Positions 1 through 64,000 of a stretch of 64,000 nucleotides of DNA are shown one piece after another (the stretch's first letter is position 1; every line of letters starts with the position of its first letter). Origin of the DNA: Bacteroidales bacterium Phil12 (GTDB lineage: Bacteria; Bacteroidota; Bacteroidia; Bacteroidales; P3). Under the pieces are notes generated by a model that did no database searches, had not been told where the DNA came from, and worked only from the letters and a program-made list of their open reading frames with translations. Where the stretch lies: the NCBI GenBank assembly GCA_002633275.1, contig NWBO01000053.1:184649-248648 (forward strand), written 5' to 3'. The translations under genes and the position numbers were made by a program.

Positions 1-3000
1 CTGCATCATTCAAAGTGTAAGCTATTGTAGTCTCGCTGGCAGCAGGGTTAGGATAAACTGCGATAGATATATTTGAAGAATTTCCGTTTTCAACATCTAC
101 CAAAGCAACATTTGATTCGATAGGAATTGTATCTTGGAAATCGGTATTTCTCATTATACCTCTACCATAGGTAGCAGCATAGATAACGCCAGTATTCTTT
201 GTTGCCTCAAAGGTTGTAAGTTCTGAATTTTGTCCGGTATATGAGTAATAAGTCCATTTAGGAAGTTTTTTAGTCTGTTGCCACAAATCATAAACAGGAA
301 CACTTGGCATATTTTCATTATCAGAAACCCATTGACCATTTGCTCTATAATATATACCGTCATCACTACCTACATAAATTCTTCCACTTGGATTTGTTTT
401 ACCTGCATTAACGCTTTCGTACAAACCACTAAATACAGGTTTTTCTTTTGAAACGGTTTCACCGTTTCTATTAATTGTCAAACTAATATCACTAAACGAT
501 ACGCTGCTTGCTTCGTCCAAAGCATTAACAGTCTGCATAACGTTAGCAGCATTTGAAGAGCCTTCAAAAGTTAGAAGAACGTTATTTATGTTTTGAGGGT
601 CGCAAACAATTGCAGATATAGGACGATTGAAAGTTCCTATAACAGCTGTATTATCTTTAAACTTTTCAACATCGACATCATTACCTCTGAATATCTCATC
701 CTTATTTATAGCAACATCATTCAAACCTGTTATTCTTACAAGAGTTGTGTTAGTATAAGCTGTAAATGATGAATAATTATCAATTGCAAGATATGCAGTG
801 TTTCCGTCAGCAGACATTGCAACTGCATTGATACGTGTATTCATTGTTGAATAATCATCAGAAGAAGATTGTGCTCCTGTTCTATAAACTTTTGCCCAAG
901 TCAATTGTCCCCATCTCTGTTCTGCGGCAGCAGTAGGGTCAATAGTTTTTGAGAAGTCCATGATTTTGCCACATATAAACGCACCTCTGTTAGTTGCTAC
1001 CAATGTTCTTGCTTGAACAGATTGAGGAATTTTCATTTCAAAATCAGATAATTTTTCAAACAAAGTGTCTCCCGTAGTTTTTCTGTAAGAATCAGGATCA
1101 ACAGTAACCAAATCAGAAGCATGCATAACGTGGAAGAATGGATAAGACAAATTACCACTCTCAACCAAAATTGTATCCCCGTCAAAAACAAAAGTTCCGT
1201 CTATCATTTCAAGATTACAAAGGCTATCCTTTTCGACTTCTTGTTCACCTTCTTCCTTAACCTTAACTTTTCTCCAACCTCTAAGCAATGTATGTTCTCC
1301 AACAGAAACGACAATACTATCAATTGAATTGTCCATATCAAAAGATTCCCAATAAGCAATAGGAGTGTTGAATTGGTCAAAATTATAATCGGAAATCATA
1401 GGCGCTATCAACAATGATTGAGCAACTGCACCAGTATCTCCATAAGTCCAAGTTTGGTCATCTATTGCATCATAATCTCCACCATTGCTATATGTTCTTG
1501 CAATGTTCGTTCCCGGACGAGCAAGTAAAACCGGTTTTCTTATTAAAGGTGTTGTTTTGTATATTGCAGAAGCATTAACAGAACTACCGGAGTAAGTGTA
1601 GTCGTTAAAGTCGCCACCATAATATGTAGGCAAATTTGTTTTGCTACTTAATAAAGGATAGTTAGGATTATTGATAGACCAAACCTTAAAGCCTCTTTGA
1701 ACCGTATCTTTTGCAGTTGGAATATAAACAATAGCATTGGATTGTGTTGCAGCAAACACTGAACCGTCAGCCGTTGCAGTTACATCATAAGTTTGTAGAT
1801 TGTTCATACCCTGAGAACTTGGCCACCATCTATATACACCCAATATTGTGTCGTAAGAACGAACGAATACTCCCATATCAGAAGTTACAAGAGTAAATAA
1901 TGAATCGTAAGCAGTCATTGCAGCTGATTTCTTTTCAGGCATAAACAATATATTATTTATGTTAATACCTACGCCATTACCCGCTGTATCCAAATCCATA
2001 GCAGATGTCATCTGTGAAAAAGAAAACTTACCTTCTTTATTGTAGTCTTGTCCTGCATATACTTCATTACCTCCTAAATAAACGATTTCATCACCCTCTG
2101 TTCTGTCATCAACAACTATACTCATACCATATTGCAAAGAAGAACCTGCCAACAACGCCATTGACGTAGTGGTTATATTAAACCAATTGTTTGAAGTAGG
2201 AGCCAATGTGTATAAAGAAGCATCATTTGCAACCGTTCCACCTATTTTTTCACGATATGGACGATAAACTCCATAAATAAGACCATTGTCCGTAGGTTTA
2301 TATGGCTGTGTATTGTAATTTGCAGAAGCAAAAATAAACAAATCATTAGGATTTTTAGTTGCAAATGCCAATTTAATCTTACCGAAACCTCTTGCATTGA
2401 AAGGATTTTCAGTATCTGCATCCGAATTAAAAATAACTTTGAAATTTCCGTTTGCATCATCAACAGCAACCATACCGTCGTATGCAACAGCAATTTGATT
2501 CAACGAATTTACTTGTAAATCATAAACATTAAACTTCGTGTTACCGTCTATTGTAACATTAGTAAATGCAGCATCTTTATTTTCTATATCATTTGTTTTT
2601 TTCAAACCTCTATTTACTGTTCCGACATACAAAGTATTATTTGCGTACAAAATAGTATTAATGTAAGCAAAATCCCCTTCATAATCATATTTTGAATCAG
2701 GAACAGTATTTGTCATCGCTTCAAATTTGAAATTATCAACAATGCGAGCATACTTTTCCGCATCACTCAAAGAAGCGTCCCAAGCAGCATCCATACCTTC
2801 TGTTTGCATAAATACGCCTCCTCCAACTTGGCTTGACACCTGATTGCTTCGGGATTGGCTCATTTCTCCACGATAAGTTCTGTAAGTACCGTCTCCCGTT
2901 GCAACATACAATCTACCATTATCAGACTGAGTGATTGCAGTAACATTGTAAACAGCATTTCCAAGAGGTATTTCTCTCCAATTCTTACCGTAATTGACAC

Positions 3001-3214
3001 TGACATATAAACCTCCGACTGTTCCTACATAAACAACGCCGTCTTTATTTTTATCAAACAAGGCTGCGCTTGCACGTCCTGCATAATTATTAGGACCAAG
3101 TTGAGTCCAACCCACTACTTCTCCTTCCATATAAGGAGCTGACATTGCTGCACTTGTCATTATACCCATGACAGTGAAAAGCAACATACTTAAAAGTAAC
3201 TTCCTGTTTTTCAT
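1..3214 (-). CDS. T9SS-secreted beta-propeller (BNR/sortilin-like) protein, C-terminus cut by window edge
   Basis: The reading frame is open from the ATG at 3214 to the window edge (1071 codons seen). Residues 1 to about 26 form a signal peptide ending near SAAMSA. The mature part opens with a run typical of BNR/sortilin-like propellers (GRASAALFD, VVYVGTVGGLYVS, GKNWREI), and blade-like YVATGDG, YVGTVNRG and YVGSDDGIY motifs recur down the length. The last visible residues include AVYPNPAASETTIAYTL, the start of a type A sorting domain, so the protein should be exported by the T9SS and anchored or released at the cell surface. Only about 60 residues are probably missing. Ligand or enzymatic function is unknown. 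No second gene of its operon is visible; a promoter lies just upstream. Confidence 0.88.
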   Translation of the reverse strand, partial: MKNRKLLLSMLLFTVMGIMTSAAMSAPYMEGEVVGWTQLGPNNYAGRASAALFDKNKDGVVYVGTVGGLYVSVNYGKNWREIPLGNAVYNVTAITQSDNGRLYVATGDGTYRTYRGEMSQSRSNQVSSQVGGGVFMQTEGMDAAWDASLSDAEKYARIVDNFKFEAMTNTVPDSKYDYEGDFAYINTILYANNTLYVGTVNRGLKKTNDIENKDAAFTNVTIDGNTKFNVYDLQVNSLNQIAVAYDGMVAVDDANGNFKVIFNSDADTENPFNARGFGKIKLAFATKNPNDLFIFASANYNTQPYKPTDNGLIYGVYRPYREKIGGTVANDASLYTLAPTSNNWFNITTTSMALLAGSSLQYGMSIVVDDRTEGDEIVYLGGNEVYAGQDYNKEGKFSFSQMTSAMDLDTAGNGVGININNILFMPEKKSAAMTAYDSLFTLVTSDMGVFVRSYDTILGVYRWWPSSQGMNNLQTYDVTATADGSVFAATQSNAIVYIPTAKDTVQRGFKVWSINNPNYPLLSSKTNLPTYYGGDFNDYTYSGSSVNASAIYKTTPLIRKPVLLARPGTNIARTYSNGGDYDAIDDQTWTYGDTGAVAQSLLIAPMISDYNFDQFNTPIAYWESFDMDNSIDSIVVSVGEHTLLRGWRKVKVKEEGEQEVEKDSLCNLEMIDGTFVFDGDTILVESGNLSYPFFHVMHASDLVTVDPDSYRKTTGDTLFEKLSDFEMKIPQSVQARTLVATNRGAFICGKIMDFSKTIDPTAAAEQRWGQLTWAKVYRTGAQSSSDDYSTMNTRINAVAMSADGNTAYLAIDNYSSFTAYTNTTLVRITGLNDVAINKDEIFRGNDVDVEKFKDNTAVIGTFNRPISAIVCDPQNINNVLLTFEGSSNAANVMQTVNALDEASSVSFSDISLTINRNGETVSKEKPVFSGLYESVNAGKTNPSGRIYVGSDDGIYYRANGQWVSDNENMPSVPVYDLWQQTKKLPKWTYYSYTGQNSELTTFEATKNTGVIYAATYGRGIMRNTDFQDTIPIESNVALVDVENGNSSNISIAVYPNPAASETTIAYTLNDA

Positions 3215-3268
3215 ACTATTTATGTTATTCTTTTTTGTTTATATTCAAAAGACTACTTTTTGAAACGG

Positions 3269-3299
3269 CAAAAATACGCAAAAAAACTCACATAACAAG
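3269..3299 (-). promoter_or_regulatory. Promoter for the beta-propeller gene
   Basis: Read on the minus strand there is a CTTG at 3299-3296 (partial match to the -33 TTTG), 19 nt of spacing, and TATTTTTG at 3276-3269, which matches the Bacteroidota -7 element TAnnTTTG. It sits 55 nt upstream of the start codon. Confidence 0.55.
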
Positions 3300-3459
3300 A
3301 TTTTCAATAAAAAAATACGTTTTACATAAATAAAACCGATTAAATATTGTTGATAAATAATAAATTAAAGAAATGGCATAAAAACTCTTGAAACATAGAT
3401 ATTTTTTCATAAAAAGTTACTAAAACGCCTCACAAGGAACTTAATTTACGAATTTATTG

Positions 3460-3467
3460 TACTTTTG
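3460..3467 (+). promoter_or_regulatory. Promoter -7 element of the Bat operon
   Basis: TACTTTTG matches TAnnTTTG and sits in the extended context TTGTACTTTTGCA seen at other promoters in this window. No clear TTTG is present 19-20 nt upstream. Its position argues that the gene starts at the ATG at 3516 and not at the in-frame TTG at 3465, which would overlap the promoter. Confidence 0.55.
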
Positions 3468-3515
3468 CAATATTTTAATAAAACAAGCGTTTTTAGGATT
3501 AAAAAACACTACACT

Positions 3516-4499
3516 ATGGATATAACAGAATTAAATAAAAAGATTGAAAGCGAAAGTGCTTTTGTAGATGCTATCACAAACGAAATAGGCAAAACCATTA
3601 TAGGACAAAAACCTATGATTGAACGATTGATGATAGGTTTATTATCTAACGGACATATATTATTGGAAGGAGTACCCGGACTTGCTAAAACACTTACCAT
3701 TTCTGCACTTGCAAAAACTATTGATGCAGGTTTTTCAAGAATCCAATTCACGCCAGATTTGTTGCCTGCCGATGTTATCGGTACAATGATTTATAATCAA
3801 AAAAGTGCAGGCTTTGAAGTAAAACAAGGACCTATCTTTTCCAATTTCGTACTTGCTGATGAAATAAACAGAGCCCCTGCCAAAGTTCAATCTGCATTAT
3901 TGGAAGCTATGCAGGAAAAACAAGTAACAATAGGCGAAAAGACTTATAAATTAGATAATCCTTTCTTGGTTCTTGCGACACAAAACCCTATCGAACAAGA
4001 AGGCACTTACCCTTTGCCGGAAGCCCAACTCGACCGTTTTATGCTAAAAGTCGTTGTTACTTATCCAAGCATTGAGGAAGAAAGACAAATACTTCATCAA
4101 AAATTGCAAATGAGTGAGCCGACCACATCAAAAGTAGTAAATATAGAACAAATCAACAGAGCCAAAGAAGTAGTAAAGCAAGTTTATTTGGATTCTAAAA
4201 TCGAAAACTACATTACCGATATTGTTTTTGCTTCTCGATTTCCTGAAAACTACAAATTGGAAAAAATTGCTCCATATATTTCTTACGGTGCATCTCCACG
4301 TGCTTCGATTAATTTGGCATTGGCTTCAAGAGCATACGCATTCATTCATCGCAGAGGTTATGTAATTCCAGAAGATGTTATTGCAATCTGCCCTGATGTT
4401 TTACGCCACAGAATCGGCTTGACTTACGAAGCAGAAGCAGAAAACGTAACAAGCATCGATATTGTTAATGAAATCATCAATCGCGTAGATGTTCCATAA
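3516..4499 (+). CDS. moxR: MoxR-family AAA+ ATPase of the Bat operon
   Basis: 327 residues, cytoplasmic. Walker A (GVPGLAKT, residues 52-59), Walker B (VLADEIN, about 112-118), the NPIEQEGTYPLPEAQLDRF sensor-1/arginine-finger region and the C-terminal lid are all present. MoxR ATPases act as chaperones that activate partner von Willebrand factor A (VWA) proteins. Here DUF58 and two VWA genes, batA and batB, follow directly, which is the usual Bacteroidota arrangement. The start was chosen at ATG 3516 because the alternative TTG upstream lies inside the promoter. The DUF58 start is 66 nt after the stop. Confidence 0.93.
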   Translation: MDITELNKKIESESAFVDAITNEIGKTIIGQKPMIERLMIGLLSNGHILLEGVPGLAKTLTISALAKTIDAGFSRIQFTPDLLPADVIGTMIYNQKSAGFEVKQGPIFSNFVLADEINRAPAKVQSALLEAMQEKQVTIGEKTYKLDNPFLVLATQNPIEQEGTYPLPEAQLDRFMLKVVVTYPSIEEERQILHQKLQMSEPTTSKVVNIEQINRAKEVVKQVYLDSKIENYITDIVFASRFPENYKLEKIAPYISYGASPRASINLALASRAYAFIHRRGYVIPEDVIAICPDVLRHRIGLTYEAEAENVTSIDIVNEIINRVDVP

Positions 4500-4565
4500 T
4501 TTAGATTGTCTTCGGCTGCAATAGCAACTACTGATAAACTAAGAACATTTGTAATAACATTGTTT

Positions 4566-5435
4566 ATGGAATATTCCGAATTAATAAAAAAAGTTCATAA
4601 AATAGAAATCAAAGCCAAAGGACTTTCTCGTAATGTCTTCGCCGGACAATACAAAAGTGCTTTCAAAGGAAGAGGCATGACTTTTTCGGAAGTACGAGAA
4701 TATACTTATGGCGATGAAGTCCGCTCAATAGACTGGAATGTTACGGCAAGATACAACAAGCCATTTGTAAAAGTCTTTGAAGAAGAAAGAGAATTGGCAT
4801 TAATGTTAATGATTGACGTAAGCGGTTCCACCGGATTTGGTAGTAAAAACTGCTTAAAGGTTGATACTATAACCGAAATTGCCGCCATATTGGCTTTTTC
4901 AGCAATATCCAACAACGACAAAGTCGGTGCATTGCTTTTTTCGGATAAAGTAGAGATGTATATTCCACCAAAGAAAGGCTCTGCCCATTGTCTAAGAATC
5001 ATAAGGGAGTTACTATCTTTTAAGCCGAAAGATACCACCACTTCTTTTTCTGAACCATTCGTATATATAAACAATATAATCAAAAAACATTGTACTTGTT
5101 TCCTTATAACCGACGGCTTCTCAACTTTCGACAAGAGTCTTTCCATTTTTGCTCGCAAGCACGATGTCTGTTCCATATTGGTAAATGATTCTATGGAATA
5201 CAATCTGCCTGATTTGGGTGTTGTTCTTATGGAAGACTTGGAAACAAAAGAAAACGTTTGGATAGACACTCACGACGAAGCCACACGTAAAAATTTCAAA
5301 GAATATATGCTTAACTCTCAGAAAACAACTACCGCCGAATTTAAGAAGTTAGGTATCGATTACGTCAATATATACACGGATTCCGATTACACGAAAGAAT
5401 TGATTAAACTATTTGCAAATAGAGAAAGATTATGA
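4566..5435 (+). CDS. DUF58 domain protein (VWA-like), Bat operon
   Basis: 289 residues from the ATG at 4566. The N-terminal part has the family hallmark (GLSRNVFAGQYKSAFKGRG, then VREYTYGDEVRSIDWNVTAR), followed by a VWA-like fold with the metal-site stretch MIDVSGSTGFG. No membrane segment is present, so it is probably cytoplasmic and a partner of the MoxR ATPase. In-frame codons upstream of 4566 are non-ATG and give no conserved sequence. The stop codon overlaps the next start as ATGA, so the two genes are translationally coupled. Confidence 0.9.
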   Translation: MEYSELIKKVHKIEIKAKGLSRNVFAGQYKSAFKGRGMTFSEVREYTYGDEVRSIDWNVTARYNKPFVKVFEEERELALMLMIDVSGSTGFGSKNCLKVDTITEIAAILAFSAISNNDKVGALLFSDKVEMYIPPKKGSAHCLRIIRELLSFKPKDTTTSFSEPFVYINNIIKKHCTCFLITDGFSTFDKSLSIFARKHDVCSILVNDSMEYNLPDLGVVLMEDLETKENVWIDTHDEATRKNFKEYMLNSQKTTTAEFKKLGIDYVNIYTDSDYTKELIKLFANRERL

Positions 5436-6370
5436 ACAAACTGCTTTATATACTGATATGTTTAGGAATTGCAGGTAATGTCTTTGCCCAAAGTATAGTG
5501 GGCAAAACAGATAAAAAGGAATATATGATAGGCGATCCTATCGAATATTCTTTTTCCGTACCTTTAACAACAAAAAAACTAAACTTCACTTCCGACTTTC
5601 AATTCTCCGACACCATACAAATGCTGCAAACTTCGATAGATACTTCAAAGGACAAAATCAACTATAAATATGTTTTTGCTTCATTTATTGAAGGTGTTCA
5701 TAAATTACCGGAGTTTCAGTTTTATTTAGCAAATCAAACATCACCTGCTTATGTCGTTCAATCGCCTAATGTGGAAATTCTTTCGCCTGTAATTGACACA
5801 ACAAAGGTTGAAGTAAAACCTATCAAGGGTGTTATGAAAATTCCTTTCACGTTTAAGGAAATTTTACCTTTTGCTATTGGCGGCATCGTATTGACAGGAA
5901 TTATCATAGCCATTATTTACTTTGTTCGCAGCACTAAAAACAAAACAAAATCCCCGCAAGCCATTAAAGAAACCGCTATACCGGAAGACGAAGAAGCCTT
6001 AAACAACCTTAAACGTTTGAAGCAAGCCCGTCTGTTGGAAACAGGTCAAGAAAAACAGCACTATATTGCACTTAGCGAGATATTATGGCAATATATTTAC
6101 CGTAGGTTTAATGTCAATGCTTTTGAAAAGACAACCAATCAGATTATGGAAGAAATGCTTGGCAAAGACGTAAGCCAAGAAGATAACAAGCGACTTGAAA
6201 ACATCTTTACCACTTCGGATTTGGTTAAATTCGCAAAATACATTCCTGACACCAAAACAAACCTAAATTTGTTGCAAGATAGCGAAGACTTTATCAATAA
6301 CAACAAACGTTTAGAGCCTGTTAAAGACGACACCGACACCAAAGAAGAAAAGGAGGTAACCAATGAATAA
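5432..6370 (+). CDS. Bat-operon membrane protein of unassigned name
   Basis: 312 residues. Signal peptide at residues 1-19 (ends NVFAQ), an extracytoplasmic beta-rich domain to about residue 140, one membrane span near 148-170 (IGGIVLTGIIIAIIYFV), then a charged cytoplasmic domain of about 140 residues rich in helices (LWQYIYRRFNVNAFEKTTNQI). A gene of this type usually lies between DUF58 and batA in Bacteroidota. Its layout resembles a shortened BatD: periplasmic immunoglobulin-like region, membrane span, cytoplasmic helical tail. Function is unknown; position suggests that it links the periplasmic Bat proteins to the cytoplasmic MoxR/DUF58 pair. It overlaps batA by 8 nt. Confidence 0.8.
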   Translation: MNKLLYILICLGIAGNVFAQSIVGKTDKKEYMIGDPIEYSFSVPLTTKKLNFTSDFQFSDTIQMLQTSIDTSKDKINYKYVFASFIEGVHKLPEFQFYLANQTSPAYVVQSPNVEILSPVIDTTKVEVKPIKGVMKIPFTFKEILPFAIGGIVLTGIIIAIIYFVRSTKNKTKSPQAIKETAIPEDEEALNNLKRLKQARLLETGQEKQHYIALSEILWQYIYRRFNVNAFEKTTNQIMEEMLGKDVSQEDNKRLENIFTTSDLVKFAKYIPDTKTNLNLLQDSEDFINNNKRLEPVKDDTDTKEEKEVTNE

Positions 6371-7355
6371 CATATCGTTTTCTTATCCTGTATTCTTGTG
6401 GGCATTGATTGTCGTAATTACACTAATGATTTTCATCTTACGTAAAGATAAAAAACGCTTTGCCCCTATCAAATACTCCAATCTTCAACAATTGGCTCTT
6501 TCCACCAAAACGTGGAGAATAAGATTTAAGAACGTTCCCGATTACTTACGAATCATTGCCGTTGTGCTATTACTCGTTGCCGCATCGCGACCACATATTT
6601 CTCTATCCAAGGACGACAAAAACATCGAAGGTATTGACATCGTTTTGGCGTTGGACGTTTCTCCATCAATGCTCGCAATAGATTTCAAACCTAATCGTTT
6701 GGAGAGTGCAAAAACCGTTGCCACCGAATTTATCAGTAATAGAAAAAACGACGAAATAGGTTTAATAGTTTTCTCCGGCGAAGCCTTTACTCAATGCCCT
6801 CCGACCATTGACCACAATGTTCTTTTGGAACTTTTGGCTCAAACAAAGAGCGGCGAATTGCAAGACGGCACAGCAATAGGCGATGGTCTTGTAACGGCAA
6901 TAAATAGAATAAAAGATACCAAAGCAAAAAGCAAAGCCATAATCCTTATAACCGACGGCGACAATAACGCCGGCCAAATTGACCCATTACAAGCCGCAGG
7001 CTTCGCAAAGGAATTTGGTATCCGTGTATATACGATAGGTATAGGCTCGACAGGTATGACGCAAATACCTGTTCAAACACCTTTCGGCAAACAATACCAG
7101 CCTATCGAGAGTAGGATTGACGAGTCGCTTTTGAATAATATCGCTAAAACGACAGGAGGAAAATATTTCCGCTCAACTAAAAAATCTTCTTTGGAGCAAG
7201 TGTTTAAGGATATTGATTCAATGGAAAAATCCATTATCAACGTATCCATATACAACCAAAAAGAAGACGTGGGTTTCAAACTTGCACTCATTGCAATGTT
7301 TATTCTTCTTGCCGAAATTATCTTAAAATACACCGTTTTGAAACGTAATTACTAA
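6363..7355 (+). CDS. batA: BatA, membrane-anchored VWA protein
   Basis: 330 residues. Two membrane spans at the N-terminus (about 8-25 and 61-76), a VWA domain with intact metal-ion-dependent adhesion site DVSPS (D98, S100, S102), and a C-terminal span near residues 306-326. The batA-E locus is known from Bacteroides fragilis, where it supports tolerance of oxygen; in other bacteria Bat proteins affect envelope stress and morphology. The gene overlaps the preceding one by 8 nt and is followed after 15 nt by its paralogue batB. Confidence 0.93.
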   Translation: MNNISFSYPVFLWALIVVITLMIFILRKDKKRFAPIKYSNLQQLALSTKTWRIRFKNVPDYLRIIAVVLLLVAASRPHISLSKDDKNIEGIDIVLALDVSPSMLAIDFKPNRLESAKTVATEFISNRKNDEIGLIVFSGEAFTQCPPTIDHNVLLELLAQTKSGELQDGTAIGDGLVTAINRIKDTKAKSKAIILITDGDNNAGQIDPLQAAGFAKEFGIRVYTIGIGSTGMTQIPVQTPFGKQYQPIESRIDESLLNNIAKTTGGKYFRSTKKSSLEQVFKDIDSMEKSIINVSIYNQKEDVGFKLALIAMFILLAEIILKYTVLKRNY

Positions 7356-7370
7356 AAGAAAGGTTGCAAA

Positions 7371-8408
7371 ATGTTCAGATTTGAATTTCCATATATTCTT
7401 TGGCTGTTATTGTTTATCCCTGTGATAAGCGTTTGGTTTATCGTTTCGCAAAGAATCAAGAAAAAGAAACTTGCGTCTGCCATTGACACGTCATTGCACA
7501 ACGATATATTGCCACTATTGTCTTTCGGCAAACAACAATTGAAGTTTATCTTGCTTATGTTGGCTTTTACTTTTATTGTCTTGGCGGCAGCCAATCCACA
7601 AAAAGCGACTACGATAGGTAACAAGGAACGAAAGGCGGCTGATATTATGATTTGTCTTGACGTTTCCAACTCGATGCTCGCACAAGACCTTTCGCCCAAT
7701 CGTTTGGAAAGAGCCAAACTTGCGATAAATCAGTTAATAACACAATTGGACGGAGACCGTATAGGTATTGTGGTTTTTGCTGGTTCAAGTTTCAATTTCC
7801 TTCCACTTACAAGCGATTACGCCACGGCTAAAATGTTTACAGACGTTATAGATACCAAACTTATAGACAATCAAGGCACCAACATTCAGGAGGCTTTGCG
7901 AACGGCAGCACGTGGTTTCGGCGAGCATAAGACTAAAAACAGAAGCCGCACCATAATCTTGATTTCCGACGGAGAAGATTTGGAGAAACAGAGTGAAGAT
8001 TTGGCTTCCGAGATTGCAAAAGACGACATCATTATCAATTGTATCGGTATAGGCAGTATTGAAGGCACAAAGATACCTATAAAAGAAAACGGCATAGAGA
8101 CATTCAAAAAGGATTCACAGGGCAATATTATTATAACCAAGTTAGACGAAACAACGCTGAAAAACATTGCCGCCAAAACCAACGGTAAATACATTAAAGC
8201 AACCAACTCAACTCTTGGCTTGGACGTTATTATGAAATCCATAGACTCTCTTGACAAAAACTCTACGCAAGGAATAAATTTCAAAGACTACCAAACATTG
8301 TTTTACATTCCCACAATCATCGCCTTGTTGCTGCTTATTTTGGATTTTACAATATTCAACGCCAAAAACAAGTTTATAAATCGTAAATTCTTCTTCGGAA
8401 AAGACTGA
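7371..8408 (+). CDS. batB: BatB, membrane-anchored VWA protein
   Basis: 345 residues, paralogous to BatA: two N-terminal spans, a VWA domain with metal site DVSNS (D97, S99, S101), threonine loop near FLPLTSDYATAKMF, and a C-terminal span (YIPTIIALLLLILDF). It is expected to face the periplasm and form a complex with BatA and the TPR protein BatC. The start ATG follows batA by 15 nt. Confidence 0.93.
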   Translation: MFRFEFPYILWLLLFIPVISVWFIVSQRIKKKKLASAIDTSLHNDILPLLSFGKQQLKFILLMLAFTFIVLAAANPQKATTIGNKERKAADIMICLDVSNSMLAQDLSPNRLERAKLAINQLITQLDGDRIGIVVFAGSSFNFLPLTSDYATAKMFTDVIDTKLIDNQGTNIQEALRTAARGFGEHKTKNRSRTIILISDGEDLEKQSEDLASEIAKDDIIINCIGIGSIEGTKIPIKENGIETFKKDSQGNIIITKLDETTLKNIAAKTNGKYIKATNSTLGLDVIMKSIDSLDKNSTQGINFKDYQTLFYIPTIIALLLLILDFTIFNAKNKFINRKFFFGKD

Positions 8409-8418
8409 CAAAAATAAC

Positions 8419-9174
8419 ATGTTTATGAATGCTTTTAATCACATAAAGAAAATAAAAGGGGATTTCACAAAATTAGTGTTAAACACCAATAAAATAGTGT
8501 TAAACATCAGTAAATTCTTTTCACACATTATTTCAGCCCCGTCAAAGTGCCTTGTTTTATTATGTTTGCCACTGCTTTTGATTTCATGCAACAAGACCAA
8601 CCAATACACAAGAAAAGGCAATCGCAACTACAACAAAAAAGAGTATTCCGAAGCAATAAAAAACTATGAACAGGCTTTGAAAACCGATTCGACATTTGAC
8701 AAAGCCAACTACAATCTTGGCAACGCTCTTATGCAAGACAATGGTAAGGATTACTCCAAAGCCGTTGAGCATTACAACAAATACTTAGCGAACAAGACAC
8801 CTAAGACTTCCAAGGAAAAACGCGAGGTTGCCGATGCCTTGTACAATCGTGGCAATGCCTTATTCGGCTTATCGCAAACCAATAAAGAAAGCGAGGAAGG
8901 TATGAAGTATTTGAGCCAAGCCGCCAACGACTATAAGCAATCCATGATTCTAAATCCTAAGGACACCAATGCCAAATACAATTACGCACTTTGTCTTTGG
9001 CTTATGAAGAACAATAACAATCCGGACGACCAAAACGACAATCAAAACAATAACAACAACAGCGAAATCAACCAAATGTTGAACGCTATAAAGAACAACG
9101 AAAAGCAAACCATTTCAAGGGTAAAGAAGAACAACGAAAATGTACAAGACAAACACAATGAAAAAGATTGGTAG
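8419..9174 (+). CDS. batC: BatC, TPR-repeat lipoprotein
   Basis: 251 residues as called. A hydrophobic stretch ending in the lipobox LISC (Cys at about residue 57) is followed by three or more TPR motifs (YSEAIKNYEQALKTDSTFDKA, ADALYNRGNALFG, ANDYKQSMILNPKDTNAKYN) and an Asn-rich tail. BatC is the periplasmic TPR partner of BatA/BatB. The 40 or so residues before the signal core are unusual: they are encoded by two tandem 21-nt repeats found elsewhere only between genes, so the real start may be an in-frame GTG at 8497 instead of ATG 8419 or 8425. The end overlaps batD by 17 nt. Confidence 0.88.
   Translation: MFMNAFNHIKKIKGDFTKLVLNTNKIVLNISKFFSHIISAPSKCLVLLCLPLLLISCNKTNQYTRKGNRNYNKKEYSEAIKNYEQALKTDSTFDKANYNLGNALMQDNGKDYSKAVEHYNKYLANKTPKTSKEKREVADALYNRGNALFGLSQTNKESEEGMKYLSQAANDYKQSMILNPKDTNAKYNYALCLWLMKNNNNPDDQNDNQNNNNNSEINQMLNAIKNNEKQTISRVKKNNENVQDKHNEKDW
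8474..8515. repeat. Two tandem 21-nt repeats at the 5' end of batC
   Basis: Two copies begin TAGTGTTAAACA at 8474 and 8495, exactly 21 nt apart, with imperfect self-complementarity. The unit belongs to the same AT-rich family as the intergenic arrays at 40517-40579 and 63283-63345. Read in the batC frame they give LVLNTNK and IVLNISK. Confidence 0.75.
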
Positions 9175-11740
9175 TAGTTTGATATTTATCGTTTGCCTCA
9201 TAAGTTCGTTTTTGTCTTTGTCGCAAACAACATTCACAGCCAAAACATCTTCGACTATTGTCGGCGTTGGCGAGGGCTTTCGTGTGGATTTCACAATCAA
9301 CGCAAGGGACGTTAAATATTTCCGTAACCCGACAGTCAAAGGAGCGCGTATTGTTGCAGGTCCGATGACCTCAACATCATATTCATCTTCCAACATCAAC
9401 GGCAAGGTTACCTCATCTTCCAAGACGACATTCTCTTTTACGTTGGTTGCCGACAAAGAGGGAACAATAACCGTTTCACCTGCCAAAGTAGATGTGAATA
9501 GAAAGACTTATACATCCAACTCGCTAACTCTTACAGCCTCAAAAAATCATACCTCTAACCGCCAAAACAATTCCTCACAACACAGGAATAATTACAATAA
9601 CTATTCTCAGCAAATCCCTGCTCAGCAAAACAACAATAATCAACAGATACAAATAGACGACAAAGCGATGTTCGTTCGTGCTATTCCGGGTACTACAACT
9701 CCTGTCAAGGGCGAACAAGTCATCATAACGTATAAACTTTATTCGTTGATTGATGTAAGCGAATACAGTATGTCCAACATTCCTTCCACATCTGGCTTTT
9801 GGATTGAGGAACTTGACTACGAACCACGCCCGCAACTGACTTGGGAAACATACAACGGACAACGTTATCAGACAGCCATACTTAAAACCATTATCGTCTA
9901 TCCTCAGAAGAGTGGCGTGCTTACTATCAAACCAATGCCCGTAAATCTTAGCGGTCGCATCCTTTCAAGACAACGTCAAACCTTTGCCGACCCATTCTTT
10001 AACAATTTCTTCCCGGCCTATACGACTTCCGTACGTAATGTTCAAAAAGAAGTACGTTCCAATGCCGTGAAATTAAATGTTAGCGACCTTACCCAAAAGC
10101 CTGACAACTTCTTTGGCGGAGTTGGACAATTCCAAATCTCGGGTGATGTGTCGTCCAAACAAGCCAAAGCCTACGAACCCTTTTATCTTACATATACACT
10201 TTCGGGAAGCGGTAACTTAACGTTGATTAACAACCTGCCGTTGGAACTTCCCGATGAGTTCCAATTGTCGGACCCCGAAATTAACGACAATATCCAACGC
10301 ACAACTTCGGGGCTTAGCGGTACAAGAACATTCCGTTACTTGGTAATTCCACGTATCGAGGGCAAATTCAATATACCCGACTTGTGCATATCTTATTTCA
10401 ATACCAAGACCCGAACATACGACACTCTTACCTTACAAGGCTATGAGTTGCAAGTAGCCAAAGGCGATGTCAATTCCGATTTTGCCGACCAGTTGGACGC
10501 TCGTCTTAAATACAGAAATATGAAAATCATTGACAAGCCTCGTATTTCTTCTTTGGCAAAAGAATATCATTTATTCGATTCCGCACTTGTCGTCCTTATA
10601 CCTGTTATATTAATAGCCTTATTGGTGGTCTCTATATTTATGTACTCACATTATTTGCGTCTTTGTTCCGATGTTGCAGGTATGAAGATGAAAAAATCCA
10701 CTCGCATTGCTATTAAACGATTGAAGAAAGCCAAATCCTTTTTGGACAAAAACGAAATGGAGACCTTTGAAGACGAGACCGCTATCGCTCTTTGGACTTA
10801 TTTGGAGGACAGATTCAAGATGGATAGAACGCAGTTGAGCATTCAGGGTTGCAAAGACGAACTGCTATCCTTAAATATCAACTCCACGACCGTCGAAACA
10901 TTGGGAACAATCCTCGAAAGATGTCAATACCTCAGATTTTCGCAAGACAAGACCGCAACGGCAGATATAACTCTCTACAACGACACCGTAGAAGTCATAT
11001 CTTCAATAGAAGAACAGATGAAAACACTTAAAAAAATCAAGAAACAACCGCCCACTCGCCCCGAACACGAGATTCATATCCCCGACGGGCTGTCCATTGC
11101 CTTGATATTGTTGGCTTCGTGCTTTATGTCCCATACCGCCCAAGCCCAAGATGCGAAGCAATATTGCCATAAAGCCGACTCATGCTTTAAGCAAAGCAAC
11201 TATGCCGAGGCAATACTTTATTACGAGAAGGCATTAAAGTTTGCTCCGTCGAACAAAGACATCAAACAAAACATCAATATAACTCGCGCCCACTTGGTCG
11301 GCGATACATACATTATGCCTGAGTTTATCCTTGTGCGATGGGCGAAGTACGTCTCGGGCTTGCTTGCCATTCCGGTTTGGTTTGCTTTGTTTGTCGCTTG
11401 TTTTTTGGCTGCGTGCGTTGTATTTTTCTTTTACATATTCAGAAACGAACATAAGGTTCTGCGGTTTTACATCTCCATAGCCTTACTCATTGTTTCATTG
11501 TCTTCAATGGGTTTTGGCATCATTAGACAAAACATTCAAAACGACTTATCCCACGCTATTGTAATCAAAAGCAATATTCATTTACGCCAAAGCAAAAACA
11601 ACGGAGCCAAAGACGTATCCATATTATACAAAGGTCAAAAGATTAAAATCCTTGACAACGACGGCTCTGCTTGGATTAAAGCCCGCACCGAAGACAACAA
11701 AGTGGGTTATATGGAGAACAAATACTTTATTCACATTTAG
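9158..11740 (+). CDS. batD: BatD-BatE fusion protein
   Basis: 860 residues from ATG 9158 (MKKIGSSL...). BatD part: signal peptide to about residue 22, oxygen-tolerance beta domains, an Asn/Gln-rich linker near 130-165, membrane span near 474-496, and a cytoplasmic helical region to about 630. It continues without a stop into a full BatE: a hydrophobic signal-like segment ending HTAQAQ near 643-665, a TPR pair (about 668-710), two membrane spans (about 731-790) and a C-terminal bacterial SH3 domain (about 805-860). In most Bacteroidales BatD and BatE are separate genes. The ATG at 9140 is less likely because the signal peptide begins at 9158. Confidence 0.9.
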   Translation: MKKIGSSLIFIVCLISSFLSLSQTTFTAKTSSTIVGVGEGFRVDFTINARDVKYFRNPTVKGARIVAGPMTSTSYSSSNINGKVTSSSKTTFSFTLVADKEGTITVSPAKVDVNRKTYTSNSLTLTASKNHTSNRQNNSSQHRNNYNNYSQQIPAQQNNNNQQIQIDDKAMFVRAIPGTTTPVKGEQVIITYKLYSLIDVSEYSMSNIPSTSGFWIEELDYEPRPQLTWETYNGQRYQTAILKTIIVYPQKSGVLTIKPMPVNLSGRILSRQRQTFADPFFNNFFPAYTTSVRNVQKEVRSNAVKLNVSDLTQKPDNFFGGVGQFQISGDVSSKQAKAYEPFYLTYTLSGSGNLTLINNLPLELPDEFQLSDPEINDNIQRTTSGLSGTRTFRYLVIPRIEGKFNIPDLCISYFNTKTRTYDTLTLQGYELQVAKGDVNSDFADQLDARLKYRNMKIIDKPRISSLAKEYHLFDSALVVLIPVILIALLVVSIFMYSHYLRLCSDVAGMKMKKSTRIAIKRLKKAKSFLDKNEMETFEDETAIALWTYLEDRFKMDRTQLSIQGCKDELLSLNINSTTVETLGTILERCQYLRFSQDKTATADITLYNDTVEVISSIEEQMKTLKKIKKQPPTRPEHEIHIPDGLSIALILLASCFMSHTAQAQDAKQYCHKADSCFKQSNYAEAILYYEKALKFAPSNKDIKQNINITRAHLVGDTYIMPEFILVRWAKYVSGLLAIPVWFALFVACFLAACVVFFFYIFRNEHKVLRFYISIALLIVSLSSMGFGIIRQNIQNDLSHAIVIKSNIHLRQSKNNGAKDVSILYKGQKIKILDNDGSAWIKARTEDNKVGYMENKYFIHI

Positions 11741-11790
11741 TTAAATGTTTTTTAACCTTAAACAAAAAACTATTTCACACGCAAACAACG

Positions 11791-12216
11791 ATGAAAAACA
11801 CAGACTGCAATAAAGACGAGGGCATAATAACCGCCATAAACGGCAACAGTATTTCGTTGCACATTGCACAGAAATCCGAATGCAATGGCTGTTCTGCGGC
11901 TTTCTTATGTGAGAAGTCCGGCAAAACAGGTAAGGATTTAACCGTAACGCAATCCGATGCCAAAGATTTTTCTGTCGGAGAAAAAGTAAGCGTTCTTGTT
12001 CCGCAGAACAAAGTACTTAAAGCCATTGGCTTGGCGTTTTTCTATCCAAGCGTTTTGGTTATATTATTTTGTGTGTTGCAATATCATTTCTTTCCCCTAA
12101 ATGAGGGCTTGACAGCCTTGATAAGCCTTGCCATTCTTTGTCTTTACTTTTTTATATTGTATTGCAATCGCCACAAACCTTTATTCAATTTCTCCATTTT
12201 CATCGAAAAACTTTAA
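11791..12216 (+). CDS. RseC/SoxR-reducing-type membrane protein
   Basis: 141 residues of the RseC family. A small N-terminal beta domain carries cysteines C6, C31, C34 and C40 (CNGCSAAFLC), followed by two membrane spans at about 76-93 and 99-118. RseC homologues modulate sigma-E signalling or, in the Rnf context, help reduce SoxR. In Bacteroidota such a gene normally precedes rnfB; here no rnf genes follow, and the next gene is convergent. It starts 50 nt after batDE and is probably the last gene of the Bat transcript. Confidence 0.8.
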   Translation: MKNTDCNKDEGIITAINGNSISLHIAQKSECNGCSAAFLCEKSGKTGKDLTVTQSDAKDFSVGEKVSVLVPQNKVLKAIGLAFFYPSVLVILFCVLQYHFFPLNEGLTALISLAILCLYFFILYCNRHKPLFNFSIFIEKL

Positions 12217-12242
12217 TTACACTTGAACTATAAACAAAAAGC

Positions 12243-12265
12243 GGGAAGCGAATTATTCGCTTCCC
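12243..12265. terminator. Bidirectional terminator between rseC-like gene and the LRR gene
   Basis: A 9-bp GC-rich stem (GGGAAGCGA / TCGCTTCCC) with a 5-nt loop lies between two convergent genes. On the minus strand it is followed by CTTTTTGTTT, a good U-tract for the leucine-rich-repeat gene; on the plus strand the tail is weaker. Confidence 0.8.
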
Positions 12266-12293
12266 TCACTCGTTTAATAGTAACTTTTAATCT

Positions 12294-15200
12294 TTATTTT
12301 ACAATCAACTTTTCTGTTGCTACGCCATTTTGTGTACGTATAGCTAAATAATAAACACCTGCGCTAAGATTTGAAGTGGTGATTTCGTACGTTTCCGTTC
12401 CGCTAATCAAATCTTCATTTATAAGTACGCGTCCATTGACGTCCATAAGCATTAATTTTGTGTTGCCATTCAATCCTTGAAGATTGATTGTTGCGTTGCC
12501 ATTTGCCTCTATCGGGTTTGGATAAACCGTTATTGATATTGTCTGCTCTGCATCATTCAATCCGCTTTCACCTTTCATTGTCTCAAAGAATGGTATCATA
12601 ACCCACTGTGAAAGATTTTCTCCACAAACGCTACGTATCTTAAAGAAGTAGAATGTTGCAGGCTCTAAGTCTGTATAAGTCTTAGTGTTTTCCGTTACAG
12701 TCTCTATCTCGCCATCGTTCAATTGTATTTCGTAGGCATCGACTGTACCCTCCCAAGTTATTGTTGCTTCGGTTTCCGTTACTCCGCTTATTGTTAAGTT
12801 TGTCGGCTCGCCGCAACCCTCTTCTATCTCTTCGTTTGTTGTGAATGCAGTAACAACCCAGTCTGATTTGCTTTCAGCACACACACTGCGTACCTTTACA
12901 AGATATAGAGTAGCAGCCGTTAAATCGGTATAAGTCTTGCTTGTTGTTGTAACTGTCTCAACTTCGCTGTCGTTTAACTGAACTTCGTATGCCGTTGCCG
13001 TACCTGTCCAAGAAACTGTTGCACCTGTTTCCGTTACATTGCTTACTGACAATTCTGTTGGCTCGTTGCAATCCTCTATTTCTTGTTCGGTTGTTGTGAA
13101 TGAACTTATAGCCCAATCGGATTTGCTTTCTCCACATACTGCACGCACTTTAACCAAATAGAATGTTCCCGCTTTTAAGTCTGTATATGTCTTTGTCTTT
13201 GCTGTAAGCGTTTCGGCATTGCCTTCATTCAACTGTATTTCATAACTGTCGGCCGTACCTACCCAACTTATTGTTGCTCCGCTCTCGGTTATATTGCTTA
13301 CTGTCAAATTTGTTGGTTTGTCGCAAAGATTGTCGCAAACGATACTTGTAAAATGCAAATCCCAATCAGATTCTTGATAATCTGCCAACGCATTGCAAGG
13401 AACTGTCAAAGTCTTGTTTGTAGGTGTATTTGCAAATGTTTCATTCCCGATTGCAGGAGGTACTTCCGCAAGGCAATTTACTTTCTTTAATTTAGAACAA
13501 CCACTAAAAGCATAATTACCAATTGATGTAACGCCATTAGGTAGTTTTATGGAAGCTAAACTTTTACAATTATAAAAAGTAGCGTCATCAATTGTTGTAA
13601 CGCTGTTAGGTATTGTTATGGACGTTAAACTTTCGCACAAAGCAAAAGCACCATAAATGGAGTTTTCCTCTTTATAACTATTGATTGCGGTAATACCCTC
13701 AGGTATTACTATCGATGTTAAACTCTTGCAGCTATTAAAAGCACCGCCACCTATTGAAGTAACAGTATTAGGTATTGTTATGGATGTTAAATTTTCGCAA
13801 TTATGAAATGCAAGTTCTCCAATTGAAGTAACACTCTCAGGTATTGTTATAGACGCTAAACTTGTACAATTTTCAAAAGCACCATAACATTTATTGTGTA
13901 TACAAATAAAATAATCGTCCGTTTCTGCGTCCCAGCATACACTTTCTTCTTCATACCAATAACTATTAATTGCTGTAACGCCCTCAGGTATTACTATCGA
14001 TGTTAAACTTTTACAACCATAAAAAGCACCGCCACCTATTGTTGTAACGCCATCAGGTATTGTTATGGATGCTAAATTCTCGCAATTCTTAAATACAAGT
14101 TCCCCTATTGAAGTAACATTATATGTATTTCCATTATATGTAACCGTTGCAGGAATATTTATTGTTGTTGCTGTTTTATCAACAATTTGCGATACTTCTG
14201 CCGTATTGTCTTCATCAGAAAAACAATATCTTAAATCTCCAACAGTGGTTCCGCTAATTATAGTACCAAAATTCTTAGCAAATTCAGAATTTCCATAAGC
14301 CACAGCTGTTCCGCACGGAACTATTAATACCCTATAACCGGGTGTATCTTCAAATAAAGAGTGTCCAACTACCGGTGGTACTTGTGCAAGACAAGTAACT
14401 TCCTCTAAACTACTTGTACATTCCCTAAAAGCATAGTCACCAATATAAGTAATCGTGGTAGGTAATGTTACAGACGTTAAACTACTGCAATAAGCAAAAG
14501 CTTCGTCACCAATTGTTGTAACTCCCTCAGGTATTGTTACAGATGTTAAACCGCTGCAAACCCCAAAAGCACCGGCACCGATTGCAGTAACTCCCTCAGG
14601 TATTGTTATGGACGTTAAACTAATGCAATAAGCAAAAGCATAGTCACCAATATAAGTAACATTATATGTATTGCCATTATATGTAACCGTTGCAGGAATA
14701 TCCATTGTTGTTGCCGTATTATCGACAATTCCCATTACTGCTGCCGTATTGTCTTCATCATAAAAACAATAGTACAAATCACCGACAACAGTTCCGCCAA
14801 TTATTGTAGAGAACTTATTTCCCCAATCAGAACTTTGATAAGCCTCAAATGCATTGCACGGAACTATCAATGTCATATCACTATATCCGCCAAAATTACC
14901 TAACAATGTAGGTGGCTCTTGTGCAAGACAAATTACTTGTGTTAAATTATCGCAATTATTAAAGGCATAATTTCCAATGGTAGTAACACCATTTCCTATT
15001 GTCAAAGATGCTAAATCACTACAAAAAGCAAAAGCCCCATATCCAATTGAAGTAACGCTATTAGGTATTGTTATTTCTGTTAAACTTTTACAATTTCTAA
15101 AAGTATAACTTGCAATATTTTTAACACTATTTCCTATTGTTACTGATGATAGATTAATACAACTATCAAAAGCATATGCACCAATATAAGTAACGCTCTC

Positions 15201-17102
15201 GGGTATCGTTATTGATGTCAAATTTGTACAATAAGCAAAGGCTGCATAATTAATATCATTTATACTATTAGACAATGTTACAGATGCTAAGCCACTACAA
15301 TTAAAGAAAGCACAATTTCCAAGTTCAGTAACACTGTTAGGTATGTCTATTGATGCTAAGCCACTGCAATTAAAGAAAACATAATCTCCAAGTTCAGTAA
15401 CACTGTTAGGTATGTCTATTGATGCTAAACTATCGCAAGAAGCAAAAGCACCATATCCGATTGAAGTAACACTATTAGGTATTGTTACCGATGCCAAATG
15501 TACTCGGTATCCAAAAGCCATATCACCGATTTTGGTAACATTATACTCTACACCATTATATGTAACCGATTCTGGAATATTAGCAATAACAATATTACTA
15601 TCTGTATCATATACTTTAACAGTGTTATCAGCTATTATTTTATACCTAATGCTATCAATCCAAAACGTCATTTGTCCAATTCCTTCACAAGTAATATTTG
15701 AAAAATTACTTGCCCAAGATGAGTTTTGATAATCACTGACAACCTCACAAGCGACTTTCAAAGTATCCACTTGATTATTGAACACATTAGAACCCAAAGT
15801 AGGTGGATTTTGTGCAAGACAAACAACTTCTTGCAAGCCTAAAACACTATAAAACACATTATCTCCAATTTCTTGAACGCCATCTCCTATTGTTATTGAT
15901 GTTAAATTAATACAACTATCAAAGACCCAAGAACTAATAATCCAAACATTGTCAGGTATTGTAATAGATGTTAAAGCTGTACAATGGCGAAAAGTACTTT
16001 TTTCAATATTTCTAAGACCCGTTCCTATCGTTACCGATGTTAAACTGCTACAATCTTGAAAAGCCCAAGCTCCAAGTTTTGTAACACTATTTGGTATCGT
16101 TATTTCTGTTAAACTACTGCAACCTTGAAATGCAGAAGTATCAATCCTCGTAACGCTTTCAGGTATCGTTATAGATGTTAAACTACTACAATAATTGAAA
16201 GCTTGTTTTTCAATTGACGATACATCGCCGGAGATAGTTACGGAAGTTAAATTGCTACACCAACCAAAAGCCCTATCGTCAATAAATGTAACACTACTTG
16301 GTATCGTTACAGATGTCAAACCTGTACAAAGGACAAAAGTAGCCTGATTAATTGAAGTAAGTCCTTCAGGTATATTTATTGACGTTAAACTTGAACAACC
16401 TCTAAAAGCCCAATTACCTATATAGGTAACATTATCAGGTATTGTTATTGACGTTAAACTGCTACAATCATAAAAAGCATGATTTCCAATGGTAGTAAGT
16501 CCATCTGGTATCGTTACAGACACCAAACTGCTACAACCACGAAACAGGTTACGTGATATTGACGTAATACCAGTACCTAAGGTTGCAGTTACTAAACTTG
16601 TACACCCCTGAAAAGAACCATAATAGATAGTATCTCCGTTATAATTACTCAACGTATAAGCATCTCCAATTGATGTAACACTATTAGGTATTGTTATTGA
16701 TGCTAATTTGGAGCAACCATAGAAAGCAGCACCTTGAATTTCATTAACACCTTCCGGTATCACCACCGATGTTAATTCTTTACAATAATAAAAAGCACCT
16801 AAACCTATCTTGGTAACACTGTTAGGTATTGTTACCGTCTGTAATTGTGTGGAGTCATCTCCATCGTTAGAGAATGCGAAGTTTCCAATTTCGGTAACGC
16901 TATACGTTTCTCCACCATAGGTAACCGATGACGGAATATTAGCATTTACAATATCCGTGTGTGCTACCGCTACCTTAACAGTGTTCTCCGAAATTATCTG
17001 ATACTGCAAACTATCCACCCAAAATGTAGTCTGCCCCCACATTGTGCCGAACGTAAGTAGAAACGTCATAAGCACCAATGTTTTCTTTAATACTCTGTTC
17101 AT
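12294..17102 (-). CDS. Giant BspA-type leucine-rich-repeat surface protein with Fn3 and T9SS sorting domains
   Basis: 1602 residues. Signal peptide to about residue 23. Four modules follow, starting near residues 25, 476, 772 and 956. Each has a header strand pair (IPxxVTYNGxTYNVTxIG), an array of 23-residue BspA-type repeats (SLTSITIPxSVTxIGxxAF), and a cap with CLAQxPP and a conserved Cys (VPCNALADYQ). Then come three fibronectin type III domains (about 1261-1520, each starting CxEPTxLxVS) and a type A sorting domain (VYPNP to the terminal KLIVK). It is therefore a T9SS cargo. BspA-like proteins are known for binding host proteins and other bacteria; the ligand here is unknown. It starts 56 nt downstream of an HU gene. 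Confidence 0.93.
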   Translation of the reverse strand: MNRVLKKTLVLMTFLLTFGTMWGQTTFWVDSLQYQIISENTVKVAVAHTDIVNANIPSSVTYGGETYSVTEIGNFAFSNDGDDSTQLQTVTIPNSVTKIGLGAFYYCKELTSVVIPEGVNEIQGAAFYGCSKLASITIPNSVTSIGDAYTLSNYNGDTIYYGSFQGCTSLVTATLGTGITSISRNLFRGCSSLVSVTIPDGLTTIGNHAFYDCSSLTSITIPDNVTYIGNWAFRGCSSLTSINIPEGLTSINQATFVLCTGLTSVTIPSSVTFIDDRAFGWCSNLTSVTISGDVSSIEKQAFNYCSSLTSITIPESVTRIDTSAFQGCSSLTEITIPNSVTKLGAWAFQDCSSLTSVTIGTGLRNIEKSTFRHCTALTSITIPDNVWIISSWVFDSCINLTSITIGDGVQEIGDNVFYSVLGLQEVVCLAQNPPTLGSNVFNNQVDTLKVACEVVSDYQNSSWASNFSNITCEGIGQMTFWIDSIRYKIIADNTVKVYDTDSNIVIANIPESVTYNGVEYNVTKIGDMAFGYRVHLASVTIPNSVTSIGYGAFASCDSLASIDIPNSVTELGDYVFFNCSGLASIDIPNSVTELGNCAFFNCSGLASVTLSNSINDINYAAFAYCTNLTSITIPESVTYIGAYAFDSCINLSSVTIGNSVKNIASYTFRNCKSLTEITIPNSVTSIGYGAFAFCSDLASLTIGNGVTTIGNYAFNNCDNLTQVICLAQEPPTLLGNFGGYSDMTLIVPCNAFEAYQSSDWGNKFSTIIGGTVVGDLYYCFYDEDNTAAVMGIVDNTATTMDIPATVTYNGNTYNVTYIGDYAFAYCISLTSITIPEGVTAIGAGAFGVCSGLTSVTIPEGVTTIGDEAFAYCSSLTSVTLPTTITYIGDYAFRECTSSLEEVTCLAQVPPVVGHSLFEDTPGYRVLIVPCGTAVAYGNSEFAKNFGTIISGTTVGDLRYCFSDEDNTAEVSQIVDKTATTINIPATVTYNGNTYNVTSIGELVFKNCENLASITIPDGVTTIGGGAFYGCKSLTSIVIPEGVTAINSYWYEEESVCWDAETDDYFICIHNKCYGAFENCTSLASITIPESVTSIGELAFHNCENLTSITIPNTVTSIGGGAFNSCKSLTSIVIPEGITAINSYKEENSIYGAFALCESLTSITIPNSVTTIDDATFYNCKSLASIKLPNGVTSIGNYAFSGCSKLKKVNCLAEVPPAIGNETFANTPTNKTLTVPCNALADYQESDWDLHFTSIVCDNLCDKPTNLTVSNITESGATISWVGTADSYEIQLNEGNAETLTAKTKTYTDLKAGTFYLVKVRAVCGESKSDWAISSFTTTEQEIEDCNEPTELSVSNVTETGATVSWTGTATAYEVQLNDSEVETVTTTSKTYTDLTAATLYLVKVRSVCAESKSDWVVTAFTTNEEIEEGCGEPTNLTISGVTETEATITWEGTVDAYEIQLNDGEIETVTENTKTYTDLEPATFYFFKIRSVCGENLSQWVMIPFFETMKGESGLNDAEQTISITVYPNPIEANGNATINLQGLNGNTKLMLMDVNGRVLINEDLISGTETYEITTSNLSAGVYYLAIRTQNGVATEKLIVK

Positions 17103-17158
17103 TTCTTTTTCTGTTTTTTAATGTTATTAAATTGTTTTATTTATTATTAAAATTCTTT

Positions 17159-17563
17159 TCACACGTGTTTCAAATTCAGATTGACTTTTCTGAACGAGGC
17201 TGTTTTTAATTCGTCCTCCACCTCGACGCTCGGGCGGAACTCCACCGACTTGCTCTGTATCACGTCCAGCGAAAAATCCTCCTCACTATCCACTGCCTTA
17301 ACCTTTATCTTCGGCGAAAACGTGCCTAACTTATTCAATTTCACTTGCTGTCCGTCAGCCAACTGCTCACGAAGAACCATCACAAAGGCCTCTATAAACC
17401 TCTTCGCCTCATTGTCCGAAATCGTAGATTCCACTGCCACCTGCCTTGCCAAAGACTTCGTTGAAACCTTGCCCGCAGACGATAATTTCGGTGTGTAAAT
17501 CTTCTTCCTCTCGCCTTTGACATAAACATCTCGGACTACTATTTTATACGGTATTGTTGCCAT
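17159..17563 (-). CDS. HU-like DNA-binding protein 1
   Basis: 134 residues. The N-terminal strand (KIVVRDVYVKGERKKIYTPKL) is followed by an HU/IHF-type core (TKSLARQVAVESTISDNEAKRFIEAFVMVLREQLADGQQVKLNKLGTFSP) and a C-terminal beta extension (SVEFRPSVEVEDEL). This is the longer Bacteroidota version of HU rather than the 90-residue canonical form. It is the third gene of a tandem trio, with no Shine-Dalgarno sequence, and precedes the large LRR gene. Role: probably nucleoid structure or site-specific DNA bending; targets unknown. Confidence 0.85.
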   Translation of the reverse strand: MATIPYKIVVRDVYVKGERKKIYTPKLSSAGKVSTKSLARQVAVESTISDNEAKRFIEAFVMVLREQLADGQQVKLNKLGTFSPKIKVKAVDSEEDFSLDVIQSKSVEFRPSVEVEDELKTASFRKVNLNLKHV

Positions 17564-17622
17564 AACTCTTTATTTTTCTTTTGTTTATAAATCATTTCCT
17601 TAACTTTTACCACCACAGCCGA

Positions 17623-18033
17623 CTATTTATTGATATGCTGCGTGTTCAACTCTTCGTAATATTCGACCTTCGCCTTTTGCATCGCCCTTTTCAGTTCAGT
17701 ATCAGGACGAAAATTGATTTTAACCTTTTCGATTGCGTTCGCATTGACGTCATCGACATTCTCATTGCCATGAGTTTTCAGCGACGGCGAAAACGTTCCG
17801 AGACCATCGACCTTAACCGAGCGACCGCTTAGCACCGCCGCCATAATCTGGTCTGCCAACTCGTCCATCATCAACAAAATTTCGGGAGCCTCCATTGACA
17901 GCGATTTCGTCAATCGCTTCGCTATATCTTTCTCTGTCAGAACTCCTTGAAGATGCTGCTTTGCAACAATCTTTTCTTTTTGCTCTCCTTTAACCCAAAT
18001 TTTCATCTTGGTCTTATAGTAAAACAACGCCAT
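17623..18033 (-). CDS. HU-like DNA-binding protein 2
   Basis: 136 residues, clearly paralogous to its two neighbours: strand FYYKTKMKIWVKGEQKEKIV, HU core (TEKDIAKRLTKSLSMEAPEILLMMDELADQIMAAVLSGRSVKVDGLGTFSPSL) and tail KINFRPDTELKRAMQ. A strong Shine-Dalgarno AGGAGG lies 6 nt before the ATG, which is unusual in a phylum that rarely uses one. The 432-bp gap upstream holds the palindromic repeat element at 18151-18374. Confidence 0.85.
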   Translation of the reverse strand: MALFYYKTKMKIWVKGEQKEKIVAKQHLQGVLTEKDIAKRLTKSLSMEAPEILLMMDELADQIMAAVLSGRSVKVDGLGTFSPSLKTHGNENVDDVNANAIEKVKINFRPDTELKRAMQKAKVEYYEELNTQHINK

Positions 18034-18150
18034 TTTATTCCTCCTTTTTTTACTTGTTTAACAATTAATTTAACTATCTGTTTTTTATTAAAATATTTCA
18101 ATTTTATACCCTCAAATTTCTTTTCTACCACCTCAAATTTTCGCCCTCGC

Positions 18151-18374
18151 CCTTGATATTATCGTCTAAATCCTTAGAGTCTGCGTCTAAATCGCTGCAA
18201 CTCGTGTCTAAATCGTTGAGAAACGTGATTCAACTTTGCGATAAGTTGAGGGTGAAGTTTGCGATAAGTTGAACCACAACTTTGCGATAAGTTGAATTGC
18301 GTTTTCAAGCGTTTTAGACGAAAGTCTCAACGTTTTGGACGCAAGTTGCAACGTTTCGCACGAAAACTTCAAGG
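18151..18374. repeat. Palindromic 21/23-nt periodic element between HU genes
   Basis: Left arm 18151-18236 and right arm 18289-18374 are each 86 nt and are inverted copies without gaps (about 58 of 86 positions match). The left arm has GTCTAAATC at 18164, 18185 and 18206 (21-nt period); the right arm has CGTTTT or CGTTTC at 18310, 18331 and 18352 (21-nt period). The 52-nt centre and its edges hold TTTGCGATAAGTTGA at 18235, 18258 and 18281 (23-nt period). No credible coding sequence is present. It shares its architecture, but not its sequence, with 49990-50244. Confidence 0.85.
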
Positions 18375-18465
18375 TACGGCATCTGAAATCTAAGCCGTAA
18401 GTCTTATAAATCAAGTTTTTACTTATCGATATGTTGTTTTTGAAAATCATCATCAAAACAAAAAT

Positions 18466-18876
18466 TTATTCTTGAAACTTCGGCATATAACTACGCTTGT
18501 GCAGAGGTATTTCTTGCAAGCGTCTTGTCAGTTCTTTTGAGGGGTAAAAAGTGCATTTGACCCTTGTAATGTTTTTCGTGCAGACGTCTTCGAGATTATC
18601 TTGTGCTTTCGCTTCCAATTTCAGACTTAGCGTGCCGAAATTTCCAAGATACACCTTTTGTCCCTGCATCAATGCGTCCATTCCGATGTCGCTCCACTCG
18701 TCCAACGCCAACTGAACCTCAAACCTTGATAACGTGCTGCCGATTTCAATCTTACGACTTAACGATTCAACGGTCGCAGGGCTTTTCTTCAACAACTTCG
18801 GAAAATATTTGGTCTCGACCTCGCCGGTTTTGAAATTGTTGATTTTCCTTGATTTTACGAAGTATTCCAATACCAT
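18466..18876 (-). CDS. HU-like DNA-binding protein 3
   Basis: 136 residues, first gene of the trio. LEYFVKSRKINNFKTGEVE strand, HU core (VESLSRKIEIGSTLSRFEVQLALDEWSDIGMDALMQGQKVYLGNFGTLSLKL) and C-terminal extension KCTFYPSKELTRRLQE. An AGGA lies a few bases before the ATG. The promoter is probably the strong one at 19210-19240, with a possible terminator in between, so the gene may be controlled by read-through. Confidence 0.85.
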   Translation of the reverse strand: MVLEYFVKSRKINNFKTGEVETKYFPKLLKKSPATVESLSRKIEIGSTLSRFEVQLALDEWSDIGMDALMQGQKVYLGNFGTLSLKLEAKAQDNLEDVCTKNITRVKCTFYPSKELTRRLQEIPLHKRSYMPKFQE

Positions 18877-19008
18877 AATCCTGATGTTTTTGGTTATTTT
18901 TTATGTTAATTGTTTTCGTTTTTCGGTTGAACTACGATTGTTTTTCAAATTCAAATTTCTGTTTATCGCTACGCAATTTTTGTTTTTCTTTTTTCCCACG
19001 TTACAAAT

Positions 19009-19049
19009 AAAAAAATATGCAGACGAATTTCTGAAAATTCATCTGCATA
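19009..19049 (-). terminator. Rho-independent terminator or attenuator upstream of HU gene 3
   Basis: A 14-nt stem (13 of 14 pairs: 19016-19029 with 19036-19049, loop of 6) is followed on the minus strand by seven T residues. No gene ends here. It terminates either a short leader RNA or, as an attenuator, the transcript of the HU gene starting at 18876. Confidence 0.7.
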
Positions 19050-19203
19050 CATTATATATATGGTAGCGTTCTTTCGCTACCGAAGTTGTCTTCTCAAAAT
19101 CAAATCTTAAAATCCCCCCCCCCTAATCGCTGTGGCAGAAAGAGTTACATTTTTATTCTCAATATTTTCAATTATTTTATTCACTATTTTATTCTCGTTT
19201 AAT
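19009..19203 (-). ncRNA. Candidate small or leader RNA with a G10 tract
   Basis: A strong promoter (19210-19240) and an intrinsic terminator (19009-19049) define a possible transcript of about 195 nt with no coding sequence. It contains a run of ten G (plus strand C at 19114-19123), then a 7-bp hairpin GGTAGCG/CGCTACC at 19062-19081, then the terminator stem. No known RNA family was recognised. The remaining sequence of the 18877-19463 gap holds only the L17 terminator. Confidence 0.45.
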
Positions 19204-19209
19204 CGGTTG

Positions 19210-19240
19210 CAAAATTACAACTGTTTTCCGATATGACAAA
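19210..19240 (-). promoter_or_regulatory. Strong promoter upstream of the leader RNA and HU genes
   Basis: On the minus strand TTTG (19240-19237), exactly 19 nt spacing, then TAATTTTG (19217-19210): a full match to the Bacteroidota housekeeping consensus, in the extended context TTGTAATTTTGCA. Confidence 0.75.
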
Positions 19241-19401
19241 ATTTAACTCCGAAAAATTTGAATTTTAGACAAAAGAATGAAAAACAGACAACAAAAAAAC
19301 ACTAAATAAAGGCTGATATTTCAACAGTTCAAACGAATAAATATAAAGCAAAAACAAACAATCCAAAAATGTAATTTCGTAAATGCAATTTTAAGTCGGA
19401 A

Positions 19402-19435
19402 AGAAAAAAGGTCTTACCGAAAATCGGCAAGACCT
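19402..19435 (-). terminator. Terminator of the ribosomal superoperon
   Basis: The stem AGGTCTT/AAGACCT extends through CCGA/TCGG with one mismatch and is followed on the minus strand by TTTTTTTCTTT. It lies about 30 nt after the rplQ stop. Confidence 0.85.
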
Positions 19436-19463
19436 GATAGATGAAGATATAATTTCAAAAAAA

Positions 19464-19973
19464 TTATTCTGCTTTTTCTGTTGGCTCTGCTTTTGCTTCT
19501 GCTTGCGGCTCTGTTGTCTCAGCAGTCTGTGGTGCTACTGTCTCAGCAGCTTTTTTCTTTCCACCTCTACGAGTTGATTTAGCCTTCTTGGTTGCAGAAT
19601 CTTTAAGCATATTCTCGTTGTAATCAACCAACTCCATCATCGCCATCTCTGCTCCGTCACCTTGACGTCTTCCAAGTTTAAGGATACGTGTGTAACCTCC
19701 GTTACGATTTGCGATTTTTTGAGAAACTTCTCTGAACAACTCTGTTACAGCTTCCTTGTCTCTCAAAGCAGAGAAAACTATACGTCTTTGGTGTGTCGAA
19801 TCCTCTTTGCTCTTGTTGATTATTGGCTCAACATATTTTCTTAACGCTTTCGCTTTTGCCAACGTTGTTTCTATTCTCTTCTCTTTTATCAAAGAAACTG
19901 CCATATTAGAAAGCATAGCACTTCTGTGTGCGGCAGTTCTTGACAAATGATTTACTTTACAACCGTGTCTCAT
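19464..19973 (-). CDS. rplQ: Ribosomal protein L17
   Basis: 169 residues. Typical L17 core ([24 protein letters not shown], about 115 residues) lining the peptide exit region of the 50S subunit. A C-terminal tail of some 50 residues rich in Lys, then Ala/Glu/Pro/Thr, is a common Bacteroidota extension. It is the last gene of the superoperon, 4 nt after rpoA and before a strong terminator. Confidence 0.97.
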
Positions 19974-19977
19974 ATCT

Positions 19978-20988
19978 TTATTCCTTTTCTTCTAATTTGT
20001 ACTTTGAAATATCCATACCGAATTCCAATCCTCTTGCCTTTACCAAATTCTCCAACTCCGACAAAGACTTGCGTCCGAAGTTTCTGAACTTTAACAAATC
20101 AGCCTTAGATATGGAAACCAATTCTCCCAACGTCTCGATTTCAGCCGATTTCAAGCAATTGAATGCTCTGACAGATAAGTCCATATCGACAAGTTTAGAT
20201 TTAAGCAACTGTCTGATGTGCAACGTCTCTTCGTCAAATTCCTCTGTATCGTTCTTGATGTCGGTTTGTATATCGATTTTCTCGTCGGAGAACAACATAA
20301 AATGCTTGATAAGAATCATTGCAGCCTCTTTCAAAGCATTCTTTGGCGTGATAGACCCGTCCGTTTCTATTTCAAACGTTAGTTTTTCGTAGTCCGTCTT
20401 CTGCTCCACACGATAATTATCAACGTAATAATTGACGTTCTTTATCGGAGTGAAGATAGAATCTATCGCTATTGTTCCGATAGGATCATTCTGTTTAACA
20501 TTCTCTTCTGACGGCACATATCCTCTACCCTTTTCAATCCTTAGCGTAACTGACAATGAAGGAAGTTCCTTGTTCTCATCAGGAGTCATGTGACAGATCT
20601 CAACATCTGTATTCAAAACCTGAAAAGCGTTAAGATGTTTGTTTATATCGCCCGCCTTAAAGACAGTCTTACCATCTATTTTGAAAGATATTTCTTCGCT
20701 TTCTTGATCTTCAATTTGACGTTTGATACGAAGTCGCTTCAAATTTAGAATGATCTCTGTCATATCCTCCATAACACCATGAATGGTATCAAACTCATGA
20801 CTTACACCGTCAATGCGAATTGAAGTGATAGCGAAACCCTCCAATGAAGACAAAAGTACTCTTCTCAATGCATTACCTATGGTAACTCCGTAGCCTCGCT
20901 CCAAAGGACGAAACTCAAACTTACCTTTGTAATCATCGGACTCTATCATTATAACCTTGTCAGGTTGTTGAAAAGCTAATATGGCCAT
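19978..20988 (-). CDS. rpoA: RNA polymerase alpha subunit
   Basis: 336 residues. The N-terminal domain for assembly with beta and beta' ([24 protein letters not shown]) and the C-terminal helix-hairpin domain that contacts DNA and activators ([40 protein letters not shown]) are both complete. It sits between rpsD and rplQ as in the classic alpha operon; 22 nt separate it from rpsD. Confidence 0.98.
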
Positions 20989-21010
20989 TTTTTGTCTTAG
21001 TTATTAATTA

Positions 21011-21610
21011 TTATTTAGAATACAACTCAACGATAGCTTGTTCATTAATATTCTCAGGAATATCTGCTCTTTGAGGATAGTTGTTGAACTTACCTTCCAT
21101 CTTAGCATTATCCCAATCAAGCCAAGAATAAGACACTCTTGATGCCAAAGCATCATTTACAACTTCCAAAGATTTTGAACGTTCTCTAACTCCAACGCTA
21201 TCACCTTCTCTTAACAGGTATGAAGGGATATTAACAACACTACCATTAACTGTAATATGTCTATGAGATACCAATTGACGTGCTTGTGAGCGTGTTTTTG
21301 CTATACCCAAACGATAAACAACGTTATCCAATCTTGATTCTATTAATTGTAGCAACACTTCACCAGTTACACCACCCTTACGAGAAGCCTTATCAAACAA
21401 TTTACGGAACTGTCTTTCCAATATGCCGTAAGTGTATTTAGCCTTTTGTTTCTCCATTAACTGGATTCCGTACTCGGATTGTTTTTTTCTTCTGTTTGCT
21501 CCGTGTTGTCCGGGAGGGTATGCCTTTTTGTCGTAAGACTTATCTGCTCCGAAGATAGGGTCTCTGAATTTTCTTGCAATTCTTGTTTTTGGTCCTGTAT
21601 ATCTTGCCAT
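21011..21610 (-). CDS. rpsD: Ribosomal protein S4
   Basis: 199 residues, [21 protein letters not shown] start, and an S4 RNA-binding domain around residues 90-155 ([31 protein letters not shown]). A primary 16S rRNA-binding protein and, in many bacteria, repressor of the alpha operon. The N-terminal zinc cysteines of some S4 forms are absent. Confidence 0.98.
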
Positions 21611-21637
21611 TTTTTTCTTCCTCTTTTTTAATTAAAC

Positions 21638-22027
21638 TTATACACGTCTTCTTTTTGGAGGTCTGCAACCATTGTGTGGTAATGGGGTTACATCGGTTAT
21701 TTCCATAACCTCTATTCCGGTAGTATTTATCTCTCTGATGGCTGCCTCACGACCTGCACCAGGACCTTTTACAAATACTTTTACTTTTCTTAAACCGTAA
21801 TCGTATGCAGCCTTTGCAGCGTCAGCAGCAGCTGTTTGTGATGCATACGGTGTGTTTTTCTTTGAACCCTTGAAACCCATCTTTCCAGCCGAAGACCATG
21901 AAATAACTTGTCCTGCATTATTGGTCAAGGAAATAATGCAATTGTTGAAAGATGCAAAGATAAATGCTTTGCCTTGTGGTTCAACCTTTACTACTCTTTT
22001 CTTTACTGGTTTTGAATTTTTTGCCAT
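21638..22027 (-). CDS. rpsK: Ribosomal protein S11
   Basis: 129 residues with the platform motifs [29 protein letters not shown]-like core and the C-terminal [16 protein letters not shown]. Part of the 30S platform near the E site and Shine-Dalgarno helix. Spaced 27 nt before rpsD and 78 nt after rpsM, one of the wider gaps of the cluster. Confidence 0.98.
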
Positions 22028-22105
22028 TTAATTTCTGCAATTTTTTGTTAAACTACACCAAATTATTGTTTAATACTATGCGTCCGTAGTTTATAATTAA
22101 TTTAA

Positions 22106-22483
22106 TTACTTAGTTGCTTTTTTCTTGTTTGCAACTGTCTTCTTCTTACCCTTACGTGTTCTTGCGTTGTTCTTCGTACTTTGACCACGTACAGGCAATC
22201 CCATACGATGACGAATACCTCTATAACAACCAACGTCCATCAAACGCTTGATGTTCATCTGAACTTCACTTCTAAGGTCGCCCTCAACCTTATACTTCTC
22301 GCTGATGACGTTACGTATAGCATTCTGCTCATCGTCATTCCACTCACCTACCTTCTTTGTCTCGTCAATACCGGCTTCTGCCAATATCTTGGAAGCAGTG
22401 CTACGACCTATACCATATATATAAGTCAAACCAATAACACCGTGTTTGTTTTTAGGTAAGTCAATACCTGCAATTCTTGCCAT
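22106..22483 (-). CDS. rpsM: Ribosomal protein S13
   Basis: 125 residues: helix-two-turn-helix core ([24 protein letters not shown]) and basic C-terminal tail ([16 protein letters not shown]) that reaches the P-site tRNA. It contacts the 50S head bridge. It follows rpmJ after 52 nt, the conserved infA-rpmJ-rpsM order. Confidence 0.98.
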
Positions 22484-22535
22484 AAATTATTACTTTGTTT
22501 TTTGTTTATTATTAGTGTTAATACTCAATAACAAA

Positions 22536-22652
22536 TCAACCTTGTCTTTGTTTGAACTTTGGATTCTTTTTGTTGATTACATAAACTACTCCTTTTCGTC
22601 TCACAACGATACACTCAGGAGATCTCTTTTTTACAGAAGTTCTAACTTTCAT
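22536..22652 (-). CDS. rpmJ: Ribosomal protein L36 (zinc-less form)
   Basis: A 38-residue protein, [14 protein letters not shown]... ending NPKFKQRQG. Of the canonical C-C-C-H zinc ligands only one Cys (position 14) is left; the others are Ser, Asn and Phe, so it should not bind zinc. This form is usual in Bacteroidota. It lies 15 nt after infA and 52 nt before rpsM. Confidence 0.95.
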
Positions 22653-22667
22653 TTCTCTTAAACTTTA

Positions 22668-22886
22668 TTATTTGTGTCTATAAGTAATTCTTCCTCTTGT
22701 CAAATCGTATGGAGTCATTTCTATCTGAACCTTATCACCGGGCAAAATCTTTATGTAATGCATTCTCATCTTACCGGAAATTGACGCCGTTATAACGTGT
22801 CCGTTCTCCAACTCAACTCTAAACATCGCATTACCCAAAGATTCTGTTACGATACCATCTAACTGTATAGGTTCTTGTTTTGCCAT
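22668..22886 (-). CDS. infA: Translation initiation factor IF-1
   Basis: 72 residues, a single OB fold ([20 protein letters not shown], then [32 protein letters not shown]). Binds the A site of the 30S subunit during initiation. Begins 12 nt after map, in the standard secY-map-infA-rpmJ order. Confidence 0.98.
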
Positions 22887-22898
22887 ATTATCCTTAAT

Positions 22899-23693
22899 TT
22901 AAATTATTTCCAAATTGCTATTCAACTTTATAGCGGACTCTATTTCTTCAAAAGAAGATAAGATAACCGGGCCGTCTTTTGTGATTGCCACATCATGTTC
23001 AAAGTGTGCCGCCGTAGAATTATCAACCGTTGTGCAAGTCCAACCATCATTATGGAAAACAACTTCCTTATTGCCCAAGGTAATCATCGGCTCTATTGCG
23101 ATAGTCATACCTTCACGCAATTTAGCACCAGTACCTTTTCTTCCATAATTCAAAACCTGAGGGTCTTCATGCATAACATGACCAACGCCATGACCACACA
23201 AATCTCTCACAACACCATAACCGAACGACTCACAATAAGACTGAATAGCATACCCGATATCACCCAAACGATGACCTAATTGGCAAGCCTCAATCCCATT
23301 GTATAACGACTGTCTTGTTACTCTTAGCAACTGCATATCCTCATCTTTTATGCCTTTGACTGCAAAAGTGTATGCAGAATCACCGACCCAACCATTTAGA
23401 GTACAACCGCAATCTATCGAAACGACATCCCCTTCTTTAATTGTGCGCTGCGAAGGTATTCCATGAACTACATTCTCGTTAATGGAGATACACAAAGATG
23501 CGGGAAAACCGCCATAACCCTTAAAAGTGGGTTCGGCATTATAAGAACGAATAAAATCTTCAGCAATTGAATCAAGTGTCTTTGTTGAGACACCTGGTTC
23601 AATATGCTTAGAAACTTCGGCAAGAGTCTTGCCGACCAACAATGCGGCCGGCTTCATCTGCTCTATTTCTTCGTATGTTTTTATACGTATCAT
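22899..23693 (-). CDS. map: Methionine aminopeptidase, type I
   Basis: 264 residues. Removes the initiator methionine from nascent proteins. All metal ligands are visible: two Asp in DCGCTLNGWVGDSAYTF, His in the CGHGVGHVMHEDP region, Glu in IEPMI and Glu in HFEHDVAIT. No N-terminal zinc-finger extension. Located between secY (28 nt) and infA (12 nt), the normal place in the spc operon. Confidence 0.98.
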   Translation of the reverse strand: MIRIKTYEEIEQMKPAALLVGKTLAEVSKHIEPGVSTKTLDSIAEDFIRSYNAEPTFKGYGGFPASLCISINENVVHGIPSQRTIKEGDVVSIDCGCTLNGWVGDSAYTFAVKGIKDEDMQLLRVTRQSLYNGIEACQLGHRLGDIGYAIQSYCESFGYGVVRDLCGHGVGHVMHEDPQVLNYGRKGTGAKLREGMTIAIEPMITLGNKEVVFHNDGWTCTTVDNSTAAHFEHDVAITKDGPVILSSFEEIESAIKLNSNLEII

Positions 23694-23721
23694 TTATCCT
23701 CTAAACGTTTTTCGCTATATC

Positions 23722-25074
23722 CTAATAATTACCACCTCTACCTTTAATTCTTCCGGTTTTCGTCAAGCCGTCATAATGACGCATCAACAAACGGCTCTCA
23801 ATCTGTTGCAATGTATCAAGAACAACACCTACAAGAATCAATAAAGATGTTCCGCCATAAAATTGTGCGAATTGTGAATTAACTCCGAATAAACGTATAA
23901 ATGCAGGTAATATTGCAACAATGGCAAGGAAAATCGAACCCGGTAAAGTAACTCTTGACAAAATATTATCAAAAAATTCTTCTGTTTTCTTACCCGGTTT
24001 AACACCCGGTATAAAACCTCCGTTACGTTTCATATCATCTGCCATTTGTTTTGGATTGACAGCCACTGCGGTATAAAAATACGTAAATGCTATAACCATA
24101 ACAGCAAATATAAAGTTATACCAAAAACCATCAAAATTAGTTAAGGCAGCTCTTACTCCTTGCAATGAAGATGAATCAGAAAAACCGAACAAAGTTGCAG
24201 GGATAAACATTATTGCCTGAGCAAAAATGATAGGCATAACACCAGCAGCATTAACCTTGATAGGGATATACTGTCTTGCTCCACCATATTGTTTGTTTCC
24301 TACTATTCTTTTTGCGTATTGCACCGGTATTCTTCTTGTGCCTTGTACCAAAAGAATACAAAGCATAATTACGATAAGTAATACCAACAACTCAACAAAG
24401 AAAATCACCAATTGTCCGCCGTCATCTTCCATTCTTGATGCAAATTCTGCAAATAACGCAAAAGGTAAACGTGCTATAATACCAATCATAATCAACAAGG
24501 AAATACCATTACCTATACCCCTGTCTGTGATTTTTTCACCAAGCCACATAACGAACAATGTTCCACAAGTAAGCAAAATAGAAATAGGCAATACCCAATT
24601 GAAGAATGTTAAACTATCTCCTCCGAAGATATTGTAAATTTCTGCACCACCAACTTGAACTCTTAGATTTGCCAAATAAGCAAAAGATTGGAAAATTGTA
24701 ACAACTACGGTAAGCCATCTTGTTATTTGATTAATCTTGTTTCTACCGCTTTCGCCCTCTCTTTGCATTTTAATAAAATAAGGCACAACCATAGTCAATA
24801 ACTGAACTACGATTGAAGCGGTAATGTATGGCATAATTCCCAAAGCGAAAACTGACGCATTCGAGAAAGCACCACCCGAAAACATATTAAGCAAACCAAG
24901 CACACCATCACTTGTCTGGCTTTGTAAAGCACCCAAATCAGCAGGGTTAATACCTGGAATTACAACATAAGAACCGATTCTATAAACAAGGACTAATCCC
25001 AAAGTAAACAGAATACGATCTCTTAAATCTTTAATTGACCAGATATTTTTTATTGTATTGATAAACCTTTTCAT
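23722..25074 (-). CDS. secY: Protein translocase subunit SecY
   Basis: 450 residues, about ten membrane spans, with the plug and pore-ring region after VLGLLNMFSGGAFSN and the cytoplasmic loop IMLCILLVQGTRRIPVQYAKR that binds SecA and the ribosome. It exports the many signal-peptide proteins of this window to the periplasm, the first step before the T9SS. 10 nt after rplO. Confidence 0.98.
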   Translation of the reverse strand: MKRFINTIKNIWSIKDLRDRILFTLGLVLVYRIGSYVVIPGINPADLGALQSQTSDGVLGLLNMFSGGAFSNASVFALGIMPYITASIVVQLLTMVVPYFIKMQREGESGRNKINQITRWLTVVVTIFQSFAYLANLRVQVGGAEIYNIFGGDSLTFFNWVLPISILLTCGTLFVMWLGEKITDRGIGNGISLLIMIGIIARLPFALFAEFASRMEDDGGQLVIFFVELLVLLIVIMLCILLVQGTRRIPVQYAKRIVGNKQYGGARQYIPIKVNAAGVMPIIFAQAIMFIPATLFGFSDSSSLQGVRAALTNFDGFWYNFIFAVMVIAFTYFYTAVAVNPKQMADDMKRNGGFIPGVKPGKKTEEFFDNILSRVTLPGSIFLAIVAILPAFIRLFGVNSQFAQFYGGTSLLILVGVVLDTLQQIESRLLMRHYDGLTKTGRIKGRGGNY

Positions 25075-25084
25075 TATTATGGTA

Positions 25085-25519
25085 TTAGATTATTGTTATG
25101 ACACCACCTTTTGCTTCGATAGCTTCTTTTGCACTTTTAGAGATTGCATTAACAGTTACTTTCAAAGCATCTTTAACTTCACCTCTTCCAAGTACTTTAA
25201 TTTTTTCGTTTTTATTGCTCTGCAAAAGATCCAAAGTCAATTCTTTGGTATTTAATTTTTCGGATATTGCCTGTAAAGTATCAAGATTAACACCCGTATA
25301 TTCAACTCGATTTATGTTTTTGAAACCAAACTTAGGGATTAATCTATATAATGGCATCTGACCGCCTTCAAAACCAACCTTACGATGATATCCTGAACGA
25401 GATTTTGCACCTTTATGTCCTCTTGTAGAAGTTCCGCCATATCCTGAACCCTGACCTCTACCTATTCTCTTACGACTTTTTGTTGAACCTTGTGCAGGTT
25501 TTAAATTGCTTAAATCCAT
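25085..25519 (-). CDS. rplO: Ribosomal protein L15
   Basis: 144 residues: Gly/Arg-rich N-terminal extension (RIGRGQGSGYGGTSTRGHKG) that enters 23S rRNA, and globular C-terminal domain (EKIKVLGRGEVKDALKVTVNAISKSA). Late-assembly 50S protein. 24 nt after rpmD. Confidence 0.98.
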   Translation of the reverse strand: MDLSNLKPAQGSTKSRKRIGRGQGSGYGGTSTRGHKGAKSRSGYHRKVGFEGGQMPLYRLIPKFGFKNINRVEYTGVNLDTLQAISEKLNTKELTLDLLQSNKNEKIKVLGRGEVKDALKVTVNAISKSAKEAIEAKGGVITII

Positions 25520-25543
25520 ATTATTTTCTTTTTAATGGTTCTT

Positions 25544-25726
25544 CTATTCGAATTCTTCAAATTTTACAAGATGTCTAACCTTTGCAATCATTCCCATTAT
25601 TTGGGGATTAGCATCATGTTCTACGGTTTGATGCATCTTTCTTAAACCCAATGAACGCAACGTCATTTTTTCACGTAACGGATAGCCAATACCGCTCTTT
25701 ACTTGTGTGATTCTAACTTTCTTCAT
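25544..25726 (-). CDS. rpmD: Ribosomal protein L30
   Basis: 60 residues, KVRITQVKSGIGYPLREKMTLRSLGLRKM, matching the short bacterial L30. Part of the 50S subunit near 5S rRNA. Between rpsE and rplO with gaps of 12 and 24 nt. Confidence 0.97.
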   Translation of the reverse strand: MKKVRITQVKSGIGYPLREKMTLRSLGLRKMHQTVEHDANPQIMGMIAKVRHLVKFEEFE

Positions 25727-25738
25727 TTTCTTTAATTT

Positions 25739-26257
25739 TTAACCGTTGAACACTCTATCCATTTCAATGCCTCTCAATTTAGCAACTGTGTATGGATCTT
25801 TCATCTTTAATAAAGCAGCAATTGTAGCTTTTACAACGCTATGTGGGTTTGAAGAACCTTTTGATTTTGCAAGCACGTCTTTAATACCAACGCTTTCCAA
25901 AACTGCACGCATAGCACCACCGGCTTTGATACCGGTACCATGTGCAGCAGGACGCAAAAATACTCTTGCACCAGAATACTTACCTTCTTGTTCGTGAGGT
26001 ATAGTTCCTTTTAATACAGGTATTCTTATAAGGTTTTTCTTTGCATCCTCAGAACCCTTAGCAATAGCGGCTGTAACTTCTTTTGCTTTACCAAGTCCAT
26101 AACCAACAATACCATTACCATTGCCGACAACCACAATAGCAGAAAAACTGAATGTTCTACCACCCTTTGTAACTTTGGTAACTCTGTTTATGCTGACCAA
26201 TTTGTCATTGAACTCTATTTCGCTTGACTTTACTCTTTTTATGTTTAAATCTGCCAT
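25739..26257 (-). CDS. rpsE: Ribosomal protein S5
   Basis: 172 residues: double-stranded-RNA-binding N-terminal domain ([26 protein letters not shown]) and C-terminal domain ([25 protein letters not shown]). Shapes the 30S mRNA entry and decoding fidelity. Six nt after rplR. Confidence 0.98.
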
Positions 26258-26263
26258 GATACC

Positions 26264-26617
26264 TTAGAATTTTAAACCATTTTCTCTTGCTGCCTCTGCC
26301 AAAGATTTAACTCTGCCATGATACAAATAACCATTTCTATCAAAAACAACTGTGTCAATTCCAGCCGTCTTTGCTCTTTGAGCAATATTTTTACCAACAA
26401 CTGATGCAACCTCAGATTTTGTACCTTGTTTTTCAAAGCCTTTCTCTTTTGAAGATGCAGAAGCTAATGTTTTGCCATCTACATCGTTGATCAATTGTGC
26501 ATAAATTTCCTTATTGCTTCTAAACACTGTAAGACGAGGTTTTTGTTCCGTTCCATTAACTTTTTTACGGATTCTCATCTTAATCTTCTGTCTTCTAATA
26601 TCTTTCTTCGTTGCCAT
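26264..26617 (-). CDS. rplR: Ribosomal protein L18
   Basis: 117 residues, 5S-rRNA-binding protein of the 50S central protuberance ([43 protein letters not shown]). The start ATG is 32 nt after rplF. Confidence 0.98.
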
Positions 26618-26649
26618 ATTATAAATCCTCAGATTAAATTATACGAACA

Positions 26650-27204
26650 CTATTTTGCAGCAGCTTTACCTGCTTTCTTTCTAACAACCTCACCTGCAAA
26701 ACGAATACCTTTACCCTTGTAAGGTTCTGGCTTACGTAATGAACGAATCTTTGCAGCAACCTGACCTAACAATTGTTTATCACAACAAGTCATTTTGATA
26801 AGAGGATTCTTTCCTTTTTCGGTGATAGTCTCAACTTTAATCTCTTCTGGTAATTCAAAGAATATACTATGAGAATAACCTAATGCAAGTTCCAAAACTT
26901 GCCCCTGAGCTTGTGCTTTGTAACCGACTCCAATAACTTCCTGAGTTGTATGAAAACCTTCAGAAACTCCAACGACCATATTATGAACCAAAGCTCTATA
27001 CAATCCATGTAAAGCCTTATCATGTTTGGAATCATTTCCACGTTCCAAATGCAAAACACCTTCATCAATAGTCATCTTGATACAAGGATCTACCTTCTGT
27101 TCCAAAGTTCCTAATTTACCTTTAACAGTAACTGAGTTATCGTCAGATATCTTTACTTCAACTCCCTGAGGAATATTTATTGGTAATTTACCTATTCTTG
27201 ACAT
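26650..27204 (-). CDS. rplF: Ribosomal protein L6
   Basis: 184 residues from MSRIGKLPI. Two repeated L6 folds, with the conserved end RKPEPYKGKGIRF. The in-frame ATG 30 nt upstream gives an acidic, non-conserved leader (LVNKEEEE) and was rejected. Contacts 23S rRNA near the sarcin-ricin loop. 19 nt after rpsH. Confidence 0.97.
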   Translation of the reverse strand: MSRIGKLPINIPQGVEVKISDDNSVTVKGKLGTLEQKVDPCIKMTIDEGVLHLERGNDSKHDKALHGLYRALVHNMVVGVSEGFHTTQEVIGVGYKAQAQGQVLELALGYSHSIFFELPEEIKVETITEKGKNPLIKMTCCDKQLLGQVAAKIRSLRKPEPYKGKGIRFAGEVVRKKAGKAAAK

Positions 27205-27223
27205 AATTTCTTCCTCCTCTTTA

Positions 27224-27622
27224 TTAACTAACAAAACAAATTACTTCTCCACCAACTTTCAAGACTCTTGCCTCTTTATCTGTCATCAAACCTCTAGACG
27301 TAGATATTATAGCAACACCTAAACCATTAGCTACTCTTGGTAATTCATCAACGCTGGCATATTTTCTCAAACCAGGAGTTGATATTCTTTTCAAAGAGGT
27401 GATAGCTGATTCTTTTGTTTGTGGGTGATACTTCAAAGCTATTTTAATAGTCCTTGGAAAAGTGTCATCTTCAAACTTATAGTTTAAGATATAACCCTTA
27501 TCAAAAAGTATCTTTGTTATTTCTTTTTTCATTTTAGAAGAGGGTATCTCTACCATTCTATGCTTTGCTAAAGCAGCATTTCTTAATCGAGTTAAATAAT
27601 CTGCAATTGGATCTGTTAACAT
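27224..27622 (-). CDS. rpsH: Ribosomal protein S8
   Basis: 132 residues: [13 protein letters not shown] start and [25 protein letters not shown] end, both diagnostic. Binds 16S helix 21 and in Escherichia coli represses the spc operon through an rplE site; I cannot show such a site here. 51 nt after rpsN. Confidence 0.98.
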
Positions 27623-27673
27623 TTCTTTTTTATTTTTCTAAATTCTTACTAAAATTTTTACTGGTGGTTTTCT

Positions 27674-27943
27674 CTACCAAGAAGCCTTTTTAACTCCCGG
27701 TATCAAACCTGCCAATGCCATTTCTCTGAAGTTAATTCTTGAAATACCAAATTGTCTCATATATCCCTTAGGACGACCTGTCAATTTGCAACGGTTATGA
27801 AGTCTTACCGGAGATGCATTTTTAGGTAATTTTTGCAATCCTTCATAATCTCCTGCTTCTAAAAGAGCCTGACGTTTAACAGCATATTTTGCTACTAATC
27901 TTTCTCTCTTTCTTTCACGTGCTTTTATCGATTCTTTTGCCAT
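27674..27943 (-). CDS. rpsN: Ribosomal protein S14 (long, zinc-less type)
   Basis: 89 residues. The long form without the CxxC pairs of the zinc type; conserved [25 protein letters not shown] and the terminal KKASW. 30S head protein. 11 nt after rplE. Confidence 0.97.
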
Positions 27944-27954
27944 TTTTCTATTGT

Positions 27955-28518
27955 CTATTTTATTTCTTCATTCTTGAAAGGGAAACCAAAAGCTTTCAAT
28001 AAAGCATAAGCTTCTTTATCTGTATTGGCAGATGTAACAAACGTTATATCCATACCATTCATATTATTGATTTTGTCAATATCTATTTCAGGAAAGATAA
28101 TCTGCTCTTGAATACCAAAAGAATAGTTTCCTCTACCGTCAAAACCTTTAACATCAATTCCACGAAAATCTCTGATACGAGGTATTGCAGTTGCAATAAG
28201 TCTGTCTAAAAACTCGTACATTCTGTCACCTCTAAGAGTAACTCTTACTCCGACAGGCATACCTTTTCTCAACTTAAAGTTAGAAATATCTTTTCTTGAA
28301 ATCGTTGCAACGGCTTTTTGTCCTGCAATCATAGACATCTCTTCAACACCTTTGTCTATAACTTTCTTATCATTCAAGGCCAATTTACCCAAACCTTGGT
28401 TCAATGATATCTTCAATAGACGAGGAACCTGCATCACGGTCTTGTATTGAAACTCTTTTGTAAGAGAAGAAACTATTTCCTCTTTATATTTCTGTCTTAA
28501 TCTTGGAGTGTATCCCAT
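27955..28518 (-). CDS. rplE: Ribosomal protein L5
   Basis: 187 residues; 5S rRNA-binding protein of the central protuberance ([55 protein letters not shown]). Two nt from the rplX stop. Confidence 0.98.
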
Positions 28519-28520
28519 AA

Positions 28521-28838
28521 CTATTTAATCACCTCCCCTGATTTTTTTGAATAACGAATTAATTTATTAGTCTTTTCGTCCAAACGTCTACCAATTCTTG
28601 TAGCATTACCCTTAGAATCTACAACCATAAGATTGGAAATATGAATAGGAGCTTCCTTCTCAATAATACCACCTTGCGTGTTCTTAGGATTAGGTTTGGT
28701 GTGTTTCTTTATTTTATTAACACCTTCTACAATGGCACGATTATCTTGAGGATAAACAACCAATACCTTACCCGTGCTACCTTTGGAATTTCCTGCGATA
28801 ACCTTTACTGTATCTCCTTTTTTTATGTGCAATTTCAT
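28521..28838 (-). CDS. rplX: Ribosomal protein L24
   Basis: 105 residues with an N-terminal KOW motif ([21 protein letters not shown]) and the conserved [12 protein letters not shown]. Early assembly initiator of the 50S subunit. 19 nt after rplN. Confidence 0.97.
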
Positions 28839-28857
28839 AACTTTACCTTTTTACTAA

Positions 28858-29226
28858 TTAAAGTACTTCTGGAGCCAATGAAACAATTTTCATAAACTGT
28901 TTTTCACGCAACTCTCTTGCAACAGGTCCAAAAATACGGGTTCCTCTAAGTTCGTCAGTGGCTGTTAATAATACACAGGCATTGTCATCAAAACGGATAT
29001 AAGAACCATCAGCTCTTCTAACTTCTTTTTTAGTTCTTACAACAACCGCCTTTGATACAGATCCCTTTTTAACATTACCAGAAGGCAATGCATCTTTTAC
29101 AGCGATAACGATTTTGTCTCCAACGGAAGCATATCTTGCCTTTGTGCCACCAAGTACTCTGATGCAAAGGGCACTTTTCGCTCCGCTATTATCTGCGACA
29201 ACTAATCTTGATTCTTGTTGTACCAT
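28858..29226 (-). CDS. rplN: Ribosomal protein L14
   Basis: 122 residues, [27 protein letters not shown] start and [28 protein letters not shown] end, standard L14. Forms intersubunit bridges and binds the silencing factor RsfS. Three nt after rpsQ. Confidence 0.98.
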
Positions 29227-29229
29227 CTT

Positions 29230-29484
29230 TTATTTAGCTTTTTCTATGATTTCAACTAATCTCCAACATTTGTTTTTACTCAATGGTCTTGTCTCCATAA
29301 TACGTACGGTATCTCCCATACCAGCTTCACCTTTTTCGTCATGAGCCATAAACTTAGTACTTTTTTTCAAAAACTTTCCGTACTTAGGGTGTTTAACCTT
29401 TCTTTCGACCATAACGCTAATGGTTTTGTCCATCTTATTACTAACGACAATACCTACTTTTTCTTTTCTTAAATTTCTTTCCAT
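29230..29484 (-). CDS. rpsQ: Ribosomal protein S17
   Basis: 84 residues from [13 protein letters not shown] fold with [21 protein letters not shown]. An in-frame ATG 21 nt further upstream would overlap the rpmC stop and adds a non-conserved leader, so it was rejected. Primary 16S-binding protein. 20 nt after rpmC. Confidence 0.96.
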
Positions 29485-29504
29485 TGCTTTACAAGATTTC
29501 AGCA

Positions 29505-29720
29505 TTATTCAACTTTTGAAGCCTCTGAATTTAACTGACGCATTCTTATCTCTGTATGAATACGAGCAATATTCTTTCTCGCTGTTCTCAATACGTTAGA
29601 ATTTTCCAACGGAGACACTGCATGGTTTATTTTCATTTTAACCAATTGCATTTGTTCCACTTCAAGTCTTTCCTGTAATTCCTTATCAGATAATTCCTTT
29701 AAACCTAAATTATTTTTCAT
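29505..29720 (-). CDS. rpmC: Ribosomal protein L29
   Basis: 71 residues, two long helices ([20 protein letters not shown] and [20 protein letters not shown]). Lies at the peptide exit and docks trigger factor and SRP. 21 nt after rplP. Confidence 0.96.
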
Positions 29721-29741
29721 AACAAATATCTCCTATCTCTT

Positions 29742-30161
29742 TTATTCTACGTAATCTCTACGAACAACAAACTTCGTAATAACAGGCAATTTTTGAGCTC
29801 CTAAACGCATAGCCTCTTTTGCAACAGCAACAGGAACACCTTCTGCTTCAAACAAAACTGTTCCAGGTTTTACTCTTGCAACGAAATATTCCGGAGCACC
29901 CTTACCTTTACCCATACGAACCTCATTAGGCTTCTTTGTAATAGGCTTATCAGGAAAAATTCTAATCCACAACTGACCTTCACGCTTCATATAACGCGTG
30001 ATAGCCTGACGAGCTGCTTCAATCTGACGTCCTGTAATAAAAGCAGTATTAAGACTCTTTATGCCAAAAGTACCAAAAGCCAATTCATGTCCTCTGTTGG
30101 CCAAGCCTTTCATCTTGCCCTTCTGCTGTTTTCTATATTTTGTCTTTTTGGGTTGTAACAT
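29742..30161 (-). CDS. rplP: Ribosomal protein L16
   Basis: 139 residues, [19 protein letters not shown] start, [22 protein letters not shown] and the conserved [17 protein letters not shown]. Helps place A-site tRNA at the peptidyl-transferase centre. 11 nt after rpsC. Confidence 0.98.
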
Positions 30162-30172
30162 TTCCTTTACTC

Positions 30173-30910
30173 CTATTTATTACTGTTTTTACTATTATTT
30201 CTACGAGGACGCATTCCCATTGAAGAACGCTGGTTATTTCTACCCTCTTTCATTCCACCAACCGTAGAAGGAACTATTTCCACTTTATTATAAACCAAAC
30301 CTCTACATATCCAAACTTTAACACCTATACGACCATAAGTTGTATGTGCTTCTGCTTGTGCATAGTCTATGTCTGCTCTTAAAGTATGCAATGGAGTTCT
30401 TCCTTCTTTGTAGTGTTCTGTTCTTGCCATTTCTGCACCACCAATACGACCAGAAACCGTAACTTTGATACCCTCAGCATTTGCTCTCATAGTTGAAGAA
30501 ATAGCCATTTTGATAGCTTTACGATAAGAGACTCTTCCCTCAATTTGTCTTGCTATACTTTGAGCAACTAAAGTAGCCTCCATTTCAGGTCTCTTGACCT
30601 CAGAAATGTTAATCTGAACTTCTTTCTCTGTAAGGTTCTTTAACTCTTCTTTGATTTTATCAACCTCAGAACCACCTTTACCGATAATATAACCCGGCTT
30701 TGCAGTGTTGATCGTAACAGTTATTCTCTTCAATGTACGTTCAATATATATTTTTGCTATATCGGCTTTTGATAAACGTGCATTAAGATACTTTCTTATT
30801 TTATCATCTTCTACTAATTTGGCGTCAAATCTTCTACCACCATACCAGTTAGAATCCCAACCTCTGATGATACCAAGTCTGTTTCCTATTGGATTTGTTT
30901 TTTGTCCCAT
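30173..30910 (-). CDS. rpsC: Ribosomal protein S3
   Basis: 245 residues: [21 protein letters not shown]-type start, a KH domain ([18 protein letters not shown]) and C-terminal S3 domain ([30 protein letters not shown]). Lines the mRNA entry channel. Asn/Ser-rich C-terminal tail. 29 nt after rplV. Confidence 0.98.
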
Positions 30911-30939
30911 CCTTTTAATTATTTTTCACGTTAAACAAA

Positions 30940-31377
30940 CTATTTACTTTCGTTATCTTCTACCGGTTTTGCAACATTTTCATTTGCTCGGCTTCCAAGT
31001 TCAAGGATAACATGATTCGAACGCTTTCTAATCCTGTAACCACGACCCTGAGGTGCAGTGCGAAGACGCTTTATTTGTCTGCCACCATTTACACAAATTT
31101 GTTTTATGTATAGATTACTGTCTTCTACAGATTGTCCTACATTCTTAGCCTGCCAATTAGCAATAGCAGATAACAACAACTTTCTCAACTTTGGAGCGGA
31201 TTCTCTATGAGAATACTGCAAAACTCCCAAAGCCTTATCAACATCTAAACCTCTGATAGCATTTGCCATCAAACGAGTTTTTCTTGGAGAAGTCGGATTA
31301 TCATTTAATCTAGCAATATATCTACTCTTACGTGCTTCTTTATATGCTTGTGCACAATTATGTTTTCTCGATCCCAT
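30940..31377 (-). CDS. rplV: Ribosomal protein L22
   Basis: 145 residues: core RYIARLNDNPTSPRKTRLMANAIRGLDVDKAL and the beta-hairpin that reaches into the exit tunnel (RLRTAPQGRGYRIRKRSNHV). The 30-residue N-terminal lead and acidic C-terminal tail (NVAKPVEDNESK) are common in the phylum. 14 nt after rpsS. Confidence 0.97.
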   Translation of the reverse strand: MGSRKHNCAQAYKEARKSRYIARLNDNPTSPRKTRLMANAIRGLDVDKALGVLQYSHRESAPKLRKLLLSAIANWQAKNVGQSVEDSNLYIKQICVNGGRQIKRLRTAPQGRGYRIRKRSNHVILELGSRANENVAKPVEDNESK

Positions 31378-31391
31378 CTCTACTAAACTTT

Positions 31392-31670
31392 TTATTTCTT
31401 AGCCTTATCTTTTTGGCCCGCATGTCCTCTAAAAATTCTTGTAGGAGCAAACTCACCCAATTTATGTCCAACCATATTTTCTGTAACATAAACAGGAATA
31501 AATTTGTTTCCATTATGAACAGCTATAGTTAAACCTACAAAATCCGGAGAAATCATAGAAGCTCTTGACCAAGTTTTAATAGTTGTTTTACTTTTCTTGT
31601 TTTGGGCCTCCAAAACTTTCTTTTCTAACTTATAAAAAATATAAGGTCCTTTTTTTAACGAACGGCTCAT
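31392..31670 (-). CDS. rpsS: Ribosomal protein S19
   Basis: 92 residues, [19 protein letters not shown] start, conserved [21 protein letters not shown] and [18 protein letters not shown]. 30S head, contacts S13. 17 nt after rplB. Confidence 0.98.
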
Positions 31671-31687
31671 GTCTTTCTACGTTTTAA

Positions 31688-32515
31688 TTATTTCTTCTTA
31701 CGTCTTTCAACTATAAACTTATTTGATATCTTCTTAGGAGCTCTTGTCTTATATCCCTTAGCAGGTATGCCTTTACGAGTACGAGGATGTCCTCCGGATG
31801 CACGACCTTCACCACCACCCATCGGGTGATCAACAGGGTTCATCACTACGCCTCTAACTCTTGGCCTTCTACCCAACCAACGAGAACGACCAGCCTTACC
31901 AGAAACTTCCAAATTATGCTCTGTATTAGAAACAACACCAACCGTAGCTCTACAAGTTTGAAGTATCATTCTTGTCTCGCCAGAAGGCATTTTAATGATA
32001 GCATATTTTCCGTCTCTTGACATCAACTGAGCATAGGTACCTGCACTTCTCACAAGTTTAGCACCTTCTCCCGGACGAAGTTCAATATTATGTATCATTG
32101 TTCCGAAAGGTATTTCACTTAGGAACAATGTGTTGCCTATTTCAGGAGCAACTCCTTTACCTGACATAATCGTCTGACCGACTTTTAATCCATTTGGAGA
32201 AACGATATATCTCTTTTCACCATCAGCATAACAAACTAATGCTATACGTGCTGAACGGTTAGGATCATATTCAATAGTTTTTACAACAGCAGGAATATCA
32301 TCTTTATCTCTGAAAAAATCAATAACACGATACAATCTCTTATGACCACCTCCAATATATCTCATGGTCATTTTACCTTGATTGTTTCTTCCTCCACTTT
32401 TACGAACACCAAAAACAAGACTCTTTTCAGGCTTACTTACTGTAATCTCCTCAAAAGTACTTGCTATTTTATGTCTTTGACCAGGTGTTGTCGGTTTTAA
32501 TTTCTTTAAAGCCAT
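31688..32515 (-). CDS. rplB: Ribosomal protein L2
   Basis: 275 residues. OB and SH3-like domains, and the functionally critical C-terminal segment [20 protein letters not shown] with the conserved His of the peptidyl-transferase region. Needed for subunit association. 8 nt after rplW. Confidence 0.98.
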
Positions 32516-32523
32516 CTCTTTAT

Positions 32524-32817
32524 CTAAATATTGCTAAAAAAGTCTATTGTTTCACCTTCGGCTAATGTAACCATTGCCTTTTTATACGCATTTGTTCTAC
32601 CTTGTATAAAACCAGCTTTTGTATATCTGGCTTTTCTTTTTCCGCTGTAATTGATAGTATTTATGCTATCAACTTTAACGCTATACAGGGTTTCAATTGC
32701 TTTTTTTATCTCTATCTTATTTGCGCGCCTATCAACGATGAAGCCACAGCGAGTAGCATCTTTCTCACTGATTTTCGTCATCTTTTCTGTAATAATCGGC
32801 TTTACTATAATACTCAT
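32524..32817 (-). CDS. rplW: Ribosomal protein L23
   Basis: 97 residues: [16 protein letters not shown] start, [19 protein letters not shown] core. Sits at the exit tunnel, docking site for trigger factor and SRP. 35 nt after rplD. Confidence 0.97.
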
Positions 32818-32852
32818 TGTTTTTACGTTTTAAATGTTTCCGACTTACTTAT

Positions 32853-33488
32853 TTATGCTTTGGCGTTATTGCTATCCAATTCTTTCAATGCAGTTTCACT
32901 GAATACCAAAGTGTTCGCATACAAAATTTCGTATGTATTCAAACTTTGAGCACTCATCACTCTGACATTTCTCAAATTTCTGGCTGACAAAGTTACAAAA
33001 TTTTCTTGATTTGAAGGCATTACGAACAAAGATTTTTTATCATTTAATTGTAAGTTCTTCAAAACCTGCACCATATTTTTAGTCTTTGGCGCTTCAAATG
33101 AGAAATCTTCTACAACTTTTATCTGCTCATCCTTAGCTTTATAACTCAATGCTGATAGTCTTGCAAGAGATTTCACTTTTTTGTTGAGTTTAAATCTATA
33201 ATCTCTTGGTCTTGGTCCGAATGCACGACCACCACCTATCATTACAGGGCTGTTGATATCACCGCATCTTGCTCCACCTGTTCCTTTTTGTCTCTTAAGT
33301 TTTCTTGTTGAACCAGAAACTTCTGAACGTTCTTTTGCTTTATGGGTTCCCTGTCTTTGGTCTGCCAAATATTGTTTAACAGCTAACCATATCACATGGT
33401 CATTAGGCTCTGTCTGAAACAATGAATCACTGACAACTATTGTTTTACCAGTATCCTCTCCCTTTATGTTATAAATTTTTAGCTCCAT
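32853..33488 (-). CDS. rplD: Ribosomal protein L4
   Basis: 211 residues with the long tunnel loop ([39 protein letters not shown]) and C-terminal domain. In E. coli L4 also represses the S10 operon; no evidence for or against here. The start overlaps the rplC stop by 10 nt, implying coupled translation. Confidence 0.97.
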
Positions 33489-34108
33489 CTCTCAAGTTTT
33501 AAAATTGAACCCTTTGGACCTGGAACAGATCCTTTAACTAATATCAAATTCTTTTCTGCAAAAATCTTAAGTATTCTAAGATTTTGAACCTTTACTCTGT
33601 GGTTACCCATTTGACCAGCCATTCTCATACCTTTGAATACTCTTGAAGGGTATGAAGATGCACCTACCGAACCAGGAGCACGTAATCTGTCGTCTTGTCC
33701 ATGTGTTTGATCTCCAACTCCGCCAAATCCATGACGACGAACAACACCCTGAAATCCCTTACCTTTTGAGATACCAACGACATCAACAAACTCTCCTTCT
33801 GCAAAAATGCTGCAATCTAAAACTTCTCCAAAAGTTTTTTTGCTGCCTTCCTCAAAACGAGTAAATTCTGCTAAATGTCTTTTAGGTGTAGTTGATGCTT
33901 TTGCAAAATGACCCTTCATAGGCTTTGTAGCCTTACTTTCTTTCATTTCATCAAAAGCAAGCTGAATGGCACTATAACCATCTTTTTCAGGTGTCTTGAT
34001 TTGTGTTACTACACAAGGACCAGCTTCTATAACCGTGCATGGCTGTTGTTTGCCAGAGGCATCAAAAATACTGGTCATTCCAATCTTTTTTCCAATTAAT
34101 CCTGACAT
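33479..34108 (-). CDS. rplC: Ribosomal protein L3
   Basis: 209 residues from [15 protein letters not shown]. The conserved [14 protein letters not shown] and [32 protein letters not shown] stretches surround the residue that is methylated in E. coli. An ATG 48 nt upstream adds a non-conserved Lys-rich leader and was rejected. A 112-nt gap separates it from rpsJ, the widest in the cluster. Confidence 0.97.
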
Positions 34109-34220
34109 TTTTTTTGTCTTTTTTTCTTTACTAACTTCCCAGCTTGTATTCTTCACAGAATCTCAGCGGCTGGATAATACTAAATTTACGTTCAAATCTT
34201 TTTCTTACAATCTCAACTTA

Positions 34221-34535
34221 TCAGACTTTGATTTCAACCTCAACTCCCGAAGGCAATTCCAACTTCATAAGAGCGTCTATTGTCTGTGCAGAAGTACTGT
34301 CAATATCAAGCAAACGTTTGTATGAACTCAATTCAAACTGTTCTCTTGATTTCTTATTGACAAAAGTTGAACGGTTTACTGTGAAGATTTTCTTGTTAGT
34401 TGGCAATGGGATTGGTCCCTGAACGTGTGCTCCCGTCAACTTAACAGTCTTAACAATCTTCTCAGCTGATTTGTCAACTAAATTGTGGTCGTAAGACTTC
34501 AATTTGATTCTGATTTTTTGTTTTTCCTGGCTCAC
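34221..34535 (-). CDS. rpsJ: Ribosomal protein S10
   Basis: 104 residues with [35 protein letters not shown] and HxS-equivalent loop. 30S head protein that also acts in antitermination as NusE. 37 nt after fusA; the str and S10 gene sets are joined here without an intervening tuf. Confidence 0.98.
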
Positions 34536-34572
34536 AATTACTAAATTTTATTTGTTAAACCTATTTATTTTA

Positions 34573-36657
34573 TTAATTATTTTCTTTAAGAACTTCGTCA
34601 GTTACGTCTTTCGGTGCCTGAGAATAATGAGAGAACTCCATTGTAGAGTTTGCTCTACCAGAAGTAATTGTTCTCAATGCTGTAACATAACCAAACATCT
34701 GTCCCAATGGAACTTTTGCTTTTACGCTTTGTATTCCAACCTTAGCCGTGATGTTTTCCAAGATAGCTCTTCTTCTATTCAAATCACCCGTAACATCACC
34801 CAAATAAGCATCAGGAGTATTAACCTCAACTGACATTATTGGCTCCATAAGTACAGGTTTTGCTCTCTTGGCTGCTGTTTTGAATGCTATCTTAGCACAC
34901 AACTCAAACGAAAGGGCATCTGAATCCACAGGATGGAATGAACCATCTTTCAAAACGACTTTCATACTTTCCATAGGAAATCCCGCCATAACACCATTAC
35001 GCATAGCATCTTTGAAACCTTTTTCCACAGAAGGAATAAACTCTTTTGGAATATCGCCACCTTTAACCTCATTAACGAACTGCAACCCTTTAACACCTTC
35101 GTCAGCAGGCCCGATAGAAAAGATAATATCAGCAAACTTACCTCTACCACCTGTTTGCTTCTTATAGACCTCTCTATGTTCGACCTCACCTGTGATAGCC
35201 TCTTTGTATGCAACCTGCGGTTTGCCTTCATTAACCTCTACGTTAAATTCACGACGCATTCTATCAGTTACAATATCCAAATGCAACTCACCCATACCTC
35301 TGATAATTGTCTGTCCTGAAATTTCATCAGTTTCGACACATAACGTAGGATCCTCCTCTGCAAGTTTGGTCAAAGCGTTATTAAACTTATCCAAATCTGC
35401 TTGTTGTTTAGGCTCTATTGCGATAGAAATAACCGGATCAGGGAATGTTATCGACTCCAATATAATAGGATTTGACTCCTCACAAAGAGTATTACCCGTC
35501 TTAATATCCTTAAAGCCGACAGCCGCTGCTATATCGCCTGCTTCAATTTTATCCACAGGATTTTGACGATTAGCATGCATCTGCATAATTCTCGAAATAC
35601 GTTCTTTTTTACCTGTATTTGCATTATAGACATACGAACCTGCCTCCAATGATCCACTATAAACACGAAAGAAACATAATCTTCCTACATAAGGATCTGT
35701 TGCAATCTTGAATGCTAACGCTGAAAACGGTGCTTTAACACTGACAGGGCGTGATACATCTTCACCAGTTTTAGGATTTACTCCGTCAATCTCAGGAACA
35801 TCCATTGGAGAAGGTAAATATGCACAAACTGCATCAATAAGATTTTGTATTCCTTTATTCTTAAATGCCGAACCACAAAGAACAGGACAAATACGCATCT
35901 CACAAGTAGCCTTACGGACATATTTCATAACTTCTTCCTCAGTTATGGAATTTTCGTCCTCCATATATCTTTCCAACAAAGCATCATCTTCTTCAGCAAC
36001 ACCTTCTATAAGTCTTTTACGATAGTCTGCGGCTATTTCCTTCAAATCCTCAGGCATCGGAATTTCATAAGTAGTTATTCCCTTGCTTTCTTCATCATAT
36101 ATGAAAGCCTTATTCTTCACCAAGTCAATAACACCCTTGAACATATCCTCTTGTCCAATTGGAATTTCCAATGGAACCGGATTTGCACCAAGTTTCTCTT
36201 TTATTTCCGTAAGAACATTAAAAAAGTCAGCACCTGCACGATCCATTTTATTAACAAAACATACACGCGGCACTTTATATTTATCAGCTTGTCTCCAAAC
36301 AGTTTCACTCTGCGGTTCAACTCCACCCACTGCACAGAATAATGCAATAGCACCATCTAATATACGCAATGAACGTTCCACCTCAGCGGTAAAATCGACG
36401 TGTCCCGGAGTGTCTATAATATTAATCTTATGTTGTTGATTCTTATAATCCCAAAATACGGTAGTTGCAGCAGAAGTGATTGTAATACCTCTCTCCTGCT
36501 CTTGCGCCATCCAGTCCATTGTTGCCGTACCGTCGTGAGTTTCACCAATCTTGTGATTCTTTCCGGTATAGAACAATATACGCTCGGTAGTTGTCGTCTT
36601 ACCGGCGTCTATATGCGCCATAATACCAATATTTCTTATTAAACGTAAATCTGCCAT
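34573..36657 (-). CDS. fusA: Elongation factor G
   Basis: 694 residues, complete. GTPase motifs G1 [10 protein letters not shown]2 RGITI, G3 DTPGH and G4 NKMD, followed by domains II to V ending with [23 protein letters not shown]. Translocates tRNA and mRNA after peptide bond formation. Genomic place between rpsG and rpsJ is standard; this is the housekeeping copy. Confidence 0.98.
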
Positions 36658-36697
36658 TAATTTTTACTTTCCCTAAACTATTTTATCTACCACTGTA

Positions 36698-37165
36698 TTA
36701 CATTCTAAAATGTGAGAATGCTTTATTTGCCTCAGCCATTCTATGAATATCTTCCTTTCTCTTGAAAGCAGCACCTTCTTCTTTCGATGCAGCGATAATC
36801 TCTGATGCTAAACGTGCAGCCATCGTCTTTTCACTTCTCTTTCTTGCAAAACCAATAAGGTTCTTCATACCCATCGATTGCTTTCTTTCAGGACGAATTT
36901 CAGTAGGAATTTGGAAAGTCGCACCACCTATTCTACGAGAACGAACCTCTACATTAGGTGTAACATTTGACAAACCTTTCTTCCATACTTCAAGACCATC
37001 TTCTTTTGTCTTTTCACTTACGATGTCAATTGCATCATAGAAAATTTCGTATGCTATCGTCTTTTTTCCTTTCAACATGATGTTATTTACAAACTTGGTA
37101 ACCATTACATCATTATATTTAGGATCAGGAAGAATTATTCTTTTTCTTGGTCTAGATTTTCTCAT
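36698..37165 (-). CDS. rpsG: Ribosomal protein S7
   Basis: 155 residues: MRKSRPRKR start, conserved [24 protein letters not shown] and the exposed RVGGATYQVP-like segment (here [10 protein letters not shown]). Nucleates the 30S head. 35 nt after rpsL and 40 nt before fusA. Confidence 0.98.
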
Positions 37166-37200
37166 TTTATCTCTAATGCCTCTCTAATAAGTTCTACAAA

Positions 37201-37584
37201 TTATTTCTTTGCATCCTTTGGTCTTTTAGCGCCATATTTGGAACGTCTCTGTTTTCTACCATCGACGCCTGCCGTATCCAAAGCACCACGAATGATGTGG
37301 TATCTTACACCAGGAAGATCCTTTACTCTACCACCACGAATCATTACGATTGAGTGCTCTTGTAAGTTATGACCTTCTCCCGGTATGTAAGCATTAACTT
37401 CCTTTCCGTTCGTCAATTTAACTCTGGCTACTTTTCTCATTGCAGAGTTTGGCTTTTTAGGTGTGGTCGTATATACTCTTGTACAAACACCTCTTCTCTG
37501 CGGGCAAGAATCCATTGCAGGAGCCTTGCTTTTGTATTCCATTTTCTGACGTCCTTTACGAACTAACTGCTGAATTGTTGGCAT
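37201..37584 (-). CDS. rpsL: Ribosomal protein S12
   Basis: 127 residues with the decoding-site signatures [20 protein letters not shown] and [29 protein letters not shown]. The two Lys positions linked to streptomycin resistance carry Lys, the sensitive type. First gene of the superoperon, preceded by a leader of roughly 300 nt. Confidence 0.98.
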
Positions 37585-37898
37585 ATCAAAAAATTTTTCT
37601 CTTTGTTTTTTTTAATTTAACATTTAACTTTTAAGTCTTACACACCTTTTTACAAGGCGAAAGACCATTCAACAAAACCGCGCATGCCACAACAAAAATC
37701 AATACTCACACAATATTATTTATATAAATGCTTGTATTTCTTTGTGCCACATAACACTATTTTTGAAAACCAAACCGTCATTTCAATTGCAGCCAACAAT
37801 CTACTCTGAGAAATCTCCCAAGTATGCAACCCTCGCAAAATCAACTATTTTCATTTACGCTTTCATACTTCTTAGAGAACGCTTCTATTTTCAATTTG

Positions 37899-37930
37899 CA
37901 AAATTACAACAATTTATCATACCCGCCAAA
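37899..37930 (-). promoter_or_regulatory. Promoter of the ribosomal superoperon
   Basis: Minus-strand TTTG (37930-37927), 20 nt spacing, TAATTTTG (37906-37899) in context TTGTAATTTTGCA: a full consensus match. It implies a start near 37892 and an untranslated leader of about 308 nt before rpsL. Confidence 0.75.
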
Positions 37931-37987
37931 TATTTCCTTAAAAAAAACATTGCCAAGTTCAAAAATTTTCCTCTCACTATCAGTGCC

Positions 37988-38082
37988 TTTACTAATGTTT
38001 AACATCAGTAAATTTTTATGAGACATTAAAAAATTAGTGTTAATGATTAGTAAATTTTTAAGTCGTAAAAAATTTACGACTT
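37988..38082. repeat. AT-rich 21-nt array with hairpin, copy C
   Basis: AGTAAATTTTTA occurs at 38007 and 38049, 42 nt (two 21-nt periods) apart. 37988-38008 and 38034-38054 are inverted copies (16 of 21). At 38060-38082 a perfect 10-bp hairpin AAGTCGTAAA/TTTACGACTT follows. The stretch 38034-38071 is 37/38 identical to 42953-42990. It lies between the pit stop and the superoperon promoter. Confidence 0.75.
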
Positions 38083-38134
38083 ATTTTTTGACATTTCCTT
38101 TAAGTTAAAATCACATTTCAACTGCCGACTCCTT

Positions 38135-40390
38135 TTATATCACAATATCACTGCTTCTCATCTTTCCAAACGAACGGACATATTTACGAATACTCGAAAC
38201 CATTTCCCGTGTTTCTTGCAGCATATTCAAATACACGTATAACACAGTCATTGAAGACGGATTGTCATCTCGAATTGAAGCGTATAATTTATGGTACGTG
38301 TCGGAAATTTTATCTTTTATCGCATCACATTGACTACGCAAAAGACTTATTTTTTCAACATTGCCCGAATTTATCATATCTATCGTTTCATCGAACAAAG
38401 CATTCACCTGACTGCGAATTAACTTAAAATCATCAGTATATTCCGAAGGAAGCGGGCGGAAATTGTTTTCGGTATGCTCTTTACATATCTCGTTTATACG
38501 ATGTAGATTGTACAAAATGGACATACAACAATTATTGCCAAGATAAAACCACGTGCTTTTCTCTATTGCAAGTTCTTTGTTAAGTTGCCTAAGGCATAGA
38601 GTCTCTTTACGTCTGTCGTTTTTTAACATACGTTTCTCATATTTGAGTTTATGCTCCGCTCTATCCAACACACGAAGATTTTCAGTAACAAAAGCATCGG
38701 TTACGTTGCAATAAGTTTGCTTTGCAAAGACAATAAAATTCTGTTGCTTGCCTGTTAGGTACATAAGAAACATTGGCCACACATTGTCCTTGTTTTGACC
38801 TGAAATAATACTTTGAAACAATACGTCGCCTTCATCTTCAACACTCTTTTTGCGAAATCGTTTATTGCTTTGAAAAATTATAATCAATGTAACAATGGCA
38901 AGAAGAATCATCACGACCTTACCACCATAATACATTGCGAATACCATTATCCCTGCTCCGATAAATGCTGCCCCTGCTGTAAGAAACCAACCTCCAATCA
39001 CGGATATAACTCCCGTAATTCTAAATACTGCACTCTCTCTATTCCAAGCACGATCCGCCAATGACGTACCCATAGCCACCATAAAAGTTACAAATGTCGT
39101 CGATAGCGGTAGTTTTAACGATGTGCCTATTGCTATCAACACTCCCGCCAAAACCAAATTCACCGAAGCTCGAACAAGATCAAACGCCGCTCCTTGTTCC
39201 ATTATGGTTTGATTGACATCAAAACGTTTATTGAACCATAGTCTTATTTTCTTGGGAGTAATCATCTTTATGAAATCCAATAAAGACATCGCCATTCTTA
39301 CAAATTTTCGAGCAATTCTTGATGAGCCAAACATTTCGTCTGTTCCACTCTGACTTCCCAATCCTACTTCCGTTTGCGAGACTTTCCTTGCTTTTTTGGA
39401 AGTAGCAAGAGCGACAACCATTATAACTCCCGAACCTACAAGAAACCATATCGGCGTATTGGCGGAGTTATTTAACGAAGACATCATAAATGTATTTGCG
39501 TTTCCATTGCCATTAGCCATATAATCTTGGTATGATGCAAGTCCGGTAAGTGGCACACCTATGAAATTCACCAAGTCATTTCCTGCAAATGCCATCGCAA
39601 GAGAAAATGTTCCCATAAGTACAACGACTTTCAAAACATTGACTTTAACAGCATAAAGTAACTGCATAATCAACGTAAATCCCACAAGACAAACTCCGAT
39701 AATCATTCCCGTGTTGTCAGCAATCCAATCCTTAACCTCAGGTGTCATAAACGACAAATCTTTCATACCTTTTATAAGTAAAAAATATATTATGGCAGTT
39801 GCACACACTCCTGAGAATATTCCAATCTTCCATTTCAATTTGCTTTTATAATCGAACGAAAAAATGGTTCGTGTAATGAATTGCACCAATGTACCGAAAA
39901 CAAACGCAATAGCCACCGAAAGGAAAATACCTATAACAACCGACAAGGCTTTTTCTGTATTGAGCAAATCGTTCAACGCCAAAGTCGAACTATCGCCCAT
40001 AATCTTAATAATGGATACCACAAACGTTGCCCCAAGCAATTCAAAAACCATGGAAACGGTGGTAGATGTCGGCATACCGAGACTGTTGAAAATATCCAAT
40101 AGTATAATGTCCGTTACCATTACTGCCATAAAAATACAGATAAGGTCATAAAAAGAAAAATGCTCCGGTCGGAATATGCCGTGCCGTGCAATATCCATCA
40201 TACCGTTACTCATCGATGCCCCGATAAATATTCCTATTGCGGCAACGATTAATATCCTTTTGAACGACGCTGCTTTGGAGCCTATCGCAGAGTTTAGAAA
40301 ATTAACCGCATCATTACTTACTCCGACAGAAAGGTCAAATACTGCCAACAACAATAAAAAGATGATGACACATAAGAAAATTATATCCAT
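38135..40390 (-). CDS. Pit-family inorganic phosphate transporter with PhoU-like C-terminal domain
   Basis: 751 residues. Two inverted Pit repeats are visible: SVGVSNDAVNFLNSAIGSKAA and MPTSTTVSMVFELLGA in the first, FAGNDLVNFIGVPLTG and LPLSTTFVTFMVAMGTSLAD in the second, with about 11-12 membrane spans to residue 500. The last 220 residues are soluble and helical (a PhoU-like coiled region from about 545), a known Bacteroidota fusion. It imports phosphate using a cation gradient. The PhoB/PhoR-like pair upstream on the same strand suggests phosphate-dependent control. A weak promoter-like GAACTTTG lies at 40420-40413. Confidence 0.9.
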   Translation of the reverse strand: MDIIFLCVIIFLLLLAVFDLSVGVSNDAVNFLNSAIGSKAASFKRILIVAAIGIFIGASMSNGMMDIARHGIFRPEHFSFYDLICIFMAVMVTDIILLDIFNSLGMPTSTTVSMVFELLGATFVVSIIKIMGDSSTLALNDLLNTEKALSVVIGIFLSVAIAFVFGTLVQFITRTIFSFDYKSKLKWKIGIFSGVCATAIIYFLLIKGMKDLSFMTPEVKDWIADNTGMIIGVCLVGFTLIMQLLYAVKVNVLKVVVLMGTFSLAMAFAGNDLVNFIGVPLTGLASYQDYMANGNGNANTFMMSSLNNSANTPIWFLVGSGVIMVVALATSKKARKVSQTEVGLGSQSGTDEMFGSSRIARKFVRMAMSLLDFIKMITPKKIRLWFNKRFDVNQTIMEQGAAFDLVRASVNLVLAGVLIAIGTSLKLPLSTTFVTFMVAMGTSLADRAWNRESAVFRITGVISVIGGWFLTAGAAFIGAGIMVFAMYYGGKVVMILLAIVTLIIIFQSNKRFRKKSVEDEGDVLFQSIISGQNKDNVWPMFLMYLTGKQQNFIVFAKQTYCNVTDAFVTENLRVLDRAEHKLKYEKRMLKNDRRKETLCLRQLNKELAIEKSTWFYLGNNCCMSILYNLHRINEICKEHTENNFRPLPSEYTDDFKLIRSQVNALFDETIDMINSGNVEKISLLRSQCDAIKDKISDTYHKLYASIRDDNPSSMTVLYVYLNMLQETREMVSSIRKYVRSFGKMRSSDIVI

Positions 40391-40516
40391 AGTACTTTAT
40401 TTTAATTTTTTGCAAAGTTCGTTTATGGATATTACATAATTGTTTCATAAATTTTAAGTTTTCGTTACAAAAACCTTATATGCTTTCACAAAATTAATCA
40501 ATGAAAAGAATTTTCT

Positions 40517-40579
40517 AATGTTTAACACTAATTTATTAATGTTTAATATTATTTTACGGATGTTAAACATCAGTAAAGC
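40517..40579. repeat. AT-rich 21-nt array, copy D
   Basis: Three consecutive units start at 40517, 40538 and 40559 with AATGTTTAA, AATGTTTAA and GATGTTAAA, exactly 21 nt apart. The GTTTAAC/GTTAAAC core is near-palindromic. Located between the histidine-kinase stop and the pit start. Confidence 0.8.
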
Positions 40580-40610
40580 GAAAACACATCTTATTATAAT
40601 TTTATTGATA

Positions 40611-42038
40611 TTAACCTTTTTTCAAAGTGAAAAAGAACAGCAATCCACCTTGTTTGCGATTTTTCACTTCTATTTCTCCGCCGTGCCAAATGACAGCGTT
40701 TTTAACAATGGACAAACCAAGTCCCGTTCCTCCCAATTGGCGAGAACGACCTTTATCAATCCTATAAAATCTTTCAAATATCTTTTCCAAATGCTGCTCT
40801 CCAACGCCTTTTCCATTATCGACAAAAGAAAAAGATACTGTATCGAAAGTTTCTTTTTCGGTATTTATTTCAATCAAAGTCCCTTGTGAATAAGCGATTG
40901 CATTATCCATAAGATTACGAAATATGGACGAGAGAATAGAAACATTACTATTAATAATGATTGGAGAATTTACGTTGTTACGAATAGCAATACCTTTTTG
41001 CCTTGCTGCTTGCTCGTACTCGGTGCATATTTGTGAAATAATCAATGAAGCATCTATTTTTTCTTTACATATATTCGCTGCTCCGTCTTCAATACGCGTC
41101 AAAGTGGAGACATCAACCAAAAGGGTTTGCAGTCGTTTGTTGGCTTCGTAGCAACGATTGAGAAATTCCTCTCGTTTATCCGACGGCATGTCTTTATGAG
41201 TTAGCAAAGTTTCCAAACAAACCTGCATTGCAGCGACAGGAGTTTTTAATTCGTGATTTATATTGTTTGTCAGTTGGCATTTAATTCTTGTTTTTTCTTG
41301 TTGAGCGATTATCGCCTGACGATGTTCCTTGTCTCTTTCGGCTGTTGTCTGTTGAAGTTTTGCGTAAAGCATAACGATGTGATTGGATATATCTCCGAGT
41401 TCATCTCGAGAAAAAGGCTCTACATCAACAATACTCTCGCCCTTTTCGGCTTTTTTTGCAAAATCTCTTAGTCTTCGGATATGCTTTCCTTCTTTTCGTG
41501 TTACGAAAAAACCTATCACGCACATAACCACCGCAGCCCCTATCATAAACCATAGAAAGCCATAATTTGCAGAAAGAATCCTATTCAAAGGTAATGAATA
41601 CGGAACTGCCGTTCGTACAATATAATTCTTGCCACGTTTTGCCGAATAAAAATATGTTCCTCCCGTACTTTCGCTATGACGCCTCACTGCATAGCCTTCA
41701 CCTGTACGTACAGCCTTTGCTATTTCCTCTCTATCCAAGTGCGAAGAACCGGGCAATGTATCAAGAGAATTATCATAGATAACTCTTCCGCCGTAATCGA
41801 TAACACTTATACGAAGTCCGTTTATATCATTCTTTGGAATTTCTACACTTCCCGTTAAATCGAGATGTGATATTATTTGCTCGTTCAGTGCTTGCAGACG
41901 AGTGTTGAATATTTCCGCCTTGAATTGTTTCTCTCTGTGGTATTGAAATAATGCAACAACACCCACAAGCAACCACGAATATATTACCAATCCGAGAAAA
42001 AGCCTTTTGTGATACGTAAGTCTAATCCGTGAAAACAT
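40611..42038 (-). CDS. PhoR-like sensor histidine kinase
   Basis: 475 residues. Membrane spans at about 13-31 and 160-180 enclose a periplasmic sensor of about 130 residues, then a HAMP-like linker, a HisKA domain with phospho-acceptor H262 in NHELKTP, and an ATPase domain with N box NLMDNA, G1 DNGKGVG and G2 GGTGLGLSIV. It overlaps the response-regulator gene by 17 nt, so the two are coupled. Placement beside a phosphate transporter suggests phosphate sensing, but the periplasmic domain alone does not prove it. Confidence 0.9.
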   Translation of the reverse strand: MFSRIRLTYHKRLFLGLVIYSWLLVGVVALFQYHREKQFKAEIFNTRLQALNEQIISHLDLTGSVEIPKNDINGLRISVIDYGGRVIYDNSLDTLPGSSHLDREEIAKAVRTGEGYAVRRHSESTGGTYFYSAKRGKNYIVRTAVPYSLPLNRILSANYGFLWFMIGAAVVMCVIGFFVTRKEGKHIRRLRDFAKKAEKGESIVDVEPFSRDELGDISNHIVMLYAKLQQTTAERDKEHRQAIIAQQEKTRIKCQLTNNINHELKTPVAAMQVCLETLLTHKDMPSDKREEFLNRCYEANKRLQTLLVDVSTLTRIEDGAANICKEKIDASLIISQICTEYEQAARQKGIAIRNNVNSPIIINSNVSILSSIFRNLMDNAIAYSQGTLIEINTEKETFDTVSFSFVDNGKGVGEQHLEKIFERFYRIDKGRSRQLGGTGLGLSIVKNAVIWHGGEIEVKNRKQGGLLFFFTLKKG

Positions 42039-42717
42039 ATCCGTAACCCATTTTTGTTACAATGTGTTTGCCGTAGTCTCCGAGTTTATTGCGAAGACGT
42101 GTTATATTTACATCTACAACTCTATCCAAAACCACAACCTCATTACTCCAAACCCTATTAAGTATTTCCTGCCGAGAAAAAAGCCTGCCCCTATTCGACA
42201 ATAATAATACGAGAATTTCAAACTCCTTTTTCGGCATTTTTATTTCATTATCATCAATCGTGCATACTTTATTTGGTAGAGAAATTTTCAATTTCTCAAA
42301 GGTTATTACATCTTTCTCGGTCTCACTATTTGTTTTCGCTGCCGCCACTCTACGCAACACGGCTTTCACTCTTGCAATAATGTTTTTGATAGAGTAAGGT
42401 TTTGTTATGTAATCATCTGCTCCCAATTCCAATCCTTGAACCATATCATCGACAGAGTCTTTGGCTGTACAAAATATAATAGGTATATCAGCAGTGTCTT
42501 TTCTTTTTTTCATTATCGATGCCAACTGAATACCGCTAACTTCTCCCATCATTATGTCAAGCAACACGAGATTGAAAGAAGATAAATCCATTGTCAAGGC
42601 ATCTTCTGACGAATTTGCAGTATATACTTCGTAACCTTCGGCTTCAAGATTAAATCGAAGCACTTCACACAAAGTCGGCTCGTCATCTACAATCAATATT
42701 CGCTTTCTATCAGTCAT
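42022..42717 (-). CDS. PhoB/OmpR-family response regulator
   Basis: 231 residues from MTDRKRILIVDDE. Receiver domain with phospho-acceptor D54 (LVLLDIMMG), switch Thr in FCTAKD and K106 (TKPYS); winged-helix DNA-binding domain ending VDVNITRLRNKLGDYGKHIVTKMGYGYVF. An ATG 42 nt upstream adds a hydrophobic non-conserved leader and was rejected. Expected to be phosphorylated by the kinase encoded just downstream. Confidence 0.93.
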   Translation of the reverse strand: MTDRKRILIVDDEPTLCEVLRFNLEAEGYEVYTANSSEDALTMDLSSFNLVLLDIMMGEVSGIQLASIMKKRKDTADIPIIFCTAKDSVDDMVQGLELGADDYITKPYSIKNIIARVKAVLRRVAAAKTNSETEKDVITFEKLKISLPNKVCTIDDNEIKMPKKEFEILVLLLSNRGRLFSRQEILNRVWSNEVVVLDRVVDVNITRLRNKLGDYGKHIVTKMGYGYVFTD

Positions 42718-42824
42718 ACACCTATATTTATATATAGCCAAAACGCAAAGCCAAAACAAAACACTCTTTCATCGTTTCATTATTGACAATATACATTTCA
42801 AAGAATGCTATGCTTTTCGCAGTG

Positions 42825-42855
42825 CAAAACTACAACAAATTGCAATACCCACAAA
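42825..42855 (-). promoter_or_regulatory. Promoter of the two-component operon
   Basis: Minus-strand TTTG (42855-42852), 19 nt spacing, TAGTTTTG (42832-42825), context TTGTAGTTTTGCA. About 108 nt upstream of the response-regulator ATG. Confidence 0.72.
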
Positions 42856-42912
42856 ACATTTCAAAAAAATCTTAATACTTAGAGATTTTCAATTTATTTG
42901 AGTCCTTAAAAT

Positions 42913-42996
42913 AATGTTTAACATTAGCAAATTAATCATTAACACTAATTTTTTAGTGTTAATGATTAATAAATTTTTAAGTCGTAAAAATTTTGC
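42913..42996. repeat. AT-rich 21-nt array with 18-bp stem, copy E
   Basis: Units begin at 42913, 42934, 42955 and 42976, 21 nt apart. The second and third form a perfect inverted repeat of 18-nt arms with a TTTT loop (ATTAATCATTAACACTAA and its complement). It sits in a divergent gap of 401 bp (42718-43118), between the promoters of the two-component operon and lpxK, so it is not at the end of any gene. The rest of the gap shows nothing further. Confidence 0.82.
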
Positions 42997-43079
42997 CGCT
43001 TGTTTTATGCCTTTTTCATCAAAGCATAAAATTGAAACGAAATAAGACTTCATTACCGTCAATTACGATTTTTTTGTTT

Positions 43080-43087
43080 TATCTTTG
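43080..43087 (+). promoter_or_regulatory. Promoter -7 element of lpxK
   Basis: TATCTTTG matches TAnnTTTG, 32 nt before the ATG at 43119. No clear -33 TTTG. It places the transcription start just ahead of that ATG and excludes longer in-frame starts upstream. Confidence 0.55.
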
Positions 43088-43118
43088 CGTTTCAAATCAA
43101 TCACAACAACAAAGAGCG

Positions 43119-44072
43119 ATGTATTTTCTTATAACGTTTATACGAAACCTGTTATTCAAACATCATATAATAAAGAGCCGAAAATATGATGATGTGTTCG
43201 TTCTTTGTGTAGGCAATCTGCGTGTTGGAGGAACGGGGAAAACTCCTATGATTGAGTATTTGATAAAGCATCTGATGACGGAGTTTCCTTTGGCAGTGAT
43301 TTCGCTCGGATATAAACGAAAGACAAAAGGTCTCAAAGAGGTCTTACTCAATGATACAGCGGAAGAAGTCGGAGATGAACCCAAACAAATGAAAGAAAAG
43401 TTCCCAGAGATAAAATTTTTTGTAAATAAGGACAGAAACGAAGCTATCGATAATATCAGGAATAATCACAAGGAAATAAAACTTATACTTTTGGACGATG
43501 CGTATCAATACCGCAAGACAACGCCTAATGCGACTATTTTGCTAACCGAATACAACAGGCCTTATTTCAAAGACTTCGTCCTACCTTACGGGCGACTTAG
43601 AGAAAGCAAAACTCAAAGCAAAAGAGCCGATTATATTGTTGTAACAAAAACTCCTGATAACGTTTCGGCGGCCAGCAAAGAAAATTTCATAAAACGCCTA
43701 AAAGCAACAAGCAAACAACAAGTCTTTTTCTCGAAAATAATTTACAATCTACCGAAAATTGAAAACAAAAATCTGTTGTTCGTCGCTGGAATTGACAATC
43801 CTTATCCTGCCGTAAAATTTTTGGAAGATAATGGATTTAATGTAGTATTAGAGAAATTTCCCGACCATTATCAGTTTAAGGATTCGGATATAAGTCGCAT
43901 AATCTCAATATCCAAACAAGAGAATAGACAAATCATAACGACCGAAAAAGATTTTATGCGATTGAAAAGGTTTAATAGATTAAGTTTTGAGGTATTGAAA
44001 ATAGAAAACGAAATAGATAATAATTTCTTAAATATATTAAAAGATGACTTACGAGCAAATATCAGAAGCTAA
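43119..44072 (+). CDS. lpxK: Tetraacyldisaccharide 4'-kinase
   Basis: 317 residues from MYFLITFIRN. A short membrane-associated N-terminus is followed by a P-loop VGNLRVGGTGKTP (GGTGKT at about 37-42) and the family motifs EVGDEPKQM, LDDAYQYRK and TTEKDFMRL. It phosphorylates the 4' position of the lipid A disaccharide at the inner membrane, so the cell makes lipopolysaccharide or lipooligosaccharide. Overlaps punA by 29 nt. Confidence 0.95.
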   Translation: MYFLITFIRNLLFKHHIIKSRKYDDVFVLCVGNLRVGGTGKTPMIEYLIKHLMTEFPLAVISLGYKRKTKGLKEVLLNDTAEEVGDEPKQMKEKFPEIKFFVNKDRNEAIDNIRNNHKEIKLILLDDAYQYRKTTPNATILLTEYNRPYFKDFVLPYGRLRESKTQSKRADYIVVTKTPDNVSAASKENFIKRLKATSKQQVFFSKIIYNLPKIENKNLLFVAGIDNPYPAVKFLEDNGFNVVLEKFPDHYQFKDSDISRIISISKQENRQIITTEKDFMRLKRFNRLSFEVLKIENEIDNNFLNILKDDLRANIRS

Positions 44073-44856
44073 GGCTTTCATCGAATCGAAGATTTCACAA
44101 ACACCCGAAATTGCTATTGTATTGGGTAGCGGTTTAAGTCCATTGGCAACAGAGATTGAAGAGCAAATAATAATTGCATATAAAGATATTCCTCATTTTC
44201 CTGTTTCCACCGTTAAGGGACATGCAGGCAATTTGATTTTCGGTCGCCTCAAAGGCAAGAATGTTATTTGTATGCAAGGCAGATTTCATTTCTATGAAGG
44301 CTATCGTATGGACGAAGTTACCATCGCTCAAAGGGTTTTCACTCTTATGGGTATCAAAACGTTGATAGTAACAAATGCGGCAGGCGGAGTTAATAAGAAT
44401 TTTTCGGTCGGAGATATTATGCTTATAACCGACCACATAAATTTTATGCCTAATCCATTAATAGGCAGAAATGATGAACGCTTCGGCGAGAGATTTCCTT
44501 CTATGAACGAAGCGTATGATAAGGATTTACAAAATAAAGCAATAGCAACGGCAAAGGAACTGAACATCACTTTACAACAAGGTGTTTATGCGGCAGGAAG
44601 TGGCCCAAGTTTTGAGACACCTGCCGAATATATGATGTACCGAACATTGGGAGTAAGTGCTGTTGGAATGAGTACCGTACCCGAGGTAATCGTTGCCGTT
44701 CATGGCGGTATGAAAGTTTTGGGACTATCTGTGATAAGCAATGTGTTTGACGAAAACAGCAACGATGAGCAAACGCATAAAGAAGTATTGGAGAACGTTG
44801 ATGCGGCAACCAAGAAAATGGTTTGTTTGGTTAAAAACATAATTGCTAAGATTTAA
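44044..44856 (+). CDS. punA: Purine nucleoside phosphorylase
   Basis: 270 residues, trimeric PNP family. Phosphate site GSGLSPLA and GRFHFYEGY, then VTNAAGG, GPSFETPAEYMMYRTLGVSAVGMSTVPEVIVA and the base-binding SNVFDENS. Cleaves inosine/guanosine-type nucleosides with phosphate in purine salvage. The overlap with lpxK implies coupled expression although the pathways are unrelated. Confidence 0.95.
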   Translation: MTYEQISEAKAFIESKISQTPEIAIVLGSGLSPLATEIEEQIIIAYKDIPHFPVSTVKGHAGNLIFGRLKGKNVICMQGRFHFYEGYRMDEVTIAQRVFTLMGIKTLIVTNAAGGVNKNFSVGDIMLITDHINFMPNPLIGRNDERFGERFPSMNEAYDKDLQNKAIATAKELNITLQQGVYAAGSGPSFETPAEYMMYRTLGVSAVGMSTVPEVIVAVHGGMKVLGLSVISNVFDENSNDEQTHKEVLENVDAATKKMVCLVKNIIAKI

Positions 44857-44950
44857 GTTTTTGATTTTGCTTATAATCTGAATAACGCAAATAATAAATT
44901 TGATAACACTGCAAATCAACTGAATTAATTTGCTCGTATTATTGTTTTTA

Positions 44951-45034
44951 TAATCACTCATATTAGAAAATTAATCACTCACGCTAATTTTTTAATCACT
45001 CACACTAAAAAATCAGTTTCATTGATTAGTAAAG
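44951..45034. repeat. AT-rich 21-nt array, copy F
   Basis: TAATCACTC occurs at 44951, 44972 and TAATCACTC at 44993, exactly 21 nt apart; the right part is an imperfect inverted copy (CTAATTTTTTAAT against ACTAAAAAATCAG). It lies between punA and dxr, both plus-strand. A different unit from copies A and D, but of the same length. Confidence 0.75.
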
Positions 45035-45094
45035 TCGTATCACATATTATTATTTGCGATTGTGTATGCCGAAAGGTATATGGATAATTTTTCG

Positions 45095-45102
45095 TAATTT
45101 TG
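45095..45102 (+). promoter_or_regulatory. Promoter -7 element of dxr
   Basis: TAATTTTG (TAnnTTTG) lies 19 nt before the first ATG of dxr, which rules out the in-frame TTG at 45100. No convincing -33 element is seen. Confidence 0.55.
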
Positions 45103-45120
45103 CACCTCATTACAAGGAAG

Positions 45121-46281
45121 ATGATGAAAGATAGGAAAAAGAATATAGCCATACTCGGTTCGACTGGTTCTATCGGGACACAGACTTTGGACGTTATTCG
45201 CTCCAATAAAGATTTGTTTGAAGTGGAAGTTCTGACGGCCGGCTCCAATGCCGAATTGCTTATTACCCAAGCAAAGGAGTTTATGCCGAACGCTGTTGTC
45301 ATTGCAGACGAAAGTAAGTACGAAATGGTCAAACAAGCCTTGGAACAAAACGATATAAAGGTCTTTGCAGGCAGTGAGGCTATGGGTGAAGTGGTTACTT
45401 TCAAAAACATAGATATTGTACTAACGGCTTTGGTGGGGTTTGCAGGTTTGAAACCGACAATTGAAGCCATAAAAGCGAAAAAGACCATAGCCCTTGCCAA
45501 TAAAGAGACCATGGTTGTGGCAGGTGAATTGATAACACAGATGGCGTTAGATAATAATGTCGCAATACTACCTGTGGATAGCGAACATTCGGCTATTTTT
45601 CAGTGCCTACAAGGTGAATATCACAACAGAGTAAAGAGGATTTTGCTTACTGCATCGGGTGGTGCGTTCAGAGGTAAGAAGCTTAGCGAATTAGAAAATA
45701 TAACAGTCAAAGATGCCTTACGCAATCCTAATTGGAATATGGGCAAAAAAGTTACCATAGACTCGGCAACGCTTATGAACAAAGGCTTGGAGGTTATCGA
45801 AGCAAAATGGCTGTTTGGTGTCGATGCAAAAAAGATAACACCTGTCATTCACGCCCAAAGCATAATACATTCCATGGTTGAGTTCGAAGACGGAACGATT
45901 AAAGCACAGATGTCAAGACCTGATATGCGGCTGCCGATTTTGTATGCGTTGAGTTTCCCGAAAAGAGTGGCTATGCCGTCGTTGGCAATGGATATTTTTG
46001 AGGTTGGCAATCTTACTTTTGAAAAACCTGACACTCAAACATTCCCTTGTCTATCACTTGCTTTCGATGCTATCGAAAAGGGCGGAAATATGCCTTGCAT
46101 AATGAACGCTGCGAACGAAGTGGCAGTGGAAAAGTTCTTGAACGAAAAGATTGGTTTCTTGCAAATTCCGGAGATAATAAGCAAGGCTATGAATGGATTT
46201 CAATTTATCAAGAATTGTTCATTGGACGACTATTTATCAACCGACAAAGAAGTAAAAGCCAAACTTATTAAAGACATTTAA
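45121..46281 (+). CDS. dxr: 1-deoxy-D-xylulose 5-phosphate reductoisomerase
   Basis: 386 residues. NADPH-binding GSTGSIGTQTLDVI, metal and substrate motifs PVDSEHSAIFQCLQG, TASGGAFRG (Pro replaced by Ala in the usual SGGPFR) and the C-terminal NAANEVAVEKFL. Second step of the MEP isoprenoid pathway. The next codon (45124) is also ATG and has the better spacing from the AAGGAAG before it, so the start is uncertain by one residue. Confidence 0.96.
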   Translation: MMKDRKKNIAILGSTGSIGTQTLDVIRSNKDLFEVEVLTAGSNAELLITQAKEFMPNAVVIADESKYEMVKQALEQNDIKVFAGSEAMGEVVTFKNIDIVLTALVGFAGLKPTIEAIKAKKTIALANKETMVVAGELITQMALDNNVAILPVDSEHSAIFQCLQGEYHNRVKRILLTASGGAFRGKKLSELENITVKDALRNPNWNMGKKVTIDSATLMNKGLEVIEAKWLFGVDAKKITPVIHAQSIIHSMVEFEDGTIKAQMSRPDMRLPILYALSFPKRVAMPSLAMDIFEVGNLTFEKPDTQTFPCLSLAFDAIEKGGNMPCIMNAANEVAVEKFLNEKIGFLQIPEIISKAMNGFQFIKNCSLDDYLSTDKEVKAKLIKDI

Positions 46282-46305
46282 CATTTGCTTTTCTTCGTTT
46301 ATGCT

Positions 46306-46881
46306 ATGGAAATCAAGAACAGACTGTTTATAACAACGAGGCAAGAGTTTCGCTCTTGGTTAAGTGCCAACTCAGAAACGCAGAGCGAATGTTGGGTGGA
46401 GGCGAAACGTGGTAAGAACGCTCCGAGTGATAAGTTATGGTATCTTGATGCTGTGGAGGAAGCATTGTGTTTCGGTTGGATTGATTCCACATATCGCAAT
46501 GTTGAGGGTATTACATTGCAACGTTTCAGTCGTCGTGTCAAAAAATCCGAATGGTCGGAACTTAACAAAGAAAGATGTAGGAGATTGATAAAACTTGGGC
46601 TTATGACAACGGCAGGCGAAAAAGTTTTACCCGATCTTGATAAACAAATGGAGATTGATAGCGAAATAATCGCCGCATTACAAAAAGACAAACAAGTTTG
46701 GGAGAATTTTAATTCCTTTCCGCCCTTGTACAGGCGTGTTAGGATTGACAAAATACAAAATGAACGCAGGCGTAAAAGAATAGATGGCTACAATAAAATG
46801 TTATCCAAATTCATCGAAGCCACAAAGCAAGGTATTATGATTAATGAGTGGAATGACAACGGCAGACTCCTTAACTACTGA
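46306..46881 (+). CDS. YdeI/OmpD-associated family protein
   Basis: 191 residues from MEIKNRLFITTRQEFRSWL. Matches the YdeI-like family: ECWVEAKRG, LWYLDAVEEALCFGWIDST, LQRFSRRVKKSEWSELNKERCRRL. Small cytoplasmic protein of unknown biochemical role; some members are linked to resistance against antimicrobial peptides or dyes. It begins 24 nt after dxr, probably in the same transcript. Confidence 0.85.
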   Translation: MEIKNRLFITTRQEFRSWLSANSETQSECWVEAKRGKNAPSDKLWYLDAVEEALCFGWIDSTYRNVEGITLQRFSRRVKKSEWSELNKERCRRLIKLGLMTTAGEKVLPDLDKQMEIDSEIIAALQKDKQVWENFNSFPPLYRRVRIDKIQNERRRKRIDGYNKMLSKFIEATKQGIMINEWNDNGRLLNY

Positions 46882-46982
46882 ATTAATCAATGACATCATT
46901 TTTTTAGTTTTTATAAACAAAATTCTCTAATCGTGAGCAAACGAAATAAACGGTTTATAAATCAAATCTAATACTATATTGC

Positions 46983-47012
46983 ATTGCATTATATATTTTT
47001 GTTGTATCTTTG
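46983..47012 (+). promoter_or_regulatory. Promoter of rseP-tyrS
   Basis: ATTG at 46983-46986, 18 nt spacing, then TATCTTTG at 47005-47012 in the context TTGTATCTTTGCA. About 42 nt upstream of the rseP ATG. Confidence 0.65.
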
Positions 47013-47053
47013 CAACCCTAATTCGATGATTAAATAACAAAAAACATAAACAA

Positions 47054-48436
47054 ATGAAATTATTGGCTCTTATGCTCAGTTTGTCTTTCCTTGTGTTGAT
47101 ACACGAGGGCGGGCATTTTCTTTTTGCACGTTTGTTCAAAACTCGTGTGAATAAATTCTACTTGTTCTTCAATCCTTGGTTTTCACTGTTAAGAGCAAAG
47201 AAATATGACGGCAAATGGCATTTTTCATTTTTCTCTACCAAATCTCCCGAAGAGTTCGCCAAACACCCTGACAACACCGAATGGGGAATAGGCTGGCTGC
47301 CTTTCGGAGGATTTTGCGAAATAGCAGGAATGATTGACGAAAACAACACAGATGCAAGCAAACTCTCTACCGAACCTCAGCCATGGGAGTATCGTACCAA
47401 GAAGGCTTGGCAAAGGCTGTTGATTATATCGGGTGGAGTTTTGGTCAATTTCATTGGTGCTCTTGTGATTTATTCTGCAATAATGTTTGCCTGGGGTACT
47501 GACGAATTGCCGCTTAGAAATGTTCCTTACGGATACGATTATAATCAAACGGCACAAAAGTACGGTTTCAAAAACGGCGATTATATTTTGTCCATTGACG
47601 GAAAGCATATGAATCAAATGAAAGATGTTGTTTCAGACATATTGCTTGACGGAGGAAAGGATGTTAAAGTATTGAGAGGCTCGGATACCGTTGAGATAAA
47701 ACTGCCTGATAGTTTCGCAAAAGAAATGGTTGGAGCCGGCGAAAAGCAATTTGCTATGGCTCGTTTTCCGTTTGTCATCGGCGGTTTTACCGATAACGCC
47801 ATAGGCAAGAAAGCAGGCTTAATGGTCGGCGATTCACTAGTGGCTGTCAATTCACAACAGACCTCTTCGTTTTCGGAGTTCGCAAGCAAAATATCTCGTT
47901 ATGCCGGTTCAAAGGTTACTGTCGCTTATTACAGAAACAATAAATTGGACAGCCTTTCAATGGTCTTGGACAAAGACGGAAAGATAGGTGCGTATTGCAA
48001 AGACTTCACTGCCGACATAAAGACCGAACACACATCTTACGGCTTCTTAGAGTCGATACCGAAAGGTATTTCCGTAGGATTTTCAACATTGGTATCATAC
48101 GTAAAACAATTCAAGATAGTATTTTCAAAAGAAGGTGCTTCACAATTAGGTGGCTTCGGCACAATAGGAAGTTTATTCCCTTCCACTTGGGATTGGCAAA
48201 TATTTTGGAATATGACCGCGTTCCTTTCAATAATATTAGCCTTTATGAATATTCTGCCTATACCTGCATTGGACGGAGGTCATGTTTTATTCACGTTATG
48301 GGAAATGATTACGGGCAGAAAACCAAGCGATAAATTCTTGGAGAAAGCCCAAGTGATAGGTATGATACTGTTGTTTGCATTGCTTATATACGCCAACGGC
48401 AATGATTTGATACGTTGGATAAGCGGCAAACTGTAA
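47054..48436 (+). CDS. rseP: RseP-type site-2 intramembrane metalloprotease
   Basis: 460 residues. Catalytic HEGGH (residues 17-21) in the first membrane span, two PDZ-like domains in the periplasm (about 150-330; YILSIDGKHM and VGDSLVAVNSQQ), and the third zinc ligand in PALDGGHVLF near residue 418. It cuts membrane-embedded anti-sigma factors or signal peptides. In Bacteroidota it typically sits near dxr, as here. tyrS follows after 48 nt. Confidence 0.95.
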   Translation: MKLLALMLSLSFLVLIHEGGHFLFARLFKTRVNKFYLFFNPWFSLLRAKKYDGKWHFSFFSTKSPEEFAKHPDNTEWGIGWLPFGGFCEIAGMIDENNTDASKLSTEPQPWEYRTKKAWQRLLIISGGVLVNFIGALVIYSAIMFAWGTDELPLRNVPYGYDYNQTAQKYGFKNGDYILSIDGKHMNQMKDVVSDILLDGGKDVKVLRGSDTVEIKLPDSFAKEMVGAGEKQFAMARFPFVIGGFTDNAIGKKAGLMVGDSLVAVNSQQTSSFSEFASKISRYAGSKVTVAYYRNNKLDSLSMVLDKDGKIGAYCKDFTADIKTEHTSYGFLESIPKGISVGFSTLVSYVKQFKIVFSKEGASQLGGFGTIGSLFPSTWDWQIFWNMTAFLSIILAFMNILPIPALDGGHVLFTLWEMITGRKPSDKFLEKAQVIGMILLFALLIYANGNDLIRWISGKL

Positions 48437-48484
48437 TACAAAACACAAAAAGAAATTAATAACAATCAATAAACAATAATTCTG

Positions 48485-49765
48485 ATGAAAGATTTTGTAG
48501 AAGAATTAAGGTGGAGAAATATGATTCACACCATTATGCCCGGAACGGAAGACCAACTGAAAAAAGGTATGCAGACGGCATACGTCGGCATTGACCCTAC
48601 TGCCGATTCTCTTCATATCGGACATTTGGTAAGTATTATGATTATGGCACATTTTCAGGCTTGCGGACACAGACCTTTGATTGTTGTGGGCGGTGCTACG
48701 GGTATGATTGGCGATCCTTCTTTCAAATCTTCGGAGCGTGTGCTTCTAACTCCCGAGACCATCAACCACAACTTGCAATGTATCAAAAAACAAGTCTCCA
48801 AGTTCTTGAATTTCGACGAAAACACACCAAATCACGCTCAAATCCTAAACAACTACGATTGGACAAAAGAGTGGTCGTTCATTGACTTTATCCGTGAAAT
48901 AGGCAAACATATCACCGTCAATTATATGATGGCAAAAGACAGCGTAAAAAAGAGAATCGAGACAGGTATTTCCTTTACCGAGTTTTCTTATCAGTTGCTA
49001 CAAGGCTACGATTACTATTATTTATACAAGAATTACGACTGTCGTTTGCAACTCGGCGGCTCCGACCAATGGGGCAACATCACAACGGGTACGGAACTTA
49101 TCAAGCGTATGGACAACGGCGAGGCTTTCGCTATCACATGCCCGCTTATCACCAAGTCTGACGGTAAAAAGTTCGGCAAGACTGAGAAAGGAAATATTTG
49201 GTTGGATAGAGAAAAGACCTCTCCTTATCAATTCTATCAATTTTGGCTAAATCTATCTGACGAAGACGCCAAACGTTTTATCCGTATTTTTACTCTTATG
49301 AGCCAAGAAGAGATTGAGGCATTGGAGAGCGAACACGACAAACAGCCGGAGGCAAGACTGTTGCAAAAGGCTTTGGCAAAAGACATCACAATTCGCGTTC
49401 ATAGCCAGGAGGACTACGACAACGCTATCGAAGCCTCACAAATTCTTTTCGGCAAGGGTACAAAAGAGTCTTTATCCAAACTTGACGAAATGACGTTTTT
49501 GAGTGTCTTTGACGGCGTACCGCAATTCACGGTATCGAAGTCTGAGATAGAAAACGGCATAGGCATCATAGATTTGTTGGCTGACAAAACGCAGATACTT
49601 TCTTCAAAAGGCGAGGTTCGTCGTGAGTTAAAAGGCAACTCTTTATCGATAAATAAAGAAAAGATTACCGAAACTTTCGTTACCGATAAATCCTGTCTTT
49701 TGAACGACAAGTATATTTTGGTACAAAAGGGCAAGAAAAACTATTTTATCATCATCGCCCAATAG
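48485..49765 (+). CDS. tyrS: Tyrosyl-tRNA synthetase
   Basis: 426 residues, bacterial class I enzyme. HIGH motif as LHIGHL, tyrosine pocket [30 protein letters not shown]-like loop KFGKT, and a C-terminal S4-like RNA-binding domain ([25 protein letters not shown]). Charges tRNA-Tyr. Followed by a hairpin terminator. Confidence 0.97.
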
Positions 49766-49829
49766 TTTTAATAGCATACTTTTCTGCGAGTTTGATTTGA
49801 TAAAAGTTCAATGGTCGCAAAAGCACAAC

Positions 49830-49875
49830 GGGGGGGGGACAATTTTCAATTGTTCCCCGTTTCTTTGTTTAATAT
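49830..49875 (+). terminator. Probable tyrS terminator with G9 tract
   Basis: The 10-bp stem GGGGACAATT/AATTGTTCCCC (one bulge, TTC loop) begins inside a run of nine G (49830-49838) and is followed by GTTTCTTTGTTT. It lies about 65 nt after the tyrS stop. Confidence 0.6.
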
Positions 49876-49989
49876 TGTCCAAACATTAAACATATTTGTT
49901 TTACCAACCTCTGCCTATGCTTTTCAAAATCTCTTGCGCAGACTGATTTTCTTTTCTTACAGCCTTACATTTCTCTCCTCTCGCCTACT

Positions 49990-50244
49990 CTTTTTGTCCC
50001 AACTATTGAAGTTGTCGTCACGAATAGCACTGACTCGCGTCACGAATAGCACTAACTAATTTACGGAGTAGCACTAACTCGTGATGTGGATATCGCAATC
50101 CGCTGGTGGTGAATATCGCAATCCATACCGATGGATATCGCAATCCACATCACGAGTTAGTGCTACTCCGGACGAAAGTCTGTGCTATTCGGGACAAGAG
50201 TTAGTACTATTCGGGACAAAAATGTCCGTAATTGGGACAAAAAG
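49990..50244. repeat. Large palindromic 22-nt periodic element between tyrS and nadK
   Basis: Arms 49990-50090 and 50144-50244 are each 101 nt and pair without any gap at about 81 of 101 positions; the inner 27 are perfect (50064-50090 with 50144-50170). Left-arm units CGAATAGCAC recur about every 22 nt (AGCAC at 50026, 50048, 50070). Right-arm units end GGGAC (GGAC at 50170, 50192, 50214, 50235). The 53-nt centre carries ATATCGCAATCC at 50090, 50113 and 50135. Rest of the 49766-50264 gap: the tyrS terminator; no gene. Confidence 0.88.
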
Positions 50245-50264
50245 TCGCCTACGAAAAATAAAAT

Positions 50265-51161
50265 TTACAGATTGCCGATTAGAAATTTGGGAGTCTGTCC
50301 CCACATCAATTTATTTCGTATCGAAAAGAAAAAGTCTTGGTTCTTTAATCTCACAAGGTTCCAACTGTATTGGCTCTTGCGTATGGTTATCTCGCCTTGC
50401 GTCCTGTCGAAAATAGCATAGCCATCAACCAACATCTTACAAGGGTCTTCCGTGTCGGGTATCCTGACTTTAACCACATCATTATCCGAAATGATTATAG
50501 GACGAAAGGTAAGGTTGTGCGGAGCAACAGGTGTAACACAAAGGCAACGGCTGTCGGGAGTGATGATTGGGCCGCCCGCACTCATAGAATATGCCGTCGA
50601 ACCGGTAGGCGTTGCGATTATCAAACCGTCTCCGCAGAATGTGGAAGCATACTTGTCGTTGATAAATACCTCTAAATCCACAACGCTGCCCCTATTGGTC
50701 GAAAGAAAACATACCTCGTTAAACGCAAACTCCCTACCCGAACAATCGAAAGAATACTCGGGCTTTAATACCGGTCGCTTCTCTATCGTATAGTTCTCGG
50801 CAACAATTTCCTTGACAATGGTCTTGATGTCCGAACGCCCCGCCGTTGTAAGAAAACCTAAATGCCCAAGATTGATTCCGATAACCGCAATATCGGTTCC
50901 TATAACGTAATCCAAAGTGTCCAGCATCGTTCCGTCGCCACCTAAGGAAAATAAAATCTTGCTGTGCTTGTCAATCTCACTTTTTTTGGTGAAAGTTTCT
51001 ATGCCTTTGATATGGGTTATTCGGTCTTTGATAGCATCGTAAAAAGGCTTCCACACAAGCACGTCGATGCCCTGTGCGGATAAATCTTCCAACAATAAAA
51101 CTATTAAATCTTTGTCCTGTGGATTGGTCGGAACCTTGCCGTAAATGGAAATTATCATCAA
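50265..51161 (-). CDS. nadK: NAD kinase
   Basis: 298 residues. Diagnostic GGDGTMLD (74-81), FNEVCF, and SAGGPII with TPTGSTAYSMSAGG in the NAD-binding domain. Phosphorylates NAD to NADP in the cytoplasm. The second residue is also Met, so the start may be one codon later. It follows sufD on the same strand after 81 nt and could be cotranscribed. Confidence 0.95.
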   Translation of the reverse strand: MMIISIYGKVPTNPQDKDLIVLLLEDLSAQGIDVLVWKPFYDAIKDRITHIKGIETFTKKSEIDKHSKILFSLGGDGTMLDTLDYVIGTDIAVIGINLGHLGFLTTAGRSDIKTIVKEIVAENYTIEKRPVLKPEYSFDCSGREFAFNEVCFLSTNRGSVVDLEVFINDKYASTFCGDGLIIATPTGSTAYSMSAGGPIITPDSRCLCVTPVAPHNLTFRPIIISDNDVVKVRIPDTEDPCKMLVDGYAIFDRTQGEITIRKSQYSWNLVRLKNQDFFFSIRNKLMWGQTPKFLIGNL

Positions 51162-51242
51162 AATATAGTTTTTATTTAACGCCTATTTTTATTCTCGCTA
51201 TGCGGTTATCAAAACTCTTTTATTACAAAAAAAAACTCTTAA

Positions 51243-52280
51243 TTATAAATTTATTTTGAAAGGATTTTCAACGGATAACTCACCTTCCAAACGCTTTTTA
51301 ATCATCTCTGCAAAGCCGTTTCTAAGTTCTTCTATCTCGCTTTTCAACAGCACGCTCTGACAAAACGCATTCATAAGAAGCATCTTGGCTTGCTTGGAAG
51401 AAATACCCCTTGTGCGAAGATAATACAAGGCTTGTTCGTCCAATTGTCCCGTTGTTGCACCGTGAGAACACTGAACGTCATCGTTATATATCTCCAAAAC
51501 AGGACGTGTATTGACTTTGGCTTTGTCGGTTAAAAGGATATTGTTGTTGGTTTGGCGTGCATCGTTGTTTTTAGCATCGTAATCGACCAATATATGTCCC
51601 AAAAAGTTGGCTTTGGCTTCGTCGTCCAAGATGCCTTTGAACAATTGGTTGCTTCGACAAGAGTTGGTGTAATGACAAACATCGACAACGGTCTCAACAC
51701 TCTGCTGACGATCCATAAGATACAAGCCGTTCAAATCGGCAGATGCCCTATCGCCTTTGAAATTAACCTTTATATTGTTGGATAACTTGCCGCCGTTCAA
51801 TGTTATGAAAAAGGTCTGCAATTCGCTATTCGCCTGCAAATCAAAATTCAATTTGGTGTTTATCGATGTTTGGTTATTGACGTTCTCCATTTTATAGAAA
51901 GAGACTTTGGAGTAAGGCATCATATCCACATTCAACGTGTTTTCAACGCATACTTCGGTCTTGGGCAATGTGTCATCGCAATACAAAACGGTTATCTTGG
52001 AATTCTCGCCTGCTATGATTGTCGTTTTGCTTTGGATATTGGAGTTCCCTTCGCCGTCCAACATATTGATGATTTGTATAGGACGCAATATCTCGGCGTT
52101 GTCGTTGATACGGATTATGCAATCGGTGTCGGTATTTTCTATTGTCAATTCATTTTTAAGGCAATTGAATGCAGCACTGCCTTGCGGAGTAAATCTGCCG
52201 TTTTGTTTTTTAATCTTTATCGTATCCAAATTGGGAATGCTACAAGCGAAACATTCGCAAACATTATCTTGTGTATTCAT
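51243..52280 (-). CDS. sufD: SufD, Fe-S cluster scaffold subunit
   Basis: 345 residues. Right-handed beta-helix core and the conserved C-terminal stretch PVLEIYNDDVQCSHGATTG followed by LDEQALYYLRTRGIS, typical of SufD. With SufB and SufC it forms the SufBC2D complex for assembling Fe-S clusters. Lies 57 nt after sufC. No sufB, sufS or sufE is present nearby. Confidence 0.92.
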   Translation of the reverse strand: MNTQDNVCECFACSIPNLDTIKIKKQNGRFTPQGSAAFNCLKNELTIENTDTDCIIRINDNAEILRPIQIINMLDGEGNSNIQSKTTIIAGENSKITVLYCDDTLPKTEVCVENTLNVDMMPYSKVSFYKMENVNNQTSINTKLNFDLQANSELQTFFITLNGGKLSNNIKVNFKGDRASADLNGLYLMDRQQSVETVVDVCHYTNSCRSNQLFKGILDDEAKANFLGHILVDYDAKNNDARQTNNNILLTDKAKVNTRPVLEIYNDDVQCSHGATTGQLDEQALYYLRTRGISSKQAKMLLMNAFCQSVLLKSEIEELRNGFAEMIKKRLEGELSVENPFKINL

Positions 52281-52337
52281 CGTTCTGCTCGTTTTGCAGT
52301 TAATGGCTTTATATGTTCTCGTTCTTCAACTATGAGG

Positions 52338-53099
52338 TTATTGAGCTGAAAGTTCTTGTTTAATCCAATCATAACCCTTTTGCTCCAAAACTTTGGCTAA
52401 ATCCTTATCGCCGCTCTTAACTATTCGTCCTTCGTACAAAATATCTACCACATCAGGTATGATATAATCCAAAAGTCGTTGATAGTGCGTGATTACCATA
52501 ATAGCATCGTCCTTTGTATGAACTTTATTGACGCCACCTGCCACGATTCTTAAAGCATCTATGTCCAAACCCGAGTCCGTCTCGTCCAAAATGCTTAACG
52601 TAGGTTGCAACATAGCCATTTGGAATATCTCGTTACGCTTCTTTTCTCCGCCGGAAAAACCCTCATTGACGCTTCTGCCGGCAAGGGTGGAAGACAATTC
52701 GACATATTTCTCTTTTTCTTTCATCAAAGCCAAGAAATCCTTTGCCGATATAGGGTCTAAGCCTTTGTATTTGCGTTGTTCATTGATTGCGGTTTTCATA
52801 AAATTGGTAATAGAAACGCCCGGTATCTCCACCGGATACTGAAAACCTAAGAATATGCCCTCACAAGCTCGCTGTTCAATACTCATCGAAAGCAAATCCA
52901 TACCTTTATAGAATATCTCTCCCTTTGTTACCTTGAACTTGTCGCTGCCTGCTATAACTGCTGCAAGAGTACTTTTGCCGTTACCGTTGGGACCCATTAT
53001 GGCGTGTATCTCGCCTTTCTCAATTGTAAGGTTCAAACCCTTCAATATCTCTTTTTCGCCAATGGAAACGTGCAAATCTTTTATTTCTAATAATGACAT
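52338..53099 (-). CDS. sufC: SufC, Fe-S assembly ATPase
   Basis: 253 residues, ABC-type ATPase. Walker A GPNGNGKST (36-44), signature NEGFSGGEKKRNEI, Walker B LSILDETDSGLD and H-loop MVITHYQRLL, all intact. Soluble partner of SufB/SufD. Its own promoter lies just upstream, after the patatin gene stop, so sufB is not simply out of view. Confidence 0.96.
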   Translation of the reverse strand: MSLLEIKDLHVSIGEKEILKGLNLTIEKGEIHAIMGPNGNGKSTLAAVIAGSDKFKVTKGEIFYKGMDLLSMSIEQRACEGIFLGFQYPVEIPGVSITNFMKTAINEQRKYKGLDPISAKDFLALMKEKEKYVELSSTLAGRSVNEGFSGGEKKRNEIFQMAMLQPTLSILDETDSGLDIDALRIVAGGVNKVHTKDDAIMVITHYQRLLDYIIPDVVDILYEGRIVKSGDKDLAKVLEQKGYDWIKQELSAQ

Positions 53100-53127
53100 T
53101 AGCTTTTGTGTTTTATCGTTTGGCGTG

Positions 53128-53159
53128 CAAAGTTATAAAAATTATTCCTACCTGCCAAA
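53128..53159 (-). promoter_or_regulatory. Promoter of sufC-sufD
   Basis: Minus-strand TTTG (53159-53156), 20 nt spacing and TAACTTTG (53135-53128), 29 nt before the sufC ATG. Confidence 0.7.
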
Positions 53160-53163
53160 TTTT

Positions 53164-55416
53164 TTAGAACTCATAACCTATATTGACAAACAAGTACGGC
53201 GATTCGGTTCTTGTACTGTAACCGACCGATGCGCCCAAAGGTCCTATGATTGAGTTGTAAGAATACGAGGCTCTCACGCCCAAAATCGGCGAAGAAGAGA
53301 ATATGTTTTTCAACGCTTTGCTCATCTCTCCTGCTGCAAAAGCCAAAGAAACATAGTTATTTTTCAATATTCTGTATCGTAAATTCAATTCCACCGCAGC
53401 AAAGTTGTCCTCAACCTGTTCAATGTTGCCAATACCTGCAAAAGGCATCTGCTGTTCGACATAATGAGCAAAATAATGGCCTCCTATGGCGTTAGACAAA
53501 ACAGTAGGAACATTATCGTCAAACACACTTCTGCCATACACCTTTGGCTCTATAACCAAATTGCCATGAGGGAAAAGTCTCGAAAAATTATAAGACAAAG
53601 CATGCAACGGACTTCCGTCTTCGTATTGATAGAAATTGTCGGTATATAGTGCATAATGAATTTCGTATTTCTGTCCTTGCGAAGCGAAGTATCTGTTTAT
53701 TCTATCGTCGTAGTGTATTCTTGCGTGATAGGAATACACATGTGATACCGGAACGTACTTAGTCCATTGTCTTGTTCCTACAAGCAATTGACTATACCTA
53801 TAATAATCCCACTGAGCAAATATATCGCACAAGAAGTTCTTGAAACCGTAGTTCATAAATCCTAACGATAATCGATGTTGATGATAATCGGGATTAAGGT
53901 TTCTGTCGCCCTTATGATACAAATTCATATCATTGTGATTGTATGTGTATGACACGGTAAAAGAAGCAAAGGACGATGGATTGAATGTTGCATCTAACTG
54001 CACCATACTTCTTTTGCCGAAACGAAGAGTACCCTGCAAAATCGTAGGCACAATAAACTGTACAGGTAATGTTCCATTGAACTGCATAGAAACTTTTTCT
54101 TCGTTGTCATATCTTGCTCCCATAAACACTTCGGCACTCTTCTTACCCTCACTCTGTATTACGATGCCATAGCCGTCGCTTCTGTACCTTATCTGATATG
54201 AAGCATCGTTGTAAAACAAATTGGTACGAATGGCGGACAATGCTTTTTCTATTTGGTCTATGGTCGTCGTCTGACCTGTTTTAAGATTAAATTTTTCTTG
54301 CAAATACTTTATATCGTTTTTCTCGAAATGCACAAACTCAACATCACTTATCTTCATTCTCACATTATGACTTGCCATGTGATAGAGTTTTCTCTTTTCT
54401 ATGTTGTTGGTGTCTATTCCCAAAGACTCTCTTATCTTTACAAGTGCTTCCCATTGTTCCATAGCCGCATCTTCTCCCCTGCGTATAAGAGTATCTATTG
54501 CCGTCAGATTGAAACTTGCAGCCGAATAGCCCTCGACATCTACTTTGATAAAAACATCCGTCATAGCCAAGTTATCATAGAATTTAGCCTCTGTATTTAC
54601 GTCCAACAACTGATTGAGTACCGACCCCATCGAAGAGAAATATTCAGGCGTTTTAGATTGAAGATTTTGAACCGTTACGCCTATAACTATATCCGCTCCC
54701 ATTTGCTTTGCAACATCAACAGGATAATTGTTCATAAGCCCGCCATCAACCAATACCATAGAATCCAAATATACGGGAGCAAATACAGCAGGAATGCTCA
54801 TCGAACTACGCATCGCCGTTGCCAAATTACCGCTATGAAAATCCACCTCTTTGTACTTTACCATATCCGTTGCAACACACGCAAAAGGTATTGGCAATTT
54901 ATTAAAATCCAAACTATCGTGATAACCAAGAGTCAGTTTCGAGAATAGGTTTGCAAGATTTTTACCCTTAACGAAACCTGTCTTGGAAAGCCTTAACTTG
55001 CTTATGTCATTAACAGCCAAAGACAGTGCATAAACATCTTGTTTCTGTCTTTGCAACAAACTTTGATCTAATGGATTTACTCTATCCGACAAAAGAAACG
55101 GCCAATCCTGAATCCTCACCAATGAATCAAGCATGGTTGCGTCATAACCTATCGAATACAAACCTCCCATCAACGCACCCATAGACGTTCCTACAATCAT
55201 ATCTATCGGTATGCCCGCTTTTTCCAACACCTTCAACGCCCCTATATGTGCCGTACCTTTTGCTCCTCCTCCCGAAAGAACAACGGCAACTTTCTTTCTA
55301 ACTTTATGCTCTTGATTACTTGCAAGTGTATTCTTCTTTTGTGCAGAAACGCTAAAACAAAATACTGCAAAGACAAAAAACACAACAATCTTATATACCT
55401 CTTTATTCCATCTCAT
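53164..55416 (-). CDS. Patatin-like phospholipase with outer-membrane barrel (type Vd secretion)
   Basis: 750 residues. Signal peptide to about residue 25 (VSAQ). Patatin domain about 40-310: oxyanion GGGAKG, nucleophile S78 in GTSMG, and D224 in DGG, so the catalytic dyad is complete. A POTRA-like domain follows (about 350-420, FNLKTGQTTTIDQIEKALSAIRTNLFYNDASYQIRY), then a 16-strand-type barrel ending in Phe (YLFVNIGYEF). This is the PlpD-like layout: the lipase passes through its own barrel. Expected to act on phospholipids at the surface. Its stop lies just upstream of the sufC promoter. Confidence 0.9.
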   Translation of the reverse strand: MRWNKEVYKIVVFFVFAVFCFSVSAQKKNTLASNQEHKVRKKVAVVLSGGGAKGTAHIGALKVLEKAGIPIDMIVGTSMGALMGGLYSIGYDATMLDSLVRIQDWPFLLSDRVNPLDQSLLQRQKQDVYALSLAVNDISKLRLSKTGFVKGKNLANLFSKLTLGYHDSLDFNKLPIPFACVATDMVKYKEVDFHSGNLATAMRSSMSIPAVFAPVYLDSMVLVDGGLMNNYPVDVAKQMGADIVIGVTVQNLQSKTPEYFSSMGSVLNQLLDVNTEAKFYDNLAMTDVFIKVDVEGYSAASFNLTAIDTLIRRGEDAAMEQWEALVKIRESLGIDTNNIEKRKLYHMASHNVRMKISDVEFVHFEKNDIKYLQEKFNLKTGQTTTIDQIEKALSAIRTNLFYNDASYQIRYRSDGYGIVIQSEGKKSAEVFMGARYDNEEKVSMQFNGTLPVQFIVPTILQGTLRFGKRSMVQLDATFNPSSFASFTVSYTYNHNDMNLYHKGDRNLNPDYHQHRLSLGFMNYGFKNFLCDIFAQWDYYRYSQLLVGTRQWTKYVPVSHVYSYHARIHYDDRINRYFASQGQKYEIHYALYTDNFYQYEDGSPLHALSYNFSRLFPHGNLVIEPKVYGRSVFDDNVPTVLSNAIGGHYFAHYVEQQMPFAGIGNIEQVEDNFAAVELNLRYRILKNNYVSLAFAAGEMSKALKNIFSSSPILGVRASYSYNSIIGPLGASVGYSTRTESPYLFVNIGYEF

Positions 55417-55484
55417 AATTCATAATCCTATACTATTGAAACTCAAAATAACGCCTTTTATTATACGATTATCCAACAGTTTTT

Positions 55485-55520
55485 ACAAAAAAATAAAAAC
55501 CCTGCCAAAATCGACAGGGT
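55485..55520 (-). terminator. Terminator of the CoA-transferase gene
   Basis: Stem ACCCTGTC/GGCAGGGT (one G-U pair, 6-nt loop) followed on the minus strand by TTTTTATTTTTTTG. It lies about 47 nt after the stop at 55567. Confidence 0.85.
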
Positions 55521-55566
55521 CTAAACGTGATTGCCACGCATATAATGAATTTAATAAATGAATATC

Positions 55567-56877
55567 CTAAAAAACTTGAACGTAATTGAAATGCGAACCA
55601 TAACGCTCAAATGCCGCTTTTTCCAATTCTTCTCTGTGATCCGGGTGTGCAATGGAAATAAGCAATTTGGCTCTTTGCTGCAAACTCTTGCCATATACAT
55701 TAACTGCACCATATTCGGTTACAATCCAATGTATCATACTTCTTGGAGCTCCACCTATAGCACCCGCTTTCAATGTAGGTACAATCTTGCTTATACCACT
55801 CGTCGTGGCAGACGGCATAGCCATAATATTTTTACCACGATTTGCCAAAGACGCTCCTATTACGAAATCCAATTGTCCTCCGATACCACTGAAAAACTTA
55901 GTACCTATACTTTCAGCACATACTTGACCTGTAATATCTATCTCCAACGCCGAATTGATTGAAGTCATCTTGTTTTGCATTGCGATATTCTTAGGGTTGT
56001 TGGTAAATCCTACATCACGCATACTTACAATAGGGTTCTCGTTGATAAAATCGTACAATCTCTTCGTTCCCATTGTGAAAGTAGTAACCACTTTACCTTT
56101 GTTCAAAGTCTTTTTGCTGCCGTTGATTATACCTTTCTCAATCAAATTCAATGCTCCGTCGGAGAACATCTCGGTGTGAATACCCAAATCCTTATGATTT
56201 GTTAAATTGGATAGTACTGCGTTAGGTATTGCACCTATACCCATTTGAAGACAAGCTCCGTCTTCAATAAGTTCTGCTACATTACGTCCTATGGCGTCTT
56301 GCACGCTGTCAGGTACAGCCACAGGAGCTTCAATGATAGGTGTATCGTCATCGACAAAAATATCTATATCCGACATAGGTATGATTGCATCGCCGAATGT
56401 TCTTGGTACGTTTGGATTAACCACAGCGATAACCGTTTTAGCTTTCTCAACGGCTGCCAAAGTAGCATCTACGCTCGTTCCCAATGACACAAAACCATGT
56501 TTATCGGGAGGACAAACCTGAATCAATGCAACATCGCAAGGCAGGATTTCTTCACGATAAAAACGCTGTGTATCCACCAAATTGACAGGAATATAATCTG
56601 CATAACCTGCTTGTACAGCCTTACGGACATTCTTACCTACAAAGAAAGCATCGTGTTGAAAAACTCCCTCAAACTCTTCGCTTGCATAAGGAGCCGGACC
56701 TTCTGTATGAAGATGATGAATATATACGTTCTTTAACTCGCCATTTCTACCTCTGTCGCACATGGCTTGAATCAGACATTGAGGAGCCGCTGAAACCGAT
56801 GATATATGTACGTGATCACCCGATTTGATAACTTTTACCGCTTCCTCTGCCGTTACGGATTTGTATGTGTTGTTCAT
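55567..56877 (-). CDS. Acyl-CoA:carboxylate CoA-transferase (acetyl-CoA hydrolase/transferase family)
   Basis: 436 residues of the Cat1/AbfT-type family. The catalytic glutamate is probably E236 in LGIHTEMFSDG, the position of the active-site Glu in 4-hydroxybutyrate CoA-transferase; other conserved parts are QMGIGAIPNAV and FSGIGGQLDFV. It moves CoA between acyl groups in fermentation; the true substrate (acetate, butyrate, 4-hydroxybutyrate) cannot be told from sequence here. Monocistronic, with its own promoter, a palindromic site upstream and a terminator. Confidence 0.9.
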   Translation of the reverse strand: MNNTYKSVTAEEAVKVIKSGDHVHISSVSAAPQCLIQAMCDRGRNGELKNVYIHHLHTEGPAPYASEEFEGVFQHDAFFVGKNVRKAVQAGYADYIPVNLVDTQRFYREEILPCDVALIQVCPPDKHGFVSLGTSVDATLAAVEKAKTVIAVVNPNVPRTFGDAIIPMSDIDIFVDDDTPIIEAPVAVPDSVQDAIGRNVAELIEDGACLQMGIGAIPNAVLSNLTNHKDLGIHTEMFSDGALNLIEKGIINGSKKTLNKGKVVTTFTMGTKRLYDFINENPIVSMRDVGFTNNPKNIAMQNKMTSINSALEIDITGQVCAESIGTKFFSGIGGQLDFVIGASLANRGKNIMAMPSATTSGISKIVPTLKAGAIGGAPRSMIHWIVTEYGAVNVYGKSLQQRAKLLISIAHPDHREELEKAAFERYGSHFNYVQVF

Positions 56878-56990
56878 TTTTATATTTTGTTAAAATTATT
56901 TTTCAATGATTATTACTTACGCTTATCTTTTGTTCGCATTTTTCATTGAACATCGATACTGCATAAATATTCTTATTAATTTTATTGGCA

Positions 56991-57022
56991 CAAAATTAGA
57001 AATTTAATTTAAGACTGCCAAA
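56991..57022 (-). promoter_or_regulatory. Promoter of the CoA-transferase gene
   Basis: Minus-strand TTTG (57022-57019), 20 nt spacing and TAATTTTG (56998-56991). Predicted leader of about 107 nt. Confidence 0.7.
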
Positions 57023-57054
57023 TTTTTAGCTCTATTTTTGAAAAAATCAGTATT

Positions 57055-57073
57055 TAACACTTGTCAAGTGTTA
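57055..57073. promoter_or_regulatory. Perfect 19-bp palindrome, likely regulator site
   Basis: TAACACTTG-T-CAAGTGTTA. It is centred about 80 nt upstream of the predicted CoA-transferase start site and 33 nt beyond the -33 box, a position typical of activator binding. The regulator is unknown. Confidence 0.6.
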
Positions 57074-57217
57074 CTTAATATCAAAAAATTCTTATCTCAC
57101 ATAAATTAATTTATTTCACTACAACTTAATAAATTAACCAAGTTTAGTATTTTTATTCATTTATTTAGTTCATATATAAAACTGACTAAATAAATAAGAC
57201 TACCATAACAGGTAAAA

Positions 57218-57248
57218 TACAGTATATACTTTGCATGTATATACTGTA
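57218..57248. terminator. 12-bp inverted repeat after yicC (terminator or operator)
   Basis: TACAGTATATAC and its complement separated by 7 nt, within the 418-bp gap 56878-57295. It is 48 nt after the yicC stop. The tail on the minus strand is only ATTTTA, so it is a weak terminator at best and could be a protein site instead. No gene is visible in the gap. Confidence 0.45.
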
Positions 57249-57295
57249 CCATTTCCATTCTGTGATATGTTACTTTTTTGCTTACTATTGTTTTA

Positions 57296-58165
57296 TTAAA
57301 GAATATTCGCAGATTGTTCTTTGATTTTTTCCAATTCGTCTTTCATTCGTACAACGATTTTTTGCATATCGGCATCATTGCTTTTACTTCCCAATGTGTT
57401 GATTTCCCTACCCATCTCCTGCGCAATAAAACCTAACTTTTTACCGATACTTTCACTTAAAAGCATAGTCTGTCTGAAATAATTGATATGCTGGTTAAGC
57501 CTTACTCTCTCTTCCGTAATATCAAGTTTCTCTAAATAAAATATCAATTCCTGCTCAAATCTATTCTCTTCAACGCCCTCGATATTCAATTCCTTAAAAC
57601 GATTAAGCAGTTTTTCTTTTATCATCGGAACTCTGTTCTTTTCAAAAGGCTCTACTTCCTTTGCACAAGATTCTATAACGCTTATATGCTGCTCAAAGGC
57701 TTTGTGCATAGCTTCTCCCTCAATTGTTCGGTACGCATCTACCATATCCAAAACTTGGTTTAGGCAATCAAATAAGGCTTGTTTTTCTTTTTGTGAAAAA
57801 TCCTCGTCAATATACTGGTTAATATCATCTCTATTCAAAAGATAATACGTTAATAGGCTTTTATCGGCATCAGGTACAGAGTTTGTCAAAGATGAAAGTT
57901 GAGCGTAATAATCCTTAAACAACTGTTCGTTGATATTCATAACCGCTCCGCCTTTCATATATGTAACGGTTATAAAACAATCTATCTTTCCTCGTTCAAG
58001 TCTTTGTTTTATTGCGTTTTGAATTTCTATCTCTGCACTTCGATAAACGTTCGGTATGCGAACATTTACATCTGCTTGTTTAGAGTTCAAAGTGCGGATT
58101 TCTATGCTTATGGTCTTATTTTCGTAATCTACGGAAGCCTTGCCGTAACCTGTCATTGATTTCAT
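57296..58165 (-). CDS. yicC: YicC-family endoribonuclease
   Basis: 289 residues. N-terminal MKSMTGYGKA and RTLNSKQADVNVRIP, C-terminal LNQHINYFRQTMLLSESIGKKLGFIAQEMGREINTLGSKSNDA, the hallmarks of the YicC/YloC family of RNases acting on RNA decay. Cytoplasmic. In many bacteria gmk follows; here it does not. Divergent from the PASTA gene over a 128-bp region. Confidence 0.93.
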   Translation of the reverse strand: MKSMTGYGKASVDYENKTISIEIRTLNSKQADVNVRIPNVYRSAEIEIQNAIKQRLERGKIDCFITVTYMKGGAVMNINEQLFKDYYAQLSSLTNSVPDADKSLLTYYLLNRDDINQYIDEDFSQKEKQALFDCLNQVLDMVDAYRTIEGEAMHKAFEQHISVIESCAKEVEPFEKNRVPMIKEKLLNRFKELNIEGVEENRFEQELIFYLEKLDITEERVRLNQHINYFRQTMLLSESIGKKLGFIAQEMGREINTLGSKSNDADMQKIVVRMKDELEKIKEQSANIL

Positions 58166-58191
58166 ATTATATTCTCTTTTTTTGAAGTGGG

Positions 58192-58220
58192 CAAAGTTAC
58201 AAAATTATTTCCAATCCAAA
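58192..58220 (-). promoter_or_regulatory. Promoter of yicC
   Basis: Minus-strand TTTG (58220-58217), 17 nt spacing and TAACTTTG (58199-58192), 27 nt before the ATG. Confidence 0.6.
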
Positions 58221-58260
58221 ACATTAATTCCTTCAAATCGTTTTATTCAATAAATTTTCA

Positions 58261-58268
58261 TATCTTTG
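58261..58268 (+). promoter_or_regulatory. Promoter -7 element of the PASTA operon
   Basis: TATCTTTG (TAnnTTTG), 25 nt before ATG 58294. Divergent from the yicC promoter, with less than 45 nt between the two, so they could influence each other. Confidence 0.55.
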
Positions 58269-58293
58269 CGGTTTGATAATATATTTTTTTAGT

Positions 58294-59148
58294 ATGGCAG
58301 TGAAAGAATTTTTGAAAAGCAAAGTGTTTTTGAAGCATTTGCTACTTATCATAGGCTCGTTTTTCGTACTTTTATTCCTTGTGTCGATGATATTGAAGTT
58401 ATACACCAGACACGGAGAAGAATACGAAATACCGCAGATTGTAAATAAAAACGTTAGCCAAGTTATCGAAAATTCAGAATATAAAAATTTTGAAATAATT
58501 GCGTTAGACTCTGTCTTCAAGGACGGAGTACCGAGCGGAACAATTCTTACACAAGACCCAAGAGCAGGCAGCATAGTCAAAAAAGGACGTAAGATTTATA
58601 TCACCGTTGCAAGCAATTCGTGTAAAATGATAAGTATGCCGTTATGCACGGATAAAGGACTTAAAAGTGCTGTACAAACGCTTGTAGATGCAGGTCTAAG
58701 GGTTGAAAACATTATGTACCGAACAGGCGAAGTGGATAATGTTGTAGTTAGTCAGACATACAAAAACAAGCCTATTTCAAAAGGTAGCGACATCGTGAGC
58801 AGTCAAGCCGTAGGCTTAGTAGTGGAAGTTAGAGACATCACAAAAAAGGTTCGCATACCGGATGTAACGGGCAAGACGCAGAAAGATGCCGAGATTATGC
58901 TATGGAAAGCAGGTTTGAACGTAGGCAAAAAAATCTGTCAAGGTGCAATAGATGATGCTCATACAAGAGTTGTAAGTTTTTCACCGTCAAACGACGAAGC
59001 AAATATAGGCACAGCGATAAACCTAACGCTTATGAACGACACCGAAAAAGCATATCGCAGACAATTGGAAGATTTCAGACAGGAAAGAGAGATTGAACGC
59101 CAAATAGAACAAAACGACTCTCTTGAAGAAGAACCTATCGGAGAATAA
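58294..59148 (+). CDS. PASTA-domain membrane protein
   Basis: 284 residues from MAVKEFLKSK. One N-terminal membrane span (about 15-36, LLIIGSFFVLLFLVSMIL), then three PASTA repeats (about 40-105, 110-180, 185-245: IPQIVNKNVSQVIE, DAGLRVENIMYRTG, IPDVTGKTQKDAEIMLWKAGLNVG), and a charged Glu/Arg-rich tail. No kinase or transpeptidase domain. PASTA repeats bind peptidoglycan fragments; in Bacteroidota such a gene usually precedes rluD, as here with one gene in between. Confidence 0.88.
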   Translation: MAVKEFLKSKVFLKHLLLIIGSFFVLLFLVSMILKLYTRHGEEYEIPQIVNKNVSQVIENSEYKNFEIIALDSVFKDGVPSGTILTQDPRAGSIVKKGRKIYITVASNSCKMISMPLCTDKGLKSAVQTLVDAGLRVENIMYRTGEVDNVVVSQTYKNKPISKGSDIVSSQAVGLVVEVRDITKKVRIPDVTGKTQKDAEIMLWKAGLNVGKKICQGAIDDAHTRVVSFSPSNDEANIGTAINLTLMNDTEKAYRRQLEDFRQEREIERQIEQNDSLEEEPIGE

Positions 59149-59223
59149 CACAAAGTACTATCGACAATAGTTTCGGAAAGCACAAGGAAAACAAAGGCAA
59201 TATAAATCAAAAGCAATAAACGA

Positions 59224-61098
59224 ATGAAAATGATAAGCAGAAAAACAATAATAAAAAAGAGTTTTAAGGCAATAGATACATTATGTTGTTTTCTGTGCTT
59301 TACAATATTATTTGTATCGTTTTCGCAAAAAATTACGGCTCAAAAAGACTTATTTTTGCCGTTTTTGGACGACTTTTCATCATATTCCGGCAAGGTAGAT
59401 GCCAATCTTTGGACTAACTCGGGGGCTGTAGTCAATAGCAACTACGCATATAACCCCACAACGATAGGCGTTGTAACGTTGGATATTTTGGATATAAACG
59501 GGAAGATTTACGACAATGCGAGCATTTACGGATTTGCAGCGGACACTTTATGTTCTCAAAGCATACGTTTGGATAGCATCAAAGAACCTGTTTTGAAGCG
59601 TTTAATGGCAAGCGACAGCGTATATCTTTCGTTTTTTATTCAACCCGGTGGAGGTATGGGCAATCCTTGGGAGAGATTAGGTTCTGCTCCTTCGTCAAAA
59701 GATTCTATAATCTTGCAGTTCTATAACTCCACTGCCGACAGTTGGGCTACGGTTTGGAGTATGAAGGGAACGAGTTTAGAAAAAATATATGATAGTGTTT
59801 CGGTATATGCGTTAAATGTGTTAATACCCATAACACAAGAGGAGTACTTCAACAGAGATTTTCGTTTTAGATTTATCAATTACGGCTCATTGGACAACAA
59901 TCCGTCATATACTTATGTGTCAAACAAAGGTCAATGGAATATCGATTACGTTTATTTGAATATCAATCGTTCCTATCAAGATTCAACAATCAGAGACGTG
60001 GCTTTTGTTCAGACGTGTAAGACTTTCTTAAAGAATTTTACAGCCATTCCGTCCAAGCATTTCAAAGAGGAGTATATGATAGACACCATTTTCAACACGA
60101 TAGTAAATCTTCATTCCTCAACACTTAACAGTCATTATTCATATACCATTCAAGACGAAAACAACTCTGTTGTGCATTCTTATAACGGAGGTTATGAAAA
60201 CATAGTATCTTATCCGCAGACGCACCAATTTCAAGATGCCAAAAACCATACACGTGTGGCTTTGGATTATGCTTTCTCGCTTAGCGACAACGATTGGAAA
60301 AAATTCACTATAACGCATATTGTGAGCGAAGGTGTAGGTCAAGACAACATAAAAACAAACGACACATCTCGCTTTACTCAAACATTCGAGAACTACTTTG
60401 CATACGATGACGGTTCCGCCGAAAGCGGCATTGGTGTCGAACCTGCCAATGGTTCTATGTTTGCCGTGCGTTATCCATTGCTTAAACAAGACACTCTTGT
60501 GGCTGTGGATATTTATTTCAACTGTTCATGGCAGCAAAGCAACTTAAAACCTTTTTATCTGTATATCTATTCTGCGACAAACGACACACTGCTTCTGCCC
60601 GATGAGGAGTTGTATGCTTCACAAAAACTAACGCCGGTGTTCGATAGCCTTAATAAATTCTCTCGTTTTTATTTAGACGCTCCACTCATTCTTCCGAAGG
60701 GAGAGTTTTTTGTAGTGTTGAAATCAGCCAATGCTACGTATATGAACATAGGCTTTGACCAAAACAACGATGCTTCGCCTTTTACTTTTGAAAAAAAAGG
60801 CAATCAATGGACCAATGTCTTTTTAAGAGGCTCTGCAATGATTCGTCCTTATTTCGGATATAAAGTTGTGGGCATGGATAATATAGCGAAAAAGACGGAT
60901 ATAAAGTTTTATCCAAATCCTGCAAAAGATTATATCTATATAGATACTCCACAAAGAACCGATACCAAAATAATGGATATTAACGGCAGAATTGTGAAAC
61001 ATTCCTGCGATAAAAACATAAACATCGACGATTTACCAAACGGACTATATATACTGCAAATCAATAACCAACGCAAAAAACTGATAATTACTAAATAA
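59224..61098 (+). CDS. T9SS-secreted protein of unknown function
   Basis: 624 residues. Signal peptide ending near KITAQ (about residue 39), a jelly-roll-like N-terminal domain (FLDDFSSYSGKVDANLWTNSG, with SLRFIQPGGG-like strands), a central region (FAYDDGSAESGIGVEPANG), and a C-terminal type A sorting domain (FYPNPAKDYIYIDT to KLIITK). It should be exported across the outer membrane by the T9SS. Second in a run PASTA - this gene - rluD; the spacing to rluD is only 13 nt. Role unknown. Confidence 0.87.
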   Translation: MKMISRKTIIKKSFKAIDTLCCFLCFTILFVSFSQKITAQKDLFLPFLDDFSSYSGKVDANLWTNSGAVVNSNYAYNPTTIGVVTLDILDINGKIYDNASIYGFAADTLCSQSIRLDSIKEPVLKRLMASDSVYLSFFIQPGGGMGNPWERLGSAPSSKDSIILQFYNSTADSWATVWSMKGTSLEKIYDSVSVYALNVLIPITQEEYFNRDFRFRFINYGSLDNNPSYTYVSNKGQWNIDYVYLNINRSYQDSTIRDVAFVQTCKTFLKNFTAIPSKHFKEEYMIDTIFNTIVNLHSSTLNSHYSYTIQDENNSVVHSYNGGYENIVSYPQTHQFQDAKNHTRVALDYAFSLSDNDWKKFTITHIVSEGVGQDNIKTNDTSRFTQTFENYFAYDDGSAESGIGVEPANGSMFAVRYPLLKQDTLVAVDIYFNCSWQQSNLKPFYLYIYSATNDTLLLPDEELYASQKLTPVFDSLNKFSRFYLDAPLILPKGEFFVVLKSANATYMNIGFDQNNDASPFTFEKKGNQWTNVFLRGSAMIRPYFGYKVVGMDNIAKKTDIKFYPNPAKDYIYIDTPQRTDTKIMDINGRIVKHSCDKNINIDDLPNGLYILQINNQRKKLIITK

Positions 61099-61111
61099 TT
61101 GACTTGGAATT

Positions 61112-62131
61112 ATGGAAGACAGATTGGAGCAAGCGGACATATTATATGAGAATTTTAGATATATTGTAGATAAAGGGCAATCGCCTCTAAGGATAGATAA
61201 ATATCTTATGGTGAGGATTGAAAACGCTTCACGCAATAAGATTCAGCAAGCGGCAAGAAATAATTGCATCAAAGTCAATGGTAAAGACGTCAAGCCGAAT
61301 TATAAAGTCAAAGCCGACGATGTTATTCAGATATTTTTGCCTACCGCACCAAGAGACATAGAAATTATACCGCAAAACATTCCGTTGGATATTGTCTATG
61401 AGGATAGGGATTTGATTATCGTCAATAAGCCTTCTCAAATGGTAGTACATCCTGCTTATGGCAATTATGAGGGAACACTGCTTAACGCTTTGACTTATTA
61501 TTTTCAGCACTCTGAACTCTCCGATGCCAATACCAAACCGCTGTTGGTTCATCGTATTGACAAAAACACTACGGGCTTATTGGTTGTTGCCAAAACCGAA
61601 GATGCTCAAACGCGTCTTGCACATCAGTTTTATCATCATACAATTCAACGAACCTATACTGCATTGGTTTGGGGTGATATGAAAGAAGACGAAGGCACAG
61701 TCAATGCAAATATAGCACGAGACGAAAAAGACCGTAAGCGTATGGCTGTGTGCGATGAAAGTAAGGGCAAAACGGCTATAACTCATTGGAGTGTCAAAGA
61801 GCGTTTCGGTTATACAACCCTTATCACGTGCAAATTGGAGACTGGACGAACCCACCAAATACGTGTGCATATGAAACATATCGGCCACCCATTGTTTAAT
61901 GACGACACATACGGCGGAGACCAAATTCTTAAAGGCACTACGTTTTCCAAATACAAACAATTTATTCAGAATTGCTTTGAAACCTTACCACGTCAGGCTC
62001 TTCACGCAACTACTCTCGGCTTTAAGCACCCTACAACGAACGAAGACGTATTTTTTGAGTCGCAACTGCCAAACGATATGCAAACTGTCATTGAGAAATG
62101 GAGAAACTATATCCAAAACAAGAAAGAATAA
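61112..62131 (+). CDS. rluD: 23S rRNA pseudouridine synthase, RluD type
   Basis: 339 residues. S4-like RNA-binding domain (about 25-80, LRIDKYLMVRIENASRNKIQ) and catalytic domain with D150 in HRIDKNTTGLL (family consensus HRLDKxTSGL), then ETGRTHQIRVHM. Makes pseudouridines in helix 69 of 23S rRNA. Commonly linked to PASTA genes in Bacteroidota. Confidence 0.95.
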   Translation: MEDRLEQADILYENFRYIVDKGQSPLRIDKYLMVRIENASRNKIQQAARNNCIKVNGKDVKPNYKVKADDVIQIFLPTAPRDIEIIPQNIPLDIVYEDRDLIIVNKPSQMVVHPAYGNYEGTLLNALTYYFQHSELSDANTKPLLVHRIDKNTTGLLVVAKTEDAQTRLAHQFYHHTIQRTYTALVWGDMKEDEGTVNANIARDEKDRKRMAVCDESKGKTAITHWSVKERFGYTTLITCKLETGRTHQIRVHMKHIGHPLFNDDTYGGDQILKGTTFSKYKQFIQNCFETLPRQALHATTLGFKHPTTNEDVFFESQLPNDMQTVIEKWRNYIQNKKE

Positions 62132-62231
62132 CCAAATAGCAACACCGAGTGCAAAGACATCTATAATAGTAATCAAAACGAAGACCTTTTTTAAGGTATA
62201 AAGACAAGAAACTGAAAGATTTTACTGACTG

Positions 62232-63275
62232 ATGAAAAAACAAAGAAGAGTTATTATAAAAAATTTGATTTTAATCATTGCGGTGGCGTTTGCAAGTTGT
62301 GGTAGGAAAAGTGAAAAATTCATCAACGAAACCACCGGCAAGGAAGAGAAGATTGAAATCATACGCTTCGATAAAGAATTATTCGCCGCACCGCAAGGAG
62401 ATTTGAAAACATTCTTTGCAAATTTGCAGAAGAAATATCCGGAAGTTATGGCGGTGGATTTGAACGATGCAAGGGCGTTAAAAATGATTAGCGATTTTGT
62501 TAGCGACAAATATGTCTCCGATGCTCAAAATATTGTGGAGCGTACATTTCCCGACTTGAAATTCCTTGAAAACGATTTAACCTCAGCTTTTGCCAATCTA
62601 AAAAAGCATCATAAACAAACCGTTCTGCCAAAACGCTTCTTCACTCTTATGAGCGTGCCGTCCGACTTCTCAATGGGTTTTGAGGAAAGGACTTACACCA
62701 ATGGCGATTACTGTTATATCGCTTTGGATTTGTATTCTTTCCCCGCCATTGGCAAAAATCCTTACTATTCGCAGTTCCCCCAGTATATGACTGCCACCTT
62801 ATCGCAAAGGTATATCGTTCCAGATTTTATGCGTATGTACTTAAAAAACGTAACCTACAATAATGCTCCCGATATGCAGATGAATCCCGATGCCACACTG
62901 CTTGATTGCATAATCGAAAACGGAAAATACAGTTACATCATAGCCCAAATTCTGCCTTCTTACACTTCTTATGAGATTTTGCGTTACACCAAGGAGCAAG
63001 AACAGTGGTGTCAAAATAACGAAAAAACTATTTGGGCATATATCATACAAGGACGATTGCTCTATGAGAAAGACCGCTCCAAGTTTATGTCTTTAATTGC
63101 CGAAGGTCCTACTTCCAAACCGCTCGGCGACTCACCTGCAAGAGTTGGCAATTACATTGGCTACAATATCGTCAAGAAATTTATGGACAACGAAAGCATT
63201 GGTTTGGATAGTCTTATGAACTTGAATAACTCGCAAATAATTTTGGAAAAATCTAAATATAAGCCGAAAAAATAA
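62232..63275 (+). CDS. GldB-like gliding-motility-related lipoprotein
   Basis: 347 residues. Lipobox AFASC gives a lipoprotein with Cys at about residue 24. The body fits the GldB family (IIRFDKELF, FANLQKKYPEVM, then YIVPDFMRMYLKN, GRLLYEKDRSKFM and ETTARVGNYIGYNIVKKFM-like end). GldB is required for gliding in Flavobacterium, but relatives occur in non-gliding Bacteroidales where the function is unclear. Downstream is a 21-nt repeat array. Confidence 0.85.
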   Translation: MKKQRRVIIKNLILIIAVAFASCGRKSEKFINETTGKEEKIEIIRFDKELFAAPQGDLKTFFANLQKKYPEVMAVDLNDARALKMISDFVSDKYVSDAQNIVERTFPDLKFLENDLTSAFANLKKHHKQTVLPKRFFTLMSVPSDFSMGFEERTYTNGDYCYIALDLYSFPAIGKNPYYSQFPQYMTATLSQRYIVPDFMRMYLKNVTYNNAPDMQMNPDATLLDCIIENGKYSYIIAQILPSYTSYEILRYTKEQEQWCQNNEKTIWAYIIQGRLLYEKDRSKFMSLIAEGPTSKPLGDSPARVGNYIGYNIVKKFMDNESIGLDSLMNLNNSQIILEKSKYKPKK

Positions 63276-63282
63276 TGTCCCC

Positions 63283-63345
63283 AATCAGTGAAATAGTGTT
63301 AAACACTAATTTACTGATTACGGACACTAATTTACCGATTACACT
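63283..63345. repeat. AT-rich 21-nt array with palindrome, copy H
   Basis: 63283-63300 and 63302-63319 are inverted copies (16 of 18) around one base. CACTAATTTACTGATTA at 63304 and CACTAATTTACCGATTA at 63325 are direct repeats 21 nt apart. Located between the GldB-like stop and the next start. Confidence 0.8.
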
Positions 63346-63412
63346 CAAAAAATTTTACAGGAAACATATAAATGGAAAAAATAAAACATTAAATTAAAAA
63401 ATATTAAACAAA

Positions 63413-64000
63413 ATGAAACCACAATATAAACTTACATTACTGCGCTACCTACTTGCTTTGGCAATACTGTTGCTTACGCAAATCATTTTCTATTTGCTTA
63501 ACACAACGTTATTCAACATAACATCGTTTTCGGATTTTATGAAAATACTGTGGGGTAATATCGTTTTCGCATTATCATCTCTTAGTTTCTATCTTGCCCC
63601 ATTTATTTTATTATCCCTTTTGCCGTTTCCTTTCAAAGACAAAAAAGCATATAGATTAATCACGTCAATATTTTTCTACTTAGCCGTTGAATTTATGACG
63701 ATAATAAACTTAATAGATTGCGGATATTTTCCATTCACATTCAAAAGGATAACGTTCGATATATTCAATTATCTTGGCGTTGGCGGAGATTTCAATTCTC
63801 TGATACCCACCTTTGCAAGGGATTATTGGCACATAATTCTTATATTTATCGCCATAAATTTCGCACTGTATTTCATTGACGGCAAATGGAAAAATAAATT
63901 TTATAAACAAGACCATAGCGACCGCAATGCTTTGTGGTATATCAAACAAAGTATTGTTTTGGTTTTGGTTGCAGGAGTTATGTTTATTTTTCAACGTGGT
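63413..64000 (+). CDS. LTA synthase/sulfatase-type membrane enzyme, N-terminal part
   Basis: 196 codons seen; the gene runs off the window. Four to five N-terminal membrane spans (about 12-30, 45-68, 75-100, 138-155, 178-193) and the soluble linker FDIFNYLGVGGDFNSLIPTF are typical of the membrane half of LTA-synthase-like alkaline-phosphatase superfamily proteins in Bacteroidota. The catalytic domain lies outside the window, so the exact family is inferred. Such enzymes transfer phospho-groups to lipids or glycans at the periplasmic side. Confidence 0.7.
   Translation, partial: MKPQYKLTLLRYLLALAILLLTQIIFYLLNTTLFNITSFSDFMKILWGNIVFALSSLSFYLAPFILLSLLPFPFKDKKAYRLITSIFFYLAVEFMTIINLIDCGYFPFTFKRITFDIFNYLGVGGDFNSLIPTFARDYWHIILIFIAINFALYFIDGKWKNKFYKQDHSDRNALWYIKQSIVLVLVAGVMFIFQRG

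Follow-up and report, generated by a model that had tools for sequence, protein, structure and literature searches.

A nested palindrome between tyrS and nadK in a Bacteroidales genome: a putative orphan copy of repeat arrays associated with HU-HIG genes

The 255-bp palindrome lying between the convergent tyrS and nadK genes in the 64,000-nucleotide stretch of DNA from the rumen organism Bacteroidales bacterium Phil12 analysed here (the window) is probably, judging from its relationships to other sequences, an orphan copy of one of the putative DNA binding-site arrays that go with cassettes of HU-HIG genes, whose products are members of the HU/IHF superfamily. Such arrays share an architecture and are associated with HU-HIG genes; their units are often dyad-symmetric, their sequence mostly differs from cluster to cluster, and orphan elements share their centres with particular clusters.

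The two arms of the palindrome (Table 1) pair without a gap at 81 of 101 positions, with 4 further G-T pairs and a perfect innermost stretch of 27, so that the hand count of the first-pass annotation proved exact to the base; a repeat search also gives a longer ungapped inverted pair, 49990-50101 with 50133-50244, of 112 nt and 79% complementarity. The same search confirmed the reading of the arms as tandem repeats of about 22 nt and of the centre as three copies of another unit. Direct 22-nt repeats begin at 50016, 50038 and 50060 in the left arm and at 50155, 50177 and 50199 in the right, and the centre is made of three ATATCGCAATCC units which, written as TGRATATCGCAATCC, start at 50087, 50110 and 50132. 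Since the centre units are likewise 22-23 nt apart, a single pitch runs through arms and centre alike. Two of the three centre units start with GGAT and end with ATCC, forming a short palindrome; by eye, a dyad is present in the centre unit, while the arm unit has no clear one.

Table 1. Features of the window discussed in the text (window positions)
Feature	Position	Strand	Basis or remark
Left arm of the palindrome	49990..50090	+	81/101 positions paired with 50144-50244
Right arm of the palindrome	50144..50244	+	Repeat search and pair count
Three tandem 22-nt arm units, CGTCACGAATAGCACTRACTCG type	50016..50081	+	Direct-repeat search
Three tandem 22-nt arm units, inverted	50155..50220	+	Direct-repeat search
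Centre, three TGRATATCGCAATCC units, pitch 22-23 nt	50087..50146	+	Direct-repeat search
tyrS, left convergent neighbour	48485..49765	+	ORF; name from the first-pass annotation
nadK, convergent on the right, with its stop 20 bp away from the arm	50265..51161	-	ORF; name from the first-pass annotation
Second element, alike in plan but not in sequence; in the arms GTCTAAATC recurs with a period of about 21 nt, and the centre holds 3 x (C/G)AA(C/G)TTTGCGATAAGTTGA at a spacing of 23 nt	18143..18372	+	
HU-HIG gene 1 of the window cassette	17159..17563	-	PF18291, E 3.7e-23
HU-HIG gene 2, first gene downstream of the element	17623..18033	-	PF18291, E 8.3e-21
HU-HIG gene 3, on the element's other side	18466..18876	-	PF18291, E 3e-21

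The flanking open reading frames are convergent, as originally described, and the suggested folding of the region gave -140.4 kcal/mol for 49970-50260, against -68.7 +/- 5.0 for shuffled sequences (z -14.5). The nesting of the repeats is real, and the element is neither a REP sequence nor a simple terminator, as had been proposed. REP and BIME elements are described, in the accessible part of the source, as 20-40 bp palindromes of high copy number (PMC3733652), whereas the present one is 255 bp long, nested and found at four places in the genome; nor does its length, with no run of T's after the right arm, fit an intrinsic terminator, which is a short GC hairpin with a run of T's behind it. 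Read on the opposite strand, the arm finishes with A's, and a T5 within the left arm is their mirror image. No Rfam model matched the 64-kb window at the gathering threshold.

A DNA search of the genome from which the window is taken (G000; 2.96 Mb in 174 contigs, the window lying on C53) found further copies at C64:112583, C34:12647 and C147:9078, the window element being 80% identical over 194 nt to the one in the C64 cassette. Among 101 genomes, three gave matches: G000, G005 (uncultured Bacteroidales RUG093) and, doubtfully, G013, so the window sequence itself is very local; the 31-bp match in G013 (L010) lies in what looks like coding sequence and was taken as chance, as was a Granulosicoccaceae match (L061). 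The same plan recurs with largely unrelated sequence: arms built of ~22-nt repeats lie in inverted orientation on either side of 1-4 short palindromes, whose spacing, where measured, is 20-23 nt. Such elements were sought by fold scans of C53, C158, C64, C34 and C147 and of C43 and C39 of G005, together with a joint scan for inverted and direct repeats, and lie on C53 at 121k, 148k, 202.8k (18.1 kb in the window), 309k and 316k, at C158:105k, 255k and 338k, at C64:60.6k and 112.5k, and in G005 at C43:120k and C39:14.8k; their centres include GTTTGTACAAACCT, ATAGTACTAT, TACATTACGTAA and GTTGCGCAACTTT. Both the copies and these elements of unrelated sequence answer to the earlier expectation of similar elements elsewhere. 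A re-check by repeat scan added gene-less 22-23-nt arrays at C53:10391-10453, C53:287880-287947 and C64:32943-33007; three other candidates proved to be AT-rich DNA, a repeat due to base composition and undetermined bases (N).

Some of the surroundings of these elements deserve mention in their own right. The gene for a 37-kD nucleoid-associated protein (PF04245; C53:121524-122693) adjoins a gene-less element, which may be coincidence. A copy of the window family (L004, 1101-1436 and 1500-1700) lies directly downstream of cas1-cas2, about 1 kb from a contig end. A variable gene island of about 6.5 kb (C53:308338-316142) is flanked near both ends by elements whose centres are of different types; G005 has an HU cassette at this site.

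The second element of the window (fold z -5.2 for 18080-18400) sits inside a cassette of the form HU-HU-element-HU. By sequence comparison the second HU protein matches solved HU/IHF chains weakly (best E 0.012), so the family assignment rests on Pfam (PF18291). Further complete cassettes are found in G000 on C64, C14, C152 and C59, and partial ones at C152:104k, C158:254k and C53:309k; in the complete ones the order on one strand is HU3, array, HU2, HU1, which puts the array upstream of HU2-HU1. An adjacent 21-23-nt array is present at 10 of the 12 HU-HIG clusters of this genome, upstream of the tested gene in 8 and downstream of an HU3-type gene in 2 (two canonical HU genes, one HU3 fragment within a counted cluster and one C121 fragment below the cut-off are left out of the 12). 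The clusters on C20 and C42 have no array, C20 passing only at a control lag (13.6), and the two on C90 are just below the fold threshold yet have arrays of AAAAGTCCCGACTTTTT and AAAACCTAGGGTTTT type by direct-repeat score. Within about 0.93 Mb of G000 all four HU-HIG clusters lie no more than 400 bp from one of 13 listed elements, with a chance probability, calculated post hoc, of about 4e-8. The C14 and C53:202k cassettes are near copies, with HU proteins 98-100% identical and a common array; the HU3 fragment at C53:309k is closest to the HU of C152:104k (81%), with which it also has its array in common; and the HU1 proteins of C152 and of G005 C43 are 94% identical, with different arrays.

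Other features were seen around these clusters. Beside the C42 gene (L132, from C42:1305 on) there is a strong hairpin (z -5.8) that has no 22-nt repeats. In the HU-HIG triplets of G005 C8 and C15, compared with those of G000 C90, the palindrome cores differ and the 22-23-nt pitch is equal. Where the window has a BspA-type LRR gene and the HU cassette (12209-19400, or C53:196857-204048), G005 has instead about 2.2 kb with Sel1-repeat ORFs; by this comparison, the window cassette is in a variable island.

The association extends beyond this genome. When the 450 nt upstream of HU-HIG genes were scored for repeats at lags of 20-24, they were found at 15 of 22 loci of the genus and 18 of 20 of the family (L165 and L176, which are near-identical, count as two here), and, among the matches listed, at 34 of 42 further loci in other genera of the family. 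Downstream arrays were seen at 2/42 genus and family loci and, again among the matches listed, at 4/42 of the further ones, and in each set of 42 the control lags scored at one locus (14-18) and at none (26-30). For the further loci, 40 regions (43 genes) were taken in listing order among the matches listed, skipping loci already taken, the own genus, one gene interrupted by a stop codon and another lying where a contig begins. Rows L170 and L214 (runs of N) were dropped from the first set, of genus and family loci, and L270 and L283 (less than 150 nt upstream) from the later one, as was L176, a copy of L165, from the dyad test described below. In other families of the order 6 of 14 loci had the array upstream, 4 downstream (all at lag 22) and 4 neither. 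The canonical HU genes with an upstream array numbered 0/5 and, for the order, 1/13, the single case being at lag 24. As background, 106 of 671 genes in G000 pass the threshold, 91 of them at lag 21; these form a class of their own, and lags 22 and 23 account for 8 genes. Fisher's test gives p = 8e-19 for 34/42 against 106/671 and 2e-11 for upstream against downstream, values which are post hoc, for loci that are not independent, and descriptive, since the pattern had already been seen when the range of lags, the threshold for the score and the list of elements were fixed. An earlier joint score had picked out 14 of 25 HU-HIG loci, none of 5 canonical HU loci and 2 of 12 nadK loci.

Beside HU-HIG genes the pitch is 21-23 nt, and in the other elements 20-23 nt; many of the adjoining arrays consist simply of direct repeats on the upstream side. 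Dyad symmetry of the units (for example CCTAACTTAGTTAGG, CCCAACGCCGTTGGG and AAAACAATGCCATTGTTTT) reaches p <= 0.05 for 37 of 66 arrays, the remaining 29 failing, with a mean score of 4.3 against 2.2 for shuffles. Array sequence mostly differs between clusters, but some clusters, also of different species, have arrays that are alike, for example L215/L216/L219 and L166/L178. In G008, which belongs to the genus but is more distant (its NadK protein is 69% identical), an HU-element-HU-HU cassette has an unrelated sequence and a fold just short of the threshold (z -2.94). G025, from another genus, carries not only an HU array but also a distinct array of 7-8 units, one base different, located between genes for a glycogen debranching enzyme and a Y-family polymerase, with no HU gene detected within 1.5 kb; with up to one mismatch, this motif has no copy in G014 or G044 and one in G035.

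The window palindrome likewise has no adjoining HU-HIG gene, such adjacency being seen for its C64 relative and for the element at 18.1 kb; it is therefore termed an orphan copy and not a full member of the array class. Its centre is that of the C64 cluster, as are those of the orphans on C34 and C147. Comparable pairs of orphan and cluster are C53:148k with C59, C53:316k with C152:98k, C158:338k with C158:255k and C64:32.9k with C90:6.5k, while the C64:60.6k orphan has the centre common to the C53:202.8k and C14 clusters, and the array at C53:287.9k (AAGTTTGTACAAACTT) resembles the C59 type. For C53:121k, C158:105k and C53:10.4k, no matching HU-HIG cluster was seen. That the gene-less elements are relics of decayed cassettes was considered and rejected: tblastn (E up to 0.1) with 25 usable HU proteins from G000, G005 and G008 (a 26th, of 2 residues, was not used) found no HU remnants in 11 gene-less regions, and both control regions were found.

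An orthologous element with one centre unit, against three in the window, lies between tyrS and nadK in G005, a genome whose syntenic blocks of more than 300 bp are 92-97% identical to G000 (leaving out paralogous HU blocks, at 73-77%). Changed sites number 10/97 and 7/101 in the arms, 15/224 in the left spacer, 33/1281 in tyrS and 36/897 in nadK, so that the palindrome diverges about as fast as nearby spacer DNA. Out of 102 pairs, 70 are the same in G005, 1 is compensatory, 3 are half-kept, 7 are broken and 21 are lost with the two centre units; among the 81 comparable pairs, 5 of the 7 broken ones lie far out in the arm, at 49998-50011, and a fold of -116 kcal/mol is retained by the G005 copy. 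Equal arm length had suggested that the structure is maintained as a hairpin, a selective explanation which this one ortholog pair, with 7 broken pairs against 1 compensated, does not support, though weak selection on the hairpin may be compatible with a single pair of genomes, and the faultless pairing of the inner part may reflect recent origin or homogenisation. In the genus, tyrS adjoins nadK in one of 12 other species whose nadK locus was examined by tblastn, namely G008, where about 90 bp containing a simple hairpin separate the two genes. The first-pass annotation would have given up its reading had related genomes had unrelated, non-palindromic sequence here and no similar elements elsewhere; G008 bears out the former part, while similar elements do occur. 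Of three orphan sites compared, two (C158:105k and C53:121k) have no element in G005. Divergence at the spacer rate, together with these vacant sites, suggests that the orphan may do nothing.

Chance or faulty assembly, for which the position of several copies near contig ends might be cited, is refuted by the orthologous copy in G005, a separately deposited assembly; the fold z-score and the relatives elsewhere are also against it. An element acting as RNA, either a bidirectional terminator or a double-stranded RNA hairpin between convergent genes, would account for the extreme fold energy and perhaps for the orientation of the neighbours, since 5 of the 9 gene-less elements with both neighbours listed lie between convergent genes (3 are tandem and 1 divergent), compared with 25 of 87 spacers of at least 350 bp. 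It is nevertheless improbable, given the broken pairing in the ortholog, the lack of an Rfam match in the window and the many HU-HIG arrays that are plain direct repeats upstream of genes.

It is less improbable, though still unlikely, that the palindrome is a functionless selfish intergenic element, MITE-like or BOX-like, moved in trans by a transposase, and that HU cassettes merely carry or border copies. Copies are indeed dispersed, some of them at contig ends; occupancy differs between the two close genomes, and so does the number of centre units; and, by eye, some copies have sequence in common outside the arms, one flank carrying CTCGCCTTTATTGAACA or something near it in L002, L004 and L013, and a flank carrying TTTGAAGTT in L002, L004, L013, L017 and L060. 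A precedent with IS5-type terminal repeats exists in BrickBuilt, a MITE with a 23-nt minisatellite in Porphyromonas gingivalis (PMC4596501). As far as the available text of that paper goes, BrickBuilt is like the window element in being intergenic in a member of the Bacteroidales, with tandem units of ~22-23 nt, predicted stem-loops, dispersed copies and a unit number that varies between strains, and one copy, BrickBuilt_14, has a membrane protein gene (-) on one side and a gene for a PF00216 DNA-binding protein (+) on the other. It differs, by description and not by sequence comparison, in being one sequence family with leader, tail and terminal repeats, and a second unit type in inverted arms is not among the features described in that text (PMC4596501). 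Matching terminal repeats or a target duplication could not be defined here, and the window copy has no shared flanks; in G005 the C158:105k and C53:121k sites hold unrelated sequence with no clean junction and no target-site duplication (two sites, one genome pair). The plan is constant while the sequence differs between loci, and arrays of unrelated sequence stand beside HU-HIG genes across genera, which is not expected from a single transposon family. Stretches like ACGTGAGTTCGA, or of ACGTGAGTTTGA, were also noticed at about 3930 of L060, at C53:37.6k and at C64:32.8k, near the palindromes though not at them; they resemble the terminal repeat of MITE239 of P. gingivalis, as given in the accessible text (PMC4596501).

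Links between HU-type proteins and inverted repeats have been described before, here cited from partial texts. At the P. gingivalis capsule locus, the HU protein PG0121 is tied to a 77-bp inverted repeat, likewise in the Bacteroidales, and binds the inverted-repeat 77-mer with higher affinity than a control 77-mer; unlike what is proposed here, it is similar to E. coli HU and binds most tested DNA structures alike, and a 22-nt array is not described in the text available (PMC3969353). The hupA promoter of E. coli also pairs an HU gene with a palindrome, in negative autoregulation, though this is a single inverted repeat and not an array (PMC3969353). The TAACTGA heptamers of Beggiatoaceae and some Bacteroidetes, in what could be consulted of that source, are a different, short repeat (PMC4679880).

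A second high-copy class of repeats was noticed on C53, C158 and C64 of G000, with a 21-nt pitch and the core RTGTTWAACAY (window examples at 8470-8514 and 40509-40569). Its sites number 159 in about 0.9 Mb, whereas five shuffles gave 0-6, and neighbours less than 60 nt apart are spaced solely by 21 or 42 nt; this is possibly another array family. The idea that the HU-HIG genes on C90 and C20 have this class as their target was rejected, since neither C90 cluster has a site beside it and C20 has one nearby.

The palindrome as an orphan of the HU-HIG arrays remains the preferred reading. Units every 21-23 bp, about two turns of DNA, would present themselves on one face, and short, often dyad-symmetric motifs at this spacing are what would be expected for dimers bound side by side. 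It is this operator-like or iteron-like look, dyad-symmetric direct repeats at a pitch of about two turns beside genes for DNA-binding proteins, that points to the arrays as HU-HIG targets. Iteron and operator arrays of self-regulated DNA-binding proteins have repeats of ~20-22 bp upstream of the binder's gene; for the HU-HIG arrays, by comparison, binding is inferred, and we know of no HU-type iteron binder. The HU-HIG proteins of a cluster would bind the array beside their genes, would bend it or wrap it, and may regulate the operon that encodes them; copies that have dispersed between other genes, as between tyrS and nadK, could be extra docking sites or passive by-products.

HU-type proteins are usually regarded as nearly sequence-blind, IHF excepted, and expansions of the HU superfamily have reportedly been treated in a 2017 Cell Cycle article. 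The link between HU-HIG genes and 22-nt arrays is not named in the titles and abstract openings retrieved from a mainly open-access literature, which gives weak support to its absence from print. It is a tentative proposal, at somewhat less than even chances, that HU-HIG proteins are sequence-specific and self-addressed and not general nucleoid proteins, that paralogous clusters have co-diversified with palindromic arrays of 22-bp pitch of their own, and that the orphans are chromosomal addresses. If so, each genome would hold several orthogonal pairs of protein and site, with orphan addresses, the window palindrome among them, for nucleoid folding or for the marking of foreign DNA. A rule joining HU-HIG genes to ~22-nt palindromic arrays would make their specificity directly testable and provide a lead to the function of a family that is expanded in some Bacteroidales, and it may explain orphan repeats like the window palindrome and perhaps BrickBuilt.
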